From: Herbiconiux sp. VKM Ac-1786
GTDB lineage: Bacteria > Actinomycetota > Actinomycetes > Actinomycetales > Microbacteriaceae
Direction of reading: 5' to 3'
Assembly (NCBI RefSeq): GCF_015350805.1
Contig: NZ_JADKSG010000002.1
Coordinates: 1,302,001-1,366,000 of the forward strand
DNA: 64,000 nucleotides
Below are positions 1 to 64,000 of this stretch, in pieces (the first letter of the stretch is position 1; each line of letters begins with the position of its first letter). The notes under the pieces were generated by a model. The model saw nothing but the letters and a program-made list of their open reading frames with translations, was not told the origin of the DNA and did no database searches. The translations under genes and the position numbers were made by a program.

Positions 1-1
1 C

Positions 2-1825
2 GACGAGTGCATCGCCGAGGACCCGTACGTCGTCGGCACCATCGGCACCGCCTACGTGCGGGGCCTCCAGGACGCCGGCGTGCACGCCACGCTGAAGCAC
101 TTCGCCGCGTACTCGGCCTCGCAGGCCGGCCGCAACCACGCGCCGGTGCACGTCGGGGCCCGCGAGCTCGCCGACGTCTTCCTGCCGCCGTTCGAGATGG
201 CGATCCGCGAGGGCGGCGCCCGCTCGGTGATGAACTCCTACAGCGAGATCGACGGTGTGCCGGTCGGCGCGAACGCGGCCCTGCTCACCGGGCTGCTCCG
301 CGACGGCTGGGGCTTCGACGGCACGGTCGTGTCGGACTACTTCTCGGTCGCGTTCCTCGAGACCATGCACGCCGTCGCCGACTCCCGCGGCGAGGCGGCC
401 CGGCTCGCCCTCGAGGCCGGCATCGACGTCGAGCTGCCGAGCGGCGACGCCTACCTCGCACCGCTGGCCGAGGAGGTGCGCGCGGGCCGCGTGCCCGAGA
501 GCCTGATCGACCGCTCCGTGCTGCGCGTGCTGGGCGAAAAGGAGGAGCTCGGGCTCCTCGACGAGACCTTCGAGTCGGCTCCCACCGCGATCGACCTCGA
601 CGATGCCGAGCACCGGATGCTCGCCCGGCAGCTCGCCGAGAAGTCCGTCGTGCTGCTGACCAACGACGGCGTCCTCCCGCTCGCGGATCCCTCCCGCGGC
701 GCGGCGCCCTCCCGGGTCGCGGTCATCGGCCCGAACGCCGACTCGGCCGAGGCGCTGATGGGCTGCTACTCCTTCGTCAACCACGTGCTGGCGCACCACC
801 CCGGGATTCCGATGGGCATCGAGATCCCGACCGTGCGCGCTGCCCTGACCGCCGCGCTCGGCACCGCCACGGTGACCTACGAGCCCGGCTGCGACGTCGA
901 GGGCGACGACCGCTCCGGCATCGCCGCGGCGGTCGAGAGCGCGCGCCGCGCCGAGGTCGCCGTGGTCGTCGTCGGCGACCGGGCAGGCCTCTTCGGCCGC
1001 GGCACGGTGGGCGAGGGCAACGACGTCGAGAGCCTCGAGCTCCCCGGGGTGCAGCGGGAGCTCGTGCAGGCGGTCGTCGCGTCGGGCACGCCGGTGGTGA
1101 TGGTGGTCGTCACCGGCCGGCCCTACGCGATCGACTGGGCGATCTCGGGCGCCGAGCGTCCTGCGGCGGTGCTGCAGGCGTTCTTCCCGGGCGAGGAGGG
1201 CGGCACGGCTCTCGCGGACGTGATCTCGGGAGCCGTGTCGCCGAGCGGGCACCTGCCGGTGTCGCTGCCGCGCTCGGCCGGGGCGGAGCCCTTCGGCTAC
1301 CTGCACCCGATCCTCGGCGGGCCGTCCGAGGTCACGAGCGCCGACAGCACCCCCGTGCTGCCGTTCGGCCACGGCCTCAGCTACACGACCTTCGAGCGCT
1401 CGGAGCTGACGGCCGACCCCGAGGTGACCGCCGGCGGGGCCTTCGAGGCCTCGGTGCGCATCCGGAACACGGGCGAGCGCGCGGCCACCGACCTCGTGCA
1501 GCTCTACGCCCGCGACCTCGTGGGCAGCATCACCCGGCCCGTCGCGCAGCTGCTCGGCTACCGCCGGGTCGCGCTCGAGCCGGGCGAGGAGGCCGTGGTG
1601 CGCTTCCGGGTGCCGACCACGCGGCTCGCGTTCAGCGGCCTCGACCTCACGCGCATCGTGGAGCCGGGCGCCGTCGAGCTCTGGGTCGGCCCCTCGTGCG
1701 CCGAGCGCGAGACCGAGGCGGCGATCGAGATCGTGGGGGCCGTGCATCCGGTGACCGTCGACGACGAGCTGCTCGTGGCCGTCGAGGTCGAGCGGATGCC
1801 CGCCCGCGCGGTCGCGCGGGCCTGA
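2..1825 (+). CDS. GH3 family beta-glycosidase, 5'-truncated by window edge
   Basis: The reading frame is open from base 2, so the start lies upstream and about 607 C-terminal residues are visible. Glycoside hydrolase family 3 enzymes release terminal beta-linked glucose or xylose. The nucleophile Asp sits in VVSDYF (Asp codon 335-337), preceded by the usual LKHFAAYS and NSYSEIDG motifs. The C-terminal (alpha/beta)6 sandwich domain follows, and then a fibronectin-III-like domain introduced by PFGHGLSYTTFE. No stop or frameshift interrupts it. Substrate (beta-glucoside or beta-xyloside) cannot be told from this part. It ends 40 bases before a convergent gene. Confidence 0.93.
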   Translation, partial: DECIAEDPYVVGTIGTAYVRGLQDAGVHATLKHFAAYSASQAGRNHAPVHVGARELADVFLPPFEMAIREGGARSVMNSYSEIDGVPVGANAALLTGLLRDGWGFDGTVVSDYFSVAFLETMHAVADSRGEAARLALEAGIDVELPSGDAYLAPLAEEVRAGRVPESLIDRSVLRVLGEKEELGLLDETFESAPTAIDLDDAEHRMLARQLAEKSVVLLTNDGVLPLADPSRGAAPSRVAVIGPNADSAEALMGCYSFVNHVLAHHPGIPMGIEIPTVRAALTAALGTATVTYEPGCDVEGDDRSGIAAAVESARRAEVAVVVVGDRAGLFGRGTVGEGNDVESLELPGVQRELVQAVVASGTPVVMVVVTGRPYAIDWAISGAERPAAVLQAFFPGEEGGTALADVISGAVSPSGHLPVSLPRSAGAEPFGYLHPILGGPSEVTSADSTPVLPFGHGLSYTTFERSELTADPEVTAGGAFEASVRIRNTGERAATDLVQLYARDLVGSITRPVAQLLGYRRVALEPGEEAVVRFRVPTTRLAFSGLDLTRIVEPGAVELWVGPSCAERETEAAIEIVGAVHPVTVDDELLVAVEVERMPARAVARA

Positions 1826-1865
1826 CCCTCGGGCCCCGGCTGCTGCTCGGCGCGGTCGTGCCCGC

Positions 1866-4052
1866 TCAGCGGGGGTGGGCCGCGAACTCGCCCCAGAGGC
1901 GGTCGGTGAAGGCGCCGGGCGGGAGGGGCGGCGCCGCCGGCTCGGCAGGCTCGGCCGCGGGGACGGTGGCCGGCGTGTCGGCGAGGTCGGCGAGGTGGCG
2001 GAGGAGGGCGCGGGCGACGCGGTCGTTCTCGCGGAAGGCGACGGCGTTCGTGCGGGGGCGCGAGAAGGCGCCGACGAACGGGGAGTTCGTGTAGGGGCCG
2101 ATGGCGTAGGTGCGGCCCGAGGGCTCGTCGGCGTGCAGCACCCGGCGGTCGTCGGGGCGCACGGCGAGGCGTCCGGTCGGGGCGCGGAAGGCGGGGTCAT
2201 GGGCGACCTCCTCCACCGCGGCACCGGCCTCGAGGAGCGCGCGCAGCAGCGCGTTGTCGCTGCGGGCGACGCTCGTGTCGGGTAGGCGGGCGTCGACCAG
2301 GGCGCTCGCGGTGACGACCTCGGCGTGGTTCTCGGAGCTCGCGCGGAACACCCCGCCCTCCTCGTCGGCCTCGACGCGCAGCCCGGCGCCGAGGAAGCGC
2401 ACCACGCCCGCCTCCGAGAGGGCGAGCAGCTCCTCGAGGCGGTGGGCGGGCGGGCCGCTCGCGATGAAGCTGAACCAGCCGAGCCACCAGCCGTTGATGT
2501 CCTCGACGCGGGAGCGCGCCGTCCAATTCGGCGACGAGACGATCTCGGCGAGCGCGAACAGGGACGTCAGCAGCGCGATGAACAGGCCGAGGGTGGCGCT
2601 GTGCTCGGGCCGGGTGCGCAGGCGGAGGTCGCGTTCGATGTACGCGCGCACGCGCCGCTGGAGCTCGTCGGCGCCGTCGGGCCCGTCGTCGCGTACGCCG
2701 TCGAGCGGGCGGTCGAGCTGCGGCAGGAAGAGGCGGTCGAGCTCGTCGATCACCGTCCGCTCGATCAAGGCCGTGAGTTCGGCGGCGTCGCGCCGCACCC
2801 GCGCCTCGTCGACGGCGTCGGCGAACACGGGGTCGGCGAAGCCGCGGCCGCGCGCCGACGGAGCTGTCGTCGACGAACCGGTGGCGGTGGCGACGATCGA
2901 CGCCCGCCGGTCGAGCGCCTCGAAGCGCGCCGCGAACTCCGGCCAGCCGATCCGCACCCGCTCGGGATGACCCGTGACCAGTTCCCGGTAGTAGCCCCAG
3001 AGCATCTCCTGCGCGATCAGCGGCCAGACGTCGGCCGAGAAGTCGAGCGACTCGCGCGAGGCGGCGAGCTCCGCCGCGATCGCCGGCGTGAAGAACCGGC
3101 CGGCCGGCGCCTCTCCGGCGAGCGCCGAGCCGATCTTCGAGTGGTAGGGCACGCCTCGCCGCGAGCCGATCAGGAGGCGCGGCTCGCGCCCCGAGGGCTC
3201 GTAGCGCAGCCGCCCGTCCTCCGTCGTGAAGCGTCCGCCGCGGCCCTCGGTCAGCAGCACGATCAAATCGACGGCGGCGAGCCCGAAGCCCCGCACGATC
3301 ACGCGCTGGCCCGGAACGATCGCGCGGGTGTCGGCGTCGGCGGTGAAGGCCGGCGGCAGGTAGTAGAGCTCCCGGCGGCGAGCGAAGTCGATCAGCCGGG
3401 CGTGCTCGGGCTGCGGATCGGCCCCCGTGTGACCCAGGGAGTACAGCACGAGGTCGACCGTGAGCGCCCGGCCCCGCTCGAGACCCACCCGGCGGCGGCC
3501 ATCCGGGAGCTCGGTCACCGCGGTGGCCCGGGTGCGGTGCTCGCGCACCTCGACGCCCGGTCCGAGGGCGGCCACCGCCTCCTCGTGGTACCAGCGGAGG
3601 TAGAGGCTCTGCAGGCGCCGAGTCGGGAAGCTAGCCGGGCCGAGGTGCCGCAGCTCGGCGGAGAGGGCGTCGTCGAGGCGGCCGTCGGGCACGCGGATGC
3701 TCCCCCCACGCACCCGCTCCGCCCACTCCACCAGCGAAGGCCCGGGGCGCACCGGCCCGTCGATGGTGGACGTCTCGTCGGTGAACATCGTGACGTCGGC
3801 CGCCGTCGAGTTCAGCTTGAGCAGCGGGGACTGGTCGCGGCGCCAGATGCGGCCCGGGCCGGCGGGGTGGGGGTCGATCAGGTGCACCACGAGCGAGGGG
3901 CCGCCGTCGCGCGTGCGGCGGTCGCGGCCCCAGAGCTCGTCGAGGTTCGCGGCCAGGCGCTCGAGCACTCCGACGCCGCGCGGCCCGGCGCCGATCACGG
4001 CGAGGGAGACGGGAGCGGTGGGTGCGGCGGGGGCCGGGATGCGTGCGGACAT
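1866..4052 (-). CDS. FAD/NAD(P)-binding protein, large single-polypeptide oxidoreductase
   Basis: This 728-residue protein starts at the ATG at 4052. The frame runs further upstream, but that part has no protein-like composition and would cross the divergent promoter. A Rossmann dinucleotide-binding motif, GAGPRG, lies at residues 21-26, and the protein resembles the NAD_binding_9 (HI0933/YdhS-like) FAD/NAD(P)-binding proteins. A conserved-looking C-terminal segment with TNSPFVGAFSRP is present. It is divergent from an SsuD-like monooxygenase and an amino-acid-type importer, so an accessory redox role in sulfur-compound use is inferred. The reaction is unknown. Confidence 0.8.
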   Translation of the reverse strand: MSARIPAPAAPTAPVSLAVIGAGPRGVGVLERLAANLDELWGRDRRTRDGGPSLVVHLIDPHPAGPGRIWRRDQSPLLKLNSTAADVTMFTDETSTIDGPVRPGPSLVEWAERVRGGSIRVPDGRLDDALSAELRHLGPASFPTRRLQSLYLRWYHEEAVAALGPGVEVREHRTRATAVTELPDGRRRVGLERGRALTVDLVLYSLGHTGADPQPEHARLIDFARRRELYYLPPAFTADADTRAIVPGQRVIVRGFGLAAVDLIVLLTEGRGGRFTTEDGRLRYEPSGREPRLLIGSRRGVPYHSKIGSALAGEAPAGRFFTPAIAAELAASRESLDFSADVWPLIAQEMLWGYYRELVTGHPERVRIGWPEFAARFEALDRRASIVATATGSSTTAPSARGRGFADPVFADAVDEARVRRDAAELTALIERTVIDELDRLFLPQLDRPLDGVRDDGPDGADELQRRVRAYIERDLRLRTRPEHSATLGLFIALLTSLFALAEIVSSPNWTARSRVEDINGWWLGWFSFIASGPPAHRLEELLALSEAGVVRFLGAGLRVEADEEGGVFRASSENHAEVVTASALVDARLPDTSVARSDNALLRALLEAGAAVEEVAHDPAFRAPTGRLAVRPDDRRVLHADEPSGRTYAIGPYTNSPFVGAFSRPRTNAVAFRENDRVARALLRHLADLADTPATVPAAEPAEPAAPPLPPGAFTDRLWGEFAAHPR

Positions 4053-4135
4053 GCCCCGAGGATCGCCCGCGCATCCGCCCGATGCGAGCACTATGACCAA
4101 CCGTGACGCAGGTGACGCTTTGTGAACCGGATTCG

Positions 4136-4165
4136 TTGGCGACCGGCCCCGGGCGCACCTAACGT
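4136..4165 (+). promoter_or_regulatory. Sigma-70-type promoter of the monooxygenase operon
   Basis: A -35 box TTGGCG (4136-4141) is separated by 18 bp from a -10 box TAACGT (4160-4165). It leaves a leader of about 55 nt before the ATG at 4228, which has AGAAGGA as ribosome-binding site. Upstream, a direct repeat of GTGACGC (4103-4109 and 4112-4118) may be a regulator site. Confidence 0.5.
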
Positions 4166-4227
4166 CGGGCCAACGACAGCGCTCGGCACCGAACAGAACG
4201 GCGCTCGGCAACGAAAGAAGGAACCCC

Positions 4228-5412
4228 ATGCCCATCGAATTCCTCGGCATCGCCGCGACCAACGACGGCAGCGAGACCCGGGCCCGCAGCGGCGCGAGCT
4301 TCGACACGGAGTACACGCTGCGCCTCGCCCGGGCCCACGAGGACACCGGCTGGGACCGCGTGCTCTTCGCCTACCACTCCGGCTCGCCCGACCCCGCGAC
4401 CGCGGCGGCGTATGTCGCCTCGAAGCTCGACCGGCTGCAGATCCTGCTCGCGCACCGGCCGAACGTGTCGTACCCCACCTATGCGGCCAAGGTCATCGCG
4501 ACGCTCGACCAGATCAGCGGCGGGCGCCTCACGGTGCACATCATCACGGGCGGGTCGAGCGCCGACCAGGCCGCCGAGGGCGACTTCCTGACGAAGGACG
4601 AGCGCTACGAGCGCACCGGTGAGTACATCCGCATCCTGAAGCAGGCGTGGACGAGCAAGGAGGCCTTCAGCTTCCACGGCACGCACTACCGCTTCGACGA
4701 CTTCGTCAGCGACGTCTGGCCGGTGCAGCAGCCGCGGCCGAGCATCTCGTTCGGCGGCTCCTCCCCCGCGGCCTATGCGATCGGCGCCGCCGAGAGCGAC
4801 ATCTACGCGCTGTGGGGCGAGCCACTCGCGAGCACGGCCGAGCAGATCCGCACGATCACGGACGCGGCGCTCGCCGCCGGGCGGCCCTCCCGTCCGCGGC
4901 TGCAGGTGGCCTTCCGGCCCATCCTCGGGGCGACCGAGGAGCTCGCGTGGGAGAAGGCCGAGCGCATCCTCGGCCGGATCCAGGAGCGGAGCGGCGTGCT
5001 CGGTGCCGCCGACCTCCGCAATCCTGAGAACGCGGGATCGCAGCGGCTGCTGTCCATCGCCGAGCAGGGCGACCGCTACGACCGGGCGCTGTGGACGAAG
5101 GTGGCCGCGGCCTCGGGCGGGCGGGGTAACTCGAACGCTCTCGTCGGCACCCCCGAGACGGTCGCGGCGGCGCTGCTCGACTACGTCGACCTCGGGGTCG
5201 ACATCATCTCGGCGCGGGGCTACGACTACGTCGACGACACGATCGACTTCGGGCGGTACGTCATCCCGCTCGTGCGCGAGGAGGTGGCGCGGCGGGATGC
5301 GGCGGCTGCGGCTGCGGCTGCCGCTGCCGCTGCCGATGCCGGTGCCCCTGCCGATTCCGGAGATTCCGCCGGCTCCGCCACCCGCGAGGAGGCCTCCCGT
5401 GCCGCAGCCTGA
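4228..5412 (+). CDS. LLM-class flavin-dependent monooxygenase, SsuD-like
   Basis: This 394-residue protein belongs to the bacterial luciferase-like family and closely follows alkanesulfonate monooxygenases (SsuD), which use FMNH2 and O2 to release sulfite from organosulfonates. Family signatures include the start MPIEFLGIAA, HIITGGSSADQ, KDERYERTGEY and ISFGGSSPAAY. The last 40 or so residues are a low-complexity tail with a run of about a dozen alanines, from a GCGGCT-type hexanucleotide repeat; this tail is outside the family fold. The gene starts the operon and overlaps the next gene by 14 bases. A role on a sulfonated or thioether amino acid is suggested by the PAAT-type importer, but that is inference. 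Confidence 0.9.
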   Translation: MPIEFLGIAATNDGSETRARSGASFDTEYTLRLARAHEDTGWDRVLFAYHSGSPDPATAAAYVASKLDRLQILLAHRPNVSYPTYAAKVIATLDQISGGRLTVHIITGGSSADQAAEGDFLTKDERYERTGEYIRILKQAWTSKEAFSFHGTHYRFDDFVSDVWPVQQPRPSISFGGSSPAAYAIGAAESDIYALWGEPLASTAEQIRTITDAALAAGRPSRPRLQVAFRPILGATEELAWEKAERILGRIQERSGVLGAADLRNPENAGSQRLLSIAEQGDRYDRALWTKVAAASGGRGNSNALVGTPETVAAALLDYVDLGVDIISARGYDYVDDTIDFGRYVIPLVREEVARRDAAAAAAAAAAAADAGAPADSGDSAGSATREEASRAAA

Positions 5413-5998
5413 CGAGTTCCGTTACGTCGCCGCCGACGACCCGCTGACCCTTCCCCTCCTCACCGAGCTGGCCGAGGAGTACGACGCCCGCTACGGCGAC
5501 GCCTGGGGCGAGCCAGCCGCGACCGAGATCACCCGCTATCCCGCCGCCGAGTTCGCACCCCCGCACGGCGCCTTCGTGCTCCTCCTGCGCGACGGCGAGC
5601 CGATCGCCGGCGGAGCCTTCAAGACCTTCGACCCCGCCACCACCGAGCTCAAGCGCATCTGGACCTCGAAGCACCACCGCCGCCAGGGCCTCGCCCGCCG
5701 GGTCGTCGCCGAGCTCGAGGACGAGTCGCGCCGCCGAGGCTTCACCCGCGTCTACCTCACCACCGGCCCCCGCCAGCCCGAGGCCCAGCGCCTCTACGCC
5801 GAGACCGGCTACACGCCCCTGTTCGACCCGACCCTCCCGGCCGAGGAGGTCGTCATCCACGGCTTCGCCAAGTCGCTGACCGGGGAGCCGCTCGACGTCG
5901 CGGACATCCGGCGGCGGCACGAGGAGTCGCTCGAGCACTTCTACGCGGCTCTGCCGAACCGTCGGCTGGGCGCCGGACGATCGGAGGTGACGGCGTGA
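5399..5998 (+). CDS. GNAT family N-acetyltransferase
   Basis: This 199-residue protein starts at GTG 5399, chosen because AGGAGG at 5387-5392 lies six bases upstream. It therefore begins inside the end of the monooxygenase gene. The GNAT acetyl-CoA-binding segment is KHHRRQGLARRVVAELE, followed by TTGPRQPEAQRLYAETGY. GNAT proteins acetylate amines with acetyl-CoA. In Bacillus yxe/ytm loci an acetyltransferase acts with a flavin monooxygenase and a PAAT importer on S-substituted cysteines; the same gene set here suggests a similar role (inference). Its stop overlaps the next start (GTGA). Confidence 0.88.
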   Translation: MPQPDEFRYVAADDPLTLPLLTELAEEYDARYGDAWGEPAATEITRYPAAEFAPPHGAFVLLLRDGEPIAGGAFKTFDPATTELKRIWTSKHHRRQGLARRVVAELEDESRRRGFTRVYLTTGPRQPEAQRLYAETGYTPLFDPTLPAEEVVIHGFAKSLTGEPLDVADIRRRHEESLEHFYAALPNRRLGAGRSEVTA

Positions 5999-7056
5999 GC
6001 GGGCTGTCGACCCGGGAGCGGTCCGCGGGAGCGGGCGGCCGCGCATCCGTCACCCCATTCGGGGAGAGCGGCGACGCCACGCCGACCGGCAGCCCCGGCG
6101 CCCCGCTGCCCCCGGGCATCGACCTGAAGCGCCTGGCCGAGCGACCCGTCGTGCCGCTGCGCCACCCCGTGCGCTGGGTGATCACCGCCGTCGTGCTCGT
6201 GCTGCTGCTCAACTTCGTGCAGACGCTGTTCACGAACCCCGCGTGGGAGTGGTCGAAGGTGGGCACGTGGCTGTTCGCCCCCGCCATTCTGAAGGGGCTG
6301 CAGCTGACGCTCGTCGCCACCGCGATCAGTGCGGTCGTCAGCTTCCTCGGCGGCATCGTCGTGGCGCTCGGACGCATCTCGGGCAACCCGGTGCTGAGCA
6401 CGCTGAGCTGGCTGTACATCTGGCTGTTCCGCTCGGTGCCGCTGATCCTGGTGCTGATCTTCCTGTTCAACCTCGGCAACCTGTACCCCACGATCGGCAT
6501 CGGGGTTCCGTTCGGGCCGCAGCTGGAACTGCCCACCGTGACGGTGCTGTCGTCGCTGGCGCTCGGCGTGATCGGGCTGAGCCTCAGCGAGATCGCGTAC
6601 AGCGCCGAGGTGGTGCGGTCGGGCATCCTGGCCGTCGACCCGGGGCAGCACGAGGCGGCGAAGGCGCTCGGCATCCCGTCGCGGCGGCAGTTCACGCGCA
6701 TCGTGCTGCCGCAGGCGCTGCGCTCGATCGTGCCGGCCTACGTGAACCAGATCATCGGGCTGCTGAAGGCGAGCTCGCTGCTGTTCTACGTGTCGCTGCT
6801 GGATCTCTTCGGCGTCGTGCAGAACCTCGGCAGCACCTACCCGACCGACATCATCCCGCTGCTCGTGGTCGCGACGATCTGGTACCTCGTGCTGACGAGC
6901 GTCATCTCGGTGGTGCAGTACTACATCGAGCGGTTCTACGCCCGGGGGTCGGTTCGGGTGCTTCCGGCGACGCCGTGGCAGCGATTCCGGGGTGGCGTGC
7001 GGCAGCTGAGCCGTCGGCCCGCAGCCCGCCCTCACGAATCGAGGGAGGTCGTATGA
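5995..7056 (+). CDS. Amino acid ABC transporter permease (PAAT family)
   Basis: This 353-residue inner-membrane permease has an N-terminal extension of about 55 soluble residues followed by several hydrophobic segments. The cytoplasmic EAA loop that contacts the ATPase reads EAAKALGIPSRRQFTRI. The family is His/Glu/Gln/Cys-type polar amino acid importers. It starts at GTG 5995 within the previous stop and overlaps the next ATG by four bases, so it is translationally coupled to both. Only one permease gene is present, so a homodimer is expected. Confidence 0.93.
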   Translation: MSGLSTRERSAGAGGRASVTPFGESGDATPTGSPGAPLPPGIDLKRLAERPVVPLRHPVRWVITAVVLVLLLNFVQTLFTNPAWEWSKVGTWLFAPAILKGLQLTLVATAISAVVSFLGGIVVALGRISGNPVLSTLSWLYIWLFRSVPLILVLIFLFNLGNLYPTIGIGVPFGPQLELPTVTVLSSLALGVIGLSLSEIAYSAEVVRSGILAVDPGQHEAAKALGIPSRRQFTRIVLPQALRSIVPAYVNQIIGLLKASSLLFYVSLLDLFGVVQNLGSTYPTDIIPLLVVATIWYLVLTSVISVVQYYIERFYARGSVRVLPATPWQRFRGGVRQLSRRPAARPHESREVV

Positions 7057-7814
7057 GCGCCGCGATCGAGATCCACAACGCCACGAAGTCCTACGGCGAC
7101 CGCACCGTGCTGAAGGGCGTCGACCTCACCCTCGCCGCCGGCACCGTGACGGTCATCCTCGGCCCGAGCGGCTCGGGCAAGTCGACCCTGCTGCGCGCGA
7201 TCAACCACCTCGAGAAGCTCGACGAGGGCTACGTCGCGATCGGCGGCGAGCTGATCGGGGTCACCGTGCGCGGCGACCGCCTCAAGGAACGGCGCGAACG
7301 CGACATCCTCCGCCAGCGCGCCCGCATCGGCTTCGTCTTCCAGAACTTCAACCTCTTCCCGCACCTGACCGTGCTCGAGAACGTGGTCGAGGCCCCGATC
7401 GCGCAGGGTGTGCGAGCAGCGGATGCGCGAACCCGCGCCCTGGCCCTGCTCACCCGAGTCGGGCTGGCCGACAAGTCCGGCGCCTACCCGCGGCAGCTCT
7501 CGGGCGGCCAGCAGCAGCGCGTCGCGATCGCTCGCGCCCTCGCCCTGGACCCGGACGTGCTGCTCTTCGACGAACCCACCTCGGCGCTCGACCCGGAGCT
7601 CGTCGGGGAGGTGCTGCAGGTCATCCGAACCCTGGCCGGCAGCGGGAAGACGCTCGTCGTCGTGACGCACGAGATCGGCTTCGCCCGCGAGGTGGCCGAT
7701 CACGTGGTGTTCCTCGACGAGGGCGAGCTGCTCGAGCAGGGGCCGCCCGGGGCGGTGCTCTCGGCGCCGCGGCACCCGCGGACGCGGGACTTCCTCGACA
7801 AGGTGCTCGCCTAG
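7053..7814 (+). CDS. Amino acid ABC transporter ATP-binding protein
   Basis: This 253-residue ATPase drives the importer. Walker A is GPSGSGKS at residues 37-44, the signature is LSGGQQQR, Walker B is LLFDEPTSALD and the switch His is in VVTHE. The short length without an extra domain fits the GlnQ/HisP class. The ATG at 7053 follows GAGGGAGG and overlaps the permease stop (ATGA). The binding-protein gene follows after 71 bases. Confidence 0.95.
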   Translation: MSAAIEIHNATKSYGDRTVLKGVDLTLAAGTVTVILGPSGSGKSTLLRAINHLEKLDEGYVAIGGELIGVTVRGDRLKERRERDILRQRARIGFVFQNFNLFPHLTVLENVVEAPIAQGVRAADARTRALALLTRVGLADKSGAYPRQLSGGQQQRVAIARALALDPDVLLFDEPTSALDPELVGEVLQVIRTLAGSGKTLVVVTHEIGFAREVADHVVFLDEGELLEQGPPGAVLSAPRHPRTRDFLDKVLA

Positions 7815-7842
7815 CGGCAGCGCCCCTGTCCCCATCTCCCCC

Positions 7843-7870
7843 TCACCATCACCATCACCATCACCATCAC
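7843..7870 (+). repeat. Hexanucleotide repeat (TCACCA) before the binding-protein gene
   Basis: Four full TCACCA units plus TCAC lie in the 71-bp gap, ending a few bases before the ribosome-binding site GAAGGA of the next gene. Unit-number change would alter leader length but not the reading frame. Confidence 0.9.
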
Positions 7871-7885
7871 AGCGAAGGACATCCC

Positions 7886-8902
7886 ATGCAGCACTCCCTC
7901 CCCACCCGCCTCCGAACGTTCGGCGCTCTGGCCGCCGCGGCGCTGCTCGTCACGGGTCTCGCCGCCTGCGCGTCGGACGCCTCGGCCTCCGGATCCTCGG
8001 CCGCGGCCGACGGCACCGTCACCGTCGGGGCGTTCTCGAACGGTGCGGCGACCGAGACGTCGATCGAGGTGTCGACGGTCGAGAGCATCCGCGAGACCCT
8101 GCCTGAGGAGGTGCTCGACAGCGGCGAGCTCGTGATCGGTGTCGGCGCCCTGCCCGCCGGTTTCCCGCCGCTCGCCTTCACCGGTGACGACAACGAGACC
8201 CTGACCGGCGCCGAGCCCGACCTCGGGCGCCTCGTCGCCGCGGTCTTCGGCCTGAAGCCGGTGGTGCAGAACTCCACCTGGGACAACCTCTTCGTCGGCA
8301 TCGACACCGGCGCCACCGACGTCGGCTTCTCGAACATCACCGACACCGAGAAGCGCAAGGAGAAGTACGACTTCGCCTCCTATCGCGGCGACAACCTGGC
8401 GTTCCAGGTGCTCGCCTCGAGCGACTGGGACTTCGACGGCGACTACGAGAACCTCGACGGCCTGACCGTCGCGGTGAGCGCGGGCACCAATCAGGAGAAG
8501 ATCCTCTCGGAGTGGAAGTCGAAGTTGGAAGCCGAGGGCAAGACCCTCGAGATCGTCTACTTCCCCGACGCGAACAGCACCACGCTCGCCCTGAACTCGG
8601 GCAAGATCGACGCCTCGTTCGGGCCGAACCCGGGCATCGCCTACCAGAACACCCTCTCGAAGGATGGCGCCAACCCCACCCGCACCGCCGGAACGTTCTC
8701 GGGCGCGGGCGAGACCCTCGACGGCCTGATCGCCGCGACGGTGAAGAAGGACTCGGGCCTCGCCCAGCCCGTGGCGGATGCGATCAACCACCTGATCGAG
8801 AACGGGCAGTACGCGAAGTGGCTGGCGGCGTACGACCTGGAGAACGAGGCGGTCGAGACGTCGCTCGTGAACCCGCCCGGGCTGCCGCTCGACAACAGCT
8901 GA
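7886..8902 (+). CDS. ABC transporter substrate-binding lipoprotein (amino acid type)
   Basis: This 338-residue protein has a lipoprotein signal peptide with lipobox LAAC in the first 30 residues, so it is anchored outside the membrane. The mature part is a periplasmic-binding-protein type 2 domain of the amino acid family (SBP_bac_3), with VIGVGALPAGFPPLAF near the start, DVGFSNITDTEKRKEKYDF and VAVSAGTNQEKIL. It supplies the importer encoded just upstream. Its ligand is probably an amino-acid-like sulfur compound if the monooxygenase and acetyltransferase belong to the same pathway; that is inference. A terminator follows. Confidence 0.93.
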   Translation: MQHSLPTRLRTFGALAAAALLVTGLAACASDASASGSSAAADGTVTVGAFSNGAATETSIEVSTVESIRETLPEEVLDSGELVIGVGALPAGFPPLAFTGDDNETLTGAEPDLGRLVAAVFGLKPVVQNSTWDNLFVGIDTGATDVGFSNITDTEKRKEKYDFASYRGDNLAFQVLASSDWDFDGDYENLDGLTVAVSAGTNQEKILSEWKSKLEAEGKTLEIVYFPDANSTTLALNSGKIDASFGPNPGIAYQNTLSKDGANPTRTAGTFSGAGETLDGLIAATVKKDSGLAQPVADAINHLIENGQYAKWLAAYDLENEAVETSLVNPPGLPLDNS

Positions 8903-8915
8903 GCGGGCGCCCGGC

Positions 8916-8960
8916 GCCGAGCCCTCGACCGCTCTCCGCGGTCGGGGGTTCGGCGTTTCT
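8916..8960 (+). terminator. Terminator after the ABC importer operon
   Basis: An inverted repeat of about 16 bp per arm (8916-8931 against 8939-8954, two mismatches) is followed by GTTTCT. It sits 14 bases after the stop and ends the operon. Confidence 0.7.
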
Positions 8961-9009
8961 CGGGCTGAGTTCAGCTCAGATTAAACGAGCATTCATCAGC
9001 TGTTTCTGA

Positions 9010-9015
9010 TAGAAT
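9010..9015 (+). promoter_or_regulatory. -10 box of a leaderless promoter
   Basis: TAGAAT stands six bases before the ATG at 9022, so transcription should start at the start codon. The surrounding 60 bases are markedly AT-rich for this window. Confidence 0.6.
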
Positions 9016-9021
9016 CTCAGT

Positions 9022-10383
9022 ATGACTCCAGCTGCCCGCATCCACGAAATGGCCGCCGCACTCTGCGGCCGTTCGGGCGCGAGTCTGGCGGGTCTCGGCG
9101 ACGACGAGCTGCTCGAATTGATGGCCGCTTACGAGGCTCTCGGGCGTGCGGTGTCGGCGCAGCAGGTGCGGCTCGCCGGCGAGGTCGGGGTGCGGTCGCG
9201 CTCCGAACTCGGCGACGAGGGGTTGAGCCGGTCGCAGAACTTCACGACCCCGGTCGCGCTGGTCGCGAAGGTCACCGGGGCGTCGGCGCGGGCGTGCAAG
9301 GCGCGCCTCGAGCTCGGGCGCACACTGCGGGGCGCGGTGCTGCTGGGTGGGGGCGAAGGGCCGGCGCCGTTCCCGGTGGTCGCCCGCGTGCTCGATGAGG
9401 GCGTGCTGGGGGTCGAGGCTGCGTCGGCGATCGTGAAGCAGTGCGGCGTGCTCGCCGATCGCGGATGCTCGCCCGACGTCGTGGCCCTGGCTGAGGAAAC
9501 TCTCGTCGACCAGACCATTTCGTGCCGGCTCACGGCCGACGAAACCTTCCGGGCTGCGATCCATCTGCGCGAGGTGCTCGACCCCGACGGCGCTGAGCCG
9601 CGTGACGAGGTGTTGCAGATGCAGCGATCACTGACGATCGCGCAATCGTCGGATGGGATGTACCGGGGGAAGTTCGCGCTCGCCCCGGAGCAGGGCGGGG
9701 TGTGGATGGCGAGCATCCAGGCGATGCAGAGCCCCAGGGTGTCGGGGCCGCGGTTCGTCGATGGGGACGAGTACGTGACCGCTGATGGCCGCACGCAGGC
9801 GCAGAAGAACGCCGACACGGTGACTGAGCTCATCGCTCGCGCTGCCGGCGCTGATGACATGCCCCGCATCAACGGCGCCATCGCCACCGTCAACGTGCAC
9901 ATGACACTCGACGATCTCGAGAAGGGCCGCGGGGTCGGGTGGATCGACGGTATCGATCAGCCCGTTCCCGCCTCCACCGTCGCGCAGCTGCGGTGCTCAT
10001 CCCCCGTCGCGGCGACACTGTTCGGAGACAAGGGCGAGGTGCTCTACCACGGCAAGGCGAAGCGGCTCTTCACCGCGGCGCAGAACCGGGCCCTAGCCGC
10101 CCGGGACGGCGGCTGCGTGTGGCCCAGTTGCGACCGGCCACCGTCGTTCTGCGAGACACATCACGCGAACGAGTGGGTGTCGGACGATCATCCGCCCGGC
10201 AGAACCGATATCGACAACGGGGTTCTTCTCTGTCACTTCCACCATTCCCACCTGCACAAGACACCATGGAAACTGGTCATGCAAGGCGGTGTGCCCCATC
10301 TCATTCCACCGCGGTGGGTAGACACGGAACAGAAGCCGATCCCGACCACCCGGCGTCGCACCATTCAGCGACCCGCCGCTTAG
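9022..10383 (+). CDS. DUF222 domain HNH endonuclease (13E12 family), copy 1
   Basis: This 453-residue protein has an N-terminal helical DUF222 region and a C-terminal HNH domain. The HNH part shows paired Cys (CVWPSCD) and then ETHHANEW, with LCHFHH near residue 405, consistent with a Zn-stabilised ββα-metal nuclease. Such proteins are abundant paralogs in Mycobacteriales and Microbacteriaceae (REP13E12-type); their role is not known, although nuclease activity is expected. It shares domain order but not close sequence with the copy at 58474-59787. A hairpin 19 bases after its stop is nearly identical in its arms to the one beside that copy. Confidence 0.92.
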   Translation: MTPAARIHEMAAALCGRSGASLAGLGDDELLELMAAYEALGRAVSAQQVRLAGEVGVRSRSELGDEGLSRSQNFTTPVALVAKVTGASARACKARLELGRTLRGAVLLGGGEGPAPFPVVARVLDEGVLGVEAASAIVKQCGVLADRGCSPDVVALAEETLVDQTISCRLTADETFRAAIHLREVLDPDGAEPRDEVLQMQRSLTIAQSSDGMYRGKFALAPEQGGVWMASIQAMQSPRVSGPRFVDGDEYVTADGRTQAQKNADTVTELIARAAGADDMPRINGAIATVNVHMTLDDLEKGRGVGWIDGIDQPVPASTVAQLRCSSPVAATLFGDKGEVLYHGKAKRLFTAAQNRALAARDGGCVWPSCDRPPSFCETHHANEWVSDDHPPGRTDIDNGVLLCHFHHSHLHKTPWKLVMQGGVPHLIPPRWVDTEQKPIPTTRRRTIQRPAA

Positions 10384-10401
10384 CCGACCACCGCTATTCG
10401 A

Positions 10402-10457
10402 GGGCAAGCGCGAAGCGCGCGGCAGCAGGCGGCTGCCGCGCGCTCACGCGCTTGCCC
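10402..10457. repeat. REP-like hairpin beside DUF222-HNH copy 1
   Basis: Arms 10402-10426 and 10432-10457 are complementary except for a one-base insertion and a neighbouring mismatch, with a five-base loop. The left arm starts GGGCAAGCGCG and ends GGCAGC. The arm differs at one base from the arm at 59883-59906. It could end transcription in both directions, but lacks a T tract. Confidence 0.85.
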
Positions 10458-10536
10458 GAGATGGTCATGGCCGGGTCGGGAGGACCGGCTCGCCGCGAGC
10501 GGGTTTCGAGTGGAAGAGCCGGTGGCGAGGTGGCTG

Positions 10537-10818
10537 CTAGCGTCCGCTGGCCGCGCGGGAGCGGGCGAGCATCCAGCCCGCCCAGAAAGCGAGACCCGCG
10601 ATGCCGAGCACGACGACCGCCGCACCCGCGATCGTGCCCCAGCCGATCACCACGGCCCCGGCCGGGCTGAACACCGTGCTCGACAGCGGCGCGTAGGCGA
10701 ACCACCCGAACGAGGCGGACTGCGGCGTCGAGGCGACCATCACCACCACTCCCGCCACGATCGCCGCGGCGGCAGCCACGGGGAGGACGAGCATCCGACC
10801 GGAACGACGCGCAGGCAT
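10537..10818 (-). CDS. Small membrane protein, two predicted helices
   Basis: This 93-residue protein starts MPARRSGRM and has hydrophobic segments at about residues 10-30 and 55-85, with a positively charged C-terminus. No family is recognised. Support comes from its composition and from a TAGCGT box (10825-10830) six bases before the ATG, the same arrangement as at many genes here. The start region is duplicated upstream as a 24-bp repeat. It converges on the DUF222-HNH gene. Confidence 0.72.
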   Translation of the reverse strand: MPARRSGRMLVLPVAAAAAIVAGVVVMVASTPQSASFGWFAYAPLSSTVFSPAGAVVIGWGTIAGAAVVVLGIAGLAFWAGWMLARSRAASGR

Positions 10819-10861
10819 GCCCTCACGCTAACGGGCGGGCATGCCCTCACGTCAACAGGCG
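10814..10861. repeat. 24-bp tandem duplication of a start-codon region
   Basis: Two units, 10814-10837 and 10838-10861, differ at three or four bases. Unit 1 holds the ATG and -10 box of the minus-strand membrane protein. Unit 2 holds a second ATG (10842) that reads Met-Pro-Ala-Arg-stop, mimicking the real N-terminus MPAR. Confidence 0.8.
10825..10830 (-). promoter_or_regulatory. -10 box of a leaderless promoter
   Basis: TAGCGT on the minus strand stands six bases before the ATG at 10818. Confidence 0.55.
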
Positions 10862-10903
10862 GGCCACCCGGTGACCTACCCGGCGTGACCGCCTGGGCGC
10901 CAC

Positions 10904-10909
10904 TACGCT
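10904..10909 (+). promoter_or_regulatory. -10 box of a leaderless promoter
   Basis: TACGCT stands seven bases before the ATG at 10917. Confidence 0.5.
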
Positions 10910-10916
10910 TCTGAGC

Positions 10917-11246
10917 ATGACGAACAGCCCCGCCGATTCCCGTGCCGCAGCGGTCAGCACTCGACGGGGTCTCGCGATCACCGCCGTCATCATGGGCGCG
11001 ATCGCCACGCTGATGATCCTGAGCTTCCAGCTGATCGCCGCCGGCGCCGACGGTCAGGGACTGTCCAACGCTGTGGTCATCGCGGTGGTGCTCTTCTACG
11101 GTTCGTTCGCGATCGGCGCCGTGGCAGCGCTGCTCGGCATCGCCGCCGCCATCTTCGCCCGCCCTCGACTGCTCGGGGTGGTGGCCGTCGTCCTGGGGGT
11201 CGTCCCCGTGGTCGTGGTGACGGTGTCGCCCTCGCTGCAGGGCTGA
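10917..11246 (+). CDS. Small membrane protein, three predicted helices
   Basis: This 109-residue protein has hydrophobic stretches at about residues 20-42, 50-80 and 83-103 and very short loops. It resembles no family I can name. The GC pattern in third positions and the leaderless promoter box seven bases upstream support it as a gene. It is divergent from the membrane protein at 10537-10818 with less than 100 bases between them. Confidence 0.7.
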   Translation: MTNSPADSRAAAVSTRRGLAITAVIMGAIATLMILSFQLIAAGADGQGLSNAVVIAVVLFYGSFAIGAVAALLGIAAAIFARPRLLGVVAVVLGVVPVVVVTVSPSLQG

Positions 11247-11297
11247 GCCCGAGACAGCCGGGTCACCCGGTCGTCGATCGCCCGAGCGCCGCGCCCT

Positions 11298-11645
11298 TCA
11301 GTCGCCGGTGACCGTCGGGCCGTCGGGTGCTTGTCGTCCCTGCGCGGGCCGGGCGCCACGGCGGCGGCGGACGGTGATCGCGCGCCAGAGGCCGACCGCG
11401 ACGCCGAGCGTCCAGAGCGGGAGCCCGACGAACGCCGCGACCCAGAGCGGTGCGCTCCGGCGCCCGCTCCCCATCGTCTCGTCCAGCCGCCAGCCGTGCA
11501 CCGTGCACATCCAGACGGTCAGGGCGAGGAACACCGCCGACCCCGCAGCCATCAGAAGCGGATGCGCGGCGAGCGCCGCCTGCAGCCGTCCCCGATCTTT
11601 CCGCACGCCCGAACGGTGCCGACCGTTCTGCCCCGTCTGCGTCAC
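11298..11645 (-). CDS. Small membrane protein, two predicted helices
   Basis: This 115-residue protein has a basic N-terminus, hydrophobic segments at about residues 30-50 and 66-88, and a basic, Pro-rich C-terminus. No family is recognised. The start is GTG at 11645 with GGAGCAGC upstream. A nine-codon ORF (11671-11642) ends in a GTGA overlap with this start, so translation may be coupled to it. It converges on the membrane protein at 10917-11246. Confidence 0.62.
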   Translation of the reverse strand: MTQTGQNGRHRSGVRKDRGRLQAALAAHPLLMAAGSAVFLALTVWMCTVHGWRLDETMGSGRRSAPLWVAAFVGLPLWTLGVAVGLWRAITVRRRRGARPAQGRQAPDGPTVTGD

Positions 11646-11671
11646 GCTGCTCCCCGCCTCCCCACCGTCAT
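11642..11671 (-). other. Possible nine-codon upstream ORF
   Basis: ATG at 11671 opens a nine-residue frame whose TGA overlaps the GTG of the next gene. A TATCGT box at 11686-11691 (minus strand) would place the transcript start just before it. Confidence 0.3.
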
Positions 11672-11711
11672 CGACCGCCCTCAGAACGATAGCCCGCCCG
11701 CTCGCGAACCC

Positions 11712-11912
11712 TCAGTCCTCGAGGTCGCCCGCCGACTCCGGCTCCGCGGCGGTCTCGGCGGTGCGGTCGCGCAGACGGTCGGACATCTCCGAGGCGCCCG
11801 CCCCCTCGTCCTCGTCCGCCGCCTTGATCAGCTCGGCGAGCTCGTCGTCGCGGGGCGCATCCGCCGCGGTCTTGCCGGGCGCGTCGTTCGTGGGCTCGGG
11901 TTCGTTCGTCAT
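11712..11912 (-). CDS. Small acidic, probably disordered protein
   Basis: This 66-residue protein starts MTNEPEPTND at ATG 11912, chosen because AGGAGA lies just upstream. It is rich in Asp, Glu, Ala and Pro, with no hydrophobic core and no recognised domain. A similar acidic, disordered small protein occurs at 14771-15001. Function unknown. Confidence 0.6.
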   Translation of the reverse strand: MTNEPEPTNDAPGKTAADAPRDDELAELIKAADEDEGAGASEMSDRLRDRTAETAAEPESAGDLED

Positions 11913-12061
11913 GTCGTCTCCTGCTCCGAATGGATGATCGGCCCGCACCTCGCGGGCCACTCCCCACCCTGGCCCTGCACAGCCGCGAGTGGCGGGAGGC
12001 TGTCAGGCTGCTGGCGGGCGACTGTCGGGTCGCTGTCGTGGTGCGCCCCGGATGCGCGCCC

Positions 12062-12067
12062 TAGCGT
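12062..12067 (+). promoter_or_regulatory. -10 box of a leaderless promoter
   Basis: TAGCGT stands seven bases before the ATG at 12075. Confidence 0.55.
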
Positions 12068-12074
12068 TGCAGGC

Positions 12075-12557
12075 ATGAACGAGACACGCATCATCACCCT
12101 CCGCCGGGAGCGCGGCTGGACCCAGGAGAAGCTCGCCGCCGAGAGCGGCGTCGCCGTGCGCACGGTGCAACGTCTGGAAGGCGGCCAGGACGCCAGCCTC
12201 GAGACCCTCTCGATGGTCGCCAAAGCCCTCGGCGTCACCGTCGGGGAGCTCTTCACCGCGGTCTCCGACGACGACTTCGGCGCGGCCGTCGGCGCCCTCG
12301 ACGACCGCTCGGCCGTGCAGCAGGCGCAGCGCGACTCCGCGATCAGCGGCTACCGCTCGCTCTACACGGGCGTGGGCATCCTGATCACCTTCGTCGTGAT
12401 CGTGCTCGTCGCCACGCAGCTCGTGCCGGGCATCGCGTTCCTCGCGATCGGCGCCTACTGGGCGGCCGGGAGCCTGTTCGCGCGATTCCTGCTCAACTCG
12501 GTGATCAACCCGCGGCTCGACGCGAAGTACCCGCTGTCCAGCGCCAGGCGGCGCTGA
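12075..12557 (+). CDS. Xre-family DNA-binding protein with membrane anchor
   Basis: This 160-residue protein has an N-terminal HTH_3 (Xre/Cro) domain at residues 3-62, with RGWTQEKLAAESGVAVRTVQ as the helix-turn-helix. After a linker there are two hydrophobic segments at about residues 96-135. DNA binding at the membrane, or signal-dependent release from it, is suggested by this layout. The target is unknown; the gene itself is expressed from a leaderless-type promoter. The true start is the ATG at 12075, because upstream sequence in frame is not protein-like. Confidence 0.85.
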   Translation: MNETRIITLRRERGWTQEKLAAESGVAVRTVQRLEGGQDASLETLSMVAKALGVTVGELFTAVSDDDFGAAVGALDDRSAVQQAQRDSAISGYRSLYTGVGILITFVVIVLVATQLVPGIAFLAIGAYWAAGSLFARFLLNSVINPRLDAKYPLSSARRR

Positions 12558-12576
12558 CAGGACGGGTAGGGAGGAC

Positions 12577-12582
12577 TAGGGT
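12577..12582 (+). promoter_or_regulatory. -10 box of a leaderless promoter
   Basis: TAGGGT stands seven bases before the ATG at 12590. Confidence 0.55.
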
Positions 12583-12589
12583 CTGGCCC

Positions 12590-12958
12590 ATGATCGGAAC
12601 CCTCGATGTCATCGTCCTCGACTGCCCCGACCCGCTCGCGCTCGCCCGCTTCTACGCCGAGCTGATCGGGGGTGAGATCGTGCAGGCCGACGCCGACTGG
12701 GTCGAGGTCGCACCGCCCGGCGCGACCCACCGGCCGCTGCTCGCCTTCCAGCTGGTCGACGACTACCGGGCTCCCGAGTGGCCTGGCCAGCTCGTGCCGC
12801 AGCAGCTCCACCTCGACGTGAAGGTCGACGACCTCGACGTGGGCGAACAAGCCGTGCTCGCGATCGGCGCGACCGCGACGGGCTCGACCACCGACACCTT
12901 CCGCGTCTACCTCGACCCGGCCGGCCATCCCTTCTGCCTGGTCTCACCGGCCGACTGA
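12590..12958 (+). CDS. VOC family protein (glyoxalase fold)
   Basis: This 122-residue protein has the paired beta-alpha-beta-beta-beta modules of the vicinal oxygen chelate fold, from LDVIVLDCPDPLALARFYAE to a C-terminal VYLDPAGHPFCLV. VOC proteins include dioxygenases, isomerases and antibiotic-binding proteins, and the sequence does not say which. It has its own leaderless promoter and converges on the AhpD-like gene 24 bases away. Confidence 0.85.
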   Translation: MIGTLDVIVLDCPDPLALARFYAELIGGEIVQADADWVEVAPPGATHRPLLAFQLVDDYRAPEWPGQLVPQQLHLDVKVDDLDVGEQAVLAIGATATGSTTDTFRVYLDPAGHPFCLVSPAD

Positions 12959-12982
12959 CGGATGCGCGGCGAGCGCCCGGGC

Positions 12983-13324
12983 TCAGTGCTCGTGCGCGCC
13001 CGAGAGCTTGAACGCGAGCCGGCCGTGGGCGTAGCCGCCGCCGGCGCGGATCGCGGTCGCGACCCAGGCCGCCTCGGCCAACTCCCCCTCCGAGGCGCCG
13101 GCCTTCACGGCGTTCTGGCTGTGGGCGTCGATGCAGTAGACGCACTGCGTCGTGATGCCGACGGCGAGCGCGATCAGCTCCCGGTACTTCAGCGGGATCT
13201 CGCGGCCCTCCGGCTGGAAGACGGCGTCGTCGAAGGCCGCGAACGCCGCGAGGATGTCGGGCGTCTCCTTCTTGTAGACGGCGGTGTAGCGCTTGTCCTC
13301 GGTGCGGTCGAAGTAGTCGGCCAT
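12983..13324 (-). CDS. Carboxymuconolactone decarboxylase (AhpD-like) family protein
   Basis: This 113-residue protein starts MADYFDRTEDKRY at ATG 13324, with AGAGGA upstream. It carries the CMD domain signature with a redox Cys pair, CVYCIDAH, and the downstream GASEGELAEAAWVA segment. Members act as alkylhydroperoxidase partners or lactone decarboxylases. The Cys-x-x-Cys-x-x-x-His triad is complete, favouring a peroxide-reducing role. It lies downstream of the aminotransferase gene, separated by a G-rich repeat. Confidence 0.88.
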   Translation of the reverse strand: MADYFDRTEDKRYTAVYKKETPDILAAFAAFDDAVFQPEGREIPLKYRELIALAVGITTQCVYCIDAHSQNAVKAGASEGELAEAAWVATAIRAGGGYAHGRLAFKLSGAHEH

Positions 13325-13349
13325 GGGTGTCCTCTCGGTGACGGATCGT

Positions 13350-13369
13350 GGGGTGGGGTGGGGTGGGGT
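13350..13369. repeat. (GGGGT)4 repeat, G-quadruplex-forming
   Basis: Four perfect GGGGT units fill part of the 58-bp gap between two minus-strand genes. On the template strand this could form a parallel quadruplex with one-base loops. Confidence 0.85.
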
Positions 13370-13382
13370 GAGTTCGGGGGCC

Positions 13383-14570
13383 TCAGAGGGAGGCCAGGGC
13401 ATCCGCTGTTCGGAGGGTCGCGTCGCGCAGGAGCGGGCGCGGCATCGCGAAGACGAGGCGCACGAAGCCCTCGTGGCCCGCGCCGCAGAGCGCACCGTCG
13501 GTGACCGCGACGCCCGCCCGCTCGCGCAGGAACGTCGCCGGTGAATCGCCGGAACCCGCACCGAAGCCGAACGACCGCAGATCGAGCCAGGCCAGGTAGG
13601 TCGCCTCGGGGAGCTCGTAGCCCACGTCGGGCGCGTGCTCCGCGAGCAGCGAGCCGAGCAGCCGGCGGTTGCCGTCGAGGTAGTCGACCACTCCGCCGAG
13701 CCACTCCCGCCCCGAGCGGTACGCCGCCGTGGCCGCGATCACACCGGGTGTCGCCGCCCCGTGCTGCACGGCGAAACCGAAGCCGGCGTAGCGCCGCTCG
13801 TCGGCGTCGTTCGTGGTGATCAGCTGGGCGGCCTTGAGGCCGGGCACGTTCCAGGCCTTCGAGGCGCTGGTGCCGGTGACGGAGTGGGCGGCGGCGGCCT
13901 CCGAGACCGTGGCGTACGGGATGTGCGGCCGCCCGTCGAAGCGCAGCGGCGCGTGGATCTCGTCGGCGAACACCCGCCCGCCGTTCCGCTCGACCACCTC
14001 GGCGATCGCCTCGAGCTCGTCGCGGTCGAGCGCCGTGCCCGTCGGGTTCTGCGGGTTGCACAGGATGAGCGTGCCGGCCCCGGCCCGGAAGGCGGCGTCG
14101 AGCGCGTCTAGGTCATGCCGCCACCGGGGGCCACCGCCCGGCCCGTCCTCCGTCACGATCCCGGGCACCTCGACCACCGGATGCCCGAGCGTCGGCGGAT
14201 ATGTCAGGAACGGCATATACGCCGGCGTCGGCACGATCACGGCCGATCCCGGTGGGGAGAAGGCGGTGACGGCGACGCCGAGGGCCGCCATCACGTCCGA
14301 GACGTGGTGCACCCGGGCGGGGTCGACGCGCCAGTCGTAGGCGTCGAGCATCCATTCGGCTGTGGCCTCGGCCATCTCGTGCGCGGTCGCCGGTGCCAGG
14401 TAGCCGAGCACGCCCTCGTCGAGGGCGCGGTGCAGGGCGGCGGTGACGGCGGGGGCGGTGCCGAAGTCCATCTCGGCCACCCAGGCGCCGATCGTGCCGG
14501 GGTGCAGGCTCCACTTCCGGCTCGACGGCACGTCGAGGTCGGCGGCGGTGATGCGGTCGAACGGGTGCAT
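13383..14570 (-). CDS. MalY/PatB-type PLP aminotransferase (C-S lyase)
   Basis: This 395-residue protein is a class I/II PLP enzyme of the PatB/MalY group, which cleave cystathionine or cysteine conjugates to release thiols. The start motif MHPFDRI, KWSLHPG and AEMDF is typical. NPQNPTGT is at residues 172-179, DEIHAPL near 203, and the PLP Lys is 238 in SASKAW. A beta-lyase for sulfur compounds would fit with the organosulfur locus at 1866-8902, but the genes are 4.5 kb apart. Its upstream region contains 15-bp tandem repeats. Confidence 0.9.
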   Translation of the reverse strand: MHPFDRITAADLDVPSSRKWSLHPGTIGAWVAEMDFGTAPAVTAALHRALDEGVLGYLAPATAHEMAEATAEWMLDAYDWRVDPARVHHVSDVMAALGVAVTAFSPPGSAVIVPTPAYMPFLTYPPTLGHPVVEVPGIVTEDGPGGGPRWRHDLDALDAAFRAGAGTLILCNPQNPTGTALDRDELEAIAEVVERNGGRVFADEIHAPLRFDGRPHIPYATVSEAAAAHSVTGTSASKAWNVPGLKAAQLITTNDADERRYAGFGFAVQHGAATPGVIAATAAYRSGREWLGGVVDYLDGNRRLLGSLLAEHAPDVGYELPEATYLAWLDLRSFGFGAGSGDSPATFLRERAGVAVTDGALCGAGHEGFVRLVFAMPRPLLRDATLRTADALASL

Positions 14571-14576
14571 GGCTCG

Positions 14577-14651
14577 CTTCGGTGCAGGTGGCTTCGGCGC
14601 AGGTGTCTTCGGTGCAGGTGGGGCTGTCGCGGGTGGGGCTGTCGCGGGTGC
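14577..14651. repeat. 15-bp tandem repeats (two families)
   Basis: Three units of CTTCGGTGCAGGTGG type (14577-14621) are followed directly by two units of GGCTGTCGCGGGTGG type (14622-14651). They start six bases upstream of the minus-strand ATG at 14570 and so lie in its leader or promoter. Confidence 0.88.
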
Positions 14652-14770
14652 GGTCGTCGGATGCCCGCCCCAGCATCCTCGCCGCCGATCGCGCCGCCCG
14701 CCCGAGTGTTGCGCAATGCGTCACGGTCAAGAGGGCTGCGTCTCGCGCCGCACGGGCGGAGGCTGGTCGC

Positions 14771-15001
14771 ATGTCGATGTCAGAATCCTTCGTGCCGATC
14801 ATGTCCGACCGCGACGAGGCGCCCGCCGCCTCCGACCCCGGCCCGGGCGCGCCCGGAACCGACGCCCCCGCCGACCTCGAGCAGCCCGCCACCGAGGCCG
14901 AGCAGACCGGCGTGCCCGCGGCCACGCAGAACCCGCCCTTCCGCACCCCCGATCCCGACGCGGCCCCCGCCGACGCCGCCGACCTCGGCGAGCGCGACTA
15001 G
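14771..15001 (+). CDS. Small acidic, probably disordered protein
   Basis: This 76-residue protein starts at ATG 14771 with GGAGG eight bases upstream (an internal ATG at 14801 is an alternative). Its sequence is dominated by Ala, Pro, Asp and Glu without any hydrophobic segment. No domain is recognised. It converges on the gene ending at 15024. Confidence 0.55.
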   Translation: MSMSESFVPIMSDRDEAPAASDPGPGAPGTDAPADLEQPATEAEQTGVPAATQNPPFRTPDPDAAPADAADLGERD

Positions 15002-15023
15002 CCCGAACCGACCCGCGCGCCGG

Positions 15024-15566
15024 TCACTGCTCGGCGAGCGCCGACTGCAGGCGACGGATGCTCCCGCCGAGCAGTCCTGTCGCGAGCAGCCCCGCGCCGA
15101 GCGGGCCCGAGGCGTCCTCCCCCAGCGCGGGCAGCAGCCGGAGCGCCGCCCGCACCGGGTCGCTCATCCGTCCGAACTGCCAGGCGAGTTCGGCCCCCGC
15201 CGCACCGGACAGTCCCGGCTCGCCCGCGGCGAGCGCGACGGCCTTCGCGGCGTACGCGGCGGCACCCAGTGCGTGTGCGCCCATGTGCGCTACCCCCGAC
15301 GCCTGTCCGGCCGACCAGGCGGCGGCCCGGGCCGCGGGCGAGGCGACGCCCTGCGCGGCGCGGTTCGCGACGAAGCGGCGCCGGATCTCACCCGCCGCCG
15401 ACAGCTCACCCCGCCCGAAGGCGCGAGCGCGGTCGATGGCGTCCCGCGGCCGGTCGTCGTCGGGCGCCTCGGCCTCGAACAGCGGAAGCACGCGATCGGC
15501 GCAGTCGGCCGCCCAGACGGCCACGAGTCGCCGGTCGGTCTCGCTCAGGGTCTGCGTGGAGAGCAT
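15024..15566 (-). CDS. Imm-5-like putative immunity protein
   Basis: This 180-residue, Ala-rich helical protein resembles the actinobacterial family of putative immunity proteins often annotated as exonuclease SbcC by mistake. Features are ADCADRVLPLFE, RDAIDRARAF and repeated GAHALGAAAYAA-like helices. No toxin gene lies beside it, so an immunity role is unsupported here. A CAGGCT box six bases before the ATG at 15566 is a degenerate version of the leaderless promoter seen at other genes. Confidence 0.6.
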   Translation of the reverse strand: MLSTQTLSETDRRLVAVWAADCADRVLPLFEAEAPDDDRPRDAIDRARAFGRGELSAAGEIRRRFVANRAAQGVASPAARAAAWSAGQASGVAHMGAHALGAAAYAAKAVALAAGEPGLSGAAGAELAWQFGRMSDPVRAALRLLPALGEDASGPLGAGLLATGLLGGSIRRLQSALAEQ

Positions 15567-15607
15567 CCCCGAAGCCTGTCAGACCCGTCGACCCCGCGCC
15601 ACGCCGA

Positions 15608-15823
15608 TCAGAGCCCGCCGCCGGCGCCGAACCCGGTGCGGTCGGACATCCGCCGCGCCATCGCCGACCGCGCATCCTGCGAGTGATCGGGCTGATCGGC
15701 GGGGTGCACCGTGGGCTCCTTGTAGTCGAGTCCGCCGCGGAGTCGCCGCCGCACCACGAGGGCCACCACGACCACGATCACGAACGCCACCAGGGCGATG
15801 ATGTCGATCCAGAACGGTTCCAT
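15608..15823 (-). CDS. Small single-pass membrane protein
   Basis: This 71-residue protein starts MEPFWIDIIALVAFV at ATG 15823, behind a strong AGGAGG. One transmembrane helix spans about residues 6-27, followed by RRRLRGG and a polar tail with ARSAMARRMSDRTGFG. That tail is well organised for such a short protein. No family can be named. Confidence 0.72.
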   Translation of the reverse strand: MEPFWIDIIALVAFVIVVVVALVVRRRLRGGLDYKEPTVHPADQPDHSQDARSAMARRMSDRTGFGAGGGL

Positions 15824-15997
15824 GTCGCTTCCTCCTGAGCCTCTCGACGTGCCGTCCCTCCATCCTCGACGAGTGTCGAGCGAGACACGCGGATGCACAC
15901 CCCACATCCAGCCCCGCGACGACGCCTCCCGCTGCTACTGTGACCTCGTCCGCCGCCCGTCGGGGCGCGTCGGCATCGGGGGAACACGGGGACGACC

Positions 15998-17728
15998 ATG
16001 AGGGCTCGACGACGCACGGCACTGGCTGCGGCCGCGATCACGGCACTGCTGGCGGGCGGCATCGCGGCCGCGACCCCCGCGGCTGCCGACGACGCCCACC
16101 CACCCATCGAGGTCCCCCTCGTCGCGGCGGGCCGATCGCTCCAGGCGACCTGGAACGGGATCCCCTACGTTCCGAGTGAGACCCGATCGGTGCACGTGAC
16201 GCTCCCCGCCGAGCTCGCCGACTACCGGCTGTCCGGCTACTCCTGGTCGCTCAGCGGTTACGCCTCCGGTGACCTCACCGGGGTCCTCCCTGCGACGCAG
16301 ACCGAGTTCGACATCGCCCTGCCGACGGTACCGCCCGACAGCTCGGTGCGCCTGCAGGTGTCCGGCGCGACGGCGGGCGACGGCGACTCCGCCCTGCTGT
16401 TCGCGTTCCTCTGGCCGTCCGTGCCGGGGGTGGGCAGCCCTCCGATGGTCGTCGCAGACGCCGACCTGGACCCGTCGTCACCGAAGGCCTCCGGTTCCCG
16501 GAACCACCGATACGTCACCGCCGACCCGTCCCTGACCGTGGCGGCCGGCGACCACGTCGCGTTGCGCCAGGAACCGGGCTTCTGGACGACGGGACCGACG
16601 GGCTCCTGGAGCCCGGACAACCTGTTCCCCCGGGTCGAGCTGTCGGACGGCGACAGCGGCTTCGCCCTGGAGGTGGCCACCTCCGCCGACGGGTCGACCC
16701 TCACCGCGACCGTCAGCGACGACGTGAACCTGTTCCGCGTGGACTCGCTCCGCGTGCGCGTCTCGCCGCGGAGCAACACCCTCACCGACGCCGTCCTCTT
16801 CGAGACCCCCGTCACGATCGAGCGGGCCGTCACCGCCGCACGCGTCGACGGGGCCGACCGGTACGCGGTCGCGGCCGCCGCCTCCGCCGCCCAGTTCCCC
16901 GAGGGGGCGCAGGTCGCCTACGTCGTCACCGGCGAGACCTTCGCCGACGCCCTGAGCGCCGGCCCGGCCGCCGCGAGGGAGGGCGGGCCGCTGCTGCTCA
17001 CCCGCCACGACGAGCTCTCCCCCGAGACCGCGGCCGAGCTCGAACGCCTGCAGCCGGCGCGCATCGTCGTCGTCGGCGGAGCCGCCGCCGTCGGCGACGG
17101 GGTGCTCGACGCTCTCGCCGGCATCGCCCCGGTGCAGCGCATCGGCGGCGCCGACCGCTTCGCCGTGTCGCGGGCGGTGCTCTCCACGGTGTTCGGCGAG
17201 ACGACGACCGGGCTCTACCTCGCCACGGGCGACGCCTTTCCCGACGCCCTGGCCGCCGGTGCCGCGGCCGGAGCCGCGCGGGAGCCTGTCGTGGTCGTGG
17301 ACGGCCGCGCATCCGCCCTCGACGACGCCACCGCGGAGGCGCTCGGCGCACTGCCGCTCGAGCGGGTGACGATCGTGGGTGGGCCCGCCGCCGTGTCGGA
17401 GGGGCTCGCCGACGACGTCAGCGGCATCGCGCCGACCGAGCGCTACGGCGGCGCCGACCGCTTCGAGGTCGCGGCGGCCCTGAACGCCGCCGTGTTCGAC
17501 TTCGCTCCGCAGGCGTTCGTCGCGACCGGTGCCGACTTCCCCGACGCCCTCGCCGGCTCGGCCTGGGCGGGCCGCACCGGTGCACCCCTCTACGTCACGC
17601 GCCCCGACTGCCTGCCGGCCGCCGCCCTCGCGGCGATGCGCGGGCAGGACGTCTCGTCGCTCACCGTGCTCGGCGGCCCCCGCGCGGTGTCCGACGCGGT
17701 GCTCGCGCTGACCAGCTGCGGCGACTGA
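15998..17728 (+). CDS. Secreted cell-wall-binding repeat (CWBR2) protein
   Basis: This 576-residue protein has a Sec signal peptide (residues 1-31, ending TPAAADD) and is exported. The first half is a beta-rich region of unknown role. The second half (from about residue 275) has three cell-wall-binding type 2 repeats (PF04122), each with GADRYAVA or GGADRFxV, then FADAL or FPDAL, and VVGGxxAV. Such repeats anchor actinobacterial and clostridial proteins to the wall. The N-terminal part may carry an adhesin-like or unknown function. Confidence 0.9.
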   Translation: MRARRRTALAAAAITALLAGGIAAATPAAADDAHPPIEVPLVAAGRSLQATWNGIPYVPSETRSVHVTLPAELADYRLSGYSWSLSGYASGDLTGVLPATQTEFDIALPTVPPDSSVRLQVSGATAGDGDSALLFAFLWPSVPGVGSPPMVVADADLDPSSPKASGSRNHRYVTADPSLTVAAGDHVALRQEPGFWTTGPTGSWSPDNLFPRVELSDGDSGFALEVATSADGSTLTATVSDDVNLFRVDSLRVRVSPRSNTLTDAVLFETPVTIERAVTAARVDGADRYAVAAAASAAQFPEGAQVAYVVTGETFADALSAGPAAAREGGPLLLTRHDELSPETAAELERLQPARIVVVGGAAAVGDGVLDALAGIAPVQRIGGADRFAVSRAVLSTVFGETTTGLYLATGDAFPDALAAGAAAGAAREPVVVVDGRASALDDATAEALGALPLERVTIVGGPAAVSEGLADDVSGIAPTERYGGADRFEVAAALNAAVFDFAPQAFVATGADFPDALAGSAWAGRTGAPLYVTRPDCLPAAALAAMRGQDVSSLTVLGGPRAVSDAVLALTSCGD

Positions 17729-17741
17729 CGCATCGCGGGGC

Positions 17742-17747
17742 TAGCGT
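17742..17747 (+). promoter_or_regulatory. -10 box of a leaderless promoter
   Basis: TAGCGT stands six bases before the ATG at 17754. Confidence 0.55.
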
Positions 17748-17753
17748 GGAGGC

Positions 17754-18596
17754 ATGACCGAGCTCGCTCCCACCCTCACCCTGAACGACGGCCACGAGAT
17801 CCCCGCGCTGGGCTTCGGCACCTATCCGCTCCGCGGCGAGAAAGGGGCGGATGCGGTGGCCTCCGCCATCGGCACCGGCTACCGCCTGATCGACACCGCC
17901 TTCAACTACGAGAACGAGGGAGCGGTCGGCGAGGGCATCCGCCGGGCCGGGCTGGCGCGTGAGGAGCTCTTCGTCACCTCGAAGCTTCCGGGCCGCTACC
18001 ACGCCCGTGAGCAGGCCGGCGAGGCCGTGCGCGAGTCGCTCTGGCGGCTGGGGCTCGACTACCTCGACCTCTACATCATCCACTGGCCGAACCCGAGCGT
18101 CGGGAAGTTCGTCGAGGCGTACGAGGCGCTCCTGCAGGCCCGCGAGGAGGGCGTCATCCGCTCGGTCGGCGTCAGCAACTTCACCGCCGGCAACCTGCGC
18201 GCGGTCATCGAGGCCACCGGGGTGACCCCCGCTGTCAACCAGATCGAGCTGCACCCCTCCTTCCCGCAGGAGGAGTTGCGCGCGGTGCACGCCGAGCTCG
18301 GCATCGTCACCGAGGCGTGGAGCCCGCTCGGCAAGGGCGCGGCGCGCTACGACGACCCGGCCATCGTCGCCGCGGCCGAGCGGCACGGCGTGTCGCCGGC
18401 CCAGGTCATCCTGCGCTGGCACGTGCAGCTCGGCAGCGTGCCGATCCCGAAGAGCGCCACCCCGGCTCGCCAGGCCGAGAACCTCGACGTATTCGGCTTC
18501 GAGCTGTCGGGCGACGAGGTGGCCGCGATCACGGCTCTCGGTCGCCCCGACGGCCGGCTCTTCGACGGCGATCCGGAGACGCACGAGGAGCAGTGA
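17754..18596 (+). CDS. Aldo/keto reductase
   Basis: This 280-residue TIM-barrel NADPH-dependent reductase has the full catalytic tetrad: Asp47, Tyr52, Lys77 and His110 (in YIIHWPNP). The family signature GVSNFTAGNL and the coenzyme motif IPKSATPARQAENL are present. It is of the 2,5-diketo-gluconate reductase type by size and order; the physiological carbonyl substrate is not known. It has its own leaderless-type promoter, as does the BLUF gene that follows. Confidence 0.93.
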   Translation: MTELAPTLTLNDGHEIPALGFGTYPLRGEKGADAVASAIGTGYRLIDTAFNYENEGAVGEGIRRAGLAREELFVTSKLPGRYHAREQAGEAVRESLWRLGLDYLDLYIIHWPNPSVGKFVEAYEALLQAREEGVIRSVGVSNFTAGNLRAVIEATGVTPAVNQIELHPSFPQEELRAVHAELGIVTEAWSPLGKGAARYDDPAIVAAAERHGVSPAQVILRWHVQLGSVPIPKSATPARQAENLDVFGFELSGDEVAAITALGRPDGRLFDGDPETHEEQ

Positions 18597-18607
18597 CGCG
18601 CCCTCGC

Positions 18608-18613
18608 TAGACT
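18608..18613 (+). promoter_or_regulatory. -10 box of a leaderless promoter
   Basis: TAGACT stands six bases before the ATG at 18620. Confidence 0.55.
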
Positions 18614-18619
18614 GCTGGC

Positions 18620-19081
18620 ATGGCCAGTGAACAAGACGCCGTGCTGTCGATCATCTACTCCAGCGCTGCGACCGTGCCGTTCAGCGACACCGACCTGGTC
18701 GAGCTGTTGAAGGTCAGCCGCCGCAACAACGCGGGCAGCGAGGTGACCGGCATGCTGCTCTACCGCGACGGCCGCTTCCTGCAGGTGCTCGAGGGGCCCG
18801 ACGACGGCGTGCGCGAGCGGATGGCCGTGATCGCCCGCGACCCGCGTCACGCCGAGGTGCTGGTGCTGCTCGAGGAGGGGCTGAGCGAGCGCCGCTTCCC
18901 CGACTGGACGATGGGCTTCGTGCCGCACGAGTCGACGCCGCCCGACGATATCCCCGGCTACCTCAGCGCCTTCGGCCTGAGCGACGACGACGAGGACTCC
19001 CGGGAGGCCGTGCGGGCCCTCGCCGACCTGATGGCCTGGTTCGAGGCCACCGCGAAGGGCACCGCGACGCCCCTCGCCTGA
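18620..19081 (+). CDS. BLUF-domain blue-light sensor
   Basis: This 153-residue protein is a short BLUF photoreceptor binding FAD. The residues that make the light-sensitive hydrogen-bond network align by spacing with AppA: Tyr13, Asn37, Gln55, Trp96 and Met98. After the BLUF fold (to about residue 105) there is only an acidic helix, so it must act through a partner. No cyclic-di-GMP or antirepressor gene adjoins it. It is followed by a bidirectional terminator. Confidence 0.93.
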   Translation: MASEQDAVLSIIYSSAATVPFSDTDLVELLKVSRRNNAGSEVTGMLLYRDGRFLQVLEGPDDGVRERMAVIARDPRHAEVLVLLEEGLSERRFPDWTMGFVPHESTPPDDIPGYLSAFGLSDDDEDSREAVRALADLMAWFEATAKGTATPLA

Positions 19082-19102
19082 CCGGCGAAGCCCAGAGAGG
19101 CC

Positions 19103-19129
19103 CGGAGGCTCAGAAGCCCTGAGCCTCCG
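19103..19129. terminator. Bidirectional hairpin terminator
   Basis: Perfect 11-bp arms CGGAGGCTCAG (19103-19113) and its complement (19119-19129) enclose AAGCC, in the 71-bp gap between convergent genes. No T tract is seen. Confidence 0.6.
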
Positions 19130-19152
19130 AGACCCAGAGCCTCAGAGGCGGC

Positions 19153-20124
19153 TCAGAGCCAGGGCTCCACGAGCTCCGCGTACCGCCGCGCCATCGTCGC
19201 CACGACGCCCGCGCCGGGTGCCGCCCACACGTCGGCGTGGAAGATCTCGACCTCCACGTCGCCCGCGTACCCGGCGGCCGCCACGGCCCGCGTGAAGGCG
19301 GGGAAGTCGATGTGGCCGTCGCCCATCATGCCCCGCGAGAGCAGCGTGTCGGCGGGCAGCGGGGTGATCCAGTCGCAGACCTGGTAGCTCACGATCCGCT
19401 CCCCCGCACCGGCGACGAGCTCGAGCACGCCCGGCTCCCACCACAGGTGGAAGGTGTCGACGACCACGCCGACCTCCTCGGGCGCGAACGGTTCCGCCAG
19501 GGCGAGCGCCTGCCCTAGGGTCGAGACGACCCCGCGATCGGCGGCGAAGATGGGGTTCATCGGCTCGATGCCGAGCACGACCCCGCGGGCGCGCGCCTCG
19601 GGCGCGAGCTCCGCGATGGCCTCGGCGGCCCGGGTGCGGGCGCCCACGAGGTCCTTCGACCCCTCGGGCAGCCCACCGGGCACCAGCACGAGGGTCGGGG
19701 CGTCGAGCGCCGCCGCCTCGTCGAGCGCGCGCAGGTTCTCGTCGTGCGCCGCCCGGCGCGCGGCCGGGTCGATCACGGTGAAGAAGCCGCCGCGGCAGAT
19801 GCTCGAGACGCGCAGCCCCGAGTCGGCGATCCAGGCGGCGGCGGTGTCGACCCCGACGTCGGCGAGGGGCTCGCGCCAGACACCGATCCCGCCGAGGCCC
19901 GCGGCGACGGCGCCGTCGATCGCCTCCCGCAGCGTCCAGTTCGCGGTGGTGCGCTGGTTCAGCGACAGCCGCGCGAGCCGCGGGTCACCCGCAACCGGCG
20001 TGGGCATGCGCGCCGGCAGCCCGCTCGGCACGTCGAGCACAGCCGCCTCAGCGAGGGATGCTGCGGATGCGCCACCACGCGCATCCGCAGACAGCCCCAG
20101 CCCTACCCCCTGCTGCACGGTCAT
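19153..20124 (-). CDS. Sugar phosphate isomerase/epimerase (xylose isomerase-like TIM barrel)
   Basis: This 323-residue protein starts at ATG 20124, overlapping the previous stop (ATGA). It belongs to the AP_endonuc_2/IolE-IolI superfamily. Metal-binding acid and His residues are seen in VLGIEPMNP, VGVVVDTFHLWWEPG, DGHIDFPAF and VEVEIFH. Such enzymes isomerise or epimerise keto sugars. It closes a three-gene unit with DUF993 and a Gfo/Idh/MocA oxidoreductase, suggesting sequential action on an oxidised sugar (inference). Confidence 0.88.
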   Translation of the reverse strand: MTVQQGVGLGLSADARGGASAASLAEAAVLDVPSGLPARMPTPVAGDPRLARLSLNQRTTANWTLREAIDGAVAAGLGGIGVWREPLADVGVDTAAAWIADSGLRVSSICRGGFFTVIDPAARRAAHDENLRALDEAAALDAPTLVLVPGGLPEGSKDLVGARTRAAEAIAELAPEARARGVVLGIEPMNPIFAADRGVVSTLGQALALAEPFAPEEVGVVVDTFHLWWEPGVLELVAGAGERIVSYQVCDWITPLPADTLLSRGMMGDGHIDFPAFTRAVAAAGYAGDVEVEIFHADVWAAPGAGVVATMARRYAELVEPWL

Positions 20125-21320
20125 CGCGTCGCCCCCATCGTCTCGGCCAGCAGCCCGAACCGGTGCGCCGCCAGCGACGGATCGGGCAGCAGCCGCGCCT
20201 CGTTGAGCAGCTCCACGATGCGCGCGAGGTGCGGCAGGCTGCGGGCCGACTGCAGCCCGCCCACCATCTGGAATCCGCTCTGCGCCCCGGTCAGCCACGC
20301 CGTGAACGCGATCCCGACCTTGTAGTAGAAGGTGGGCGCCTCGAAGATGTGGCGCGAGAGCTCCAGCGTCGGCGCCATCTCGGCGTCGTAGCGCGCGAGG
20401 TCGCCGTCGTCGAGCGCGGCGAGTGCGGCCGAGGCGGCGGGGGCGATGGCCGCGAACGCTCCGAGCAGAGCATCCGAGTGACCCTCGTCGTCGCCCCGGA
20501 TGAGCGACGGGTAGTTGAAGTCGTCACCGGTGTAGAGGCGCACCCCGGCGGGCAGCGCCCGGCGCAGCCCGATCTCGTGGGAGGCGTCGAGCAGCGACAC
20601 CTTCACGCCGTCGACCTTGCCCGCGTGGGTCTCGATCAGCGACAGGAACGTCGCGGTCGCAGCCGTCACGTCGCGCGTGCCCCAGTAGCCCGCGAGCTGC
20701 GGGTCGAAGGCCTCGCCGAGCCAGTGCAGCACGACGGGCTCCGAGACCTGCGAGAGGATGCGGTCGTACACCGCCAGGTAGTCCTCGGGCCCGGCCGCGG
20801 CGGCGGCCAGGTGACGCGAGGCCATCACGATGACCTGCGACCCGGTCGACTCGACGAAGGCGACCTGCTCGAGGTAGGCCTCCTGCACCTGGGCGAGCGT
20901 CGCGACCCCGGGCGCCACGGTGAGGTGGTCGGTGCCGGCGCCCGAGGCGATGCGGGCCCCGAACTCCTGAGCCTGAGCCGCACTGCGGGTGACGAGCTCC
21001 TGGATCGCGGGCCAGTCGAGCCCCATGTTGCGCTGCGCCGTGTCCATCGCCTCGGCGACGCCGAGCCCGTAGCCGAACAGGTGCCGGCGGAAGGCGAGCG
21101 TCGCGTCCCAGTCGATCGCGGCGGGCGCCCCCGGCACGTTGTCGCCGTGCGGGTCGGCCACCACGTGCGCAGCCGCGAACGCGACCCGCGAGGTGTAGGG
21201 CGACGGATGCGCGTCCCACGCCCGCGGCTCGTTCAGCTCGATCTCCCGCCACCCGCCGGCGGTCGGCAGCGCGAGGCGGGTGCCGGTGCCGACGCTGCTG
21301 CCGGCGCTCACGAGCGTCAC
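20121..21320 (-). CDS. DUF993 family protein (DHDPS/aldolase-like)
   Basis: This 399-residue protein starts at GTG 21320, within the stop of the oxidoreductase gene (GTGA). DUF993 proteins resemble class I dihydrodipicolinate-synthase-type aldolases. A Lys in KVDGVKVSLLD is placed like the Schiff-base lysine, and LYTGDDFNYP follows. No reaction is established for the family to my knowledge. Its position between a sugar oxidoreductase and an isomerase suggests it breaks or rearranges a keto-sugar carbon skeleton. Confidence 0.85.
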   Translation of the reverse strand: MTLVSAGSSVGTGTRLALPTAGGWREIELNEPRAWDAHPSPYTSRVAFAAAHVVADPHGDNVPGAPAAIDWDATLAFRRHLFGYGLGVAEAMDTAQRNMGLDWPAIQELVTRSAAQAQEFGARIASGAGTDHLTVAPGVATLAQVQEAYLEQVAFVESTGSQVIVMASRHLAAAAAGPEDYLAVYDRILSQVSEPVVLHWLGEAFDPQLAGYWGTRDVTAATATFLSLIETHAGKVDGVKVSLLDASHEIGLRRALPAGVRLYTGDDFNYPSLIRGDDEGHSDALLGAFAAIAPAASAALAALDDGDLARYDAEMAPTLELSRHIFEAPTFYYKVGIAFTAWLTGAQSGFQMVGGLQSARSLPHLARIVELLNEARLLPDPSLAAHRFGLLAETMGATR

Positions 21321-22468
21321 GACGACACCGCCTCGATCTCGACGCGACGCCCCTCGTTCGACGACTGCAGACCCGCGTCGACGAGCTGCAGCCCGCGGAC
21401 GCCGGCGGCGAGGTCGTAGGGGTGCGGGCGACCGGCGGCGACGTCCTGCAGGAACTGCTCCCACTGCGCCCGGAAGCCGTTGGTGAACTCCTGGTTGTCG
21501 GGGATCTGCGTCCACTGCGACGGGAAATCCTGGTCGGTCGGCAGGTCGGGGTTCCAGACCGGCTTCGGGGTGTTCACCCGAGGCTGCACCTTGCAGCCGA
21601 ACAGGCCGGCGACCGCCGAGCCGAGGGTGCCGTCGACCTGGAACTCGACCAGCTCGCCGCGATCGACCCGCACCGCCCAGCTCGAGTTGATCTGCGCGAT
21701 GATGTCGCCCTCGAGCTCGAAGATGCCGTAGGCGGCGTCGTCGGCGGTGGCCTCGTAGCGGTTGCCCTGCTCGTCCCAGCGCTCGTGGATGTGGGTGACG
21801 GCCTTGGAGGAGACCGCCTCGACCCGGCCGAAGAGGTTCTCGAGCACGTAGTTCCAGTGGCAGTACATGTCCAGGGTCATGCCCCCGCCGTCCTCTTCGC
21901 GGTAGTTCCACGAGGGGCGCTGCGCGGGCAGGTAGTCGCCCTCGAACACCCAGTAGCCGAACTCGCCGCGCACGCTCAGGATGCGCCCGAAGAAGCCCGA
22001 GTCGATCAGGCGCTTGAGCTTCAGCAGGCCCGGCAGGTAGAGCTTGTCGTGCACGACGCCGTTGACGATGCCCGCCTTCTTGGCCGCGGCGACGAGCTCG
22101 AGACCGTCGGCGACGGAGTTGGCGATCGGCTTCTCGGTGTAGATGTGCTTGCCGGCGGCGATGGCCTGCAGGATGGCGTCCTTCCGGGCGCTGGTGACCT
22201 GGGCGTCGAAGTAGATGGTCGCGGTCTCGTCGGCGAGGGCGGCGGCCAGGTCGGTGGTGTACTCGGCTACGCCATGCAGGGCGGCCAGCTCGGCGAGCTT
22301 GTCGGCGTTCCGGCCCACGAGGATCGGCTCGACCGTGAGCCGGTCACCGTTCGGCAGCAGGATGCCGCCGTCGTCGCGGATCGCGAGGATCGAGCGCACC
22401 AGGTGCTGGCGGTAGCCCATGCGCCCGGTGACGCCGTTCATGATGATGCGAAGCGTCTGCGTCGACAC
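21317..22468 (-). CDS. Gfo/Idh/MocA family oxidoreductase
   Basis: This 383-residue NAD(P)-dependent enzyme begins with a Rossmann-like region (MNGVTGRMGYRQ) and has the family's conserved EKPIANS with catalytic-site Lys, then LDMYCHWNYVLEN in the C-terminal domain. Members oxidise or reduce hydroxyls on sugars, often at C1 or C3. It is the first gene of a unit with its own promoter and a perfect 14-bp palindromic operator 30 bases upstream. The substrate is unknown. Confidence 0.92.
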   Translation of the reverse strand: MSTQTLRIIMNGVTGRMGYRQHLVRSILAIRDDGGILLPNGDRLTVEPILVGRNADKLAELAALHGVAEYTTDLAAALADETATIYFDAQVTSARKDAILQAIAAGKHIYTEKPIANSVADGLELVAAAKKAGIVNGVVHDKLYLPGLLKLKRLIDSGFFGRILSVRGEFGYWVFEGDYLPAQRPSWNYREEDGGGMTLDMYCHWNYVLENLFGRVEAVSSKAVTHIHERWDEQGNRYEATADDAAYGIFELEGDIIAQINSSWAVRVDRGELVEFQVDGTLGSAVAGLFGCKVQPRVNTPKPVWNPDLPTDQDFPSQWTQIPDNQEFTNGFRAQWEQFLQDVAAGRPHPYDLAAGVRGLQLVDAGLQSSNEGRRVEIEAVSS

Positions 22469-22498
22469 GTCGTTTCCGTTCTCTCGGGCTCTCCGTGC

Positions 22499-22512
22499 GG
22501 AAAGCGCTTTCC
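22499..22512. promoter_or_regulatory. LacI-type operator, perfect 14-bp palindrome
   Basis: GGAAAGCGCTTTCC is a perfect palindrome with central CG, typical of LacI/GalR regulators. It lies between the putative -10 box and the ATG at 22468. Confidence 0.85.
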
Positions 22513-22522
22513 AGATAGTTCG

Positions 22523-22551
22523 ACTCTGCCAGACGGTTCCGGCGTTGTCCA
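22523..22551 (-). promoter_or_regulatory. Promoter of the Gfo-DUF993-isomerase unit
   Basis: On the minus strand, TGGACA (22546-22551) and CAGAGT (22523-22528) are 17 bp apart, just upstream of the operator. Confidence 0.4.
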
Positions 22552-22564
22552 GTGGGAGTGGGTG

Positions 22565-23560
22565 TCAGCCCGCCGCCGGCGTTCCGGCCACGACCGCGTT
22601 GTGCAGCCGGTCGACGTCGAGGCCGAGTCGCGACGGGCTCGCGATGTTGGTCAGCAGCACGAACGCGACGCCGAGGTCCGGGTAGATCCAGAACTCGGTG
22701 CCGGCCCAGCCGCCGTGCCCGTAGGTGCGCTGCTCGAGCAGCCCGGGCGCCGCGAAGCGCAGGTTCCAGCCCAGGCCCCAGTCCTGACCCCGCTCGGCGG
22801 GGTAGGGCTCGAGCCGGGGCAGTCCGGTGGTCTGCGGACGCAGCATCGCCGACACGGTGGTGGGATGCACGACCTGTCCCCCGTCGGACAGCAGCGCCGA
22901 CCCGAGCGCGAGCAGATCCGACGCGGTCGCGTACAGCCCCGCCCCCGGATGCGCGAGCCGCTGCAACGCCGGATAGTCCAGCCCCTGCTCGGCCGCGTCG
23001 AACACCGGGTGCGGATCGCAGCCCGCGTCGAACGTCAGCCCGGGCATCCCGGCGTCGGCGGCGAGCGCGTCGAGCTCGTGCTGCAGCGACTCCCCCGTCG
23101 CGTGCTCGACGAGCGCCTGCACGCCCGCGAACGCGATGCTGGAGTAGCGCGAGACGGTGCCGGCTGCGAAGTCGGCGTCCGCGCCGAGCAGCGAGGCCTC
23201 GAGTCCGAGGGGCGTGTGCAGCGGAGGTTCGGCGATGCCGGAGGTGTGGCTGAGCAGGTGACGCAGGCGCACGGTGTCGGAGCGGCGCAGCCCGAAGGCC
23301 GGCCGAGCATCCTGAAGCGGTGTCTGCGGCGTGAGCAGCCCCCGCTCGACGGCCCGCAGCGCGGTGAGCGCGACGATCGGCTTGGTGATCGAGAAGAGCG
23401 GGTAGTGGTCGCCCACCGCCGCCCGGCGCGGCCCGCTCGCCCCGAAGGCCTCGAGCTCGAGCACCCCGTTCGCGTCGGCGATGCCGAGCACCGCCGTGGG
23501 CAGCACGCCCTCGTCGACCTGCCGTCGCGCCCAGGCCAGCGCGTGTCCGTAGCCGCTCAT
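22565..23560 (-). CDS. Serine hydrolase, beta-lactamase family
   Basis: This 331-residue protein belongs to the class C beta-lactamase/esterase family (PF00144). The catalytic SxxK is SITK at residues 57-60, a YSS motif follows near residue 138, and HGGW acts as the third motif. There is no signal peptide, so it should act in the cytoplasm, probably as an esterase on an imported acylated glycoside rather than on cell wall or antibiotic. Its ATG overlaps the fucosidase stop (ATGA). Confidence 0.9.
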   Translation of the reverse strand: MSGYGHALAWARRQVDEGVLPTAVLGIADANGVLELEAFGASGPRRAAVGDHYPLFSITKPIVALTALRAVERGLLTPQTPLQDARPAFGLRRSDTVRLRHLLSHTSGIAEPPLHTPLGLEASLLGADADFAAGTVSRYSSIAFAGVQALVEHATGESLQHELDALAADAGMPGLTFDAGCDPHPVFDAAEQGLDYPALQRLAHPGAGLYATASDLLALGSALLSDGGQVVHPTTVSAMLRPQTTGLPRLEPYPAERGQDWGLGWNLRFAAPGLLEQRTYGHGGWAGTEFWIYPDLGVAFVLLTNIASPSRLGLDVDRLHNAVVAGTPAAG

Positions 23561-24852
23561 GCCGTCTCCTCGTCCGTGTCACCGGGCAGGGCGACGACCG
23601 TCACCGGGCCCTCCGCCTGCACGATCGCACGCGGATCGTCCACCACGACGACGAGGCCGTCCGCGTTCCGCCACGCCCGCCACCACGGCTCGTCCGTCGA
23701 CGCGGTCGGGTCGGAGCCCGGCACGGTCACTCGGATGCCCGCCCGCTCCACCGTCGACCGCCCCACCGTCGCGGGCTTCACCTCGGCCAGCCACGGCGCG
23801 ACGCCCTCGAGGGTGCGCCGCTGCACCTCCGGGATCTCGCCCGCCGCCGTCGGCCCCACGTTCAGCAGCAGCCGGCCGCCGCGCGACACGACGTCGGCGT
23901 ACAGCCGCGCGAGCTCGCGGGGGCTGAGTGTCAGGGCCTCGTCCTCGACGGCGTTGTGGCCGAACGAGAAACCGAGCCCGCGGCAGTGCTCCCAGCCGTC
24001 GTCGGTCTCGTTGCCGGTGTCGTGGTCGTACTCGCTCGTGCGGTAGTCGCCGACCGGTGCACCCCAGCGGTCGTTCACGATGCCCTCGGGTGCCGCCGCC
24101 CGGAAGCGCGTCAGCAGCGCCTCGATCGAGGTCGGCCCGGGCTGCTTGCCGGTGTCGGGCCAGTCGATGTCGTTCCAGAGCACCTCCGGCGCGTAGCGGT
24201 CGATCAGGTCGGCCACCTGCGCGTAGGCGTAGTCGTTGTAGTCGGCGCCGACCGGTCGCAGGCGGCTGACTTCGTCGCTCGACGTGAGCGGCGGATGCTC
24301 CGCGAACGCCCAGTCGAGACCGCCCGAGTAGTAGACGCCGAACCGCATCCCCGCCTCGCGCACCGCGGTCGCGAGGGGGCCGATCAGGTCGCGGCGGGGC
24401 CCGCGGGCCACCGTGCTGAGCTCGCCGGCGCCCGGAGCGTCCCAGAGCGCGATGCCGTCGTGGTGCTTCGTGGTCGGAACGACGTAGTCGGCGCCGATCG
24501 CGGCGAACAGGATTGCCCAGTCGGCGGGGTCGTAGCGATCCGCCGTCCAGTCGTCGAGGAAGGCGGTGTAGGGAGCGTCGCCGTGGAGCTCGGCGTGACG
24601 TTCCGCAGCCGGCGAGCCGGCGATGCGGATCGTGTTGGCGTACCACTCGGCGTAGGCGTTGTGGGCGAACCACTCCTCGTCGGGCACCGCTCCGAGAGCG
24701 CCGATCGGCTCGGCCCAGGCGGGCACCGAGTAGGCGCCCCAGTGCACGAAGACGCCGAGGGTGGCGTCGCGCGCCCAGGCGGGCAGGGGCTGCGAGAGCA
24801 CGCTCGCGGTGTCACTGCCACCGGCCGTCGCGGTACTCACGCTCTCATTCAC
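23557..24852 (-). CDS. GH29 alpha-L-fucosidase
   Basis: This 431-residue enzyme hydrolyses terminal alpha-L-fucosyl linkages with retention. Family 29 signatures are GVFVHWGAYSVPAW (residues 33-46), TTKHHDGIALWD, YYSGGLDW, and the nucleophile region EVLWNDIDWPD, with Asp228 the likely nucleophile. There is no signal peptide, so it is intracellular and works on imported oligosaccharides. The start is GTG 24852, overlapping the upstream stop and preceded by GGAGGAG. No fucose isomerase or kinase genes are nearby. Confidence 0.92.
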   Translation of the reverse strand: MNESVSTATAGGSDTASVLSQPLPAWARDATLGVFVHWGAYSVPAWAEPIGALGAVPDEEWFAHNAYAEWYANTIRIAGSPAAERHAELHGDAPYTAFLDDWTADRYDPADWAILFAAIGADYVVPTTKHHDGIALWDAPGAGELSTVARGPRRDLIGPLATAVREAGMRFGVYYSGGLDWAFAEHPPLTSSDEVSRLRPVGADYNDYAYAQVADLIDRYAPEVLWNDIDWPDTGKQPGPTSIEALLTRFRAAAPEGIVNDRWGAPVGDYRTSEYDHDTGNETDDGWEHCRGLGFSFGHNAVEDEALTLSPRELARLYADVVSRGGRLLLNVGPTAAGEIPEVQRRTLEGVAPWLAEVKPATVGRSTVERAGIRVTVPGSDPTASTDEPWWRAWRNADGLVVVVDDPRAIVQAEGPVTVVALPGDTDEETA

Positions 24853-25553
24853 CGGGTCTCCTCCGGGCCGAGCACGTCGTCGCCGCCGTCCGTGCGCCGC
24901 GGCCGCTCGGGGATCGCGACCATCGCCAGCACGACGCAGCCGAGCGCCGGAACGGCGAGCGGCAGCAGCTGCCACGTCACGACCACCGCGAAGGCCGCGG
25001 TCGCGACCGTGTAGCCCGCGCCGGCCGGGTCGGTGCGCAGAGCCGTCGGCACCGCCTTGAAGGCGGCGCGCCAGCCGGCATCCGGAGACCATCGACCGCA
25101 CACGGTGAGCAGCACCAGTGCGACCCCCGCGAGCCCCACCCAGCCGACGAGCCCGACCAGCGGGCCGCCGGGCAGCGCGCCCGAGCCGGCCAGGTCGATG
25201 TCGAGCACCAGCACGAGCACCAGCACCGCGGCGCCGACCGCCACGACCGCACCGCCGAGGAAGGCGGCCTTGAACTCGGCCCAGGCGACGGCGAAGGTCG
25301 ACTCCTCGGCCCGCAGGAAGCGGCGCATGTGGCCGGCCCCCGCGGCGAGGGCGGCCGGCAGCGTCACGAGCGGCAGCGAGACCAGGGTCACCATGATGCC
25401 GACGGTCAGCACCTCGCCGAGCAGGGCGAAGCGGTTGCGCGCGCCGGGGAACCGCGCGGGCAGCCCCTCCTCGCGCAGCGGTCCGCTGCCCGACTCGGCG
25501 GCCCGGCGGGCGGCGCGTTCTGAGCGGCGGTGCTGCCGGTCGGTCACGGTCAT
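24849..25553 (-). CDS. YesL-like DUF624 membrane protein
   Basis: This 234-residue protein has about five hydrophobic segments after a basic N-terminus and the ending region VLAMVAIPERPRR. YesL proteins are small membrane proteins found in carbohydrate importer operons (for example rhamnogalacturonan loci of Bacillus) with no established function. Its ATG overlaps the permease stop by one base, and its own stop overlaps the fucosidase start. Confidence 0.85.
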   Translation of the reverse strand: MTVTDRQHRRSERAARRAAESGSGPLREEGLPARFPGARNRFALLGEVLTVGIMVTLVSLPLVTLPAALAAGAGHMRRFLRAEESTFAVAWAEFKAAFLGGAVVAVGAAVLVLVLVLDIDLAGSGALPGGPLVGLVGWVGLAGVALVLLTVCGRWSPDAGWRAAFKAVPTALRTDPAGAGYTVATAAFAVVVTWQLLPLAVPALGCVVLAMVAIPERPRRTDGGDDVLGPEETR

Positions 25554-26464
25554 CAGCCCTTGAGCCCCTGCGTGGCCACCCCGTCGACCAGGAACCGCTG
25601 GAACACGATGAAGAAGATCAGGATGGGCAGGAGAGCCAGGAACGACACCGCGACCGTGGCCCCGTAGTCCGAGGTGCTGGTGGCGTCGTTGTAGAGGCGC
25701 AGCGCGATCGGCAGCGGGTACTTCTCGGGCGAGTTCACGTAGAGCAGCGGCCCGAGGAAGTCGTTCCAGGTCCAGATGAACGCGAAGATCGCGCTGGTGA
25801 TCAGGGCCGGCCGGATCAGCGGCAGGATGATCGAGAAGAAGATGCGGGTGTGGCCGGCGCCGTCGATGCGGGCCGCCTCGTCCATGTCGCGGGGGATGTT
25901 GCGGATGAACTGCACCATCAGGAAGACGAAGAACGCCTCCGTCGCGAGGAACTTCGGCAGGATCAGCGGCACGTAGGTGTCCACCAGCTCGAGCTTCTGG
26001 AACATGATGTACTGCGGGATGATGATGACGTGGAACGGCAGCAGCAGCGTTCCGATCATCGCCGCGAACAGCACGCCGACGCCCTTGAACTTGATGCGCG
26101 CGAAGGCGTAGGCCGCCAGCGCCGACGAGGCCAGGATGCCGATCACCGCGCTCACCGCGATCAGCAGCGAGTTGCCGAAGAACCGCCAGAGCGGCGTGCC
26201 GGCGATGCCGTCGAACACCTTCAGGTAGTTGTCGATCGTCGGGTTCTCGGGGATGAGCCCGGGGTTCTGCCCGAACTCGCTCGAGGGCTTGAAGGTCGAG
26301 AAGACCAGCCAGACGAGCGGGTACAGGATGATCGCGGTGAGCGCGAGGAGCACCACGAACCAGATGACCGTGTTGACCGTCTTGCGCTTCGGGCGGCGAC
26401 GCCGCGGCTGCGGCTCGATCTGGCCCTCGAGGAACGCGGCGCGGTCGACTTCGATGGTGCTCAT
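25553..26464 (-). CDS. Carbohydrate ABC transporter permease (MalG-type)
   Basis: This 303-residue permease belongs to the CUT1 family. Six hydrophobic segments are seen, and the cytoplasmic EAA loop reads DEAARIDGAGHTRIF. It pairs with the MalF-type permease just upstream, overlapping it by four bases (ATGA at 26461-26464). The unit has no ATPase gene, so a shared MsiK-type ATPase encoded elsewhere is likely. Confidence 0.94.
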   Translation of the reverse strand: MSTIEVDRAAFLEGQIEPQPRRRRPKRKTVNTVIWFVVLLALTAIILYPLVWLVFSTFKPSSEFGQNPGLIPENPTIDNYLKVFDGIAGTPLWRFFGNSLLIAVSAVIGILASSALAAYAFARIKFKGVGVLFAAMIGTLLLPFHVIIIPQYIMFQKLELVDTYVPLILPKFLATEAFFVFLMVQFIRNIPRDMDEAARIDGAGHTRIFFSIILPLIRPALITSAIFAFIWTWNDFLGPLLYVNSPEKYPLPIALRLYNDATSTSDYGATVAVSFLALLPILIFFIVFQRFLVDGVATQGLKG

Positions 26465-27462
26465 TTGCTCTCTCCCGCGTAGTGGACCCACGACTTCGAG
26501 GTGCGGAACAGGATGAAGGCGATGATCGCGACGACGATCACCAGCACCCAGGCCATCGCCGCGGCGTAGCCCATCTGCCCGTCGGCGAAGCCGCGCTTGT
26601 AGAGGTAGAGGGTGTAGAAGTTCGTCATGCCGGCCGGGCCGCCCGAGCCGTTCGAGATGATGTACGCCGAGGCGAACACCTGGAAGGCGTTGATGGTCTC
26701 CAGCAGCAGGTTGAAGAAGATGACGCTCGAGAGCATGGGGATGGTCACCGAGCGGAACTTGCGGACGGGGCCGGCGCCGTCGACCTCGGCGGCCTCGTAG
26801 AGCTCCCGCGGGATCTGCTTCAGGCCCGCGAGGAAGATCACCATCGGGGCGCCGAACTGCCAGACCGCCAGCAGGATCATCATCGGGATGACGAGCGAGA
26901 CGTTGCCGACCCAGCCGCCGATCTCGAGCCCGAAGAAGCTCAGCGAGGAGTCGACCGGCCCGTTCGAGGAGAACATGGCACGCCAGACGATGGCGACCGA
27001 CACCGAGGCGCCGATCAGCGAGGGCGCGTAGAAGGAGGAGCGGAAGAAGCCGGTGCCGCGGTTGCGGTAGTTCAGCAGCATCGCGATGCCGAGGGCGGCG
27101 GCGAGCTTCACCGGGGTGCCGACGAGCACGTAGACCAGCGTGATCTGCACGGACTGCAGGAACTGCGGGTCCTGGGTGAACATGCGCACGTAGTTGTCGA
27201 ACCCGACGAACTTCGGGTCGGCGAACAGGTTGTACTTCGTGAACGAGAGGTACAGGGAGTAGATCATCGGCCCGAGCGTGAGGCCCAGGAAGCCGATCAG
27301 CCACGGCAGCAGGAAGGTGTAGCCCGCCACGTTCTCACGGCGGTTGGCCCGTCGCCGGCCCGGCTTCAGCGCCGGGGTCTTAGGCCGGCCGGCGCCCTTG
27401 GCAGGGCCGCCCGCTCCGGCGCGGGTGGGCTGCTCCGCGGCAGCCTCTTTCGTGATCGTCAC
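26461..27462 (-). CDS. Carbohydrate ABC transporter permease (MalF-type)
   Basis: This 333-residue CUT1 permease starts at GTG 27462 (VTITKEAAAEQ) behind GGAGAAA. The first 50 residues are polar and basic, followed by six hydrophobic segments. The EAA loop is YEAAEVDGAGPVRKFRSV. It forms a heterodimer with the following MalG-type permease and receives ligand from the binding protein encoded upstream. Confidence 0.94.
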   Translation of the reverse strand: MTITKEAAAEQPTRAGAGGPAKGAGRPKTPALKPGRRRANRRENVAGYTFLLPWLIGFLGLTLGPMIYSLYLSFTKYNLFADPKFVGFDNYVRMFTQDPQFLQSVQITLVYVLVGTPVKLAAALGIAMLLNYRNRGTGFFRSSFYAPSLIGASVSVAIVWRAMFSSNGPVDSSLSFFGLEIGGWVGNVSLVIPMMILLAVWQFGAPMVIFLAGLKQIPRELYEAAEVDGAGPVRKFRSVTIPMLSSVIFFNLLLETINAFQVFASAYIISNGSGGPAGMTNFYTLYLYKRGFADGQMGYAAAMAWVLVIVVAIIAFILFRTSKSWVHYAGESK

Positions 27463-27532
27463 GCGATTTCTCCGATCCCTGTGACGCACTCCGGGCCCGG
27501 ACACGAGGTCCGGGCCCGGAAGGCGTGGGTGG

Positions 27533-28843
27533 TTACTGGTTGAGGACGACGTCCATCTCGTTGAAGAACTGGTCGACGGCCTCGTCGACCGTCAGGGTGC
27601 CGAAGCCGAGCTCCTGGCCGATCTGGCGGAACTTCTCCTCCAGGGTGCCGGCGCCGACGATCGGCACGGGGGGCGCGTCGCCGAGGCGGTCTTGGATGGA
27701 CTCCTCGTAGTCGCGGATCTGGGCGTCGAGGCCGCCGAGGTCGGCACCCTCGAGCTGGGTCTCCGACGCGGGCAGGCCGCGGTTGGTGCCGAAGATGGCG
27801 CCGACCTCGGGCGAGTTCACCAGGAAGTTCACGAGCGTCGCCGCGGCCTCCGGGTGGTCGGTCTTCGAGGAGATCGTGTGCAGCATGGAGGGCTTCAGGT
27901 ACAGGTCCTTCGCGCCTTCCTTGGTGACCGGCGGGGCGACCAGGCCGAGCTCGGTGAAGCTGTCACCGAGGTTGCCGAGGTAGCCGGCGCCGAAGTTGTC
28001 CCAGGTCAGCTCGCTCGCGGTCTGCGCCGCGTCGAAGCCCGACAGGGGGTAGATCTCCTCGAGGCGCTGCTGCGGGATGGTGATGGCGGGGTCGCGCACC
28101 TCGGCGCCCTGCTCCCAGAACTCGGCGAGGCGGGCCTTGTCGAAGCCGGGCTCGCCGTCCTCGCTGAACAGCTCGGCGCCCTCGGCGCGCAGCTGGATCT
28201 CGAAGTTCTGGATGCGGCCGGTCCAGTCGGTGCCGCCGGAGATGCCCTGGGCGCTGCCCGCGGTCGTGACCTGCTTCATCCAGTCCGCGTAGTCGTCCCA
28301 GCTGCCGCCGCCCTCGTAGCCGGCGACGCCGACCTGCTCGAGCAGCTTCGGGTTCGTGTAGAGGCCCCACGCGTTGGTGGAGGTCGCGATGCCGGTGGTG
28401 GTGCCGTCGACGACACCGATGCCGAGGATGTTGTCGGCGATCGCGTCGGTCTCGATCGTGGTGCCGAGGTACGGGTCGAGGTCGAGCAGCAGCCCGTTCT
28501 CGGAGTACTGGCGGAGGTAGGAGTAGTCGAACTGCATGACGTCGGGCAGGCCGCCGCCGGCCGCCTCGGTCTGGCGCTTCTCCCAGAACTCGGGGAAGCC
28601 GAGGAAGGAGCTGTTCACCGTGATGTTCGGGTACTCCTCGTTGAACGCGGCGAAGGCCTGGTCGTAGAGACCGGCGCGCACGTCGTTGCCCCAGAACGCG
28701 AAGTTCAGCGTGACCTTCTCGTTGGGGTCGTAGGTCGCGGCGGGCTCGGAGCCTCCACCGGCGCAGCCCGTGAGCGCGAGAGCGGCGCTGACACCGATCG
28801 CCGCTGCGGCGACCGCCGTTCGGCGCTTGCGAATTTCGAACAT
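27533..28843 (-). CDS. Extracellular sugar-binding lipoprotein (SBP family 1)
   Basis: This 436-residue protein starts at ATG 28843, behind AGGAGG. The signal peptide ends in lipobox LTGC, so the mature protein is membrane-anchored outside the cell. It belongs to family 1 solute-binding proteins of CUT1 sugar importers. The gene is first in the fucosidase operon and is controlled by a promoter with a LacI-type operator immediately after the -10 box. The ligand is presumably a fucosylated oligosaccharide or glycoside (inference from the linked GH29). Confidence 0.93.
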   Translation of the reverse strand: MFEIRKRRTAVAAAAIGVSAALALTGCAGGGSEPAATYDPNEKVTLNFAFWGNDVRAGLYDQAFAAFNEEYPNITVNSSFLGFPEFWEKRQTEAAGGGLPDVMQFDYSYLRQYSENGLLLDLDPYLGTTIETDAIADNILGIGVVDGTTTGIATSTNAWGLYTNPKLLEQVGVAGYEGGGSWDDYADWMKQVTTAGSAQGISGGTDWTGRIQNFEIQLRAEGAELFSEDGEPGFDKARLAEFWEQGAEVRDPAITIPQQRLEEIYPLSGFDAAQTASELTWDNFGAGYLGNLGDSFTELGLVAPPVTKEGAKDLYLKPSMLHTISSKTDHPEAAATLVNFLVNSPEVGAIFGTNRGLPASETQLEGADLGGLDAQIRDYEESIQDRLGDAPPVPIVGAGTLEEKFRQIGQELGFGTLTVDEAVDQFFNEMDVVLNQ

Positions 28844-28904
28844 CTTTGTCCTCCTGGAAACGTCTGTGTCTGCCCGGTGCAGCGCCCCTCGGGAATGCTT
28901 CACT

Positions 28905-28918
28905 AGAAAGCGCTTTCC
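28905..28918. promoter_or_regulatory. LacI-type operator of the fucosidase operon
   Basis: The near-perfect palindrome AGAAAGCGCTTTCC begins within a few bases of the transcript start, which suits repression by blocking the polymerase. A further palindromic AAACGTTT at 28963-28970 could be a second site. Confidence 0.82.
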
Positions 28919-28921
28919 GCA

Positions 28922-28950
28922 ACTGTAACCGAGCTGTTCGTGTCGGTCAA
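28922..28950 (-). promoter_or_regulatory. Promoter of the fucosidase/ABC operon
   Basis: On the minus strand, TTGACC (28945-28950) and TACAGT (28922-28927) are separated by exactly 17 bp. This is the best consensus promoter in the window. Confidence 0.75.
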
Positions 28951-29108
28951 CACGGTTCAGAAAAACGTTTCAAGTCCGTGACCTCCTCGTCAGCCCTCCA
29001 CCCTAGGCGATGGGCCGGACCGCTTCCATCCGGCGCCCGCCCGGGGGTGTCGGTGGTGTGCGGGAGGATGAGGGCGGCCATCTCGATGGCGATCCGGGAG
29101 GAGGAGCG

Positions 29109-30182
29109 GTGCCGCCGATCCTGCACGCCGACGCGGATTCGTTCTTCGCCTCGGTGGTCCTCCGTTCCTGCCCTGCGCTCCGGGCGACGCCCATGGCGGT
29201 GGTCGTGCACGGCTTCGTGGCCAGCTCGAACTATCCGGCACGCGACCGCGGTGTCACGGGCGGCATGCTGGTGACGGATGCGCGGCGGCGCTGTCCCGGC
29301 CTCGCCCTGTTCGACGTGCCGCAGGGCGAGGTGGAGGAGACCGCCGACGCCCTGTTCGACCTGTTCGCCTCGGTGGCCGGAGCGGTCGAGCCGGGGTCGA
29401 TGGAGGAGGCGTTTCTCGACGTCGGTGCCGGGGACGACGAGAGCGGTGATGCGGCGGCCGTGCGGGCGGGCGCGGAGCTGCGGCGTCGTGCGTGGCAGGA
29501 GCTGGGCATCCCCGTCAGCGTCGGGGTCGGCCGCACGAAGCTGATGGCGAAGCTCGCCTCGCGTGCGGCGAAGCCCGACGGGCTTCATGTGATCGACGCG
29601 GCGACCGAGCAGCGGCTGCGCTCGACGCTGCCGCTGGCGAAGGTGTGGGGCGTGGGGCGTCAGACGCTCGAGCGGCTCGAGGCGCTCGGCGTGCGGCGGC
29701 TCGGCGACCTCGACGGGGTGCTGCCGGAGCGGCTGCTCGACGCCTGCGGCACCATGATGACCCGGCGGCTGCTCGGCATCCGCGACGGCAGCGACGACGC
29801 CACGGTGCGCCCGGTGTCGGAGCGCACGGTGCTGAGCTCTGAGGGGTCGATCGCCGGGTACGCGCGGCCGGACTGGACGGTGGCGGAGCTGGTCGAGACG
29901 TGCATCCGCCGGGTCTGCAAGCGGGCGATGCGCGCCGGGCTCGGTGCGACCGGGCTGACGATCGTGGTGCGGGGCGACGCGGCGGCGGCGTCGGCGGTAT
30001 TGGCGACGATGAAGGCGGTGGCACCGGTTCCGACGGCGGCCGACGACCCGTCGGTCTGGCTGCGGATGGCCGCTGCGGAGCTGGCGCGCCTGCCCGTTGA
30101 CGCGGTCGCGGACGCCGGTTCGGTGAGGGCGAGCCTGACGGGGCTGCGGCCGCTGGCGGGCATCCCGCCCACGCTGTTCTGA
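29109..30182 (+). CDS. Y-family DNA polymerase (DinB-like) with altered catalytic site
   Basis: This 357-residue protein starts at GTG 29109 behind GGAGGAG. Numbering from that GTG gives the DinB first motif HADADSFFASV with Asp8 and the expected Phe12-Phe13. The second catalytic motif, normally SxDEA, reads SMEEAF (Glu99-Glu100), so the first acidic ligand is Glu rather than Asp. Other parts (SVGVGRTKLMAKLAS, WGVGRQTLERLE helix-hairpin-helix) are conserved. Translesion synthesis is expected, but the Asp-to-Glu change may reduce activity. No LexA box is evident. Confidence 0.85.
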   Translation: MPPILHADADSFFASVVLRSCPALRATPMAVVVHGFVASSNYPARDRGVTGGMLVTDARRRCPGLALFDVPQGEVEETADALFDLFASVAGAVEPGSMEEAFLDVGAGDDESGDAAAVRAGAELRRRAWQELGIPVSVGVGRTKLMAKLASRAAKPDGLHVIDAATEQRLRSTLPLAKVWGVGRQTLERLEALGVRRLGDLDGVLPERLLDACGTMMTRRLLGIRDGSDDATVRPVSERTVLSSEGSIAGYARPDWTVAELVETCIRRVCKRAMRAGLGATGLTIVVRGDAAAASAVLATMKAVAPVPTAADDPSVWLRMAAAELARLPVDAVADAGSVRASLTGLRPLAGIPPTLF

Positions 30183-30183
30183 G

Positions 30184-30203
30184 GAATGCTCCTGGGAGGA
30201 TTC
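30184..30203 (+). terminator. Weak hairpin after the Y-family polymerase
   Basis: GAATGCTCC and GGAGGATTC pair over nine bases with one mismatch and a two-base loop. No T tract follows. Confidence 0.3.
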
Positions 30204-30225
30204 ACACGATGGGAGTGCGCCTGAC

Positions 30226-30363
30226 CTACGCCGCGCGTGGCGGGATCCTCACGGAAACTGTTGAACCTCCGGCAAGCGGATGCGCGTCACCCTCGCCTGC
30301 GTCATAGCCGTACTCGAGGTACCAGCTCACGTCGTCGATCGTCGCGCTGTTAATGCCGTTCAT
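30226..30363 (-). CDS. Possible small ORF of 45 residues
   Basis: This frame starts MNGINSATIDDV at ATG 30363 with GGGAAG upstream and has an aromatic, acidic stretch (VSWYLEYGYDAGEGD) and a basic end. It is preceded by two perfect palindromes and follows the DUF1905 gene on the same strand. Base composition is less GC-rich than its neighbours. It could be a gene, a remnant, or chance. No family is recognised. Confidence 0.35.
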   Translation of the reverse strand: MNGINSATIDDVSWYLEYGYDAGEGDAHPLAGGSTVSVRIPPRAA

Positions 30364-30382
30364 CCTGAACTTCCCGGGAAGA

Positions 30383-30398
30383 CCGTGTGTACACACGG
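30383..30398. repeat. Perfect 16-bp palindrome
   Basis: CCGTGTGTACACACGG is perfectly palindromic. A second perfect palindrome, TTCCCGGGAA, is at 30371-30380. Both precede the small ORF on the minus strand. They may be operators or a terminator stem. Confidence 0.7.
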
Positions 30399-30455
30399 GA
30401 TTCGGAGCGGCCCGTCGCACCGATTGGTCGATCCGCCGTCGCCGGATCGCCTGCG

Positions 30456-30743
30456 CTAGCGACCGACGATCAGGGTGAGGTCGACCACGTCGCCGAGCTC
30501 GATGCGCTCTCGATCGCGCAGCGCCTTCTTCAGCGGCACGACGTAGAGCCCGTCCTTCGGCCAGAGCGACGTCGGCAGCTCGGTGCGCCCCACGCGCACC
30601 GCCACCGGGATCATCCCCCACCCGTAGCTCACCCCCGGCGCGATCCCGGCGATCAGCTCGCTCTCGGCGGCCGGCACGGTCACGAAGTGGAACGGCGCCG
30701 GCCCGCGCCACCACCACACCTCACCCCGCACCGCGATCTCCAC
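30456..30743 (-). CDS. DUF1905 domain protein
   Basis: This 95-residue protein starts at GTG 30743 (VEIAVRGEVWWWRGPAPF). DUF1905 proteins are small beta-barrel proteins recognised by WRGPAPFHFVTVP, WGMIPV and LWPKDGLYVVPLK, all seen here. Their molecular role is unknown. A TATCGT box six bases before the GTG suggests a leaderless mRNA, even though the gene follows directly on the beta-propeller hydrolase. Confidence 0.9.
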   Translation of the reverse strand: MEIAVRGEVWWWRGPAPFHFVTVPAAESELIAGIAPGVSYGWGMIPVAVRVGRTELPTSLWPKDGLYVVPLKKALRDRERIELGDVVDLTLIVGR

Positions 30744-30747
30744 CCCC

Positions 30748-31665
30748 TCACGATAGAACGCGCCCCTCCCCCACGAGAAGGGTGGCGGCACGGACGGTGA
30801 GGGGGGCCGCCTCGAGCCAGGTGGTGCGGGACGCCGGGGTCGGAGCGGCGTCGATCTCCGAACCCGTCCAGTGCGGGTGGATGAAGTGGTAGAGGGTGGC
30901 CGTGTCGCCCTCCACCACGACGTCACCGTGCCGGCCGACCGGCGCCGCGCCGAGGAGCACGGCGTCGGGGCCGCCCTGGCGGGTCCACGTGACGGCGTCG
31001 GTGGAGCGGTAGGAGGCGAATCCGCGCCACTCGTCGACGAGCATCCACCACCACCCGCCGAGCTCGAACACGTTGGGGCCTTCGTGTGGACGGCCGCCGA
31101 CGGCCTCGCCCTCGACGCGCCACTCGTGCTCGTCGCCGAGGTCGGGGCTCGAGGCGACCCAGGTGGTCGAGTCGCGCGCCTCGTCCTTGTACCAGAGCCG
31201 CCAGAGGCCGTCGGGGCAGCGGGCGACGCAGGCGTCGATGACGCGGTCCGACGAGAGGGGCAGCGAGCGGATGCGCGTCCAGCGCTCGAGGTCGGGGCTC
31301 TGGTACTCGACGATGTGCCGCGCGTGCCCGTCCCACCGATCGGGCACGCCCTCGATGAACGACAGGTACAGGCGGTAGCGGGTGCCGTCGTGGACGACCT
31401 CGGGCGCCCAGTGCGTGTTCGGCCCCGCGTCCGGGTCGAGGCCCTCGACCAGCCCCGCCGCACGCCAGTGCCGCCCGTCGGGCGATCGCGCCACCCCGAT
31501 GCGCGACCCGTGCACCCACGTCACCCCGGGGCCGGTGTCGGCCGGGCGGCGGCGTGTGTAGAACATCCACCACTCGCCCGTCTCGTGGTGGCGGATGACC
31601 GTCGGATCGGCCGCGCCGTCGGTGACCGGGTCGCGGAACAGCGGGCTCGGGAAGGCGCCGGTCAC
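30748..31665 (-). CDS. Five-bladed beta-propeller glycoside hydrolase-like protein
   Basis: This 305-residue protein starts at GTG 31665, overlapping the oxidoreductase stop. It has the repeating blades of the GH43/GH62/GH117/GH130 superfamily: DPTVIRH, THWAPEVVHDG, IDACVARCPDGLW and EGPNVFELGGWWW. The acidic residues at the blade starts fit the usual catalytic Asp/Glu arrangement, but the family cannot be named with confidence. There is no signal peptide, so it acts on an imported oligosaccharide. Confidence 0.8.
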   Translation of the reverse strand: MTGAFPSPLFRDPVTDGAADPTVIRHHETGEWWMFYTRRRPADTGPGVTWVHGSRIGVARSPDGRHWRAAGLVEGLDPDAGPNTHWAPEVVHDGTRYRLYLSFIEGVPDRWDGHARHIVEYQSPDLERWTRIRSLPLSSDRVIDACVARCPDGLWRLWYKDEARDSTTWVASSPDLGDEHEWRVEGEAVGGRPHEGPNVFELGGWWWMLVDEWRGFASYRSTDAVTWTRQGGPDAVLLGAAPVGRHGDVVVEGDTATLYHFIHPHWTGSEIDAAPTPASRTTWLEAAPLTVRAATLLVGEGRVLS

Positions 31666-32819
31666 GGGCGCAGGTCGGCGACCGGGCGCAGGTCGGTGAC
31701 CGGGCTCTCGAGGGAGCGGAGGCGCGCCGGGTCGTCGCGGAGGGTCGCGGGCGTGACCGTGCGGCCCGTCGCCGCCGACGAGTAGAGCGCCGTCACGATC
31801 TCGAGCGACCGCGCCGGCGCCGCGGTGACCGCCGGCAGCGGAGAGCCCGAGCGGAGCGCGTCGTAGACCTTTCGCACGAGCGGCACGTGCCCGCTGCCCT
31901 CCTCCACCTCCGGCAGCTCCCACTCGGGCGGCGCCTCGACGCCCGGCGCCGGCGTGATGCGCCAGTTCTCGTGCCCGTGCCCGTAGAGGTGGTCGACGCT
32001 GACGGTGGCGAGCTCGGTGTCGATGCGCACCGAGCTGACCTCGCGCGGCGACAGCGCGCTCGTGATCACCGACGCCACGACCCCGTTCGCGAACGTCAGC
32101 ACGGCGGTCGAGACGTCCTCGGTCTCAGTCTCGCGGCCGAGCCGCCAGAGCTGCCCCGACACGCTCGCCCAGTCGCCGAGCAGGTGCGCGAGCAGATCGA
32201 TCTGATGGATGCCGTGCCCCAGCGTCGGACCGCCGCCCTCGCTCGCCCAGGTGCCGCGCCAGGGCACGTCGAAATAGCTCTGCGGGCGGTACCAGAGGGT
32301 CTGGCAGGTGGCGACGAGGGGGCGGCCGAGGGATCCGGCCGCGAGCAGGCCCCGCACGTGGGCGGTCGCGGTCCCGGTGCGCTGCTGGAAGACGATGGCG
32401 AGCTGCCGGCCGGCCGCGGCGGCCGCGTCCGTCATCGTCTGCAGCTCGTCGAGCGACAGGGCCGCGGGCTTCTCACAGACCACGTGCACCCCGGCCGCGA
32501 AAGCGGCGAGCGCCTGCTGGGCGTGCACTGCGGGCGGCGTGCAGACGTGCAGCACGTCTAGGTCGAGGGCGAGCAGGGCGTCGAGGTCGGCGACCGGTTC
32601 GACGAGCGGGCCGGATGCGCGGCTCCAGCGCTCGGCGAAGGCCCGCGCCCGCTCGGCGTCGAGGTCGGCGACGCCCACGAGCTCGGCTCCGTCGTAGGCG
32701 GCGAGCGCCTGGGCGTGCAGTTCGGAGATGCCGCCGGTGCCGACGATGCCGGCGCGGAGCGGGCGGGCGGTCGCGCTTTCGTTCTCGAGGCCGCCGCCGG
32801 TGGGGATGGGATGGGTCAC
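31662..32819 (-). CDS. Gfo/Idh/MocA family oxidoreductase
   Basis: This 385-residue NAD(P)-dependent enzyme starts at GTG 32819, coupled to the DUF6807 gene by a four-base overlap and preceded by AAGGAG. The Rossmann motif is GIVGTGGISELHAQAL, the active-site Lys is in VVCEKPAALS and the His-containing segment is LGHGIHQIDLLAHLLGD. A sugar dehydrogenase role is expected. It is one of three paralogs in the window, each in a different carbohydrate unit. Confidence 0.92.
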   Translation of the reverse strand: MTHPIPTGGGLENESATARPLRAGIVGTGGISELHAQALAAYDGAELVGVADLDAERARAFAERWSRASGPLVEPVADLDALLALDLDVLHVCTPPAVHAQQALAAFAAGVHVVCEKPAALSLDELQTMTDAAAAAGRQLAIVFQQRTGTATAHVRGLLAAGSLGRPLVATCQTLWYRPQSYFDVPWRGTWASEGGGPTLGHGIHQIDLLAHLLGDWASVSGQLWRLGRETETEDVSTAVLTFANGVVASVITSALSPREVSSVRIDTELATVSVDHLYGHGHENWRITPAPGVEAPPEWELPEVEEGSGHVPLVRKVYDALRSGSPLPAVTAAPARSLEIVTALYSSAATGRTVTPATLRDDPARLRSLESPVTDLRPVADLRP

Positions 32820-33835
32820 GGGGACTCCTTCGTCGCGAGGGTGAGGGCGCGGGCAGCGAGCCGGGCGGCGCCCTCCGGGTCGAGGGCTCCGTCGGCGAGC
32901 ACGACGGCGTAGCGCGCGTGCAGGTCCGCCCCGGGCGCCACCTCCCACTCCTCGTCGAAGAACGGGGCGGGGCAGAGTCCGGCGTACTCCTCGCTGCGGG
33001 CGAACCAGGGCGTCGGATGCCGCGGGTTGCCGGGCAGGTCGACCATCACGATCGTCGAGGAACGGGCATCCGGATGCTCGCCCACGAAGCCGAGCCACGG
33101 CGACCTCGTGCCGCGGAGCTCGTCGGCGCCCGCGCTGCCGTCGCCCGCACTGCCCGAGGCGTTCGGTGCCAGGATGCGGCCGCCCGTGAAGGAGGCCGGG
33201 CCGCGCCAGAACAGGCCGCCGTAGCCGGCGTTCGGGCGGCCCTCGGTGGTCGGGGAGCCGAGGGCGACGGGCGCGGAGGTGCGGTTGGTCATGACCGTGT
33301 CGAAGACGAGCAGCCAGGCGGTGTCGTCGATGATCTCGGCGGTGAGGCGGCGGGTCTCGTCGAAGAGGGTGCGGCCGTCCTCGGTGATCCAGTCGAGGCG
33401 TTCGGTGACACGGGCGCGGGGGCCGTCGTCGAGGCGGTCGAAGCCGAGGTGGCGCTGGCGACCGTTGTTGGGCAGCTGCACGTAGCCCTGGCCGCGGCGG
33501 TAGCTCGGGCCGCCCCAGAAGTTCTCGTCGCCGACGACCGGCAGCGACCAGGACAGTCCTTTGTGCCAGACGTGGTCGGCGGGGCGCAGGTCGGTGACGA
33601 CGTCGCCGGCGAGGGTGCGCAGCGGGGCGAAGTACGGGCGCGGCGACTCGAGCTGCGGGTCGGCGGGCCGCATCACGTACTCGGCGAGCACGAGCGTTCC
33701 CGCGGCCGGCGCGGTTGCGGCTGCGGCGGTTGAGGCGGCGGCGGGCGCGCCCGCGGCGGCGGTCGAGGCGAGTGGCGGTGCGGCGACGGCCAGGAGGATG
33801 CGGTCGGCGGCCTCGGTGATCCTGATGTCGGCCAC
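32816..33835 (-). CDS. DUF6807 (PmoA-like) protein
   Basis: This 339-residue protein starts at GTG 33835 behind AGGAGA. DUF6807 proteins are found in many carbohydrate loci; the conserved region RPADHVWHKGLSWS is seen near residue 85, with ENFWGGPSYRRG following. A galactose-mutarotase-like fold is plausible and no reaction is known. A low-complexity Ala/Pro/Thr insert (residues about 18-47) from a short DNA repeat is unusual. It is first in a unit with an oxidoreductase and beta-propeller hydrolase, under a LacI-type operator. Confidence 0.85.
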   Translation of the reverse strand: MADIRITEAADRILLAVAAPPLASTAAAGAPAAASTAAAATAPAAGTLVLAEYVMRPADPQLESPRPYFAPLRTLAGDVVTDLRPADHVWHKGLSWSLPVVGDENFWGGPSYRRGQGYVQLPNNGRQRHLGFDRLDDGPRARVTERLDWITEDGRTLFDETRRLTAEIIDDTAWLLVFDTVMTNRTSAPVALGSPTTEGRPNAGYGGLFWRGPASFTGGRILAPNASGSAGDGSAGADELRGTRSPWLGFVGEHPDARSSTIVMVDLPGNPRHPTPWFARSEEYAGLCPAPFFDEEWEVAPGADLHARYAVVLADGALDPEGAARLAARALTLATKESP

Positions 33836-33877
33836 CGCGTCTCCTGTCGTCGTCGGTCAGGTGTCGTCGCGCCTCCT

Positions 33878-33891
33878 GGAAAGCGCTATCC
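33878..33891. promoter_or_regulatory. LacI-type operator before DUF6807
   Basis: GGAAAGCGCTATCC matches the operator with one arm mismatch. A minus-strand -10 box TACATT lies at 33899-33904, so the operator covers the first transcribed bases. Confidence 0.72.
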
Positions 33892-33909
33892 GCATCCGAA
33901 TGTACACGA

Positions 33910-35136
33910 TCAGCGACGGAGCGGTACCGGTCGCCACCGGCCGGCGACCTCGACGACCGGCCAGCGGGGGTCGACCGTCAGGGGCTCGATGCCGGCGGCG
34001 GTGACGAGCACCGTATCCTCCACCTTGGCACCCGGAGTGCTCGGGTTCCAGGCGAAGGCGTGGTTCGTCTGCACGACGTCCTCGACGCCGAACGAGGCGC
34101 GGGGGTCGCGGCCGGCGTAGCCTGTGGGGCCGCCCTGATGGTGCCGCCGCCACTCCTGCCCGTCGAGCCCCACGCCCGCGTAAGCGGCGGCCCCCGCGGC
34201 GAACACCTCCCCCACCCTCGCGCCCGGCACGCTCGCGTCGAAGAACGCCGCCTCGACCTCGAGCACCCCCCGCTCCGCCTCCCCGCCCGAACCCGCGTGA
34301 GTCGCACCCGGCCCCGACCGCCGGCTGCCCGACGCCGCGCCCGCCCCGGCGCGCCCGCCACTCGCGGTGACTGCCGGCTCCCACTCCACCCACCGCGTCG
34401 CGTTCGCGATCAGCCCGTGCCGCCGCCCGCACACGACGAGCATCGCCCGCTCCCCGAGCGGCCCGTCGGTGGGCAGCGGATGCCGGTGCCGCACCCGCGC
34501 GCTCCCGCTCACCAGCACCACGACCGGGTCGATGCCCCGCGACACGAGCCCCCCGGCGAGCATCGCGGCCGCGTCCCGCTCGCTGCTCCCGGGCGCGACC
34601 GCCTCCGCCACGTCGGTCAGCACCTCCGCGACCTCGGCGCCGAGCCGCCGGTACCGCCCGAGCTCACCAGGCAGCAGCGACGCCCGCGCGGCCCGCAGCT
34701 CGCCGGCGACGTCGCTCTCCCGCAACAGCCCGCGGCCGAGCATGAGGCCGGAAGCCCGGCCGGACGTGGGGCCGGAAGCCAGTCCGGGCGTGAGGGCGGA
34801 AGCACGGCCGGGCGTGGGGCCGACGAGCCCAGCGGGCAGCAGCGGCTCGTGCCAGGGCACCCGCGTCACCTGGGCGGCGTCGTCGGGGTGGAGCTCCTCG
34901 GCGAGCATCCGCTCGGCCTCGTTCTCGAACAGCCGGATCTCGTCGCCACCCGGCCGCACCACCACCGCCGCCACCGGGTCGCCCATCAACGACACGTGCG
35001 TGCGCGCCCCGTCGAGGTACCACGTGACAGCCGCGTGCGAGCTCAGCACCAGCCCCTCGGCGCCGCGCTCGTCGAGCAGCGCAAGAAGCCGCTCACGCTT
35101 TGAGGCGCGGTCGGCGGCGCGTGTCACAGCACTCAC
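33910..35136 (-). CDS. M24-fold (aminopeptidase P/creatinase-like) protein lacking metal ligands
   Basis: This 408-residue protein starts at GTG 35136, overlapping the LacI stop. An N-terminal creatinase-like domain precedes an M24 pita-bread domain. The substrate-binding His segment RHRHPLPTDGPL is present, but the usual first Asp pair appears as Cys and Asn in VVCGRRHGLIANATRW, and the first Glu ligand as Asn in AWNPSTPGAKVEDT. Only the last Glu and some His remain, so a metal-free creatinase-like or inactive protein is likely. A Gly/Ser/Pro insert with about 27-bp DNA repeats lies at residues 105-133. Confidence 0.8.
   Translation of the reverse strand: MSAVTRAADRASKRERLLALLDERGAEGLVLSSHAAVTWYLDGARTHVSLMGDPVAAVVVRPGGDEIRLFENEAERMLAEELHPDDAAQVTRVPWHEPLLPAGLVGPTPGRASALTPGLASGPTSGRASGLMLGRGLLRESDVAGELRAARASLLPGELGRYRRLGAEVAEVLTDVAEAVAPGSSERDAAAMLAGGLVSRGIDPVVVLVSGSARVRHRHPLPTDGPLGERAMLVVCGRRHGLIANATRWVEWEPAVTASGGRAGAGAASGSRRSGPGATHAGSGGEAERGVLEVEAAFFDASVPGARVGEVFAAGAAAYAGVGLDGQEWRRHHQGGPTGYAGRDPRASFGVEDVVQTNHAFAWNPSTPGAKVEDTVLVTAAGIEPLTVDPRWPVVEVAGRWRPVPLRR
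34739..34820. repeat. Imperfect repeats of about 27 bp inside the M24-fold gene
   Basis: Three imperfect units related to GGCCGGAAGCCCGGCCGG encode a Pro/Ser/Gly/Arg insert between the two domains of the M24-like protein. Such an insert is not part of the family fold. Confidence 0.6.
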
Positions 35137-36203
35137 GCCGGCAGCTCCGACTCGGCGAGGAGGGCTTCACGCACGCCGGCCAGACGCCGGGCCGGTGACG
35201 GCGGCGCCGTGCTCGTGCGGTGCTCGAGGCGCGGGCGGAAGAGCAGCGCGTGCTCCGAGGGCTCCCCCGCGATCAGCGCCCGAAGCCGCGACCAGACCTG
35301 CGCGCCGAGCTCGCTGCGCGGCACCGACATGCTCGTCAGCGGCGGCGTCGCGTAGCGCGCGAGCGGCACGTCGTCGAAACCGGCCACCGAGACGTCCTCG
35401 GGGATGCGGAGCCCCAGCTCGACGAGCCGCGGCATCAGCCCCAGCGCCACGAGGTCGTTGAACGCGATCACCGCGGTCGCGCCCGCCCGCACCGCGGCGG
35501 CGGCCGCCTCGCCGGCCCGGTGTCCGTCGTCGATGCGGGAGCCGCACGGGAGGGTGTCGACCGTCACCCCGGGGTGGGCGGTGACGGCGTCGCGGAGGCC
35601 GCGCATCCGCTCGGCCTGGGACGAGCTGGCCTCGGGGCCCGCCAGGTAGACCAGGCGCGTGTGGCCGAGGGCCGCGAGGTGCTCGACGAGATCGCGCATG
35701 CCACGGGCGTAGTCGACGCCGACGGTGGGCACCGCGGGGTCGTCGAGGCTGCGGTTGACCACGACGGCCGGCGCGAGCAGGGGGGCGAGGGCGCGCAGCT
35801 GGGGGGCGGGCATCCGCGGGGCGCAGAGCACGATGGCGTCGCAGCGGTGGCGGGCTTCGCGGGCGATCGCGGCCTCCTCGCCGGCCTGCTCGGCGGTGTC
35901 GGCGACGAGCACGCGGTAGCCGTCGGCCGCGGCGGCGAGGCTGAGGCCCTTCAGGATGCCCTGGAACAGCGGATTCTCGAGGTCGGGCACGACCATGGCG
36001 ACGGTGTCGTTGCGTCCGTGCACGAGGCTGCGGGCGGCGATGCTCGGGGTGTAGCCGAGGTCCGCGACGGCGTCGTGCACGCGGGCGGCGATGGCGGGGT
36101 CGACGTTCTGCTTGCCGTTCAGCACCCGCGACACGGAGGCCTGGGAGACGCCGGCGCGCAGGGCGACGTCGGCGATGGTGGCGGGTCTGGTTCTGGCGGC
36201 CAT
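35133..36203 (-). CDS. LacI family transcriptional regulator
   Basis: This 356-residue repressor has the LacI helix-turn-helix at residues 8-30 (TIADVALRAGVSQASVSRVL), the hinge helix region, and a periplasmic-binding-protein-like sensor domain. Its own promoter region and that of the divergent uronate operon each contain an operator-like palindrome, so it probably represses both (inference). It is cotranscribed with the M24-like gene. The inducer may be a uronate or derived oligosaccharide. Confidence 0.93.
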   Translation of the reverse strand: MAARTRPATIADVALRAGVSQASVSRVLNGKQNVDPAIAARVHDAVADLGYTPSIAARSLVHGRNDTVAMVVPDLENPLFQGILKGLSLAAAADGYRVLVADTAEQAGEEAAIAREARHRCDAIVLCAPRMPAPQLRALAPLLAPAVVVNRSLDDPAVPTVGVDYARGMRDLVEHLAALGHTRLVYLAGPEASSSQAERMRGLRDAVTAHPGVTVDTLPCGSRIDDGHRAGEAAAAAVRAGATAVIAFNDLVALGLMPRLVELGLRIPEDVSVAGFDDVPLARYATPPLTSMSVPRSELGAQVWSRLRALIAGEPSEHALLFRPRLEHRTSTAPPSPARRLAGVREALLAESELPA

Positions 36204-36235
36204 CCGGTCCTCGTGTCGTCGCGCGATCTCGAGTG

Positions 36236-36249
36236 GGAAATCGCTTACT
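36236..36249. promoter_or_regulatory. LacI-type operator at the lacI-like gene start
   Basis: GGAAATCGCTTACT is a weaker match to the window's operator. It directly follows a minus-strand -10 box TACAGT (36251-36256), which suggests self-repression. Confidence 0.55.
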
Positions 36250-36265
36250 CACTGTAGCGGCGCGG

Positions 36266-36295
36266 TTGCCGTGGGGGCCAGCGCTCGCCTAGGCT
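36266..36295 (+). promoter_or_regulatory. Promoter of the uronate operon
   Basis: TTGCCG (36266-36271) and TAGGCT (36290-36295) are 18 bp apart, upstream of the ATG at 36388. Confidence 0.6.
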
Positions 36296-36302
36296 CGTGC
36301 GA

Positions 36303-36314
36303 GAAAGCGGTTTC
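36303..36314. promoter_or_regulatory. LacI-type operator of the uronate operon
   Basis: GAAAGCGGTTTC begins seven bases after the -10 box, that is at the expected transcript start. Confidence 0.7.
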
Positions 36315-36387
36315 CCGAATCGGCGCTCGTTGCTGCGGCCGGGCCGGGTGAGCCGCGGCATCATCGTCGACGCAGGAGGAGAAGCGG

Positions 36388-37392
36388 ATGCACGTGGTCG
36401 TCACCGGGTCATCGGGCCGCCTCGGCCGCAGCGTCGTCGCGGGCCTCCTGGCGCACGGCCACCGCGTCACGGGCCTCGACCGCGCCCCGGCCGCGCCGGA
36501 CGGCCCCGCACCTGGAGCAGTCGCTGAAACCTACGCCGAGCACCACCTCGACCTCCGCGACGCCGCCGCCCTCGACGCCCTGCTCGCCGAGCTGCGCCCC
36601 GACGCCGTCGTGCACCTCGCCGCGATCGCGGTGCCGTTCAGCGCCCCCGAGCTCGAGATCCTCGGCACCAACACCGCCCTCGCCTACACCGTCTGCGCCG
36701 CCGCCGACCGCGCCGGCATCGCCCGCACCCTCGTCGCCAGCAGCCCCACCGTGCTCGGCTACACCCTGCCCGCCTGGCGCCCCCGCTCCCTCCCGCTCGA
36801 CGAGGCCCATCCCATCGCGCCGGCCCACGCCTACGCCCTGTCGAAGGCCGTCCTCGAAGAAGAGGTGCGGATGTTCGCCCGCACCTCCCCCCACGTGTTC
36901 GGCTCGTTCCGCCCCTGCTACGTCATCTCCCCCGAGGAGTGGGCCGGCGCCCCCACCCAGCAGGGCCACACCGTGCTCGAACGGCTGCGCGACCCGGCCC
37001 TGGCCGCCGTGAGCCTGTTCAACTACGTCGACGCCCGCGACGCCGCGGACTTCGTCGACGTCTGGCTCCGCGCCGACCCCGCCGCGATCGACGGCGAGTG
37101 CTTCTTCGTGGGCGCCGCCGACGCCCTCGCGGTCGAACCGGTCGCGTCCCTCTGGCGCGAGCACGCCCCGGCCCTCGGCGAGGCGGCCGACGCGCTCGGC
37201 CCGGGCGCCCCCGTCTTCTCGATCGCCAAGGCAGAGCGGATGCTCGGCTGGCGCCCCACGCGCACCTGGCGCACCGAGCTCCCGAACGCCCGGGCCGCAT
37301 CCGCCACCGCGCCGACATCGACATCGACATCGACCCAGACCAAGACCAAGACCCCGACCCAGACCCCCGAAGAGAGAGCAGCGCGATCATGA
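36388..37392 (+). CDS. NAD(P)-dependent epimerase/dehydratase family; probable uronate dehydrogenase
   Basis: This 334-residue extended short-chain dehydrogenase has the TGSSGRLG coenzyme motif at the N-terminus and catalytic Tyr149 and Lys153 (YALSK). The downstream genes encode an aldarate dehydratase-like protein, KdgD and 2-oxoglutarate-semialdehyde dehydrogenase. The first step of that route is oxidation of galacturonate or glucuronate by uronate dehydrogenase, which is in this family. The assignment rests on context. The last 30 residues are a Thr/Ser/Lys/Pro tail encoded by hexanucleotide repeats. The gene is coupled to the next one by ATGA. Confidence 0.8.
   Translation: MHVVVTGSSGRLGRSVVAGLLAHGHRVTGLDRAPAAPDGPAPGAVAETYAEHHLDLRDAAALDALLAELRPDAVVHLAAIAVPFSAPELEILGTNTALAYTVCAAADRAGIARTLVASSPTVLGYTLPAWRPRSLPLDEAHPIAPAHAYALSKAVLEEEVRMFARTSPHVFGSFRPCYVISPEEWAGAPTQQGHTVLERLRDPALAAVSLFNYVDARDAADFVDVWLRADPAAIDGECFFVGAADALAVEPVASLWREHAPALGEAADALGPGAPVFSIAKAERMLGWRPTRTWRTELPNARAASATAPTSTSTSTQTKTKTPTQTPEERAARS
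37315..37368 (+). repeat. Hexanucleotide repeats in the uronate-dehydrogenase-like gene tail
   Basis: Three ACATCG units (37315-37332) are followed by degenerate ACCCAG/ACCAAG units. They encode alternating Thr with Ser, Gln, Lys and Pro at the very C-terminus. Confidence 0.8.
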
Positions 37393-38429
37393 GCGACGCC
37401 GACGCCGACGCCCCCACCCCCGCCACTCCCGGGCCACTCGCGTTCGACGGGGTGCTGTTCTTCCCCGTCACCCCGTTCGGCGCCGACGGCGGTGTCGACC
37501 ACGGGATGCTCGCCGAGCACGTCGCCAGCCGCCTGCCGTTCGGGCCCGGTGCGGTGTTCCCCGCGTGCGGCACCGGCGAGTTCCACGCGCTGAGCGCCCG
37601 CGAGGTCGAGGACGTCGTGCGCACTACTGTCACCACCGTCGCCGGCCGCGTGCCCGTGCTCGCCGGCGCCGGCGGACCGCTCGGCCACGCCATCGACAAC
37701 GCCCGGAGCGCCGAGGCCGCCGGTGCCGACGGCCTGCTGCTCCTGCCGCCCTACCTCGTCTCGGGCACCACCGAGGGGCTCGTCGCCTACGTCGAGGCCG
37801 TGCTCGCCGCGACCTCGCTGCCCGTCGTGCTCTACCACCGGGGCACCGCCCGCTACACGCCGGACGCCGTGCGGCGCCTCACCGCGCATCCTCAGGTCAT
37901 CGGCTTCAAGGACGGCACGGGCGACATCGGCGCGACCCAGGAGATCGTGCTGGCCGCCCGCGCCACCGGCCGCGAGCTGCAGTTCTTCAACGGGCTGCTG
38001 ACGGCGGAGCTGACGCAAGGGGCGTTCCGCGGGATCGGCGTGCCGCTGTACTCGTCGGCGGCGTTCGCGATGATCCCCGAGCTGGCGGCGCTGCACTACG
38101 CCGCCTACACCGCGGGCGACGAGGAGACGCGACTGCGGTTGCTGGAGGAGTTCTACGTGCCGCTCGTGCGGCTGCGCGACGAGACGCCCGGGTTCGGGGT
38201 GTCGCTGATCAAGGCGGGGCTGCGCCTCCGGGGGCTGGCGGTCGGCTCGGTGCGCCCACCGCTCGTCGACCCCACGGCCGAGCAGGAGGCGCGGCTGACG
38301 GCCCTCCTCGACGCGGGCCTGGCGCTGGCCGCCGAGCTGACCGCCGCGGGTGCTGCCGCACCGTCGGCCGAACACACCGAGCCCGCCGGCCGCACAGCGA
38401 CGCCCGCCGCCGCCCCCGCCCCACGATGA
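37389..38429 (+). CDS. kdgD: 5-dehydro-4-deoxyglucarate dehydratase
   Basis: This 346-residue DHDPS-superfamily enzyme dehydrates and decarboxylates 5-keto-4-deoxyglucarate to 2-oxoglutarate semialdehyde. KdgD-specific motifs are CGTGEFHALS, LLLLPPYLVSGTTEGLVAYV and SVRPPL. The Schiff-base residue is Lys174 in GFKDGTGD. The conserved Tyr is in VVLYHRG. The start ATG 37389 overlaps the preceding stop. It is the central enzyme of the oxidative hexuronate pathway. Confidence 0.93.
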   Translation: MSDADADAPTPATPGPLAFDGVLFFPVTPFGADGGVDHGMLAEHVASRLPFGPGAVFPACGTGEFHALSAREVEDVVRTTVTTVAGRVPVLAGAGGPLGHAIDNARSAEAAGADGLLLLPPYLVSGTTEGLVAYVEAVLAATSLPVVLYHRGTARYTPDAVRRLTAHPQVIGFKDGTGDIGATQEIVLAARATGRELQFFNGLLTAELTQGAFRGIGVPLYSSAAFAMIPELAALHYAAYTAGDEETRLRLLEEFYVPLVRLRDETPGFGVSLIKAGLRLRGLAVGSVRPPLVDPTAEQEARLTALLDAGLALAAELTAAGAAAPSAEHTEPAGRTATPAAAPAPR

Positions 38430-39610
38430 CCGCCCGCCTCGAGAGCCTCACCACGCGCCTCATCCGCGTGCCGCTCCACCGCCCCTGGGGCCCTGACGTC
38501 ACATCCATCGCGATCGTCGAGACCACCGTGCGCGACACCGACGGCGCCCAGGGCTTCGGATTCTCGTGGACACCCTCCATCGGCGCCGAAGCCGCCCAGG
38601 CCCTCCTCGACCACGACATCGCCCGCTTCGCCGTCGGCCGCGAGACCGACCCCGAGGCCCTCTGGCCCGAGCTCTGGGCGCACCTGCACGAGGCCGGATC
38701 CGGCGGGCTCACCACGATCGCGATGGCCGGCCTCGACCTCGCCCTCTGGGACCTCGCCGGCCGCCGCACCGACCGGCCCCTCACGGCGATGCTGCGCGAC
38801 GCGCCCGGAGACGACGAAGCCCCCTCCGAACCCGAGGTCTACGGCAGCGGCGTCAACCTCCACTACCCCCTCCCCGAGCTGGTCGCCCAGGCCGAGCGCT
38901 GGGTCAGCGCTGACTTCCAGGCCGTGAAGATGAAGGTCGGCAGCCCCGAGCTCGCCGACGACGTCGCCCGCGTGCGCGCCGTGCGCGAGGTGATCGGCCC
39001 CGACCGCCGCCTGATGATCGACGCGAACCAGCGCTGGGATCTCGACCGCGCTGTGCGCGCCCTCGACGCCCTCGCCGAGTTCGACCTCCGCTGGATCGAG
39101 GAGCCCCTCCGCGCCGACGACCTCCCCGCCCACGAGACCCTCCGCGCCCGCACGTCCGTGCCGATCGCGCTCGGCGAGAACGTGCACACCCGCTACCGCG
39201 TCGAGGAGTTCCTGCGCGCCGGCGTCGTCGACGTGCTGCAGCCGAACGCCGTGCGCGTCGGCGGCGTGACCCCCTTCCAGCAGATCGCCGCCCTCGCCCG
39301 CACCCACGACGTCGAGGTCGCCCCGCACCTCCTGCTCGAGCTCTCGGGCCAGCTCGCCGCCGCCTTCCCGCCCACGGTGTCCCGCCCCCTCGTCGAGGCG
39401 GTCGAGGACGCCGGCTTCGCGCACCTCGGCATCCTCGCCGATCCCTCCCCCGTCGTCGTCGACGGCGACCGGATGCACGTGACCGACCACCCGGGCCTCG
39501 GCCTCCGCTTCACCCCCGACCCGGCCCGCGCCGCCGCCACGGCCACCTCCACCTCCGCCTCCGCCTCCACACCCGAACCCACCCCCACCCCGCGAACGGA
39601 CACCCCATGA
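38426..39610 (+). CDS. Mandelate racemase/muconate lactonizing enzyme family; probable aldarate dehydratase
   Basis: This 394-residue enolase-superfamily protein has the Lys168-x-Lys170 pair (VKMKVGS), metal ligands in MIDANQRWD, WIEEPLRADD and ALGENVHT, and a later His in VAPHLLLE, as in acid-sugar dehydratases. In this operon it would convert galactarate or glucarate to 5-keto-4-deoxyglucarate (inference). The C-terminus ends in a 25-residue Ala/Thr/Ser/Pro tail with six-base DNA periodicity. It is coupled to both neighbours by four-base overlaps. Confidence 0.88.
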   Translation: MTARLESLTTRLIRVPLHRPWGPDVTSIAIVETTVRDTDGAQGFGFSWTPSIGAEAAQALLDHDIARFAVGRETDPEALWPELWAHLHEAGSGGLTTIAMAGLDLALWDLAGRRTDRPLTAMLRDAPGDDEAPSEPEVYGSGVNLHYPLPELVAQAERWVSADFQAVKMKVGSPELADDVARVRAVREVIGPDRRLMIDANQRWDLDRAVRALDALAEFDLRWIEEPLRADDLPAHETLRARTSVPIALGENVHTRYRVEEFLRAGVVDVLQPNAVRVGGVTPFQQIAALARTHDVEVAPHLLLELSGQLAAAFPPTVSRPLVEAVEDAGFAHLGILADPSPVVVDGDRMHVTDHPGLGLRFTPDPARAAATATSTSASASTPEPTPTPRTDTP

Positions 39611-41091
39611 CCCTCGTCCACGAGCCCACCACCTCGCCCGCCGAGCTCGACGCGATCGCCGAGCGGGCCCGCCGCGGCTCCGTCGCCCTCGTCGCCACCC
39701 CCGCCGCCGACCGCGCGCGCTGGCTGCGCGCCGCCGCCGACGCCCTCGACGCCGCCGCCGACGAGCTGGTCGAGCTCGCCGACCGCGAGACCGCCCTCGG
39801 CCGCCCCCGTCTGCCCGGCGAGCTCGCCCGCACCACCGCCCAGCTGCGCCTGTTCGCCGACGCCGTCGTCGAGGGCTCCTACCTCGAGGCCACGATCGAC
39901 CACGCCGACCCCGCCGCGGTGCCGCCGCACGGCGACCTCCGCCGGATGCTCCGCCCCCTCGGCCCGGTGGGCGTCTTCGGGGCGTCGAACTTCCCCTTCG
40001 CCTTCTCGATCGCCGGGGGCGACACCGCCTCGGCCCTGGCCGCCGGATGCCCGGTGATCGTGAAGGCGCACCCCGCGCATCCGCTGCTCTCGCACCGCAC
40101 CGCCGAGATCGTCGACACCGCGCTGACCGCTGCGGGCGCCCCGGCCGGCACCTTCGCGCTGATCGAGGGCCGCGACGCGGGCACCGCACTCGTGACCCAC
40201 CCCGCCGTGCGCGCGATCGGCTTCACGGGCTCGCTGCACGGCGGGCGCGCCCTGTTCGACCTGGCGGCCGCGCGCCCCGATCCGATCCCGTTCTACGGCG
40301 AGCTCAGCGCCCTGAACCCCGTGCTCATCACCGCCGCCGCCCTCGAGGCCCGTGCCGACGAGCTCGCCGAGGGGCTCGCCGGCTCGTTCACCCTCGGCGC
40401 GGGCCAGTTCTGCACCAAGCCGGGCGTCGTGCTCGTGCCGAGCGGCTCGGGGTTCGCCGACCGGCTGGCCGAGATCCTCGGTGAAGGCGCCGGCGAGGGG
40501 CCGCGGATGCTCTCGGCCGCCATCGCCTCCGGCTTCAGCGACGGGGTGCGGGCCCTCGGTGCCCACCCGTCGGTGCGGGTCGTCGTGGGCGGCGAGGCGG
40601 CGTCGGTGGCGGCGGCGGAGAGCGGCCGCGCATCCGTCGCCGTGTTCGAGACGACGGCCTCGACCGTGCGGGAGGACCCCGAGGCGCTGCTCGTGGAGTG
40701 CTTCGGCCCGGCCACGCTCGTGATCGAGTACGACGGACGCGACGAGGCGCTCGCCCTGATCGCCGCGATCGGCGGGAGCCTCACGGCCACCCTGCACGCC
40801 GAGCCCGGCGAGCCGGTGGACGAGCTCGTGGACGCGCTGACCGCGATCGCCGGGCGCGTGCTGTTCGCGGGGTGGCCGACCGGGGTCGCGGTGACGTGGT
40901 CGCAGCAGCACGGGGGGCCGTGGCCGGCGACGACGTCGATCCACACCTCGGTGGGGGTGACGGCGCTGCGGCGCTTCCTGCGCCCGGTCGCCTACCAGGA
41001 CGCGCCCGAGGCGCTGCTGCCGGCCGAGCTGCGCGAGTCGAACCCGCTCGGCATCCCGCGGCGGGTGGACGGGGTGCTGACGCTCGGCTGA
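39607..41091 (+). CDS. 2-oxoglutarate-semialdehyde dehydrogenase (aldehyde dehydrogenase family)
   Basis: This 494-residue NADP-dependent dehydrogenase has catalytic Cys269 in AGQFCTKPG and the general-base Glu in FYGELSALNPV. The nucleotide loop GFTGSLHGGRALF is of the type found in ketoglutarate-semialdehyde dehydrogenases of Weimberg and uronate pathways. It oxidises the KdgD product to 2-oxoglutarate, feeding the TCA cycle. It is the last gene of the operon. The C-terminal KGSADH signature NPLGIPRRVDG is present. Confidence 0.92.
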   Translation: MTLVHEPTTSPAELDAIAERARRGSVALVATPAADRARWLRAAADALDAAADELVELADRETALGRPRLPGELARTTAQLRLFADAVVEGSYLEATIDHADPAAVPPHGDLRRMLRPLGPVGVFGASNFPFAFSIAGGDTASALAAGCPVIVKAHPAHPLLSHRTAEIVDTALTAAGAPAGTFALIEGRDAGTALVTHPAVRAIGFTGSLHGGRALFDLAAARPDPIPFYGELSALNPVLITAAALEARADELAEGLAGSFTLGAGQFCTKPGVVLVPSGSGFADRLAEILGEGAGEGPRMLSAAIASGFSDGVRALGAHPSVRVVVGGEAASVAAAESGRASVAVFETTASTVREDPEALLVECFGPATLVIEYDGRDEALALIAAIGGSLTATLHAEPGEPVDELVDALTAIAGRVLFAGWPTGVAVTWSQQHGGPWPATTSIHTSVGVTALRRFLRPVAYQDAPEALLPAELRESNPLGIPRRVDGVLTLG

Positions 41092-41134
41092 GCCGGGCGC
41101 TCGCGGCGATCTTCCCCTCGGCCGCCGCCGCGCC

Positions 41135-41140
41135 TAGGGT
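41135..41140 (+). promoter_or_regulatory. -10 box of a leaderless promoter
   Basis: TAGGGT stands six bases before the ATG at 41147. Confidence 0.55.
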
Positions 41141-41146
41141 GTCGGC

Positions 41147-41755
41147 ATGGATGCGCGGCCGATCGACGTGGTGTTCCTGCACGGCGCGGGCGAGGGGGCC
41201 TTCGAGGCCGACTCGCTGCTCGCCGACGACCTCGCCCGCCGGCTCGGCCCGGGCTACGCGGTGACCGTGCCGCGGCTGCCGGTCGACGACGACTCGGGCG
41301 ACAGCGGCTGGCTCCGGATGATCGGCGAGGCCATCGACGCGGCGCACCCGCCCGTGGTGCTCGTGGGCCACTCGGCGGGCGGCTACCTGCTGCTCAAGGC
41401 GCTGGCCGCGCGGGCATCCGCCGCCGACGAGCCCGTCGCCCTCGTCGCCGTGATCGCGGCCCCCTACCCGGGCGGCGACCCCGACTGGACCTTCGACGGC
41501 TTCGAACTGCCCGACGACTTCGCCGAGCGCCTGCCGGCCTCGGCCGGGCTGCTCCTCTACGCGAGCGAGGACGACGAGATCGTGCCCTTCGCCCACCGCG
41601 ACCTCTACGCGACCGCCCTGCCGGGCGCCGTCACCCGCACCACGACGGGCGGCCACCAGCTCGGCGCCGACCTGTCGCTCGTGGCGGCCGACATCCGCGC
41701 CCGCGTGCCCCGCAACCGGCCGCGCCACCCCTCGCCCGGCCGCACCCTGCGCTGA
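41147..41755 (+). CDS. Alpha/beta hydrolase
   Basis: This 202-residue protein has the oxyanion HGAGEGAF near the N-terminus, nucleophile Ser76 in GHSAGG, the acid Asp in EDDEIVPF and the final His in GGHQLGAD. The short length fits serine hydrolases such as YdeN/RBBP9-like proteins. The substrate is unknown. It has its own leaderless promoter and is not part of the uronate operon. Confidence 0.87.
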   Translation: MDARPIDVVFLHGAGEGAFEADSLLADDLARRLGPGYAVTVPRLPVDDDSGDSGWLRMIGEAIDAAHPPVVLVGHSAGGYLLLKALAARASAADEPVALVAVIAAPYPGGDPDWTFDGFELPDDFAERLPASAGLLLYASEDDEIVPFAHRDLYATALPGAVTRTTTGGHQLGADLSLVAADIRARVPRNRPRHPSPGRTLR

Positions 41756-41767
41756 CGCCGGGCGTCA
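41753..41767. terminator. Bidirectional hairpin between convergent hydrolase genes
   Basis: TGACGCC and GGCGTCA pair perfectly around one base. The first arm includes the stop codon of the plus-strand gene. Confidence 0.45.
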
Positions 41768-41771
41768 GAGC

Positions 41772-42611
41772 TCAGGGGGCCGGGGCGGGTGCCAGTACGT
41801 CGGCCAGGAACGCGAGCGTCTGCCCGATCGCCGCGGGGGTGTACCCCTCGGCGTGGTGCGTGCCCGGCACGAGCTGCAGCGTGCTCGCCACGCCGACCGC
41901 CGAGAGCGCCTGCTGCATCGCCTGCGGGTCGCGCACCGGCACGAACTCGTTCAGCGAGTTGGCGAGGTAGACCGGGCCGGCCGCCGCGGTCGCATGACCC
42001 GTGGTGGAGGCCTCGGCGAGCAGGGAGCGGTCGCCGCCGACCTCCTGCAGCACGGTGAAGCGCAGGAACGCGTCGTCGGGCCCGGTCTGGTTGATGTCGG
42101 CGCTCTTCATGGCGTCGAGATCCTGCTGGGTGGGCTCGGCGATGGTGCCGTCGGTGGCCGCCACGATCCCCGCGAGGTCGAAGATGCCCGACCAGCTGAC
42201 CGCCGGGCGCCCCGTCGCCAGCCCCGCCTCGACCGAGAGGTTGCCGCCCGCCGAGCCGCCGAAGAACGCTACGCGCCCGCGGTCGAAGCGCTGCTCCGAC
42301 GCCAGCAGCCAGCGGTACGCCGTCAGCACGTCGTCGCGGCTCGCCGGGAAGGTGTGCTGCGGCGCCTCGCGGTAGTCGGGCACGGCCACGAGGTAGCCGG
42401 CCTCGACCAGGGTCGCGGCGAGCGGCGGCTCCTTGGACTTGTCGCCGCGGAACCACCCGCCCCCGTGAATGAGCACGATCGCCGCCCGCTCGTCGTCGGC
42501 CGGCCCGTCGGCATCGCGGTGGTAGAAGTCGAGCAGCAGCGGCGTGCCGCCGGCCTCGCCGTAGCTCACGTCGGTGGTCACGGTCATCGCGGCCGCGTCG
42601 GGCTGGTTCAT
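41772..42611 (-). CDS. Alpha/beta hydrolase (carboxylesterase-like)
   Basis: This 279-residue protein starts at ATG 42611 (MNQPDAAAM), with GGGAGAC upstream. The oxyanion motif HGGGW (residues 49-53) and nucleophile Ser120 in GGSAGG place it in the hormone-sensitive lipase/esterase branch. The acid is in FVPVRDP and the His in GTHHAEGY. It has no signal peptide. It could remove acetyl or other acyl groups from imported sugars, but nothing next to it proves this. Confidence 0.88.
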   Translation of the reverse strand: MNQPDAAAMTVTTDVSYGEAGGTPLLLDFYHRDADGPADDERAAIVLIHGGGWFRGDKSKEPPLAATLVEAGYLVAVPDYREAPQHTFPASRDDVLTAYRWLLASEQRFDRGRVAFFGGSAGGNLSVEAGLATGRPAVSWSGIFDLAGIVAATDGTIAEPTQQDLDAMKSADINQTGPDDAFLRFTVLQEVGGDRSLLAEASTTGHATAAAGPVYLANSLNEFVPVRDPQAMQQALSAVGVASTLQLVPGTHHAEGYTPAAIGQTLAFLADVLAPAPAP

Positions 42612-42726
42612 GGTGTCTCCCGGTTGGTGGTGTCGTCGACGGATGCTCGACGGTGGTCGAAGGGCCGGGTGCCGCACCCCGGTGCGGCCGATGCCCGGCG
42701 GTGGCCTCTCGGAGCGAGGCCGCGCA

Positions 42727-43206
42727 TCAGCGGCTGCGCCTCAGCAGGTACGTGTGCTCCCCCGCCAGCACGACCTCGGAGCGCTGGTTGTGCACCGTCA
42801 CCCGTGCCGTGACCACGCCGTTCGAGCCCTCGGGGGTGAGCGCCGTGATCTCGAGCTCGGAGTAGAGGGTGTCGCCCGCGTGCACCTCGCCGAGGAACTG
42901 CGCCGACACCCCCGTGAAGGCGATGAACACCTCGCCGATCACATGCGGGAAGAGCGTGGCGCCCGGCGCGGTGAACGCGAGCACCTGCAGCCCGTGCACG
43001 ACGGGGGCGGAGTGCCCGTGGGCCTTCGCCCAGACCTCGTCGTAGTGCACGGGGTGGTTGTCGGCCGAGACCGCCTGGAAGGCCGAGGCGTGGGCGTCGG
43101 TCAGGGTGCGGCTCGGCGCCCGGAACACCTCGCCGACCTCGAGCTCCTCGAAGGTGCGGGGCGGCACGATGGCGAAGTCGAGCGGGTCGAAGGCGGCGTC
43201 GGTCAT
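42727..43206 (-). CDS. MaoC-like hot-dog dehydratase domain protein
   Basis: This 159-residue protein has the MaoC/enoyl-CoA hydratase 2 core, with ADNHPVHYDEVWAKAHG containing the Asp-x-x-x-His pair and VVHGLQVLAF following. Such proteins hydrate enoyl-thioesters. The ATG overlaps the stop of the MFS exporter gene (ATGA), so they are cotranscribed. The link between the two is unclear. Confidence 0.9.
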   Translation of the reverse strand: MTDAAFDPLDFAIVPPRTFEELEVGEVFRAPSRTLTDAHASAFQAVSADNHPVHYDEVWAKAHGHSAPVVHGLQVLAFTAPGATLFPHVIGEVFIAFTGVSAQFLGEVHAGDTLYSELEITALTPEGSNGVVTARVTVHNQRSEVVLAGEHTYLLRRSR

Positions 43207-45044
43207 GGCTTCTCCTCGGCGGTGGGTTCCTCGGGTGCGGCGGGTGCGGGCGCGGGTGCGGCGGCGGCTCCGGGCGCCGGCGCGTCAGCGTCGGCCGCGA
43301 GCAGGTGGCGGGGCACCTCGATCGAGACGAGGTGGTCGACCGTGACCCCCGACCGCGACAGCGCCCGGGCGGCGTCGCTGATCTCGGAGTCCCAGCCGGT
43401 GGTGCGCGTGCGGTGCTGGCTGAGGTGCTCCCGCCACGAGCCGACCGTGAAGGCCTCCACGATGAATCCCGGATGCTCGCGGTCGTCGTACAGCGTCCAG
43501 GTGCGCGCCCCGGTGCGGCGCCGGCTCTGCTCGACCCGCCGCATCAGCTGGAGGAAGCGGATGCGGTCGGCGTCGGCGATCTCGTACCGCACGATCACGA
43601 GGGTGCTGCCGTCGGGATCGAGCGGCGGGCGGGCGCCCGGGGCACCCGGAGTGCTCGAGGCGCCCGGGGCACCCGGGGCATCCGCGAGCGGGTCGCCGTC
43701 GTCGGGCCCGGCCGGCAGCTCGACCGGCGGCACATCGGTGAGCGGCATCGGTGCGAGCACCCGGCTCTTGCCAGAGGTCGGCAGCAGCGGCCGGAACAGC
43801 AGCCACACGGCGGTCAGCACCACCACCCCGCCCGCGCCCACGACGGTCACGACCACCCCGATCGACGTGCCGAGCGCCCCGGCGATCGTCGCGCCGAGCG
43901 CGGTGCCGCCGAACAGCACGAGCTGGTAGACCGACAGCCCCCGGGTGCGCACCCACGCCGGCAGGAACGACTGCACCGTGCCGTTGAGCGTCGCGATCAC
44001 CCCGATCCAGGCGAGGCCCACCAGCACGAGCACCGGCAGGGTGATCAGCAGGGCGTCCGAGAGCGCGACCCCCGCGATGCCGAGCCCGTAGAGGGCGCTC
44101 GTCGCCACGATCAGCCGGCTGGTCCCCCAGACGTCCCGGAGCTTCGGGATGAGGAACGCCCCGCCGATCGAGCCGACCCCGAGGGCGGCCAGCAGCAGAC
44201 CGTAGCCGTTCGAGTCGAGCTTCAGCCGAACATCCGCCAGCACCGGCAGCAGGGCCCAGAGCGCGTTCGCCGGCACGATGAACAGCAGCAGCTGCAGGTA
44301 GAGGCGGCGCACCACGCCGGCGTGCGCGACGTAGCGCAGGCCCGCGCGGGTGGCCGAGAAGAAGGGCTCGCGATCGGTCTTCGGCGGCCGGTAGCCCCGC
44401 CACAGCACGAGCACCAGCAGCAGCCCCGCGAAGCTCGCGGCGTTCAGCGCGAACACGAACGGGATGCCGAGCGACGCGATCGCCAGCCCCGCCAGCGCCG
44501 GACCGATGGCCCGCGCCACGTTCACCCCGATCGACGACAGCGAGGCGGCGTTCGCGATCAGCTTGGTGGGCACGATCTCGGGCACGATCGCCTGGTAGGC
44601 GGGCAGCTGCACGGCCGAGGCCGTGCCGAGCGCGAAGGTCAGCGCGAGCAGCAGCACGGGGTTCATCGCCCCGGCCGCGGTGAGCAGCGCCAGGGCGAGG
44701 GCGGTGAGCGCCTGCACGCTCTGCACCCCGATCAGGAGCAGCCGCCGGTTCGCGAACTCCCCGAGCACGCCGGCCGGGATGCCGAACAGCAGCACCGGCG
44801 CCGCCGACGCCGTCGACACCAGCGCGATCACCGCGGGCGAGGCGTTCTGCTCGACGAGGAACCACTGGGCTCCGACGGTCTGCATCCAGCCGCCGATGTT
44901 GCTGATCAGCCCGGCGATCCACAGCCACCGGAAGATGCGCACCCCGAGCGGCGCCAGCGCCCCCACCCGCGCCGCCGTGGCCGAGCCCGGCGCCGTGGCC
45001 GAGGCGGTGGACGCCGCCGGAGACACGGTGGGATCGCTGGTCAT
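43203..45044 (-). CDS. MFS exporter with C-terminal monooxygenase-like domain (MFS_3/DitE type)
   Basis: This 613-residue protein starts at ATG 45044 behind GGAGGAAGG. Residues 30-420 hold about twelve membrane helices of the MFS_3 (transmembrane secretion effector) family, with IGGWMQTVGAQWFL at the start. A Pro/Gly-rich linker (GAPGASSTPGAPGA) leads to a soluble domain of antibiotic-biosynthesis-monooxygenase shape, VIVRYEIADADRIRF to SWREHLSQHRTRTTGWD. This two-part layout is known in the family. Export of a small metabolite or drug is expected. Confidence 0.9.
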   Translation of the reverse strand: MTSDPTVSPAASTASATAPGSATAARVGALAPLGVRIFRWLWIAGLISNIGGWMQTVGAQWFLVEQNASPAVIALVSTASAAPVLLFGIPAGVLGEFANRRLLLIGVQSVQALTALALALLTAAGAMNPVLLLALTFALGTASAVQLPAYQAIVPEIVPTKLIANAASLSSIGVNVARAIGPALAGLAIASLGIPFVFALNAASFAGLLLVLVLWRGYRPPKTDREPFFSATRAGLRYVAHAGVVRRLYLQLLLFIVPANALWALLPVLADVRLKLDSNGYGLLLAALGVGSIGGAFLIPKLRDVWGTSRLIVATSALYGLGIAGVALSDALLITLPVLVLVGLAWIGVIATLNGTVQSFLPAWVRTRGLSVYQLVLFGGTALGATIAGALGTSIGVVVTVVGAGGVVVLTAVWLLFRPLLPTSGKSRVLAPMPLTDVPPVELPAGPDDGDPLADAPGAPGASSTPGAPGARPPLDPDGSTLVIVRYEIADADRIRFLQLMRRVEQSRRRTGARTWTLYDDREHPGFIVEAFTVGSWREHLSQHRTRTTGWDSEISDAARALSRSGVTVDHLVSIEVPRHLLAADADAPAPGAAAAPAPAPAAPEEPTAEEKP

Positions 45045-45160
45045 CGACACGCCTTCCTCCGGGCGCCCCACGCGCCCGTCGCAGCGAATCTACGGGCGTC
45101 GACGACCCGCCGCCTGTCCCTGCTGGTACCACGCAGGCCGGCCCGAGCAGGCCCGGCGGC

Positions 45161-46486
45161 TCAGCCGAGGAGGCGGAGGTCGGGGATGCGCACCGGCTCG
45201 CCCGTCGCGAGCGAGAGGTTGCCCGCGATGCCGACCGAGACGGCCTTGACGCCGTCCGCGAAGCCCGCGACGCGCCCCAGCGGTTCGTCGACCGCGACCC
45301 GGTGGAAGAGGTGGTCGAGCAGGTACGCGTCACCACCCCCGTGCCCGCCGATGCCCTCGGGGATCTCGACGACGCGCGCGCCCTCCCAGTGCCGCTGCAC
45401 GACGAGGCGCTCCGAGTCGGGGCGCACGTCGTCCTCCGGCGAGTAGCCGGGGTTGGCGCTCGGGTCGACGACCACGCGCCCGTCCTCCCCGATCAGCACC
45501 GCGCCGCGCTCGACGACCTCGAGCTCGGCCCGCCCCTCGGTGCCGCTGACCGAGACCCGGTAGCCCTCCCAGGGCGAGTGCGCGTTCAGCGAGTAGCTCA
45601 ACGTGGCACCGGAGTCGTAGTCGACCAGGGCCGCGAGGTTGTCCTCGATGGTGATGCCCGGGTCGAAGACGTCGCGGTCGCGCAGGTAGCCGTCGTGGTG
45701 CTCGTTGTCGAGGTAGAGCTCCTTCATCCGGGCGTCGGCCGTGAGGTCGAGCGCGAACGGGTCGCCGGTCACCCCGGTGCCGCGGGCCGGACGCTCGCCG
45801 AGCCCCCGCTCGGCGGCGTTCGCCGCCCCGTAGAAGCGCAGGCCGCCGCTCGCGAACACCCGCACGGGGGTCGCCGCGATCCACCAGTTCACCAGGTCGA
45901 AGTGGTGCGAGGCCTTGTGCACGAACAGCCCGCCCGAGTTCGCCTTGTCGCGGTGCCAGCGCCGGAAGTAGTCCGCCCCGTGCACCGTGTCGAGCGCCCA
46001 CTCGAAGTGCACCGCGGTGACCCGGCCGATCGTGCCGTCGGCGATCACGGAGCGCAGCGCGCTGTTGCGCGGCGAGTAGCGGTAGTTGAACGTCGTGATG
46101 ACCTCGCGGCCGGTCGCCTCGATCGCCGCGGCGATCCGGCGCACGCTCTCGACGTCGATCGTCAGCGGCTTCTCCACGACCACGTCGGCGCCGGCCTCGA
46201 GCGCCCGCACCACGTAGTCGGCGTGGGTGAAGTCGGGGGTGGTGATGATCACGCGGTCGATGCGCTCGTCCACGATCATCCGCTCGAGCTGGTCGGGCGT
46301 GTAGCGCTTCGGTGCCCGGATGCCCGCCGCCGTCACCTGGCGCTCGTAGACGTCGAGGCGGCCGGGGTTCACGTCGCTCCACGCGACGAGCTCGGCGACG
46401 TCGGCGTGCGGGCCGGTCAGCCCGCGCACGTAGAGGTCGGCCCGGCCGCCCGTTCCGATGAGTGCGTAGCGTTCGGTCTGGGCCAT
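45161..46486 (-). CDS. Gfo/Idh/MocA family oxidoreductase
   Basis: This 441-residue protein starts at ATG 46486 behind AGGAAGAG. The Rossmann motif is ALIGTGGRADLYVRG, the active-site Lys is in VVVEKPLTIDV and the C-terminal domain has KASHHFDLVNWW. It is longer than its two paralogs in the window. It is divergent from a LacI gene with two operator-like palindromes between them. It probably oxidises or reduces an imported sugar or sugar acid; substrate unknown. Confidence 0.9.
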   Translation of the reverse strand: MAQTERYALIGTGGRADLYVRGLTGPHADVAELVAWSDVNPGRLDVYERQVTAAGIRAPKRYTPDQLERMIVDERIDRVIITTPDFTHADYVVRALEAGADVVVEKPLTIDVESVRRIAAAIEATGREVITTFNYRYSPRNSALRSVIADGTIGRVTAVHFEWALDTVHGADYFRRWHRDKANSGGLFVHKASHHFDLVNWWIAATPVRVFASGGLRFYGAANAAERGLGERPARGTGVTGDPFALDLTADARMKELYLDNEHHDGYLRDRDVFDPGITIEDNLAALVDYDSGATLSYSLNAHSPWEGYRVSVSGTEGRAELEVVERGAVLIGEDGRVVVDPSANPGYSPEDDVRPDSERLVVQRHWEGARVVEIPEGIGGHGGGDAYLLDHLFHRVAVDEPLGRVAGFADGVKAVSVGIAGNLSLATGEPVRIPDLRLLG

Positions 46487-46528
46487 GGCGCTCTTCCTGG
46501 TTCTGGCGCCTGCGCGCCGTCGCGTTCG

Positions 46529-46542
46529 AGAAAGCGCTTGCC
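46529..46542. promoter_or_regulatory. LacI-type operator 1 between Gfo/Idh/MocA and lacI-like genes
   Basis: AGAAAGCGCTTGCC is a one-mismatch match to the operator, 43 bases before the oxidoreductase start. Confidence 0.7.
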
Positions 46543-46584
46543 GATCATCCGGGAGCCGACTGCGTCGAGAGCCGCCCGGCTGCG

Positions 46585-46598
46585 AGAAAGCGCTATCC
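46585..46598. promoter_or_regulatory. LacI-type operator 2 between Gfo/Idh/MocA and lacI-like genes
   Basis: AGAAAGCGCTATCC lies 56 bp (centre to centre) from operator 1. Two sites on the same face could allow looping. Confidence 0.7.
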
Positions 46599-46716
46599 CA
46601 AGTTGTACCAGGGGCGCGCTGAGAGGGCAAACGTCCCGGGCGGGGCGGCGGGGTCGCGATAGCATCGGGATCGCTCGGGCAACGACCGCCCGCGCCATCC
46701 GGCACCGGAGGAACGC

Positions 46717-47805
46717 ATGACCGGGAACACCCCCGACGGCCCCACGGCACCCCCGCTCGACGCGGGCCCGCGCCGCAGCTCGCCCGCGACGCTCGAAGAC
46801 GTCGCCCGCGCGGCCGGGGTGTCGCTCGCCACCGCGTCCCGCTCGCTGAACGGCAGCAGCCGCACGGTGAACGCCGACTACCGCAGCAAGGTGCTCGACG
46901 CGGCGGCGCGGCTGAACTACTCCCCCAACCTCTCGGCGCAGGCCGTGGCCCGCGGCAGCACGATGACCGTGGCGCTCGTGGTCGCCGACATCACCGACCC
47001 GTACTTCTCCTCGATCGCGGCCGGGGTGGTGGCCGAGGCCGACCAGGGGCGCCTGATCGTCACGATGGCCGCCACCGAGCGCGACTCCGAGCGCGAGCTC
47101 GAGATCGTGCGCACCCTGCGCGGGCAGCGGCCGAAGGTCATCATCCTGGCCGGCTCGCGGCGCGAGGGCGATCCGTCGCAGGCCGCGCTGAAGAGCGAGC
47201 TCGAGGACTACGAGCGGGCCGGCGGGCGGGTCGTGCTGATCAGCCGCAACGAGCTCGGCTTCCGCACGGTGCAGATCGACAACGCCTCGGGGGCGTCCGC
47301 TCTCGCCGCGTCGCTGGTGGAGCTCGGCTACCGCCGCTTCTCGGTGCTCACCGGCAATCGCGAGCTGAAGACGGCCGCCGACCGCCTCGACGGCTTCACG
47401 GCCGAGCTGGAGCGGGCGGGCATCCGCGTCGAGGCCGACCGCGTGGTGCAGAGCGCCTTCACCCGCGACGGCGGCTACGAGGGCATGCAGACGCTGATCG
47501 CCGCCGGCCTGCAACCCAACGAGGCCGTCTTCGCGGTGAACGACGTGATGGCGGTCGGCGCGCTGTCGGCGCTGCGGGATGCGGGGCTCACCCCAGGGGC
47601 GGACGTGGCGGTCGCGGGGTTCGACGACATCCCCACGGTGCAGGACGTCTGGCCCACCCTCACGACGGTGACCGTGCCGCTCGTCGAGGTCGGCCGCACG
47701 GCGCTCCGCCTCGCCCTCGAGGACGCGGACGCCGCCGCCGTGTCGGCCGGCTCCCCCGTCGCGACCTCGGTCGTGGTGCGCGACAGCACACCACGCCGCG
47801 CCTGA
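46717..47805 (+). CDS. LacI family transcriptional regulator
   Basis: This 362-residue repressor has its HTH at about residues 25-47 (TLEDVARAAGVSLATASRSL) and a sugar-sensing domain. Its start ATG 46717 is preceded by GGAGGAA and possibly by a TAGCAT -10 box at 46660-46665. It is divergent from the Gfo/Idh/MocA gene and likely binds the two palindromes in between. The inducer is unknown. Confidence 0.93.
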   Translation: MTGNTPDGPTAPPLDAGPRRSSPATLEDVARAAGVSLATASRSLNGSSRTVNADYRSKVLDAAARLNYSPNLSAQAVARGSTMTVALVVADITDPYFSSIAAGVVAEADQGRLIVTMAATERDSERELEIVRTLRGQRPKVIILAGSRREGDPSQAALKSELEDYERAGGRVVLISRNELGFRTVQIDNASGASALAASLVELGYRRFSVLTGNRELKTAADRLDGFTAELERAGIRVEADRVVQSAFTRDGGYEGMQTLIAAGLQPNEAVFAVNDVMAVGALSALRDAGLTPGADVAVAGFDDIPTVQDVWPTLTTVTVPLVEVGRTALRLALEDADAAAVSAGSPVATSVVVRDSTPRRA

Positions 47806-47863
47806 CGCGCCGGCTCCGCACAGCTCACCACAGGGCGCCTGACCCGCCGGCTCCGCGACAGCT
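47798..47863. repeat. Direct repeat of about 29 bp spanning the lacI-like stop codon
   Basis: Copies at 47798-47826 and 47834-47863 share the core CCGGCTCCGC and the frame around a TGA, with a few differences. The second copy lies outside the gene. Confidence 0.7.
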
Positions 47864-47908
47864 CGGCCGCGCATCCGCTCACCGGCGCCGCCGGCCCCTG
47901 ACGCGCCC

Positions 47909-49684
47909 CTACGCCGACTGCACCCGGTGCAGCTCCGCGTAGCGGCCCCCCGCCGTGAGCAGCTCGTCGTGCGAGCCGACCTCCACGATCCGCCCCCGCT
48001 CGAGCACCACGATGCGATCGGCCGAGCGGATGGTCGACAGCCGGTGTGCCACCACCAGCGTGGTGCGCCCCCGCATCAGCCGCGCCAGCGCCTCCTTCAC
48101 GGCGGCCTCCGACTCGGGGTCGAGCGCGCTCGTGGCCTCGTCCAGCAGCAGCACCCGCGGGTCGCGCACGAGCGCCCGCGCGATGGCGATGCGCTGCCGC
48201 TGACCACCCGAGAGCCGGGCGCCGCGCTCGCCGACGACGGTGTCCCAGCCCTCGGGCTGCGACGCCACGATCTCCAGCGCGTTCGCGTCGCGGAGCGCCG
48301 CCCGCACCGTCTCGTCGGACACCGGCCCGAGCCCGTAGGCCACGTTCTCCCGGATCGACCCCTCGAACAGCACCGACTCCTGCGGCACCACCGACACGAA
48401 CCGCCGGAACGACCTCAGGTCGAGCGTCTCCATGTCGACCCCGTCGAGCAGCACCCGCCCCGACGCCGGCCGGAGGAACCCCAGCACCAGGTTCAGCATC
48501 GTCGACTTGCCCGACCCGCTCGACCCGACGAAGGCGATGGTCTCCCCCGGATGCACGTGCAGCCGGATCCCGCTCAGCGAGTCCGTCTCGGCACCGGGGT
48601 ACCGGAACGACACGTCGTCGAGCTCCAGCTCGCCCGCCACCCGCTCGACTGCGACCTTGCCCTCGTTGTGCTCGAGATCCGGATCCTGCAGCACCTCCGC
48701 CATCGACCGGATCGACTCCGTGCCGCGCGCCACGATCGGCAGCAGCATCAGCAGGCTCGTCATGCTGCTGGTCAGCAGCGCGAAGTACGAGCTCAGCAGC
48801 ACGACCTGTCCCGCCGTGATCGGCAGCCAGCCGCTGATCGACACCCACGCGGCGAGCACGAGGCAGCCCACCCCGAGCAGCTGCAGGCTCACCCAGGACA
48901 GCGACGCGAACCGCCCGTTCAGCAGGTCGAGGCTGAACCCCGCGGTGCGCACGCCCTCGGCCCCCTGCGCGACCCGCCGCACCGCCGTGCCCTCGACCCC
49001 GTGCGCCCGCGTGATCGGCATCAGCGTCGCCATCTCGCCGACCCGCGACGAGAAGGTCTCCATCTCGCGCCGGAACGTCTCGTTGCGCCGCGCCGAGCGC
49101 TTGCCGAGGACGTAGCGCAGCATCACCGCGATCGGGATGGTCAGCGCGTACACCGGCAGGAACGCCGGCACGTTGATCGCCGTCATCGTGACGGCACCGG
49201 CGAGCACCATCGTCGACGAGAGCAGCGGATGCGCGGTCTGCTGCAGCATCAGCTCGACGTTCTCGACGTCCCGCACCACCTTGGTCTGCACCACCGACGA
49301 GCTGGCCCGCGAGTGGAACCCGATCGACAGGTTCTGCAGCCGGGACGCGAGTCCGTTGCGCAGGTCGGCGCCGATCTGGCGCACCGCGGTCATGAACAGC
49401 CGCGTGTACATCACGTGGTTCGGGTAGTTCTGCAGCAGCGCCACGAGGGCGACGGCCGTCCAGATGGCGAGCGAGCTCATCGGCCCGCCGTCGACCACGA
49501 TGTCGATCACGGCGCCCGTGATGACGGGCAGGAGCCAGAGCGGGATGTCCTTCAGCACGAAGAACAGCACGGCGACGGTCACGCGGCGGCGGTGCATCCC
49601 GAGCAGGTGCAGCACCGTGCGGCCCGGATGCGCGCCGTCGACGATCCCGTCGATCCCCTGCCCGGTAAGCGCTTTCTTGGCCAT
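47909..49684 (-). CDS. ABC exporter half-transporter (fused permease and ATPase)
   Basis: This 591-residue protein has a six-helix ABC_membrane domain (about residues 35-320) followed by a nucleotide-binding domain with Walker A GSSGSGKST, signature LSGGQRQR, Walker B LLLDEATSALD and switch VAHRLST. It acts as a homo- or heterodimer; no second half is adjacent. It could export a lipid, drug or peptide. The start codon region (49665-49676) includes an AAGCGCTT palindrome resembling the LacI operators. Confidence 0.93.
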   Translation of the reverse strand: MAKKALTGQGIDGIVDGAHPGRTVLHLLGMHRRRVTVAVLFFVLKDIPLWLLPVITGAVIDIVVDGGPMSSLAIWTAVALVALLQNYPNHVMYTRLFMTAVRQIGADLRNGLASRLQNLSIGFHSRASSSVVQTKVVRDVENVELMLQQTAHPLLSSTMVLAGAVTMTAINVPAFLPVYALTIPIAVMLRYVLGKRSARRNETFRREMETFSSRVGEMATLMPITRAHGVEGTAVRRVAQGAEGVRTAGFSLDLLNGRFASLSWVSLQLLGVGCLVLAAWVSISGWLPITAGQVVLLSSYFALLTSSMTSLLMLLPIVARGTESIRSMAEVLQDPDLEHNEGKVAVERVAGELELDDVSFRYPGAETDSLSGIRLHVHPGETIAFVGSSGSGKSTMLNLVLGFLRPASGRVLLDGVDMETLDLRSFRRFVSVVPQESVLFEGSIRENVAYGLGPVSDETVRAALRDANALEIVASQPEGWDTVVGERGARLSGGQRQRIAIARALVRDPRVLLLDEATSALDPESEAAVKEALARLMRGRTTLVVAHRLSTIRSADRIVVLERGRIVEVGSHDELLTAGGRYAELHRVQSA

Positions 49685-49728
49685 ACCCCATCATCCCATC
49701 AGCCGCCCGACCGGCGCACCCCCGGTAG

Positions 49729-49785
49729 ACGCACGGATTCCCGCCGCCGAGCCCGAGGAGGCGTCGGCGGCGGGAATCCGTGCGT
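49729..49785. terminator. Long perfect hairpin after the rhamnogalacturonan lyase gene
   Basis: Arms 49729-49750 and 49764-49785 are perfectly complementary over 22 bp around a 13-base loop. The stem begins ACGCACGGATTCCC. It sits 12 bases after the lyase stop and 45 bases before the exporter start on the same strand. No T tract follows. Confidence 0.7.
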
Positions 49786-49796
49786 GAAGGCTGCCG

Positions 49797-52736
49797 CTAC
49801 TTGCAGCTCAGCGCCGCGTACGGCACCGAGTAGCTCGAGTGGTACCCCACTCCGTCGACGAACGAGTACGCCGTGACACTCGCCGTTCCGGCCGCGACCG
49901 TCACCGCGCCCGAGCCGACCAGGGAGTACGCCGCCTTGCCGGCCGCCACCGCGGTCACCTTCTTGTCGGTGCCGAGCACCGACAGCCGCACGTCGGCGGG
50001 CCGGCCCGAGTCGTTGTACGCGTACACGGCGACGTGGGCCGTGCCGTTGACGCACTGCGACTTCGCGTTGACCCCGAGGCGCACCGGCTGGGATCCGGTC
50101 ACGACCGCGGTCGCCGAGGGCGCCGAGGCCGCCGACGGGCCGAGGTCGCTCAGCGCCACGACGGTGGCCGTGTAGGAGCCGGCCGGCACCGAGGCGGCGG
50201 CGAAGGAGGCTCGCAGAGCATCCGCCCCCACCGTGGTCTCGAGGGGCGAACCGGAACCGTCAGCGCTCATCAACGTCACCCGGTAGCCCGTGAGCGGGGA
50301 GGTGCCGGGCGAGGCCGGCGCCTTCCAGGTCACGTTCACGCCGGCACCGTCGACGCCGATGCCCGGTGCCGCGACCGGCATCGGCGGCGCCGCGAGCGGC
50401 ACGTTCGCGAACGCCATGTCGGACGCGAGGTAGAACGAGGTGTAGCTCGGCTGGTTGTAGGTGGTGTTCTGCCGCGCGACCTCGACCCGGTACTGCGGGT
50501 CGTGCATCAGCGTGTACAGCTTGTGCGCGGTGACCTCGGTGCTGACGTGGATGTTCAGCGCGCTCGAGTCGGCCGAGCGCAGGATCAGCTCCTCACGCCA
50601 GTCGCCGAACACGTCGGCGACGAGGTTCGCCGTGCCTTTGGTGCCGTTGTTCGTGCGCTCACCGGTGGCGGTGAGCAGGCGACCGCGGGTCCAGTCGTCG
50701 ATCGTCGGGGTGGCGTCACCGCTGCCGTTCAGCAGCTGCGTCGTCAGGTCGCCCGCCCAGCGGATGGACTGGTTCGTGCCCGGGATCGCCGTGCCGAGGC
50801 TCTCACCCGACGCCGAGCGGAGGCGCGTGGCCCAGGTCTCGAGCCCGGGAACGGTGGGATCGACGTCGCCGACCATGCCGCGACCGGTGTCTTTCCCGCT
50901 GTACTCGCCGTAGATCAGCTCACCCGTGGCGGCGTCGCGCAGCGCGTAGCCGTAGGGCGCGTAGGCGGCTCCCTCGTGCACGGTGAAGATCTCCAGGCCC
51001 GGTCGCGCCGGGTCGATGTCGGCCACGTGCATGGCGTCGCCGTGGCCGAGCTTCGCCTCGGTGCCGGGTGCCGCACTGCCCTCGGGCAGCGTGTCGTAGG
51101 AGCTGTAGAGCAGGCTGCCGTCGTCGTCGAGCGTCGCCGAGCCGTACACGATCTCCTGCTTGCCGTCGCCGTCGACATCGGCCGCGCTCAGCGAGTGGAA
51201 GCCCTGCGTCGTCAGCCGGCCCCACTCCGGGCTCGTGCCCTCGCGGCCGTGCGGCGAGTCGTTGAACGGGTTCGACATCGGCACGAAGCCGCTGTCGACG
51301 AGGAAGCGCTGGGCGAGGTTCTCGCCGTCCCAGTCCCAGGCCGCGACGGTCGCGCGGGTGTAGTAGCCCCGGGCGAACACGGCAGACGGATGCTCGCCGT
51401 CGAGATACGCGACACCCGCCAGGAAGCGGTCCACCCGGTTGCCGGGCTCGATCCGCGACATGGAGTAGTCGCCCCAGAGCAGCCCGTCGTCGGTGCGTCC
51501 GGGGGTGTACGGCACGGTCTGCAGCTCGGCACCGGTGGCTCCGTCGAAGACCGTGAGGTACTCGGGGCCGTCGAGGATGAAGCCCTCGAAGTTCCGTAGG
51601 GCGTTGCGGGCGCTGCGGGAGGGCGCGTAGACGTCGATGAAATGGTCGACGAGCTCGCGCGCATCCGCTTCGCTGAGGGGGTAGTCGTGGGTGACGGGGA
51701 TGCCGAAGGCCTCTTCGAGCGTGGCCGGCCAGGTGCCGTCGACGACCTCGGGGCGGGTCGACCAGCCCTGGAAGACCTCGACCAGGTGGTCGGCGTAGTC
51801 GGCGGCGCTCAGGCGGTAGTCGTCGTCGTTGCCGTAGCCGGCCGCGACGTCGGACTCGGGGAGGGTGACGAAGGCGTCGTTCGTGACGGCACCGTCGGCG
51901 TAGCCCGTCGACTTCGTGCCGGGAGCGGTCTTCGTCATGAGCTCGGCGCGGCCGTCGCCGTCGAAGTCGTAGACCATGAACTCGGTGTAGTGGGCGCCGG
52001 CGCGGATGTTCACGCCGAGGTCGATGCGGTTCAGCAGCGTGCCGTCGAGCTCGTAGGTGTCGAGGAAGACGGTGCCGGTGTAGCCGACCTGGGAGACGTC
52101 CTTGGCGTTGGACGGGTCCCACTTGACGATGAACTCGTAGGCGCCGTCGCCGTCGACGTCGGCCACCGAGGTGTCGCTCGCGGAGTAGGTGTAGGCCTCG
52201 CCGGCGGGGGTGACGCCGTCGGCGGGCTTCGTGAGCGGGATGCTCGCGACGGCGTCGCTCGTGCCGCTGGTGCTGCCCGTCAGCGCTGTCGCCGTGGCGC
52301 TCTGGGCGCCCACCTGGCCGCCGAGCACGGGGGCGACGGTGTAGCTGCTCGCCGCCGTGCCGTCTGGGTCGCGGAAGTTCGTGCTGTCGGTGACGTCGGC
52401 GATCTTCGCGCCGTCGCGGTAGACGGCGAAGTCGGCGCCGGTGAGGCCGGTGTCGTTCGCGCCGTAGGCCTCGCTCTTCAGCAGGCGCCAGCTGAGGAAG
52501 ACGCCGTCGCTCGTGGCGGCGGCGACGAGGCCGCGGTCGAGTGCCTCCAGGCGGGGGGTGCCGGGGGCGGCTGCGGTGGGTGCTGCCCCCGTCGTGGTCG
52601 CCGTCGCCGACGCCGTTCCCGTTGCCGTTTCGGCCGGTGCCGCGGCGAACGCGGCCGGCGCGGCGGTCAGAGCGAGTGCGGCGGCGGTCACCCCGACCAG
52701 TCCCGCCCGTCCCGCTCGTTTGAATCGATTCATCAT
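49797..52736 (-). CDS. Secreted PL11 rhamnogalacturonan lyase
   Basis: This 979-residue protein starts at ATG 52736 (MMNRFKRAGRAG) with a Sec signal peptide ending AAPAAFAAAP. It belongs to polysaccharide lyase family 11, which cuts rhamnogalacturonan I by beta-elimination. An eight-bladed propeller holds calcium-binding DVDGDG and DFDGDGR repeats. Signatures include WDPSNAKDVSQ, HGDAMHVADIDP, DWREELILR and LMHDPQYR. After the catalytic part there is a fibronectin type III domain (about residues 800-885) and a C-terminal beta-domain of unknown role. The gene stands alone with its own promoter and operator. Confidence 0.93.
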   Translation of the reverse strand: MMNRFKRAGRAGLVGVTAAALALTAAPAAFAAAPAETATGTASATATTTGAAPTAAAPGTPRLEALDRGLVAAATSDGVFLSWRLLKSEAYGANDTGLTGADFAVYRDGAKIADVTDSTNFRDPDGTAASSYTVAPVLGGQVGAQSATATALTGSTSGTSDAVASIPLTKPADGVTPAGEAYTYSASDTSVADVDGDGAYEFIVKWDPSNAKDVSQVGYTGTVFLDTYELDGTLLNRIDLGVNIRAGAHYTEFMVYDFDGDGRAELMTKTAPGTKSTGYADGAVTNDAFVTLPESDVAAGYGNDDDYRLSAADYADHLVEVFQGWSTRPEVVDGTWPATLEEAFGIPVTHDYPLSEADARELVDHFIDVYAPSRSARNALRNFEGFILDGPEYLTVFDGATGAELQTVPYTPGRTDDGLLWGDYSMSRIEPGNRVDRFLAGVAYLDGEHPSAVFARGYYTRATVAAWDWDGENLAQRFLVDSGFVPMSNPFNDSPHGREGTSPEWGRLTTQGFHSLSAADVDGDGKQEIVYGSATLDDDGSLLYSSYDTLPEGSAAPGTEAKLGHGDAMHVADIDPARPGLEIFTVHEGAAYAPYGYALRDAATGELIYGEYSGKDTGRGMVGDVDPTVPGLETWATRLRSASGESLGTAIPGTNQSIRWAGDLTTQLLNGSGDATPTIDDWTRGRLLTATGERTNNGTKGTANLVADVFGDWREELILRSADSSALNIHVSTEVTAHKLYTLMHDPQYRVEVARQNTTYNQPSYTSFYLASDMAFANVPLAAPPMPVAAPGIGVDGAGVNVTWKAPASPGTSPLTGYRVTLMSADGSGSPLETTVGADALRASFAAASVPAGSYTATVVALSDLGPSAASAPSATAVVTGSQPVRLGVNAKSQCVNGTAHVAVYAYNDSGRPADVRLSVLGTDKKVTAVAAGKAAYSLVGSGAVTVAAGTASVTAYSFVDGVGYHSSYSVPYAALSCK

Positions 52737-52751
52737 TGAACCCCAATCACC

Positions 52752-52765
52752 GGAAAGCCCTTTCC
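52752..52765. promoter_or_regulatory. LacI-type operator of the lyase gene
   Basis: GGAAAGCCCTTTCC matches the operator except at the centre. It lies between the -10 box and the start codon. Confidence 0.7.
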
Positions 52766-52777
52766 CGATTGCGGGCC

Positions 52778-52807
52778 AAACTACCACCCCCGTTCGGGGG
52801 AGGTCAA
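52778..52807 (-). promoter_or_regulatory. Promoter of the lyase gene
   Basis: On the minus strand, TTGACC (52802-52807) and TAGTTT (52778-52783) are 18 bp apart. The spacer itself is a short hairpin, CCCCCGAACGGGGG. Confidence 0.65.
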
Positions 52808-52833
52808 CGGCCGAGCCTGTCCGCGTTCGCTTA

Positions 52834-52997
52834 CCGGGCCAGGCCGTCGCCGGGCCAGGCCGTCACCGGGCCGGGCTGTCACCGGGCCAGGCTGTCAGCG
52901 GTCCCGCGCGGGCTGCTGCCGAGGACGGCGTGGGACCGCCTTCGCTCACCGGGCCAGGCCGTCACCGGTCCCGGGCGGGCTGCGGCCCAGGACGGCG
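52834..52997. repeat. 16-bp tandem repeats and 49-bp direct repeat
   Basis: Four tandem units of CCGGGCCAGGCCGTCA type cover 52834-52897. A fifth unit is at 52949-52964. The segment 52882-52930 is repeated at 52949-52997 with a few changes, so the 3' end of the minus-strand membrane-protein gene has a second copy downstream of its stop. Confidence 0.82.
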
Positions 52998-53336
52998 CGC
53001 GACCGCGGTCGCGATCGCGGCGACCGACAGCAGCACCCCGTTCCACAGCGCCGCTCCCACGAGGGCGGCGATCGGCAGGATGACGATCCCGTACTGCTGC
53101 TCGCTCCACAGCACCGACAGCGCGAGCACGGCGAACCCGATCGTCCCGATCCCCGCGACCACCCGCGCCGCCACCGCGACGACCCCCGCCGGCCGGACGC
53201 CCGCGCCCCTGAGCGGTCGCGCCGTCGCCCCCGCCGCCGGCCGCCGCGCCCCGCGCACGCCCAGCCACACCGTCGCCGCGCCCACCCCCAGCAGCACGAC
53301 CGGAACGACGAACAGCAGGGCGGCGGCACCGGACAT
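52962..53336 (-). CDS. Small membrane protein, three or four predicted helices
   Basis: This 124-residue protein has hydrophobic segments at about residues 5-27, 50-78 and 82-112. No family is recognised. A TAGGCT box (53343-53348) six bases before the ATG at 53336 supports the start. Its last codons fall in the duplicated 49-bp segment. Confidence 0.7.
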   Translation of the reverse strand: MSGAAALLFVVPVVLLGVGAATVWLGVRGARRPAAGATARPLRGAGVRPAGVVAVAARVVAGIGTIGFAVLALSVLWSEQQYGIVILPIAALVGAALWNGVLLSVAAIATAVARRPGPQPARDR

Positions 53337-53342
53337 GGCGCG

Positions 53343-53348
53343 AGCCTA
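53343..53348 (-). promoter_or_regulatory. -10 box of a leaderless promoter
   Basis: TAGGCT on the minus strand stands six bases before the ATG at 53336. Confidence 0.5.
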
Positions 53349-53399
53349 GCGCCGCCCGAGCATCCGTCACCAGCCGATGCGACGAGAACCGGCGGCCAC

Positions 53400-53405
53400 T
53401 AGCGT
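53400..53405 (+). promoter_or_regulatory. -10 box of a leaderless promoter
   Basis: TAGCGT stands six bases before the ATG at 53412. Confidence 0.55.
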
Positions 53406-53411
53406 GGGCGC

Positions 53412-53762
53412 ATGGAAGCGAGAGCGGTGACCGTCGGCGTGCCCGTGCGAGACCTCGGGAGGGCCGTCGAGTGGTATCGGGCGGCGTTCGGGCTGGGCGA
53501 GCCCGATCTGGTGCCGATGGAGGGGCTCGTCGAGTTCGACCTCGGAGCGTTCTGGCTGCAGCTGGCCACCGCGCCCGAGCGGGCGGGGCACGCGGGCCTG
53601 ACGGTGAACATCAGCGTGGCGGATGCCGGCGGCCTGCGAGGGGAGCTGGCCGGCAAGGGGCTCGCGGTCTCCGCGCTGGAGCGCTTCGAGGGCGTGGTCG
53701 AGTTCTTCAGCCTGACCGACCTCGACGGCAACACGATCGGCTTCGTCACCGAGCTCGCCTGA
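53412..53762 (+). CDS. VOC family protein
   Basis: This 116-residue glyoxalase-fold protein runs from VGVPVRDLGRAVEWYRAAFG to LTDLDGNTIGFVTE, a complete pair of VOC modules. Function unknown. After its TGA the same frame stays open for 35 more codons to a TAG at 53868-53870, with coding-like content (DGTFLRHLGDEIVRRV). That extension has no start codon of its own and could be a remnant of another gene. Confidence 0.88.
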   Translation: MEARAVTVGVPVRDLGRAVEWYRAAFGLGEPDLVPMEGLVEFDLGAFWLQLATAPERAGHAGLTVNISVADAGGLRGELAGKGLAVSALERFEGVVEFFSLTDLDGNTIGFVTELA

Positions 53763-53870
53763 CCGCATCCCGCGAACCTGGTCGCGAAGCGGTGGGCCGC
53801 CGGGGAGGACGGCACCTTCCTCCGCCACCTCGGCGACGAGATCGTGCGCCGGGTCGCGCCGGGCGCCTAG
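53763..53870 (+). pseudogene. Possible 3' gene remnant or stop-readthrough extension
   Basis: An in-frame, 35-codon stretch after the VOC stop has a sensible residue mix (NLVAKRWAAGEDGTF then LGDEIVRRVAPG). It ends in TAG that shares the bases CTAG with the stop of the opposing gene. I do not recognise the family. Confidence 0.35.
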
Positions 53871-54103
53871 GGCCGGTCGGGCCGGGCGGGCGGCCCCACC
53901 GGGTCGTCATCCCCCGGGTCGCGGTCGGGCGTCTGCCGCCAGGCGTGCCGCGTGCCCCAGAAGATCATCGCCACGGCCAGCGTCGCGAACGGCACCCCGA
54001 CGAGCCAGTTGTCCATCGTGAGCCACAGCGCGGCCGCGAGCACGAAGAAGACGACCCCGGTGGCGACGTGCTGCTGCGAGGTGCTGTCCGACGATCCGCT
54101 TAT
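53867..54103 (-). CDS. Small membrane protein apparently starting at ATA
   Basis: A 78-residue frame reads (M)SGSSDSTSQQHVATG, then two hydrophobic segments (VVFFVLAAALWLTM and GVPFATLAVAMIFWG), then a polar tail TRHAWRQTPDRDPGDDD. No ATG, GTG or TTG fits the N-terminus. Instead ATA at 54103-54101 is six bases after a TAGCGT box (54110-54115), exactly the leaderless layout of other genes. Either ATA is the start or an ATG was mutated. The first internal ATG lies inside the first helix. Confidence 0.6.
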   Translation of the reverse strand: MSGSSDSTSQQHVATGVVFFVLAAALWLTMDNWLVGVPFATLAVAMIFWGTRHAWRQTPDRDPGDDDPVGPPARPDRP

Positions 54104-54109
54104 GCCTCC

Positions 54110-54115
54110 ACGCTA
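54110..54115 (-). promoter_or_regulatory. -10 box of a leaderless promoter with ATA start
   Basis: TAGCGT on the minus strand stands six bases before ATA at 54103. Confidence 0.5.
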
Positions 54116-54155
54116 CGAAGAAGCGTGCGGCCCGCGCATCCCCCGCGCGACGGAT

Positions 54156-54536
54156 TCACCCCTCCGGCGGCTGCTCGATCAGCGTCAGCTGCGTGCCGTC
54201 GGGGTCGATCAGGAACCCGGCTCGCAGCCCCCAGTCCTGCCGGCGCACGGGGTGCAGCCGCGGCATCCCGACCGTCGCCTCGGGCACACCGGATGCCCGG
54301 ATCGCCGCATAGAGCTCGTCGACGTCGCCCACCCGAACGGTGCACATGACCCCGCTCGAGTACGAATCGAGACCCGGCTCGGGGAAGAACTCGAGCTGCA
54401 CCGAGCCGCGGGCCAGGATCAGCCATCCCTCGTCGCGGAACACCCGCCCGAACCCGAAGGCCCCGTAGAACGCCTCGGTGCGCCCGAGATCTCGCGACGG
54501 CAGATTCGGCACCGCCCGATCGGCACCGGAATTCAT
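54156..54536 (-). CDS. VOC family protein, bleomycin-resistance-like
   Basis: This 126-residue protein resembles the Ble-type binding proteins of the VOC family: NLPSRDLGRTEAFYGAFGF, WLILARGSVQLEFFP and GFLIDPDGTQLTLIEQP. Ble proteins bind drugs as dimers without metal catalysis. No resistance can be claimed from sequence alone. The preceding region to 54618 has no gene. Confidence 0.88.
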   Translation of the reverse strand: MNSGADRAVPNLPSRDLGRTEAFYGAFGFGRVFRDEGWLILARGSVQLEFFPEPGLDSYSSGVMCTVRVGDVDELYAAIRASGVPEATVGMPRLHPVRRQDWGLRAGFLIDPDGTQLTLIEQPPEG

Positions 54537-54618
54537 TCGACCCGAGCCAATCCGGCGACCCGGGTCGATCCGGCGAGCCGGCCGAGCGGTGTCGCGGAGT
54601 CACCGGTCACGAGGGCGG

Positions 54619-55059
54619 TCACTCCGCCGGCTGCAGCGCCTGGGCGAGCATCACGATGATTCCGCTCGGTCCGCGGAGGTAGGTCAGCCGGTACTGGTCG
54701 AGGTACGTGGCGACGCCCCTCAGCGGATGGCAGCCGTGCCGGGCGGCGACGGCGAGCGCCTCGTCGATGTCGTCGACGGAGAACGCGACCCGGTGCATCC
54801 CGATCTCGTTGGGCAGGGTCGGCGTGGTCTCGATGGCGTCGGGGTGCAGGTACTCGAAGAGCTCGAGCTGCCCTGCGCCGTCGGGCGTGGTGAGGATCGC
54901 GATCTTCGCGTGGTTGCCGTCGAGGCCCACCGCGGTGTCGGACCACTCGCCGCTGACCGTGTCGCGCCCGGCCACCGTCAGGCCGAGGTCGGTGAAGAAC
55001 GCGATCGTCTCCTCGATGTCCCGGACAGCGATGCCGACGTTCACGAGCGAGATGGCCAT
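54619..55059 (-). CDS. VOC family protein (methylmalonyl-CoA-epimerase-like fold)
   Basis: This 146-residue glyoxalase-fold protein has VNVGIAVRDIEETIAFF at the start, LELFEYLHP in the middle and HRVAFSVDDIDEAL with metal-ligand-type His. It is longer than the two VOC proteins nearby. A TAACGT box (55066-55071) stands six bases before its ATG. Function unknown. Confidence 0.88.
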   Translation of the reverse strand: MAISLVNVGIAVRDIEETIAFFTDLGLTVAGRDTVSGEWSDTAVGLDGNHAKIAILTTPDGAGQLELFEYLHPDAIETTPTLPNEIGMHRVAFSVDDIDEALAVAARHGCHPLRGVATYLDQYRLTYLRGPSGIIVMLAQALQPAE

Positions 55060-55065
55060 ATCCCC

Positions 55066-55071
55066 ACGTTA
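55066..55071 (-). promoter_or_regulatory. -10 box of a leaderless promoter
   Basis: TAACGT on the minus strand stands six bases before the ATG at 55059. Confidence 0.5.
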
Positions 55072-55130
55072 CGAGCCGCGCCGCCCGGGCACCAGCCTCG
55101 AAACGGCGCCGGAACTGCGCCGGTGCTGCG

Positions 55131-55778
55131 TCAGAACTCGTCGACGGACACGAGCTGCGACTCGGCCGTGAGCTCCCGCCGGCCGCCGACGTCGAACACG
55201 ATCGGCAGTCCCCGAGCGGTCGGCCAGTCGGTGCTGTCGGTCGCCTGCAGATGCACGTGGGGCTGCGTGCTGTTGCCCGAGTTGCCGCACCGACCGATGA
55301 ACTGCCCGGCGCGCATCCGCTCGCCGACGACGACCGCGACCGACCCCCGTCGCAGGTGGGCGACGAGGATGAACGGCCCGCCCTCATCGGCCGCGATCAC
55401 CACATGGTTGCCGGCGATCGCCGCCGGCCCCTCGCGGAGGCGCCGGGCCTGCCCGGCCAGGTAGGCGGCGAGCGCGGGCTGCGACCTCCGTGCGGCATGA
55501 TCGGGCTCGCCGTCGTGCGCGATCACCACCCTGCCGGTGACGGGCGCCAGCACGGGGGCACCGAAGCCGACGAAGCGCTCCGGTGACTCCGACGTCACCA
55601 GGGCGCGCCAGCTCGGGGGTGCCGACCGCCCACGGGGGTCGACCGGGATCAGATCGATCGCATACGTCGTTCCCATGAGGTGCGTGCCGTGGCTCGGCAC
55701 GCGTCGCGCCGGACTGTTTCGCGCCCGGAAGGTGCCCCGCAGCGGATAGCCCAGCACGACGGCGTCGTCTGTGGTCAT
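55131..55778 (-). CDS. M23 family (LytM-like) peptidase
   Basis: This 215-residue protein has the metal site of M23 peptidases: His and Asp in SHGTHLMGTTYAIDLIP and the HxH pair in STQPHVHLQ. The glycine-rich GRCGNSGNS loop precedes it. M23 enzymes cut peptidoglycan cross-links, but no signal peptide or membrane segment is seen, so a cytoplasmic or non-classical location is likely. Related LytM-only proteins sometimes act as non-wall hydrolases. Confidence 0.85.
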   Translation of the reverse strand: MTTDDAVVLGYPLRGTFRARNSPARRVPSHGTHLMGTTYAIDLIPVDPRGRSAPPSWRALVTSESPERFVGFGAPVLAPVTGRVVIAHDGEPDHAARRSQPALAAYLAGQARRLREGPAAIAGNHVVIAADEGGPFILVAHLRRGSVAVVVGERMRAGQFIGRCGNSGNSTQPHVHLQATDSTDWPTARGLPIVFDVGGRRELTAESQLVSVDEF

Positions 55779-55842
55779 GGAAGCCGCCCCGCTCTCGCCG
55801 TCGGCACGAGCCTAGGAGCCGGAGCGCATCCGGTCGAGCCCG

Positions 55843-57000
55843 TCAGCCCAGGTTGATCGCCACGATCAGGCCCACGAAGCAGAGGGTGACGAAGCCGACG
55901 ACGAGGATCGTGCCGAGACTCCACGAGGTGCGCAACCGGCGACCCGGGCGGGCGACGGCACGGGACCGCGACGGCGACGACCGCGACGACGACCGCGACG
56001 ACGACGACTGCGACCCCGCACCCGCGCCGCCGCCCGGCCCCACGTCCTCCCCCCGCGCGACCCGCTCGTCGCGCCACCGCCCCCAGCGCTCGATGCGGTC
56101 GTCCAGCGCATCCACGGCGGCGGCGAGCGCCTCCCACCGCTCGGCGCGATCGGTGATCAGGTCGCGGGCGCTGATCAGGAACATCCAGTCGTCGACGATC
56201 TCGACGTCGAGCCCGCGCAGGTGGTCGACCAGCCGGGCCATCACGTCGGGCGTGAACAGGTACAGCGCGTCGCGCTCGTAGCCCTCGGGGCAGTACAGCC
56301 GGAAGAACCGGTCGAAGTCGCCCTCGAGCTCGAGCATTTGCGTCTCCCGCAGCGCCGCCGAGGTGTGCAGAGGCCGCCGCGGCCCCTCCTCGCTCCGCAG
56401 CAGGATGTTCGGCAGCGCCACCGGCAGCCGCAACGCGCAGTACCCGCCGAACTGCGGCGCCGTGTTGTCCATGGTCGCGTTCACCAGCTCGTAGTTCGCG
56501 AACTCGACCCCGCGCTCCCCGGGCGTGCGCAGCACGCGGTAGAGGTTCAGGGCACCGCGCCGCCGGAACGGCGACCCGAGAGCGGCCTTCGTCGGCCCCG
56601 GGCTGTAGCTCAGGCCGTTCGCGGCGGCGAAGCCCATCAGCCTGTGGTGCACGCGCGGCCGGGGGCGACGACGCCGCAGGCGAACCCACGCCCATCCGCA
56701 GATCACCCCCGCGAAGAGCATCAGCCCGCCGATGACGCTCTGCACCAGCACCGCCTGCACCACATCGGGGCCGCCCTCGCCGATCGTCGCGACGACGATC
56801 AGCACGAAGGCCAGCAGCCCGATCGGGGTCGTGACCGTGGCGAACCCGAGCACGAACCGGCGCACGGCCCCGGCGAGATCACGGGCCTCAGGATGCGCGG
56901 CGACGAGGTCTCGCCAGGAGCGCCGCAAGTCACGACGGTGCACCGGCTCGGTGAGGGCGGTCGTGTCGATCGGAGTGGGCAGCGCCTGCACTGTCTCCAC
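55843..57000 (-). CDS. Membrane protein, DUF3137-like
   Basis: This 385-residue protein has two N-terminal helices (about residues 52-72 and 82-104), a soluble region with FDRFFRLYCPEGYERDALYL and LVDHLRGLDVEIVDDW, a Ser/Arg-rich linker, and a final transmembrane helix (SWSLGTILVVGFVTLCFVGL). The middle pattern of phenylalanine-rich start and fixed-position Tyr recalls DUF3137 proteins, of unknown function. It is transcribed away from the sigma-factor gene. Confidence 0.75.
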   Translation of the reverse strand: METVQALPTPIDTTALTEPVHRRDLRRSWRDLVAAHPEARDLAGAVRRFVLGFATVTTPIGLLAFVLIVVATIGEGGPDVVQAVLVQSVIGGLMLFAGVICGWAWVRLRRRRPRPRVHHRLMGFAAANGLSYSPGPTKAALGSPFRRRGALNLYRVLRTPGERGVEFANYELVNATMDNTAPQFGGYCALRLPVALPNILLRSEEGPRRPLHTSAALRETQMLELEGDFDRFFRLYCPEGYERDALYLFTPDVMARLVDHLRGLDVEIVDDWMFLISARDLITDRAERWEALAAAVDALDDRIERWGRWRDERVARGEDVGPGGGAGAGSQSSSSRSSSRSSPSRSRAVARPGRRLRTSWSLGTILVVGFVTLCFVGLIVAINLG

Positions 57001-57310
57001 CGGCTGCCGGCACCTCCTGCCGCGCGACCGGTGCCGCGCCCCTAGACGATAGTGGCCCGGCCGGAGTCGGCCCGCCAGCGGTCACCGCGGAGCGACGGCC
57101 TCCCGCAGCGCCCGCCGCGCGGTGGTCGAACTCGGTCTGTGGCAGGGCCGGCCGGCTCGGCGCGTCCACGTCGGAAGGAGATTCGGGGGGAGCGCGACCA
57201 TAGTGGTGGCGGTACCCCCGAATCTCCTTCCGAGGCGCACAGCGCGGCGCGGCGCCGAGCGGGGCGGGCGCGGTGCGGTGCGGGCGCGGCGCGTCAGCGC
57301 GGGGGCAGGG
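57001..57310. other. Intergenic region without a gene
   Basis: This 310-bp gap between two minus-strand genes holds one long perfect hairpin (57171-57233) and very GC-rich sequence (many GCGGGC and GCGGTGC units). I see no gene here on either strand. Promoter elements for the membrane-protein gene at 57000 are not obvious. Confidence 0.7.
57171..57233. terminator. Perfect 19-bp inverted repeat after the ECF sigma gene
   Basis: Arms 57171-57189 and 57215-57233 are exactly complementary (the left begins TCGGAAGGAGATTC) around a 25-base loop. It lies 78 bases after the stop of the sigma-factor gene. No T tract follows. Confidence 0.6.
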
Positions 57311-57931
57311 TCAGCGCCAGTGGGCGAGTTCGGTCGCCAGGAGCGCGCGGGCGCGGGCGATCATGCCGCGGACGGTCGAGACCGGGAGCGCGAGGCGGCG
57401 GGCGATCTCGTCGTAGCTGAGGTCGTCGAGCTGGCGGAGGCGCCAGCAGCGCTGCTGCGCGTCCGGCATGGTGTCGAGCACCCGTTGGGCGTCGGCCGCG
57501 AGGCAGGAGCGGCGCGCACCGTCGTCGGGGTCGGGCTGGTCGGCGGCGAGCATCCGCTGGTCGAGGAGATCGCCGCCCCGGGTGCGCACCGCCGCCGAGC
57601 GGAGGCGGTCGTAGCTGCGGCGCCGGGCGGTGGTGACGAGCCAGCCCGCGATGGACTCGCCGTCGATGACGCTGTCGGCGTGGGTCCAGGCGGCGAGGAA
57701 GGTCTCCTGCACCACGTCATCGATGTCATCAGTGCTGCCGAGGGTGCGGTACGCGACGCTGCGGAGCAGTCCGGCGTAGCGATCGACGATCTGCGCGAAG
57801 GCCCGGTCGTCGCCCGAGGCGGCCCGCACGACGAGCACCCGATCGGAGTCCCACGAGAGGTCGTCGAGCGGACTCGGCGGCGCGTCCGACGGACGGCGGG
57901 TGACGCTCAGGGCACTGGTTCTGGGTGACAT
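57311..57931 (-). CDS. ECF RNA polymerase sigma factor
   Basis: This 206-residue protein starts at ATG 57931 (MSPRTSALS), chosen because CGGAG lies six bases upstream; an ATG at 57946 is an alternative. Sigma region 2 is AFAQIVDRYAGLLRSVAYR to DVVQETFLAAW with WLVTTARRRSYDRLR. Region 4 is LRQLDDLSYDEIARRL with VRGMIARARALL. There is no adjacent anti-sigma gene. The regulon is unknown. Confidence 0.92.
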   Translation of the reverse strand: MSPRTSALSVTRRPSDAPPSPLDDLSWDSDRVLVVRAASGDDRAFAQIVDRYAGLLRSVAYRTLGSTDDIDDVVQETFLAAWTHADSVIDGESIAGWLVTTARRRSYDRLRSAAVRTRGGDLLDQRMLAADQPDPDDGARRSCLAADAQRVLDTMPDAQQRCWRLRQLDDLSYDEIARRLALPVSTVRGMIARARALLATELAHWR

Positions 57932-58083
57932 GCGAACTCCGGACATTTGATCAATACGTGTGCATGATTCGTCACGAGCCCCCTCCCCGCTTGCCCCGCC
58001 CGTGCCCCCAGTTAGGGTGAGGCCGATCGAGATCCGGCCGATCGAGGGCCCGTCAAGCCGTGGACTCGGCGGGAGGTCGGGAG

Positions 58084-58089
58084 TAGCCT
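58084..58089 (+). promoter_or_regulatory. -10 box of a leaderless promoter
   Basis: TAGCCT stands six bases before the ATG at 58096. Confidence 0.5.
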
Positions 58090-58095
58090 CTCCGC

Positions 58096-58392
58096 ATGTG
58101 CAGGAACATTCGGGTGCTCCACAACTTCGAACCGCCGACGACCGATGATGAGGTGCGGGAGGCGGCACTGCAGTTCGTGCGCAAGGTGAGCGGCTCGACG
58201 CATCCCTCGCGGGCGAACACGGCGGCCTTCGACCGGGCCATCGACGAGATCGCCGCCGCCACCCGTCGCATGCTCGACGAGCTCGTCACGGCCGCGCCGC
58301 CGAAGAACCGCGAGGATCAGGCGGTCAAGGGCCGCGAACGCCACGAGAAGCGGATGGAGCGCGAGGTGCGCATCCGCACCGCCACGGTCTAG
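58096..58392 (+). CDS. DUF2277 domain protein
   Basis: This 98-residue protein begins MCRNIRVLHNFEPPTT, the hallmark of DUF2277, and contains ALQFVRKVSGSTHPSRAN. It is helical and basic towards the C-terminus. The family is widespread in actinobacteria and its role is not known. It has its own leaderless promoter. Confidence 0.92.
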   Translation: MCRNIRVLHNFEPPTTDDEVREAALQFVRKVSGSTHPSRANTAAFDRAIDEIAAATRRMLDELVTAAPPKNREDQAVKGRERHEKRMEREVRIRTATV

Positions 58393-58473
58393 CGAGTCGC
58401 GCGACCGCCCGCGGGCGCTGCGCGCTCGGGCGCTCTGTCGGTCGAGCAGGGTCGACGGCAGTCACGCGGGCGG

Positions 58474-59787
58474 CTAGAACGGCGGATGGTCGGGAAGATG
58501 CCGAGTCGCAGCCGGCGGGGAGGGCGGCTGCGCCGGGGGCGGTGGGCCGCCGCGCTCGGGCGGCCGCGTGGTGTGGCGGGCGCCGGACGGCGACCTCCAG
58601 TGCAGCGCCCGACCCTCCCCCGCCTCGACCTGCCAGCCCGTCTGGTGCTTCAGGGTGTGGTGACGGCGGCAGAGCGCCGCGAGGTTGTCGAGGCCGGTCT
58701 CGCCGCCACGCGCCCAGTCGGTGGTGTGGTCGAGGTCGCAGCGGTCGGCGCGGCGCACGCAGCCCGGGAAGCGGCAGGTCTCGTCGTCGAGCACCACCGC
58801 CGCCCGCAGATCGGCGGGCACCTTGTAGCGATCGCGCCCCACGGAGAGCCGCTGACCCGTGATCGGGTCGGTCAGGATGCGCAGGAACGACGGCGCCCCC
58901 GCCGCCAGCCGGCGGGCCGCCTCGACCGGGATCGGCCCGTAGCCCTGCAGCTCGCCGGCCCGCATCGACCGCCCGAGCAGCGTCAGCACCGGCACGGTGA
59001 CGACGACGTTCGCCGTGATTCCGCGAGCCCGCGCCGCGGTGTCGCCGTCGCGGTGCAGCAGCAGCTCGACCAGCCCGTCGGCCCTCAGCTGGGCGTGGGT
59101 GCGCGACTCCTCGGGAGAGCGCAGCGCCCGCCCGAGCTGGTCGAGGGTGTCGTCGATGGCGAACGCGTCGACGGCGGACAGGTGACAGACGAGCGTCGCC
59201 ATGCCGTCACGCTCCTTCTCGAGCCACACCGCCCGCTCGTCGCGCGCCTCACGGTGGCGGACGTCGATCGATTCGGGGTGCATCCGCTCTCGGACCGCCC
59301 GCGCGTGCGCCGCCAGCTGCGACGGGGTCTGCGACTCGGCCTTCGCGGTCGCGACCGCCTCGAACTCGCCGCGCGCCCCCTCGGGCAGCGTTCGCGCCTG
59401 CCGCACCACGGACTGGGCGTGCGCATAGCCGATGTCACCGCGGGCCAGCGAGGCGAGGGTGACGGGCAGGAAATCGGTGAGCGTCTCGGCGTCGTCGATG
59501 CGCTGCGAGGCGGTCGACTCCGGAACGTGCAACGCGGTGGCGACCTCGGCCACGAGCGACCGCCGCGAGTGCTCGAGAGACCCGCCGGGCAGCGCGGCCA
59601 GCCAGTTCGCCTTGCGAGCGGCCTCGGCCAGCAGCCCGACCGCCCTCGCCTCGAGCACCGCCTGCTCCCGCCGGATCAGCGCCACCTCGTCGACGTCGGC
59701 CCCGATGCCCCACAGCAACCGCTCGCGCGTCGCATCAACCGAGCGCCCCTCGAGGGGTGCGGGAGCGAAGGCGAGTGAACTGTTCAT
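58474..59787 (-). CDS. DUF222 domain HNH endonuclease (13E12 family), copy 2
   Basis: This 437-residue protein has a DUF222 helical region with a possible DNA-recognition part (HVPESTASQRIDDAE) and a C-terminal HNH domain with CRFPGC, DLDHTTDWARGG and LCRRHHTLKH. The HNH motif is a closer match to active HNH nucleases than that of copy 1. Role unknown. A perfect hairpin lies about 90 bases upstream of its ATG; its arms match the hairpin after copy 1 at all but one position. Confidence 0.93.
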   Translation of the reverse strand: MNSSLAFAPAPLEGRSVDATRERLLWGIGADVDEVALIRREQAVLEARAVGLLAEAARKANWLAALPGGSLEHSRRSLVAEVATALHVPESTASQRIDDAETLTDFLPVTLASLARGDIGYAHAQSVVRQARTLPEGARGEFEAVATAKAESQTPSQLAAHARAVRERMHPESIDVRHREARDERAVWLEKERDGMATLVCHLSAVDAFAIDDTLDQLGRALRSPEESRTHAQLRADGLVELLLHRDGDTAARARGITANVVVTVPVLTLLGRSMRAGELQGYGPIPVEAARRLAAGAPSFLRILTDPITGQRLSVGRDRYKVPADLRAAVVLDDETCRFPGCVRRADRCDLDHTTDWARGGETGLDNLAALCRRHHTLKHQTGWQVEAGEGRALHWRSPSGARHTTRPPERGGPPPPAQPPSPPAATRHLPDHPPF

Positions 59788-59881
59788 GAGCTTGCCTCAA
59801 TCCTACCGCGGCCCGCCTCCGACCTCAAGCAAACCGGCAGATCACAGCGACAATTCCTCCCGACCCGACCACATCCATCGA

Positions 59882-59967
59882 GGGCAAGCGCGGAGCGCGC
59901 GGCAGCCGCCCGCTACCGCCCCCAGGCGCCCAAAGCCGACAGGGCTGCCGCGCGCTCCGCGCTTGCC
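59882..59967. repeat. REP-like hairpin beside DUF222-HNH copy 2
   Basis: Arms 59883-59906 and 59944-59967 are perfectly complementary over 24 bp around a 37-base loop. They start GGCAAGCGCGG and end GGCAGC. The flanking TCGAGG before the left arm is also shared with the copy at 10402. Confidence 0.88.
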
Positions 59968-60061
59968 GACGACGGTCACTGCTCGCGTTCTCGAGAGCCA
60001 CGACGGTCACCGTTCGCCTGCTGTTCGCCCGGCCACGCGCGTGGCACCGACGCCGACTGGC

Positions 60062-60067
60062 TAGCGT
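60062..60067 (+). promoter_or_regulatory. -10 box of a leaderless promoter
   Basis: TAGCGT stands six bases before the ATG at 60074. Confidence 0.55.
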
Positions 60068-60073
60068 TCAGGC

Positions 60074-60763
60074 ATGACGTCGGCACGGTGGTCATTGGTC
60101 GTCGCCGGATTGTGGCTGGCCTCGGCGGGGCTGCAGGTGGCCGCGTCGCTCGAGCGGTGGGTGGTCGCGGCCGGCTCCTGGACGCGAGACCAGGTGTCGA
60201 TCAAGGATCACCGCTTCGACTACTCCTGGCCCGCCGATCCATGGGAGAACGTGGGCGCCGCGGCTCAGCTGCACGGTGCCGGGCTGCTGCTGCTCGCGAT
60301 CGGCCTGCTGCTGCTCCCGCGAGCGGCTGCCGGCCGCAACCCCGGCCTCGACGGCGTGGCCGTGATCGTCATCGCCGCCCTGGCAGGGTTCGACGGCATC
60401 CACGTGCTCGCGTCAGGGCTGCTGGGGTTCCCGTCGCCGCTCCAGTACCTGCCGGTGCAGCTCCTGCTCACGGGAGTGAGCGCCATCGGCCTCGTCTACC
60501 TGGCTGCCGAACGCTTCACCTCGACGACCTGGCCGGCCGCGATCGCCTGCCTCCTCCTCGTCGGCAGCACGATGCCAGGGCTGCTCGTGGCAGCCTTCGT
60601 CATCGCCCCCGCCGTGGTCGGCTACCAGTCGTTCGACACGACTCCATGGACGGAGACCATCGTCGCCGCCTGGACCGCCCTCGCCGCCGTCGCGATGCTC
60701 GTCGCGGCGGGCCTGTCAGCGCGCAAGGCCTCGATCGGCCGACGCCGTACGAATCAGCGGTAG
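60074..60763 (+). CDS. Multi-pass membrane protein of unknown function
   Basis: This 229-residue protein has about six hydrophobic segments. After the first helix (residues 6-25) comes an extracytoplasmic loop containing SWTRDQVSIKDHRFDYSWP. No family is recognised. It has its own leaderless promoter. It ends shortly before the tRNA-Gln terminator on the other strand. Confidence 0.72.
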   Translation: MTSARWSLVVAGLWLASAGLQVAASLERWVVAAGSWTRDQVSIKDHRFDYSWPADPWENVGAAAQLHGAGLLLLAIGLLLLPRAAAGRNPGLDGVAVIVIAALAGFDGIHVLASGLLGFPSPLQYLPVQLLLTGVSAIGLVYLAAERFTSTTWPAAIACLLLVGSTMPGLLVAAFVIAPAVVGYQSFDTTPWTETIVAAWTALAAVAMLVAAGLSARKASIGRRRTNQR

Positions 60764-60772
60764 ATACACGAA

Positions 60773-60792
60773 AGGCCCGGATGACCGGGCCT
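60773..60792 (-). terminator. Terminator of the tRNA-Gln transcript
   Basis: AGGCCCGG and CCGGGCCT pair perfectly over eight bases around ATGA. On the minus strand they are followed by TTTCG. It also lies just after the plus-strand gene and could serve both. Confidence 0.75.
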
Positions 60793-60798
60793 AGCTTG

Positions 60799-60870
60799 CT
60801 GGGGTACCTGGACTCGAACCAAGAACAACTGAACCAGAATCAGCCGTGTTGCCAATTACACCATACCCCA
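60799..60870 (-). tRNA. tRNA-Gln (anticodon CTG)
   Basis: The 72-nt minus-strand sequence folds as a cloverleaf. The acceptor stem is TGGGGTA with TACCCCA and discriminator G. The anticodon stem-loop is GCTGA-TTCTGGT-TCAGT, giving CTG, and the T loop contains TTCGAGT. CCA is not encoded. It is followed by a terminator hairpin. Confidence 0.95.
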
Positions 60871-60959
60871 ATGGCCTCTACCGGAGCTCGGGCCGTCGTC
60901 TACCCTAGCCTATCTCCCGCCCCCTGCCAAAAGCGCCGCCGGTCACGCGTGCGCGGCGC

Positions 60960-61421
60960 TCAGAGCGGCGCGATCACGGCACTCCGCACATGCTCGTACA
61001 CGACCGAGGTACGCACGTCGGCCACCTCCGGCCGCTCCGTCAGCCGGTCGATCACGAAGCCGTACAGCGCCTCGTTGTCGGGCACCGCGACGTGAACCAG
61101 GAAGTCCTCGGTGCCCGACGTCACGAACACCCCGATCGTCTCGGGCAGCTCGCTCACCCACGAGCGGAACCCCTCGATGTTCTTCCGCGACGGCGGCCGG
61201 ATGCGCACCGCGATCATCGCCTGCACCCCGCGCCCGAGGGCGGCGAGGTCGACCGTGACGGTGGATCCGGTGAGCACACCGCGGTCGCGCAGGGCCCGCA
61301 CGCGGTCGAGTGCGGTGGTGGGCGCCACCCCGACCGAGGCGGCGAGGTCGCGATTGGTGCGCCGTGCATCCGTCTGCAATTCGCGCAGGATGGCCGTGTC
61401 GAGTGCGTCGAGCGATGCCAT
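60960..61421 (-). CDS. Lrp/AsnC family transcriptional regulator
   Basis: This 153-residue protein has an N-terminal winged HTH (LDTAILRELQTDARRTNRDL, then VAPTTALDRVRALRDRG) and a C-terminal RAM effector domain (VQAMIAVRIRP to VVYEHVRS). Lrp-family proteins respond to amino acids or similar. It is divergent from a DUF2000 gene, a pairing that suggests it controls that gene. Confidence 0.93.
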   Translation of the reverse strand: MASLDALDTAILRELQTDARRTNRDLAASVGVAPTTALDRVRALRDRGVLTGSTVTVDLAALGRGVQAMIAVRIRPPSRKNIEGFRSWVSELPETIGVFVTSGTEDFLVHVAVPDNEALYGFVIDRLTERPEVADVRTSVVYEHVRSAVIAPL

Positions 61422-61547
61422 TCAGGCTCCTTCTCCGTACGATGTACGGCTTGATTGCGCCAGTGTCGTGCGGGTGAATACTATCGCCGCATCCGGCCGT
61501 GTGGGTCGGCCGCCCATCGAGCACTGAGAGCCTGGAGAGAACGACGG

Positions 61548-62036
61548 ATGCCCGCGACCCCCGCCTACCGCCCCGAGGAGATCCTCACCCACGAGTCGAC
61601 CCGTTCGGCGCGACTGAAGTGGGTGGTGGTCGTCGACACCGCCCTCGAGCCCGGACGCCTCGCCAACGCCGTGGCCTGCGTCGCGGCCGCCACCGGTGAT
61701 GCGGTGCGGGGGCTGCAGGGGCCGGGCGGCCCGGATGCGGGCGGGACCGAGCATCCGGGACTCGCCTGGGCCGGGTGCACGGTGCTGGGTGCGGGTGCCG
61801 AGCAGCTCGCGAACGTGCGGGCCAAAGCCGTGGCCGCGACCGCCTCGGCGGAGACGGACGACGACGCCGTGTGGATCGCCGACATGCCGCTCGCGGCGCA
61901 GACGACCCGGGTCTACGACGAGTTCCTCGCCGAGCTCGCGCGCACCGAGCCCGAGCAGCTGCAGTCGCTCGCGCTGAGCATCGTGGGGCCGCGGGCGACG
62001 GTCGATCGGATCGTGAAGAAGCTCAAGCTCCTCTGA
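61548..62036 (+). CDS. DUF2000 domain protein
   Basis: This 162-residue protein starts at ATG 61548 with GGAGAG upstream. DUF2000 proteins are related to PTH2-like peptidyl-tRNA hydrolases, and LKWVVVVDTALEPGRLANAVA at the start fits that fold. Other segments are WAGCTVLGAGAEQLANVRAKA and MPLAAQTTRVYDEF. The role is not established. Lrp-type control from the divergent gene is likely. Confidence 0.88.
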   Translation: MPATPAYRPEEILTHESTRSARLKWVVVVDTALEPGRLANAVACVAAATGDAVRGLQGPGGPDAGGTEHPGLAWAGCTVLGAGAEQLANVRAKAVAATASAETDDDAVWIADMPLAAQTTRVYDEFLAELARTEPEQLQSLALSIVGPRATVDRIVKKLKLL

Positions 62037-62061
62037 CCCGGCGGGTGGTGCTGCTCGCGAG

Positions 62062-62427
62062 CTAGGCGCTGATCGCGATCTCGTCCTCGGAGCCGGAGCC
62101 GGAGCCGGAGCCGCTGCCCGAGCCGCTCGCCGCGGCCACCGCACGGCCGTGGGCGCTCTGCAGGATCCAGGCGAGCGCCGAGCCGTGGCGGGGGTCGAAG
62201 CGCGACGCGCGACGCCAGACGTCCACGAAGACGTCGAAGCAGACGCCCTCGCCCTGCTGCGGATCGGCCACGAACTGGCGGATGAAGCCCAGCACCCGCG
62301 GAGCCACGCGATCGTAGAGCTCGGCGAACGCCTCGGCGTCGCCCTCGGCCGTCCGCGCCAGCAGCGCGTCGAGCGGCGCGATGCTCGGGAGGCTTCCGTC
62401 GTGCGGGGTCACGCTCCACTGTGACAT
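62062..62427 (-). CDS. ECF sigma region-2-only protein
   Basis: This 121-residue protein starts MSQWSVTPHDG at ATG 62427. Residues 30-95 match ECF sigma region 2: FAELYDRVAPRVLGFIRQ, VFVDVWRRASRFDP and LAWILQSAHGRAV. Region 4 is missing; instead there is a Gly-Ser run from GGAGCC repeats and an acidic end. It might be a degenerate sigma, a sigma fragment that binds polymerase, or a truncated pseudogene. The region 2.2 acid pair normally reading ED is EG here. Confidence 0.72.
   Translation of the reverse strand: MSQWSVTPHDGSLPSIAPLDALLARTAEGDAEAFAELYDRVAPRVLGFIRQFVADPQQGEGVCFDVFVDVWRRASRFDPRHGSALAWILQSAHGRAVAAASGSGSGSGSGSGSEDEIAISA
62089..62112 (+). repeat. (GGAGCC)4 microsatellite in the sigma-like gene
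   Basis: Four perfect GGAGCC units encode alternating Gly and Ser where sigma region 4 would start. Confidence 0.85.
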
Positions 62428-62512
62428 GACCCCCAGGTCGATGCTCACGGATCGACCGGCACCCAGCCGATCGTCGCTCAGCGGCACCGGACGCCCGAGG
62501 CGGTCGGGCCGG

Positions 62513-62518
62513 TAGGCT
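62513..62518 (+). promoter_or_regulatory. -10 box of a leaderless promoter
   Basis: TAGGCT stands six bases before the ATG at 62525. Confidence 0.55.
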
Positions 62519-62524
62519 CGCCGC

Positions 62525-63151
62525 ATGGATGCCGCGCCGCTGCTCGTGAAGGTGTGCGGGCTCCGCACCGAGGCCGCGATCGACACCGCCGTGGCGGCCG
62601 GGGCCGATGCCGTGGGCTTCGTCGTCGCGGCCGGGAGCCCGCGGTACGTCGACGCCGGCACCGCCCGGCGGCTCGTCGAGCACACCGCCGGCCGGGTCAC
62701 CACCGTGCTGGTGACGAAGGGGCTGACGCCGGAGGACGCCGCCGCGGCGGCCCGCGCGGCGGGGGTCGACGTGCTGCAGGTGCACGGGTTCGATCGCTCG
62801 GAGGTGGGCCGGGCATCCGCTCTGTTCCCGCGGGTGTGGCGGGCGACGTCGGCCGACGCGGCGGAGCTGCACTCGTGGGGCGAGGAGCTGCTGCTGATCG
62901 ACTCGCCGCGACCCGGATCGGGCGAGCGGTGGGACCTCGGGGCGCTGCAGGAGCGTCGGCCCGCGGAGGCGTGGCTGCTCGCGGGCGGGCTCGATCCCTC
63001 GAACGTCGGGCAGGCGGTCGCGGAGGCCGCGCCGAGCGGCGTCGACGTCTCGAGCGGGGTGGAGTCGGCTCCCGGGGTGAAGGATCACCGGCTGATCGAG
63101 CGCTTCGTCGAAGAGGCGAGAGCGGCCCGGGCGACCCGGGCGAGACCGTGA
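62525..63151 (+). CDS. trpF: Phosphoribosylanthranilate isomerase
   Basis: This 208-residue TIM-barrel enzyme carries out the Amadori isomerisation of phosphoribosylanthranilate in tryptophan synthesis. The catalytic Cys11 is in KVCGL, VDVLQVHGF is in the middle, and the C-terminal phosphate-binding segment is LAGGLDPSNV with GVDVSSGVE. No other trp gene is next to it. Its stop overlaps the next start (GTGA). Confidence 0.92.
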   Translation: MDAAPLLVKVCGLRTEAAIDTAVAAGADAVGFVVAAGSPRYVDAGTARRLVEHTAGRVTTVLVTKGLTPEDAAAAARAAGVDVLQVHGFDRSEVGRASALFPRVWRATSADAAELHSWGEELLLIDSPRPGSGERWDLGALQERRPAEAWLLAGGLDPSNVGQAVAEAAPSGVDVSSGVESAPGVKDHRLIERFVEEARAARATRARP

Positions 63152-63528
63152 AAAGCGTCGAGGAGTTCATCGCCGCCCTCGACCCGGCGCAGCGCGAGCA
63201 GGTGGTCGAGCTGCGCCGCATCGTCCTGGCGCTCCCGGTCGACCTGACCGAGCACGTCAAGTGGAACTCCCCCAGCTACGTGCACGACGGCCTCGACCGC
63301 CTCACGATGAACGTGCGCAACAAGGAGCGCGCCGTGCAGCTCGTCCTGCACCTCGACACCGCGCGGCCCGAGGTCAAGAACGCCCCTCCGGTGATGGTCG
63401 ACGAGACCGGGCTGGTGCGCTGGCTGTCCGACATCCGCGGGGTGATCACCGTGCCGCCGGGCACCGCGGTGAGCGAGCTGGAGCCTCGACTCACGGCGGC
63501 GCTGACCGGGTGGCTGCGCATCCGCTGA
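63148..63528 (+). CDS. DUF1801 domain protein
   Basis: This 126-residue protein starts at GTG 63148, coupled to trpF by a four-base overlap. DUF1801 proteins (YdhG/YobI type) have the pattern HVKWNSPSYVHDG and ELEPRLTAALTGWL, both present. Function unknown. The adjacency to trpF may be incidental. Confidence 0.88.
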   Translation: MKSVEEFIAALDPAQREQVVELRRIVLALPVDLTEHVKWNSPSYVHDGLDRLTMNVRNKERAVQLVLHLDTARPEVKNAPPVMVDETGLVRWLSDIRGVITVPPGTAVSELEPRLTAALTGWLRIR

Positions 63529-63694
63529 CCTGTTCGTCGGGTTTCGTTCCGACGCTGGTCGGAAGCGGGGCGGTGCAGAACTGAACAGCTGTCGGAACAT
63601 CCGGAATCGCGCTCTCACGAGCCATTTCGCGGCGTTATGGTGGAGCCACTCTTCACCCCCCGAAGAGCGGGAAGACTGAACGCGGAGGTCGATC

Positions 63695-64000
63695 ATGCCG
63701 TTTGTGACCACGGACGATGGCGCAGAAATCTACTACAAGGACTGGGGCAGCCCCGATGCCCAGCCCATCATGTTCCACCACGGATGGCCGCTGTCGTCCG
63801 ACGACTGGGACGCGCAGATGCTCTACTTCCTCGACCAGGGCTACCGGGTGATCGCCAGCGACCGCCGCGGCCACGGCCGCAGCAGCCAGATCGGCACCGG
63901 CCACGACATGGACCACTACGCCAGCGACGCCTCGGCCGTCGTCGAGCACCTCGACCTGCAGAACGCGATCCACATCGGCCATTCGACCGGTGGCGGCCAG
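63695..64000 (+). CDS. Alpha/beta hydrolase (chloroperoxidase-like), 3'-truncated by window edge
   Basis: About 102 N-terminal residues are visible, starting [18 protein letters not shown] behind GGAGG. The oxyanion motif is [12 protein letters not shown], and the nucleophile Ser lies in GHSTGGG right at the window end. This is typical of non-haem chloroperoxidase-like hydrolases. The 166-bp upstream gap has a possible -10 box TTATGG and no other gene. Confidence 0.93.

Follow-up and report, generated by a model that had tools for sequence, protein, structure and literature searches.

Two hairpins beside two DUF222-HNH genes

The window, by which we mean the whole 64,000-nucleotide stretch of the Herbiconiux sp. 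VKM Ac-1786 genome analysed here, contains two genes encoding DUF222-HNH proteins, each accompanied by a hairpin. The hairpin arms belong to a directional sequence of approximately 46 nt, designated the half-site, in which the core (GGCAAGCGCGNAGCGCGCGGCAGC) is conserved, the outer tail (GACCCAGCCATGNCCATCGA) is moderately conserved and the head side shows little conservation. As the original prediction had it, the two hairpins are near-identical and lie beside the two DUF222-HNH copies, with the following arrangement of features:

8983..9021, + strand: left end and promoter-like leader of the copy 1 unit (AAACGAGCATTCATCAGCTGTTTCTGATAGAATCTCAGT, an imperfect inverted repeat), abutting the ATG
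9022..10383, + strand: DUF222-HNH gene copy 1 (453 aa, A-type, superclade II; Pfam DUF222, 99.2 bits)
10384..10402, + strand: diverged outer tail of the gene-proximal half-site of copy 1 (compare the tail consensus GACCCAGCCATGNCCATCGA)
10403..10426, + strand: half-site core, left arm of hairpin 1 (GGCAAGCGCGAAGCGCGCGGCAGC), 24 nt
10432..10456, - strand: half-site core, right arm of hairpin 1, 25 nt; the layout is gene, then head-in pair
10457..10477, - strand: outer tail of the distal half-site and right end of the copy 1 unit (CGAGATGGTCATGGCCGGGTC), where conservation among the A-type copies (n = 10) stops
58474..59787, - strand: DUF222-HNH gene copy 2 (437 aa, superclade I; Pfam DUF222, 114.1 bits; HNH PF01844, 26.5 bits)
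59862..59882, + strand: outer tail of the gene-proximal half-site of copy 2 (GACCCGACCACATCCATCGAG)
59883..59906, + strand: half-site core, gene-proximal arm of hairpin 2
59944..59967, - strand: half-site core, distal arm of hairpin 2; the layout is head-in pair, then gene
59968..59987, - strand: weak outer tail of the distal half-site of hairpin 2

Hairpin 1 starts 19 nt past the stop codon of copy 1 and has a loop of 5 nt, whereas hairpin 2, which combines a perfect 24-bp stem with a 37-nt loop, is located 95 nt upstream of the copy 2 start, between this gene (-) and a divergent ORF at 60074-60763 (+). The left arms differ by one base (A versus G at core position 11) and both are preceded by TCGAGG; in the right arm of copy 1, TG replaces the variable base. 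Folding of both hairpins beats that of 200/200 shuffles (z -6.7 and -6.8). A scan of the window with the 20-nt core, allowing up to 3 mismatches, returned three matches, every one of them exact, the fourth arm being the one with the extra base and hence absent from these three; no arm copies were found beyond the two hairpins, in agreement with the original prediction, as are the shared TCGAGG and the difference in loop length. Shuffled windows gave a mean of 0.82 matches, with three or more in 8 of 100 shuffles, a control that counts matches with up to 3 mismatches and is hence no gauge for exact ones. A known Rfam RNA at the hairpins was rejected, the sole Rfam match in the window being a tRNA. 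The leader and left end of copy 1 are conserved across the 10 A-type copies in the same genome and are preceded by unrelated sequence.

The two proteins are clearly diverged, as had been noted, with 24% identity, and both exceed the gathering score for DUF222 (PF02720; 24.4). Both carry a C-terminal HNH nuclease motif, which in copy 2 is detected as PF01844. In copy 1, for which the Pfam search gave no HNH match, it is recognised from conserved residues (C365, P368, C370, H381, N399, H407, H408 and H412, invariant among the four sequences of alignment A1) together with a weak PHROG HNH match (E 0.005). The AlphaFold model of copy 1 has a mean pLDDT of 53.5, and a PDB fold search with this low-pLDDT model gave no match at E up to 0.001; the PDB sequence search returned a single weak match (E 0.035). 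Two candidate identities were rejected, namely a known anti-phage system (PADLOC, 0 matches) and an RNA-guided nuclease of the IscB type (12.1 bits in NCBIfam, where the cut-off is 175).

Near-obligate association of half-sites with DUF222 genes

The genome to which the window belongs (G000, 3.89 Mb) contains 13 DUF222 genes, and all 13 are within 1 kb of an arm. When up to 3 mismatches are allowed, the arm matches this genome 21 times and a reversed control pattern 0 times. Across 16 Herbiconiux genomes, this one included, DUF222 is present in every genome (134 matches, merged into 126 genes) and arms with up to 3 mismatches are present in 14. Proximity to a DUF222 match within 1 kb was observed for 107/117 arms with at most 1 mismatch (85/93 exact arms and 22/24 with 1 mismatch) and for 3/9 and 2/12 arms with 2 and 3 mismatches, respectively. 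These more degenerate arms thus lie mostly elsewhere (16/21 beyond 1 kb), and the one distant example that was examined, L034, had no DUF222 match. Counted by sites, 73/81 are near DUF222 against 0.46 expected from coverage, a test that took 66.3 Mb in total where the rounded genome sizes sum to about 67.4.

Ten arms with at most 1 mismatch are distant, and eight of these lie next to remnants or fragments of DUF222 genes. Four adjoin remnants, three of them in G003 and one in G000 (C1:1898682), and three in G006 adjoin fragments that were uncounted in the gene census. The arm at C1:757814 in G000 has no tblastn match, yet can be aligned to the final part of an A-type gene, and a full unit occupies the syntenic position in G003. 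The other two, both in G007, are separated from a contig end by 29 bases, and the available side shows no DUF222 match. Hence 115/117 arms adjoin a gene, fragment or remnant, the other 2 being at contig ends, and the association between half-site and DUF222 genes is near-obligate; a scattered REP with no such tie was rejected. The predicted link with DUF222-HNH genes is supported. In G003, the hairpin also accompanies the syntenic neighbours of both window copies, whereas 55/126 DUF222 genes in the genus have no arm within 1 kb (up to 2 mismatches), and genes with an arm are few in G006 (0/8), G011 (1/10) and G005 (3/12). By eye, a DUF222-HNH fragment and hairpin on contig C11 of G006 (L078) lie directly beside transposase-like sequence.

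The layout census, which used a fuzzy core match (up to 4 edits), covers 129 half-sites beside 111 genes and omits 15/126 merged DUF222 genes for which the stretch or a usable ORF was lacking. Most A-type genes are followed by a head-in pair, with the hairpin starting mostly 17-40 nt past the stop codon. A head-in pair precedes the gene at copy 2 and also at A-type genes of G012 and G015, and further layouts comprise a tail-in pair then the gene, a gene between two half-sites, and single half-sites. Head-in or tail-in pairs occur at 57 loci. In the upstream layouts the half-site lies approximately 40-200 bp before the start codon, a position at which it might act as an operator or otherwise regulate the DUF222-HNH genes. 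We regard such a role as very improbable, given that most A-type half-sites follow the gene, that the conserved leader before the start codon is a separate element and that many DUF222 genes have no half-site.

A-type units are located between convergent genes in 10/10 cases in their own genome (by a codon-position call, one weak) and in 25/31 cases across four genomes, where one of the rest has no assignable direction. Together with the position shortly after the stop codon and the very stable folds, this would suit a transcription terminator or insulator that is carried by a selfish gene between convergent genes, and whose sequence is held in common through recombination of the units. This reading is nevertheless unlikely, since no T run, as expected of an intrinsic terminator, follows either window stem, hairpin 2 is situated between two divergent ORFs and other layouts place half-sites upstream of the gene. 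Moreover, half-sites that are partnerless in the scan retain an intact core, save for the variable base, in 8/10 cases, a figure biased by core-based finding and including L058, which has a degenerate partner. At the variable base the two arms agree in 12/52 typed pairs, no better than the approximately 10.9 in shuffles. Since half-sites without a partner in the scan mostly keep the core and the variable base agrees between arms no more than in shuffles, pairing alone fails to explain the conservation.

Mobile units, empty sites and other palindromes

The A-type units (n = 10 in their own genome) have sharp ends and the order left end, gene, hairpin, with the left end approximately 38 bp before the ATG and the right end at GGGTC; sequence outside both ends is unrelated among the 10 copies. 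Searches with the joined flanks of 12/13 loci from this genome identified empty sites for several units. The copy 1 unit is present at the syntenic site in G003, and at the corresponding site in G004 the aligned flanks are 20 bp apart, with the nearest bases of both flanks unaligned; for L011, the flanks in G003 are about 6 kb apart. In the four occupied/empty pairs that were aligned, the empty site has neither the left end nor the hairpin. Because the empty sites contain neither gene nor hairpin, the hairpin travels with the gene; the earlier suggestion that hairpins mark insertion sites is unsupported in the sense of this hairpin preceding the unit, and a pre-existing half-site hairpin as the landing site was rejected. 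At the unit junctions, the nearest genomes are too diverged for a target duplication to be read.

The A-type units are thus multicopy and sharp-ended, and are wholly absent, with gene, hairpin and left end, from syntenic empty sites, so that they show the defined ends and occupied/empty differences of an insertion sequence. They also decay in place, leaving the hairpin behind.

A second long palindrome, unrelated to the first, is found in Herbiconiux as five inverted pairs (L232, L233, L235, L236 and L241). Three of these lie directly before A-type genes and are joined to their left end. The other two (in G015 and on G014 C78) have no DUF222 match in the stretch examined, the pair in G015 being 2.6 kb from a DUF222 gene. 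There are two more single matches with 3 mismatches each (G008 and G014 C100).

A genome of another genus, G035, carries a REP-like palindrome (CCTGAGCCTGTCGAAGG) that is unrelated to the half-site and is present in at least 71 exact copies. Among the matches listed, in which 71 exact copies were used out of 115 with at most 1 mismatch, 9 of the at least 71 are within 1.5 kb of nine DUF222 genes (0.7 expected) and 62 are elsewhere. This palindrome flanks DUF222 genes of both protein superclades described below, and G035 has no Y1_Tnp match.

Such copies away from DUF222 genes, in G035 and in two of the five pairs of the second Herbiconiux palindrome, raise the alternative that the palindromes are independent small mobile elements, REPIN- or MITE-like, which DUF222-HNH genes picked up or landed beside. 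Two empty sites (in G003 at the L004 site and in G000 at the L055 site) have no half-site hairpin but hold unrelated inverted repeats, as read by eye, and a liking of the units for palindromic places is conceivable. Set against this are the absence of any proven solo copy of the half-site, the adjoining of almost every arm to a gene, fragment or remnant, the lack of half-sites at the empty sites and the lack of a Y1_Tnp match in G035; we judge independent elements to be improbable.

Among the other genera, three DUF222 genes of G039 have a third palindrome in common, and no palindrome common to three or more genes was found in G016, G021, G022 or G030, in a search restricted to 13-mers common to at least three genes. 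In G021, L134 and L137 share by eye a repeat right after the gene (around CTCGACAGGCTCGATCAGCG), below this three-gene threshold. Eight DUF222-HNH paralogs in G022 (L112-L119) have in common a leader (about TTGAGGCAATGTCAGTGGTTGGTGTTTGAC) immediately upstream of the start codon. An alignment of six of them is unrelated beyond the leader and contains a short conserved stretch after the stop codon and no hairpin; such genes can therefore multiply without one.

Candidate nuclease target and known systems compared

DUF222-HNH genes are common and multicopy in the family, occurring in 19/31 sampled genomes. By contrast with the protein, the half-site is confined to Herbiconiux in the family sample. 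Among 150 genomes from 85 genera, the arm (at most 1 mismatch) is present in three, G000, G004 and G006, which are all of the Herbiconiux genomes in that sample, and in 0/147 genomes from the 84 other genera. A FastTree phylogeny of 160 proteins resolves two superclades, each containing Herbiconiux and five or six other genera. Its input comprised proteins of at least 380 aa, including some poorly framed ORFs (e.g. L212), and it has long branches. The half-site occurs on both superclades and in many layouts. Since it is present on both superclades but only in Herbiconiux within the family sample, simple inheritance along with a protein subfamily does not explain it; it was exchanged or acquired within the genus, as far as a tree with long branches and poorly framed rows can indicate. 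The likeness of half-sites from different clades is 0.608 within a genome versus 0.573 between genomes, which weakly suggests that exchange may occur inside genomes.

A TGTCRGTGG-like motif, resembling the PafBC/RecA-NDp type, is located near the start codon in Herbiconiux and six other genera. Allowing 1 mismatch and scanning from 150 bp before to 60 bp after the ORF start, we found it at 43/61 non-A-type Herbiconiux genes and 39/59 genes of the six other genera, against 14/151 control windows; A-type genes have it in 6/50 cases. The motif suggests that DUF222 genes may be induced by DNA damage. We infer that five tuberculosis items in PMC8151990 are DUF222 proteins.

Our preferred reading, to which we assign a probability of about one half, is that the hairpin is an inverted pair of half-sites within the DUF222-HNH mobile units of Herbiconiux and a putative target of their nucleases. 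The half-site would be recognised by the DUF222-HNH proteins, with the resident nucleases binding it and nicking or cutting the DNA there. Break repair or gene conversion at half-sites would then copy the unit, and the same process could spread half-sites among distantly related DUF222-HNH genes of one genome. The arrangement as a whole suggests a mobile system of two parts, these genes and the repeat, in which the half-site would relate to the DUF222-HNH gene much as REPINs do to RAYTs, with an unrelated HNH protein. The DUF222 domain is still named for its 'unknown function', and a fixed DNA partner that is restricted to one genus and common to deeply diverged members offers a direct test of binding and cleavage.

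Free-standing HNH homing endonuclease genes are intergenic and selfish-looking and show presence/absence differences. The Herbiconiux units share these features and differ in that one and the same unit, with a palindrome at its terminus and ends that are fixed, occurs at numerous non-homologous sites. The open-licence literature yielded no report tying DUF222-HNH genes to a palindrome.

The REP13E12 (13E12) family of Mycobacterium tuberculosis has been tied to DUF222-HNH proteins in the accessible text of PMC10589994. It resembles the Herbiconiux units in encoding the same kind of protein and in being multicopy; a cognate palindrome is not among the features described in that portion of the source. 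The accessible part of PMC13061034 places a prophage attachment site, called putative, inside the repeat and describes gene conversion as frequent at these related REP13E12 loci. On a more speculative level, and at rather longer odds than our preferred reading, DUF222-HNH proteins might represent a second, non-HUH partner class for REPIN-like palindromes, in which some actinobacterial genera have their own palindrome, common to resident DUF222-HNH genes of deeply different clades (Herbiconiux, G035), the nucleases preserve and copy the palindromes as well as their own genes, perhaps in a manner controlled by DNA damage, and REP13E12 of mycobacteria is of the same kind.

CGTC-tagged REPs are palindromic and, in the available text of PMC3733652, no dedicated transposase was found for them; unlike these, the Herbiconiux half-site consensus has no CGTC tag and has an evident gene partner. 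REPINs and RAYTs, as presented in the accessible parts of PMC3116915 and PMC3733652, comprise directional repeats that are arranged as spaced inverted pairs and form hairpins near a nuclease gene, the flanking repeats varying in organisation and position. The REP/RAYT likeness proposed originally holds for the architecture, since Herbiconiux has directional half-sites in inverted doublets with a spacer beside a nuclease gene, as in a REPtron, but not for the partner or the distribution. The half-site consensus begins GACCC and ends GGCAGC, with no GTAG end, and is not dispersed away from its partner genes. Y1_Tnp (PF01797) gave 0 matches in seven of eight Herbiconiux genomes tested (G000, G001, G003, G005, G012, G013 and G015), the only match being G004:C11:24558-24878, and spread by a RAYT was rejected on this basis. 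The RAYT is an HUH Y1 transposase, whereas the Herbiconiux partner is an HNH-DUF222 protein; if our reading is true, a nuclease with no relationship to the tyrosine transposases is able to maintain palindromic repeats.
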